Positions 1 to 5,836 of a stretch of 5,836 bases of DNA are shown here, piece by piece. The position numbers were made by a program, and so were the translations under genes. The stretch is from Terriglobus sp. Its GTDB lineage: Bacteria > Acidobacteriota > Terriglobia > Terriglobales > Acidobacteriaceae. The stretch covers positions 1 to 5,836 of the forward strand of contig JAHFTZ010000175.1 in the NCBI GenBank assembly GCA_023265355.1. Direction: 5' to 3'. Below the pieces are notes generated by a model. It was given only the letters and a program-made list of their open reading frames with translations. It was not told where the DNA came from and did no database searches. Position 1 is the first letter of the stretch. Each line of letters opens with the position of its first letter.

Positions 1-1751
1 TCCACAAGTTCCGCGTGTCGCGCGGCGTCCGCCGCTTTCTTCTCTTCGATCAGCGACCGAATCGCGGGCGGCGCCGCCGCCATGAATTCCTCTTCGGTCA
101 TCGTCTTCGCCGACGCAGCCTTGAGGGTGGCGATCTCAGTCGCCTGCTTCTCGGACGCGGCCTTGAGATCCGCCGTCTGCTTCGCCGCCGCCGCCAGCGC
201 CACGTTCGACGCTTCGAGAGCGGTCAGCCCTTCATCGCACATGGCTTCGAGTACCTTGACGTCTTTTATCGTCGTGTACTCGTTCTTGGCCAATGCGGCT
301 ACACGTTCCTGCTTTGACATGTCGTGCTCCTTGTTGGTATCGCCGCTCTCTGCGGCCTTGAGTGAATCCTTGCACTCGGCTCCGAGTGCAACCGTGTTGT
401 CGTGCATCTCATGCGACATCTCGTGCGCCGCCTGGATCTTTTTCATGTCCGCCGCCGAGTTTCGCGCGCCGGCTGCGGCCTTCAGTGCTTCGGCGTAGCG
501 AGGGTCGCCCATCGGTGGGAGCATCAGACGCGCTGTCGTGTTCTGAATGCCATACAAACTGCTGATCATCACGGAGCAAAGCTCGCGAAGAGAGTCGAGC
601 CGCGACGTCTCGACCTCAGTCTCGGCCGCTTCCTGCGACGACGTCTCGGTGGGGTTCTCCGTCTCATCCTCGATCAGCGCATCGATGATGTCAGACGCCT
701 CGTCCCATGAGGCGCCGACCTGATCGAACAGTGTGCGCATCGCGTTGTACGAGATCAGCTCGGCGGCTCCTTCGGATGCCGACTGTTCCGGCGTATCGAA
801 CATCTGACCCGCACTTCGCATCTTGGCGATCAACGAGCGGACGCGTTCAACGAGCGTGCGCTTTTCCATCATGCCACCCTTTTCTAACACCTTTAAGTCT
901 GAAGAATGGTAAGTCGCACTCGTTCCGTCATCATGAAGGATCTGATGAAAGCTGCCATGAGAACCGGTAACGGTGCCCTTACGCCCATATCCATTGATAT
1001 GAGGTGAAGCAACTTTCACACGATCTTCTTGTCGTGGCGTCCGTGAACCGCCGTGTCCTTCTCTCGAGCGAGAAGAAGATGAAGCACCACCAGGAACGTG
1101 ACCGCCTTCCGCCGTCCACCCAGACCCAGGCCCACCAAGATCCTTGAACTCTTCCGCCGTCACCAAGTACGCATGCTGTTCCGCCGCACGCGACGAACCG
1201 CAGCCCATCTCAATCGAGCACGCGCCCCTACCACCAGGAAGGAACGCGAGATGATCGCCGAAGCCTTTGCGCCATACCGCTTTGTAGGGTTTGCCGTTAT
1301 ACTCCCCGGCACGCACTTCTGTTTCCACGAACGAGCCGACACTGACCTCGATCGGCTTACCGGCGCGAATGTCCGCCAGCATCTGCGTCTGGCCAAGAGC
1401 TTCGAGCCGTTCTGGATCGATCCACGCTTCCATGCCAAGCCGCTTCCCATTCATCTGCGACTTGAACACGGTGCCAAACCCTTGATTCGCGAGCACAGTC
1501 GGATCGTTGGCGGAGATCTGTACACCATTTTGTGTCGGATGTCCGACGACAAGTGGACGCCCGTTCCATGTATGCGCGCTCGCCGACAGCATGTCGAAGG
1601 GCACATACTCAGGAACGTCGGCGTTCACCGCATGAATGACGCCTTCCATCAGCGCGACGACAGGTACGACGAGATGCTGGCGCCCTTGATAGGATTCGAC
1701 GCGCACGTCACCGGTCGCGCCAAGCAGATGAAGCTGGCGAGAATTGGTCAT
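1..1751 (-). CDS. DUF2213-type prohead protease with scaffold-like C-terminal region, 3' end outside window
   Basis: The frame is open from the ATG at 1751-1749 to the left edge, about 583 codons, with no stop. Residues 1-200 match the DUF2213 phage family as I know it: HTWNGRPLVVGHP (60-72), EAWID (108-112), IEVSVGSF (134-141), DHLAFLPGGRGACS (166-179). These proteins are taken to be prohead proteases that cleave scaffold and capsid precursors; S137 with H71 or H167 are candidate catalytic residues (inference). A glycine linker starting GGPGSGW follows at 206, then a small beta-rich, KOW/SH3-like segment (about 243-293). Residues 295 onward are Ala/Glu/Lys-rich, with an acidic stretch near 330-360, a motif ARNSAADMKKIQAAHE and a coiled-coil-like end, as expected of a scaffold. 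The start overlaps the minor head gene stop as ATGA, so translation is probably coupled. Protease-scaffold fusion is common in phages. Confident on gene and family, less on catalysis. Confidence 0.85.
   Translation of the reverse strand, partial: MTNSRQLHLLGATGDVRVESYQGRQHLVVPVVALMEGVIHAVNADVPEYVPFDMLSASAHTWNGRPLVVGHPTQNGVQISANDPTVLANQGFGTVFKSQMNGKRLGMEAWIDPERLEALGQTQMLADIRAGKPIEVSVGSFVETEVRAGEYNGKPYKAVWRKGFGDHLAFLPGGRGACSIEMGCGSSRAAEQHAYLVTAEEFKDLGGPGSGWTAEGGHVPGGASSSSRSREGHGGSRTPRQEDRVKVASPHINGYGRKGTVTGSHGSFHQILHDDGTSATYHSSDLKVLEKGGMMEKRTLVERVRSLIAKMRSAGQMFDTPEQSASEGAAELISYNAMRTLFDQVGASWDEASDIIDALIEDETENPTETSSQEAAETEVETSRLDSLRELCSVMISSLYGIQNTTARLMLPPMGDPRYAEALKAAAGARNSAADMKKIQAAHEMSHEMHDNTVALGAECKDSLKAAESGDTNKEHDMSKQERVAALAKNEYTTIKDVKVLEAMCDEGLTALEASNVALAAAAKQTADLKAASEKQATEIATLKAASAKTMTEEEFMAAAPPAIRSLIEEKKAADAARHAELV
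318..332 (-). promoter_or_regulatory. Internal Shine-Dalgarno and in-frame ATG for a possible separate scaffold protein
   Basis: On the minus strand AAGGAG (332-327) stands six bases before an ATG (320-318) that is in frame with the protease gene. The product would begin MSKQERVAALAKNEY and contain only the coiled-coil-like C-terminal part. Phage lambda makes its scaffold Nu3 from an in-frame start inside the protease gene C, so the arrangement has a known parallel. That this start is used here is inference. Confidence 0.45.
873..1025 (-). other. KOW/SH3-like small beta segment inserted in the protease-scaffold protein
   Basis: Residues about 243-293 read DRVKVASPHINGYGRKGTV, then a glycine/histidine turn, then DDGTSATYHSSDLKVLEKGG. 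The pattern of a basic V-x-V strand, an NGYGRKGTV turn, an acidic DDG turn and a closing YHxSDL strand resembles small SH3/KOW-like barrels. It sits between the GGPGSG linker and the scaffold region, and an ATG pair follows directly (872-867), preceded by the purine-rich AAAAGGG. It may be a movable decoration domain. The fold assignment is by eye only. Confidence 0.4.
1071..1136 (-). other. GGPGSG-type glycine linker motif in the protease
   Basis: Residues 206-227 of the protease start GGPGSGWTAEGGHVPGG and end in a run of serines. The motif resembles the one at 4022-4084 in the minor head protein. It marks the junction between the DUF2213 domain and the small beta segment, so it probably serves as a flexible joint between modules. 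Confidence 0.6.
1748..1751 (-). promoter_or_regulatory. ATGA stop/start overlap
   Basis: The minor head gene stop TGA (1750-1748) and the protease start ATG (1751-1749) share bases as ATGA. This suggests translational coupling. The overlap depends on the nine-codon C-extein, so the intein had to insert without disturbing it. Confidence 0.8.
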
Positions 1752-4405
1752 ACTGTTAAGCCCTCGGTACACCGGCAATTGCTAATGACAATGTTTTGTG
1801 CTATAATCCAGCCGACGTCTGCCTGAAGGTCATATACATGTCCCGAAAAATCGAACTCCCGAACATCGACGACCTCATCAAACGCTATGAAGCCGGCACT
1901 TCGCTCTTGCAACTCCAAAATGAAAGCGGCATTGGCCGAGGCGTCTTGACGCGCCAATTCAGGAAGTACCACGTTCAACTCAGAAGCCAATCCAAGCAGG
2001 AGTACCTGAAATGGCAACGGCTCAAACAAGACCGCAGTTTGATCGTCCGCCAAATGCAAGGGGCTTGGAAAGGTAGACGGGGGGCTATTGATCCTCTCGA
2101 ACGAAGAATCAAGCGCGCGCGTACTAACTATGCCCGCCTCAACCATCGTGGCAAATGGGAAGCCGACCTCACCGATGCGCTCAGTGCTGCTAATCTCTGC
2201 GTTCAGCCGTTGTGGCCTATAGGCCCCTACAACGTCGACCTTGCCATCAACCCACCTGGCATCGCCGTGGAGATCCAAACGGCCTATATCAATGGGGGTA
2301 GATCCATGCACCCGCAGCGTCTCGAATACATTCTCGACCAAGGATGGGCGCTGGTAATCATTTACGCCCCCAAAATCTTTGATACCCTCCACTTGACACA
2401 AGAGCTTACAACCCTCGCGCAGCGTTGCAGCTTGGACCCAACCTTGCGCGGTCAGTACAGGGTGCTGTCCGGTGAGGCGGAGCAGATTACCGTTCGAAGT
2501 CTTGATCTCAAAGGCCGGACCCTTATAGCGTGAACGCATTCCCGCAATAATACGACCAGAAATGGTATTTCCGGGTAGCAGGCAATTCGGATGCTGTGGC
2601 GGTCCATCGCCGCCTGGATCGGGATACTCGCCATCCAAGTCTGTCGTCTCACCATCGAGTTCATCACAGATATCGCAGGCTCCCGACGTTGCGATCCAGA
2701 CGCGCTTCTCATCGCCTGTCAACAAACCCTCGTCGACCGCCTGATCCCACCCTTGACGTTGCCCTTCATTTGCGGCATACAGCGTTTCCGTACGCGCGAT
2801 CATCTCCGCGCGAGCATCGTCACCGATTGCGTCTTCAAGCTCGCCACGATCTGTTTCAGGATCAAAGTCCAACGCTTCCGCGACGCGCTCGATCGCGTCA
2901 GCAGTCGTCTGCGACACTTGATCAGCGAGTTCCGCCGCGTGCTTGCGCACCCATTCGCTAGCGCGGGGATCGGCGACGTTGAATTGCATCTTAAATGGAC
3001 CGGCGAGCGTACGAATATCTTGAGAAGCCAGTAGTGCAAGCTTCCCTGCTTTCTTTACAGAAACAGTTATCTCATCTCGCCGCAAGCGCTGGTTCAGTGA
3101 GATGTCCGCGCCATAGACACCACTATGCTGACGAAGTAGATCTGCATAAGGGTTTTCCGGATCATAACGCATGTCAGGCGAAACCTTACGGCTCTGATCA
3201 GGTGTCAGATTAGCTTCCACTACAGCCTTGTCATGACTTGTGATGAAATCCGATGGATGCCCGATCGTAGCAAACGAATCATCAGGCAGCCCTTGCCGCT
3301 TTAATGAAGATGCATTCTCGACAGGCGACTCGTGAAACACTACAAGCCCTTGCGGATACTGCTTCTCGATGGCGCGATGAAACTCTTGCTCAGCGCCATC
3401 TGATGTCTTAAGCGCCTCCTCATTCAAGATGTATCCAGCCTTCGGCTTCGTCACATAGCCACTAGAGATTCCATGAGTGATCCACTTTCCATCTTTTTCG
3501 CTGCCTCTGTTACTGCTACTACCCTCTGTCCACTGCCCCTTTTCATCGCGAGGCTCGTTAGGATCGAAAGCGAGTGTACGCACGTCTTTCGCATCAACCT
3601 TCTTGATGTAGTCGGCGTACTGCGAAAAATCCCCCAAATGCTGGACTGTGATCGTTGTCTTTCCACTCAGCTTTTCTGCAAGCACATTGTGGTTTCCATT
3701 CAGCAAGACTTCCTCGCCGTGGATGGTCGCCACTATTGGCTGCGCCTTCATATAAAACCCATCACGATAGTTCTTGACAGCACTAGGCTGGATATAGTCT
3801 TGCGTAGATTTCAAATCCGCAATGGCCACATCTTTAGAAGACCCCATGACCATGATCGGCAGCCGCTTTGCCTGCTCGAATGTCACTTGCGTTGTCTTAG
3901 AAAGCGGATTATCTACAGATACCCTCTGCAACGATTCCTTACTATCTGAACCGTGGTAAGTCAAAGGGAGCCCAAGTTCTTTTGCAATTACAAGTTCCCC
4001 GGTATCTGGTGTTGACGCAGTAGAACTTCCACCGACCTCGCCTGGACGGCCGCCATGACCGAAGTTACCGCTTCCTGGTCCGCCAGCAGCACGCACGTCT
4101 TGAGCAGCGCGAAGCTTCTTCCCGAGCACCGACAGACCAGCATTGCCACCCGCCTTCAACATCTTCATGAGCACGGCTGGCATGACTTCAAGCAATGCCG
4201 ATCGGATAGCGGCTGCAGCACGCTTCGAGGCACCGGCGTTCGCCGGGCCGAGAGCCTTACGGCCTTTCATAAACGCATGTTGGACAGCAGCTGTCATCGT
4301 CGAGAGGTTAGTATCTGCAGCAGTAAGGACAGGATGCTCGGCTGACAGGCCACGTCGAGCCATGACAATCGCTGCCAGTACGCCGGCAAGCGATTTCGAC
4401 GACAT
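1748..4405 (-). CDS. Mu gpF-like minor head protein precursor with cargo domains and an intein
   Basis: The precursor has 885 residues from the ATG at 4405, 13 bases after the portal stop; removing the intein leaves 616. Residues 1-107 are Ala-rich and helical. A GGPGSG linker lies at 108-128, a ParB/sulfiredoxin-like domain at about 186-258 (NGNHN at 236-240), a second linker DPNEPRDEKGQWTEGSS at 281-297, and an unrecognised domain at 301-455. Residues 470-607 plus the C-extein match phage Mu gpF-like head morphogenesis proteins: ARTETLYAANEGQRQGW, then CDIC (577-580) and HPN/CRC, a probable metal site. Such proteins sit in the capsid near the portal and may be ejected with the DNA. An intein (608-876) splits HPN from CRC, so splicing is needed to build the Cys/His site. 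The start at 4486 would overlap the portal by 68 bases and is less likely. Family call is firm; cargo function is unknown. Confidence 0.88.
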   Translation of the reverse strand: MSSKSLAGVLAAIVMARRGLSAEHPVLTAADTNLSTMTAAVQHAFMKGRKALGPANAGASKRAAAAIRSALLEVMPAVLMKMLKAGGNAGLSVLGKKLRAAQDVRAAGGPGSGNFGHGGRPGEVGGSSTASTPDTGELVIAKELGLPLTYHGSDSKESLQRVSVDNPLSKTTQVTFEQAKRLPIMVMGSSKDVAIADLKSTQDYIQPSAVKNYRDGFYMKAQPIVATIHGEEVLLNGNHNVLAEKLSGKTTITVQHLGDFSQYADYIKKVDAKDVRTLAFDPNEPRDEKGQWTEGSSSNRGSEKDGKWITHGISSGYVTKPKAGYILNEEALKTSDGAEQEFHRAIEKQYPQGLVVFHESPVENASSLKRQGLPDDSFATIGHPSDFITSHDKAVVEANLTPDQSRKVSPDMRYDPENPYADLLRQHSGVYGADISLNQRLRRDEITVSVKKAGKLALLASQDIRTLAGPFKMQFNVADPRASEWVRKHAAELADQVSQTTADAIERVAEALDFDPETDRGELEDAIGDDARAEMIARTETLYAANEGQRQGWDQAVDEGLLTGDEKRVWIATSGACDICDELDGETTDLDGEYPDPGGDGPPQHPNCLLPGNTISGRIIAGMRSRYKGPAFEIKTSNGNLLRLTGQHPVLTAQGWVQAATLREGCKLLCQVEGIKDFGGVNDYQRPSLVENVFETLRVHGSTPIDIGRLDLHGDARWVDGKVDVVGAYRPQRLNAEISSTERIGEVGFPFATMVEAGIVSTRALDSSFERINSPPSTFPSPLHLADDQTAVLFEPLPFQVLLLGLASELNVVLPELARQDASANAAFILELQERSAGFIAFDEVVDVREFDFSGHVYDLQADVGWIIAQNIVISNCRCTEGLTV
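1774..1780. repeat. Direct repeat GGCAATT at one intein border
   Basis: The plus strand has GGCAATT here and again at 2581-2587, spanning the two intein borders. Six bases are forced by the splice-site residues, since Asn-Cys occurs at both junctions with the same codons (AAT TGC). Recombination between the copies would remove the intein DNA exactly and restore an intact extein. Confidence 0.7.
1779..1807 (+). promoter_or_regulatory. Sigma70-type promoter for the antisense endonuclease gene
   Basis: The -10 box TATAAT (1802-1807) is a perfect consensus with an extended TG at 1799-1800. The -35 candidate TTGCTA (1779-1784) matches TTGACA at four of six positions with the optimal 17-base spacer. 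Transcription would start near 1814. The -35 box begins one base inside the intein border, in the codons for the last residues of the intein, so the promoter travels with the element. Activity is inferred from sequence. Confidence 0.75.
1825..1829 (+). promoter_or_regulatory. Ribosome binding site GAAGG that decides the endonuclease start
   Basis: GAAGG ends eight bases before the ATG at 1838. This favours ATG 1838 over the in-frame TTG at 1796, which lies upstream of the predicted transcript start and so would not be on the mRNA. Confidence 0.65.
1838..2533 (+). CDS. Putative Vsr/EDxHD-like homing endonuclease coded antisense to the intein
   Basis: The protein has 231 residues and a basic N-terminal part. 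Residues about 8-48 form a helix-turn-helix (DDLIKRYEAGTSLLQLQNE, then GIGRGVLTRQFRKYHV) like the DNA-binding domain of many homing enzymes. The nuclease core follows: KWEADLTDAL (E108), IGPYNVDLAI (D134), IAVEIQ (E145), MHPQRLEYILDQGW (H158, R161). This order of strands and acidic residues fits the Vsr-like EDxHD branch of the PD-(D/E)xK superfamily, with Gln where Lys is classical. The whole gene, its promoter and RBS lie within the intein borders (1778-2584) on the opposite strand, and codons pair in exact register with intein codons. The likely role is to cut intein-free alleles of the head gene and drive intein spread. Family by eye is good; cleavage and target are inference. The chance-antisense-frame alternative is disfavoured by the domains and expression signals. 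Confidence 0.8.
   Translation: MSRKIELPNIDDLIKRYEAGTSLLQLQNESGIGRGVLTRQFRKYHVQLRSQSKQEYLKWQRLKQDRSLIVRQMQGAWKGRRGAIDPLERRIKRARTNYARLNHRGKWEADLTDALSAANLCVQPLWPIGPYNVDLAINPPGIAVEIQTAYINGGRSMHPQRLEYILDQGWALVIIYAPKIFDTLHLTQELTTLAQRCSLDPTLRGQYRVLSGEAEQITVRSLDLKGRTLIA
2581..2587. repeat. Direct repeat GGCAATT at the other intein border
   Basis: This is the second copy of the seven-base repeat. It spans the Asn607/Cys608 junction of the N-extein and intein. The matching copy spans the intein's last Asn and the first Cys of the C-extein. Confidence 0.7.
2585..2996 (-). other. Mu gpF-like head morphogenesis domain of the minor head protein (N-extein part)
   Basis: Residues about 470-607 run from GPFKMQFNVADPRASEW through helical segments to CDIC (C577, C580) and HPN (605-607). 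With CRC supplied by the C-extein (C877, C879), four cysteines and one histidine come together after splicing. The motif spacing fits a metal-binding finger known in this head protein family. The intein sits at the most conserved point of the domain, as is usual for inteins. Confidence 0.8.
3041..3505 (-). other. Unrecognised cargo-like domain of the minor head protein
   Basis: Residues about 301-455 lie between the RDEKGQWT linker and the gpF-like domain. Visible landmarks are GLVVFHESPVENASSLKRQG (353-372), then DDSFATIGHPSDFITSHDKA (375-394) and DMRYDPENPYADLLRQHSGV (411-430). The pattern of a His near the start, an SSLKRQGL helix and a later FATIGHP loop recalls some ADP-ribosyltransferase-like folds, but I cannot place it and claim no function. 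The DNA is AT-richer than the flanking genes (28 of 60 GC at 3301-3360), suggesting separate acquisition. Confidence 0.4.
3515..3565 (-). other. RDEKGQWT linker motif of the minor head protein
   Basis: Residues 281-297 read DPNEPRDEKGQWTEGSS. From memory this type of motif (DPxxPRDExGxW, then Gly/Ser) recurs in many phage minor head proteins at joints between modules. Here it separates the ParB-like domain from the unrecognised domain. It may be a connector or a packaging tag; neither role can be shown from sequence. Confidence 0.6.
3632..3850 (-). other. ParB/sulfiredoxin-like domain in the minor head protein
   Basis: Residues about 186-258 contain DVAIADLKSTQDYIQPSAV, then KAQPIVATIHGEEVLLNGNH and NVLAEKLSGKTTITVQHL. 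The order of an address strand, a helix, 'PIV', 'LLNGNHN' and a closing strand matches the ParB N-terminal-like fold, in which the usual G(H/N)HR loop binds nucleotide. Here the loop is GNHN, with Asn in place of Arg, so catalysis or nucleotide binding may be altered. Within a capsid protein it may be cargo delivered with phage DNA (inference). Confidence 0.6.
4022..4084 (-). other. GGPGSG-type glycine linker motif in the minor head protein
   Basis: Residues 108-128 begin GGPGSGNFGHGGRPGEV and end GGSS. The motif lies just after the Ala-rich N-terminal helical part and opens the cargo block. It resembles the linker at 1071-1136 in the downstream protease. Base composition becomes AT-richer immediately after it. 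Confidence 0.65.
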
Positions 4406-4418
4406 AACGGCCGCTCGC

Positions 4419-5836
4419 TCAGTCAACGGGAGCCTCGGGCCACAAGATACTGCGGACTGCTTTAACATCACCCGCGTCGATAGCATCCTCGAGCGTACGA
4501 GCGAGCGCTGAGAACTCAGCTGCGCGAGGAAGTCCCTCAGCAGGATTGATGTTCGCCGTCTCGCGAATTGGCGCGGAGACAGGCTGCTTCTGTTCAGGCG
4601 TCAACGGCGCAAGTCCATACCAGTGTTCGCGGATCTCGTCATCTGTGAAGACGGTAACACCCATCTCCTTGTTAACGTTCGCCCACTTCATCGCACCGTC
4701 GGCCGGCGACAAGAACTCCGTCTCGTCAGGCTTCACTTCACGTGGCGCCATGCTATACCATTTCTGGCGGATCTCCTCTTCATCGAACACGACGGCGCCT
4801 TGCGTCTTGTTAACCTCGGCCCACGCTTTCGCACCAGCAGAACGTTCCTCTTCGGTTGACGTTTCGATATCGGGCCAATGCACGACGTACTGCACTGGCT
4901 TCGGCAGATAGCCATACGCGATCAAATGATCGACGAGCTTCCGAATGATCGATGGACCAGCGTATCCAGTACGACGACCGTGGATCTGATCCTTCCAGTT
5001 GTCGCGATCCTGACTCGACGCGAGTTCGCCCATCTCCGAGCCCGTCAGGATCCGCTTGGGAATCCCTTTCGTGCCAGCGATCTGTGTGAGGATCGCATCA
5101 GCCTGGTTCGAGAAGTTCGCAACGTCAGAGCCAAGTGCTTCAACCTTCACGCCGCGCGTGCGGAGCATGCGACGGATCTGATGCTGATACTCATCGGCCT
5201 GCGTCTTAAGCGCTGTCTTTTCTTCAGCTGACAGCGTCATGTCCTTGTCGATGTCGAGGTGCAGTCCTTGATTGGCGCGCAGCCAAACGGACTCAGCACC
5301 ACCACCCGTGACCTTATCCAGATCGTCGAGCAAGTTCCACACAGCTTCGAGCGTCGGCTGGCCATACGACTCGTTGTCCAGTAACCCCTCGGCGATGTGA
5401 ATTACACGAGACCAATGGACGGGCTTAGAAAGCTGAGGCGACGATATATCCAGCCGACGAAGTGAGTAGGTCTCAGGGAGACCAAAACGTGGATTCGTTG
5501 CGTCGGTGACGTAGGTTTGTATCGTGGCGTCGACGAAGTCTGGCCCGGTCGACGCATCGATACGAATGCCAGGTCCGCCCCCACCAGAAAATGGTGTGAC
5601 AAACAGCACATCCTGCGGTCCCCGGCCTTTTGGAAGTTCCAGCGACAAATCCTGCCCGCCCTCGCCCGCAACACCAATCAACAGCACCGCGTACGTGCTG
5701 AGTCCGGCCAAGATGTCCACGCGATACAGCATGCCGGCAAGATTGAGACGCGTTGCGAACGTGTCCCAGATCGTTTCGAACGCGGTATCCTTTTCAGGAT
5801 CGTCGTATTCCCAGAGTTGAAACTCGCCGCGCCAGG
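4419..5836 (-). CDS. DUF1073-type portal protein, 5' end outside window
   Basis: The frame is open from the right edge to the TGA at 4421-4419, giving 471 visible residues; the ATG at 5732 is internal, because the frame continues upstream as FETIWDTFATRLNLAG. Segments typical of this portal family as I know it are LSKPVHWSRVIHIAEGLLDN, then the NFSNQADAILTQIAGTKGIP stretch and KRILTGSEMGELASSQDRDN (the 'tGe.a..d..n' region). Portals form the dodecameric ring at one capsid vertex through which DNA is pumped and ejected. The C-terminal part carries two copies of a 30-residue unit (4605-4832). The next gene begins 13 bases after the stop, so the two are co-transcribed; no terminator lies between. 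The family call is firm, from the core and gene order. Confidence 0.87.
   Translation of the reverse strand, partial: WRGEFQLWEYDDPEKDTAFETIWDTFATRLNLAGMLYRVDILAGLSTYAVLLIGVAGEGGQDLSLELPKGRGPQDVLFVTPFSGGGGPGIRIDASTGPDFVDATIQTYVTDATNPRFGLPETYSLRRLDISSPQLSKPVHWSRVIHIAEGLLDNESYGQPTLEAVWNLLDDLDKVTGGGAESVWLRANQGLHLDIDKDMTLSAEEKTALKTQADEYQHQIRRMLRTRGVKVEALGSDVANFSNQADAILTQIAGTKGIPKRILTGSEMGELASSQDRDNWKDQIHGRRTGYAGPSIIRKLVDHLIAYGYLPKPVQYVVHWPDIETSTEEERSAGAKAWAEVNKTQGAVVFDEEEIRQKWYSMAPREVKPDETEFLSPADGAMKWANVNKEMGVTVFTDDEIREHWYGLAPLTPEQKQPVSAPIRETANINPAEGLPRAAEFSALARTLEDAIDAGDVKAVRSILWPEAPVD
4605..4832 (-). repeat. Tandem 46-residue repeat in the portal C-terminal region
   Basis: Two 30-residue units lie at 4743-4832 and 4605-4694, separated by 16 residues, giving a period of 138 bases. 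They share 16 of 30 residues, including W, VNK, G, VF, EIR, WY and the final AP. DUF1073 portals usually have an 'A...A..D..Y...GVL...EVR' segment near the C-terminus; these copies look like a duplication of it. The DNA copies have diverged, so the duplication is not recent. Confidence 0.75.

Follow-up and report, generated by a model that had tools for sequence, protein, structure and literature searches.

In the well-known combination of inteins and homing endonucleases one protein domain sits within another, and classical inteins carry an in-frame homing endonuclease of the LAGLIDADG or HNH type. The locus described here raises the question of whether an intein and its nuclease can be written on opposite strands of the same DNA. 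In the window, by which we mean the whole analysed stretch of 5,836 nt from Terriglobus sp. (contig JAHFTZ010000175.1), a minus-strand intein of 269 residues occupies exactly positions 1778–2584 inside the open reading frame of a MuF-like phage head gene. Its Cys1 directly follows HPN, and at the other junction ...VISN is followed by CRCT, the C-extein comprising 9 residues only. A plus-strand open reading frame of 231 residues (ATG at 1838, stop at 2531–2533) is fully nested in the intein, and the two frames are antisense codon for codon, the number of each intein residue being 250 minus that of the nuclease residue opposite. The remaining four frames of the segment contain many stops. The features discussed below are as follows.

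1748–4486, minus strand: MuF-like head morphogenesis gene (host gene and exteins), interrupted by the intein; from profile matches
1778–2584, minus strand: predicted intein, Cys1 to Asn269, then Cys+1
1779–1807, plus strand: sigma-70-like promoter, TTGCTA-17-TATAAT, with TG before the -10 (10/12 matches)
1826–1830, plus strand: Shine-Dalgarno-like AAGGT, 7 nt before the ATG
1826–1843, minus strand: intein block F, GHVYDL, whose antisense is the Shine-Dalgarno-like sequence and start codon of the nuclease gene
1838–2533, plus strand: antisense nuclease gene nested in the intein; from the open reading frame and family conservation
1865–1972, plus strand: helix-turn-helix DNA-binding region, nuclease residues 10–45
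2144–2530, plus strand: Vsr/DUF559-like nuclease domain, residues 103–231; from profile and model
2159–2161, plus strand: catalytic-type E108, invariant in 33 sequences
2237–2239, plus strand: catalytic-type D134, invariant in 33 sequences
2270–2272, plus strand: catalytic-type E145, invariant in 33 sequences
2318–2320, plus strand: R161, invariant in 33 sequences and kept in 187/189 loci
2450–2473, minus strand: intein block B, TGQHPVLT, where conservation of T38 and H41 reaches at least 90% in 30 sequences

The arrangement recurs widely. A nuclease-seeded and an intein-seeded scan each kept 80 loci, and all 80 of either set have the same intein-nuclease pairing in the same register. Homologs with antisense frames full of stops, which the preliminary description had named as evidence against it, were looked for; in the intein-seeded set the nuclease frame is unbroken at 78 of the 80 loci and interrupted at 2. 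The union of the scans comprises 189 loci in 136 clusters from many different phages, several loci from separate scans being the same contigs, which were merged by clustering. Left out of the counts are L001, which is the same place as the window, L032, an unverified record with both frames fragmented, and the controls and empty site (L029–L031 and L033).

Along the antisense frame, helix-turn-helix and nuclease profile matches follow each other in a sensible order, and by both profile and model the nuclease matches DUF559 (3hrl), Vsr and the homing endonuclease I-Bth0305I. The E...D...E series of catalytic-type residues is present on this DUF559/MTES_1575/Vsr-like fold, as judged from an alignment of 33 nucleases that spans 18–61% identity to the window. 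Over the 189 loci, position 108 is E in 181, D in 6, S in 1 and an ambiguous E/K in 1, D134 is kept in 188 and E145 in 186, a census that includes locus L005, which reads YFVD at the catalytic pattern; the three residues are jointly present in 129 of the 136 clusters, and the helix-turn-helix region is conserved across the family too. A fourth residue, H158, had been expected to be conserved together with the three acidic ones, but it varies, and no His column of the 33-sequence alignment is invariant or nearly so. A conserved His belongs to the EDxHD motif. Without a conserved H158 the EDxHD signature is only partial, which places the nuclease nearer to DUF559/MTES_1575; membership in the EDxHD homing endonuclease family was thus considered and rejected, as the Vsr-like fold fits but the conserved His is missing.

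Could the plus-strand frame nevertheless be a non-coding shadow of the intein? In the shared register a stop in the antisense frame can come only from a Leu TTA/CTA or Ser TCA codon, and GC-rich DNA has few of these; the chance of an open antisense register, given the Leu and Ser residues of the intein and local codon usage, is 0.011 for the window alone and about 0.1–0.4 in several GC-rich relatives (up to 0.44). The same chance is only 4.5e-3 to 3.4e-14 in the 16 examined relatives with a GC content of at most 0.53, and the orderly profile matches along the frame also speak against a shadow. By codon-position pattern, all 62 disjoint pairs show substitutions that follow the nuclease frame; these pairs represent 124 of the 189 loci and were aligned in the nuclease frame, and the exteins, compared in 50 of these pairs, follow the head-gene frame in 45. 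Amino-acid identity, compared in 23 pairs of which one was identical and uninformative and one had no usable extein, is higher in the nuclease frame in 20 of 22 informative pairs, equal in 1 and lower in 1; the pairs in this comparison and in the regional comparison below are not independent. These comparisons show that the nuclease reading of the family is under selection, and the codon-position patterns bear out what had been proposed for the antisense frame. We consider the shadow reading to have practically no chance of being right: it is refuted for the family, and to rescue it for the window the frame would have to evolve unlike that of its relatives.

Sequence features of the minus-strand frame fit an intein in a head gene. 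The head gene matches PHROG head protein (1.2e-22) and PHROG head morphogenesis (1.2e-16) profiles, and PF04233 at 5.3e-5, below the PF04233 cut-off. The inserted segment has a Hint fold, its profile and model comparisons match inteins, and it carries the class 1 signature of a position-1 nucleophile, a block B TxxH, blocks F/G and a final Asn followed by Cys. PF14890 matches it at 7.7e-8, but with 32.7 bits against a cut-off of 35.8, and 27 of 30 intein family members match at E 0.01. C1, T38, H41 and N269 are each at least 90% conserved in the 30-sequence intein alignment; among 79 representatives, 72 have a TxxHxxxT-like block B motif, 72 have Cys as first residue and 74 end in Asn followed by Cys, Ser or Thr. 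An in-frame endonuclease domain in the intein polypeptide was also considered, and no such model is among the intein-frame matches.

One may ask whether the nuclease is real and the minus frame an open passenger that no longer splices and that the head protein tolerates as an insertion. Where it faces the nuclease core and the helix-turn-helix, the intein frame is the less conserved of the two, and the middle of the intein, about 100 residues opposite the nuclease, is poorly modelled, both of which would suit a passenger. In the first version of the regional comparison the alignment was in the nuclease frame and some nuclease genes reached into the bin of the first 18 codons; when the comparison was repeated with exact borders on an alignment in the intein frame, the result was the same. 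We regard a passenger as very improbable and favor a predicted self-splicing intein. The same middle residues make it doubtful that, as had been supposed, the nuclease does not enlarge the intein.

Expression of the nuclease separately from the head gene, which the preliminary description had also suggested, appears plausible from the promoter-like, Shine-Dalgarno-like and start sequences embedded in the intein. The whole promoter-like site falls within the intein, 30 nt ahead of the ATG of the nuclease gene, and two such sites were observed in 1600–2700 against 0.9 expected from shuffles. Family-wide, the promoter-like -10, the Shine-Dalgarno sequence and the ATG start are enriched over synonymous recodings, with 18 of the 79 representatives not counted in the Shine-Dalgarno and start test for want of a recognisable block-F His and 5 of the 79 not counted in the -10 tests for want of an Asn followed by Cys, Ser or Thr at the end. 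Fixing the -10 at the Ile-Ile codons adjoining the intein end was too narrow, and the whole stretch was then tested; the -10 of the window itself sits 5 codons further inward than these codons.

In Guernseyvirinae and in Gordonia phages the element is patchy at insertion sites in sister genes and its divergence is discordant with that of the host gene, which implies that it would be mobile in these groups. The nuclease could serve the phage otherwise, for instance by cutting the DNA of rival phages or in Vsr-like repair, as relatives among Vsr and DUF559 proteins include non-homing enzymes. This we find improbable: patchiness and discordance are as homing predicts, and the gene lies inside an intein in all 189 loci, in searches that were seeded with such genes and with the DNA around proteins P0003–P0012 outside the set. 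We consider it likely, with good confidence, that the predicted self-splicing intein and the predicted Vsr/DUF559-like nuclease form one phage-to-phage homing element. The reading of one strand as an intein and of its complement as a probable Vsr-like homing nuclease has passed the computational tests proposed for it; the two-strand element is real and widespread, and is probably a homing intein of new architecture.

We suggest that a promoter of its own, inside the intein, would drive the nuclease gene, and that the enzyme would bind MuF head genes that lack the intein and cut them at the insertion site between HPN and CRC or close to it. Repair of the break from an intein-bearing copy would insert both genes together; since they lie on complementary strands of the same DNA, copying the intein necessarily copies the nuclease. 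Once the head operon, on the other strand, is transcribed, the intein would splice out to give a working head protein. Homing lends itself to a direct test, given that empty sites are known and that the nuclease can be expressed on its own.

We lean, somewhat more cautiously, towards a class of mirror-coded homing inteins: a single stretch of DNA would encode two dissimilar and mutually dependent proteins, codon for codon in both directions. The conserved intein motifs would serve a second time as control region of the antisense gene, with the -10 promoter in the last strands and block G and the ribosome site and start codon in block F. The nuclease frame would be under the stronger selection, the element could not lose or exchange its nuclease by recombination and still keep its intein whole, and antisense transcription of the nuclease may also set the timing of the late head gene. 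Whether antisense DNA can code for two proteins is usually argued from single cases, and two unrelated folds that share most of their base pairs in a fixed register across many phage lineages offer a large natural data set.

Like classical inteins, the element has a Hint splicing domain with Cys1, TxxH and Asn followed by Cys, and a nuclease encoded within the intein DNA; unlike them, it has its nuclease as a distinct protein, encoded on the opposite strand and in codon-for-codon overlap with the greater part of the splicing domain. 'Fractured genes', by Dassa and colleagues in 2009, reportedly deals with I-Bth0305I and EDxHD homing endonucleases, and 3r3p is the solved structure of I-Bth0305I. 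In contrast to these enzymes, the present nucleases have no invariant His and have the helix-turn-helix at the N terminus, and whereas the EDxHD genes lie between split halves or in an intron, here the gene overlaps a contiguous intein in antisense. Antisense homing endonuclease genes occur in nuclear group I introns, where the nuclease is likewise on the strand opposite the host gene, but there they overlap a catalytic RNA and here a second protein-coding frame.

The ShiLan-type hidden HNH endonucleases of phage methylase genes are encoded on the same strand (PMC11855218), and resemble our case in that a homing endonuclease is concealed in another reading frame of an insertion through which the host frame stays open, but the host frame there has no detectable intein. 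The window element differs in being on the opposite strand, Vsr-like and hosted by an intein frame. A 2025 preprint on 'non-canonical' phage inteins (bioRxiv 2025.01.02.630785), which surveys actinophage inteins, is cited in PMC11855218 for overlapping frames. Gordonia and Mycobacterium phages among our loci (Vivi2, Sejanus) could fall within that survey, and antisense nucleases in inteins may already be described there. Among the titles and abstract openings listed in our literature searches, for most searches a fraction of the hits, none describes an antisense nuclease in an intein.

Such a gene is easily missed, since it is unlisted in all 24 annotated phage records examined, and in inteins seemingly without a nuclease it may sit on the other strand. 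Three control inteins, in TerL genes (L029, L031) and FoX3 (L030), had no nuclease match on the antisense strand at E 0.1, and therefore not every phage intein has one. Within the phylum of the window, 30 of 396 genomes have matches, including its own. The 29 others are weaker (E 1e-8 to 9e-4), partial and mostly over the nuclease core, and many of them lie in open reading frames of more than 1000 residues.

We find that the insert in the head gene of the window is best read as a homing intein whose nuclease would be a separate protein encoded on the opposite strand of the same DNA. The preliminary description had placed a minus-strand intein and a plus-strand open reading frame (ORF) in this segment, and its coordinates proved exact for both. 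The features concerned are:

1748 to 4486, minus strand: ORF of a MuF-like head gene, flanked by a portal gene and a DUF2213 gene
1778 to 2584, minus strand: 269-residue insert within that ORF, with its first residue (Cys) directly after HPN and its last (Asn) directly before CRCTEGLTV
1838 to 2533, plus strand: 231-residue nuclease ORF starting with ATG
1779 to 1807, plus (nuclease) strand: TTGCTA-17-TATAAT with a TG before the -10, entirely within the intein

The nuclease ORF is nested in the intein, with 20 intein codons beyond it on one side and 17 on the other, and each of its codons is the exact complement of an intein codon (register 0), with nuclease residue h lying opposite intein residue 250-h. 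Judged by the anatomy of the family, the nuclease would cut its target, the element would be copied and the intein would splice out.

Among the texts compared, the nearest printed idea is the ShiLan insertion (PMC11855218), where an HNH gene is hidden in a second frame on the same strand and no intein is detectable; its authors cite their own preprint on actinophage inteins with a 'non-canonical architecture'. Among the titles and abstract openings listed by the literature searches, none describes an intein with a nuclease gene antisense to it. The arrangement may therefore be a new variation on a known theme.

The pairing recurs widely. In tblastn searches of 50,697 phage records the nuclease query matched 115 records and the intein-region query 131. 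We examined 23 phage records with the pairing (L006–L028) and a Klebsiella record that also has it (L114), together with three control inteins (L029–L031), an unverified record in fragments (L032) and an empty site (L033). The nuclease gene is not annotated in any of the 24 phage records with the pairing, four of which (L011, L015, L018, L028) mention an intein. An initial comparison of 21 rows showed the sole long opposite ORF at the midpoint in register 0 (one row duplicates the window, and the ORF picked in L006 was a neighbouring gene). Intein boundaries were set in 28 loci, the window and IMG/VR loci L002–L005 included, and in all of them the nuclease frame has both its start and its stop within the intein. 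A profile-based IMG/VR scan from the nuclease side gave 157 relatives, and all 80 kept lie antisense to an intein ORF in register 0. The reverse scan, which used an intein alignment with block F as pattern to avoid nuclease-side bias, gave 117, again with an antisense register-0 nuclease in 80 of 80 kept; the agreement of the two scans is partly circular, because both profiles were trained on the same DNA. The union holds 189 loci in 136 clusters at 80% identity. The check proposed earlier, that related inteins keep the antisense frame open, came out in favour of the pairing: 78 of the 80 intein-side loci have one open frame and two (L143, L160) are interrupted.

More independent signs of an intein come from motif and Pfam counts. 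Among 79 representatives the first residue is Cys in 72, a TxxHxxxT-like block B is present in 72 and the N|C/S/T end in 74; the Pfam intein model matches 27 of 30 members. Ten of ten atypical host ORFs match PHROG head proteins, some via PHROG 15127 alone, which also matches the intein. In L064 (1892–4330) the PHROG matched by the host gene is 'minor head protein and DNA pilot', and the intein is followed by Ser where Cys is usual; a related intein in protein P0017 has flanks that do not look MuF-like.

Could the antisense frame be open by chance? In register 0, stops can arise only from TTA, CTA and TCA, and we computed the probability of an open frame per locus, given the Leu and Ser residues of the intein and the codon usage nearby, relatives not being independent. 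It was 0.011 for the window, up to 0.44 in GC-rich relatives, and 4.5e-3 to 3.4e-14 for the 16 relatives examined whose GC is 0.53 or lower (e.g., Cronobacter ES2, 8.6e-5; Aaphi23, 2e-9; Vibrio VaM_H2, 8e-12; Vibrio 1.113.A, 3.4e-14). Substitution patterns were compared in 23 pairs aligned by intein protein, 22 of them informative. The ratio of third- to first-position differences was below 1 in the overlap in 20 of 22 pairs (range 0.25–1.22) vs above 1 in the exteins in 21 of 21 usable (1.30–9.71). By region (21 pairs, exact borders, intein-frame alignment), the ratio outside the nuclease gene was 2.86 for the intein codons on the N side and 2.14 for the final 20 codons, falling to 1.20 and 1.16 where the nuclease gene overlaps splicing blocks, 0.81 opposite the nuclease core and 0.67 opposite the HTH/linker; an alignment in the nuclease frame agreed. 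The change of regime thus coincides with the ends of the antisense gene. In all 62 disjoint pairs, read in the nuclease frame, third positions differ more often than first positions, and in that set 45 of the 50 exteins compared follow the usual pattern of the host gene.

Promoter-like, Shine-Dalgarno and start signals presumably act in nuclease expression. In most loci the nuclease starts at the codon complementary to the block-F His (the chosen start lies elsewhere in L005, L009, L012, L016 and L027). Where this His is recognisable (61 of 79 representatives), its codon is CAT, giving ATG, in 48 and CAC, giving GTG, in 13; codon usage in the exteins predicts 23.9 CAT (sd 3.5). Of the 61, 55 have a Shine-Dalgarno match of 4 nt or more (mean 38, maximum 47 in 300 synonymous recodings), and 21 of 74 representatives have a perfect TATAAT within the last 16 intein codons, read on the nuclease strand (mean 3.6, maximum 9 in 500 recodings).

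As to mobility, LSPA1 and Snoke differ at 18/687 sites in the compared intein part vs 143/1074 in the exteins, and UPWr_S5 and LSPA1 at 26/687 vs 250/1071; Vivi2 and Angelicage show the opposite (115/819 vs 78/2211). In phage 590B the gene is uninterrupted at both insertion sites, that of LSPA1/Snoke and that of fEg-Eco06, 22 codons apart; 130 records resemble this site region, and 121 of them match at least 80% of its length in a single place. We found no close relative of the window's phage that lacks the intein; for Arthrobacter and Microbacterium phages, the alignment of the MuF gene with the window crosses the junction by 3 to 7 residues only. The Guernseyvirinae head gene of records L014 and L015 holds different family elements, at sites 22 codons from each other, and neither record has both.

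Some copies look altered. The intein ORF is open in L143, L160 and L149, with the nuclease frame interrupted in the first two and active-site residues replaced in the third; these copies may represent the decay phase of a homing cycle. In Rhodococcus phage REQ3 (L016, 2351–3025) Ala seems to be the first residue of the intein, and reading the nuclease frame from the earliest ATG gives 181 aa without the HTH; this is perhaps a decaying or variant copy.

In the window, the head gene's TGA stop and the ATG start of the DUF2213 gene downstream share bases in one ATGA (1748–1751), which suggests translational coupling. The head ORF (around residues 130–155) and the DUF2213 ORF (around 210–235) share a glycine-rich GGPGSG...GG motif on the minus strand, and the several hundred head-ORF residues between this motif and the MuF domain (about 2900–4100, minus strand) have no confident Pfam match.
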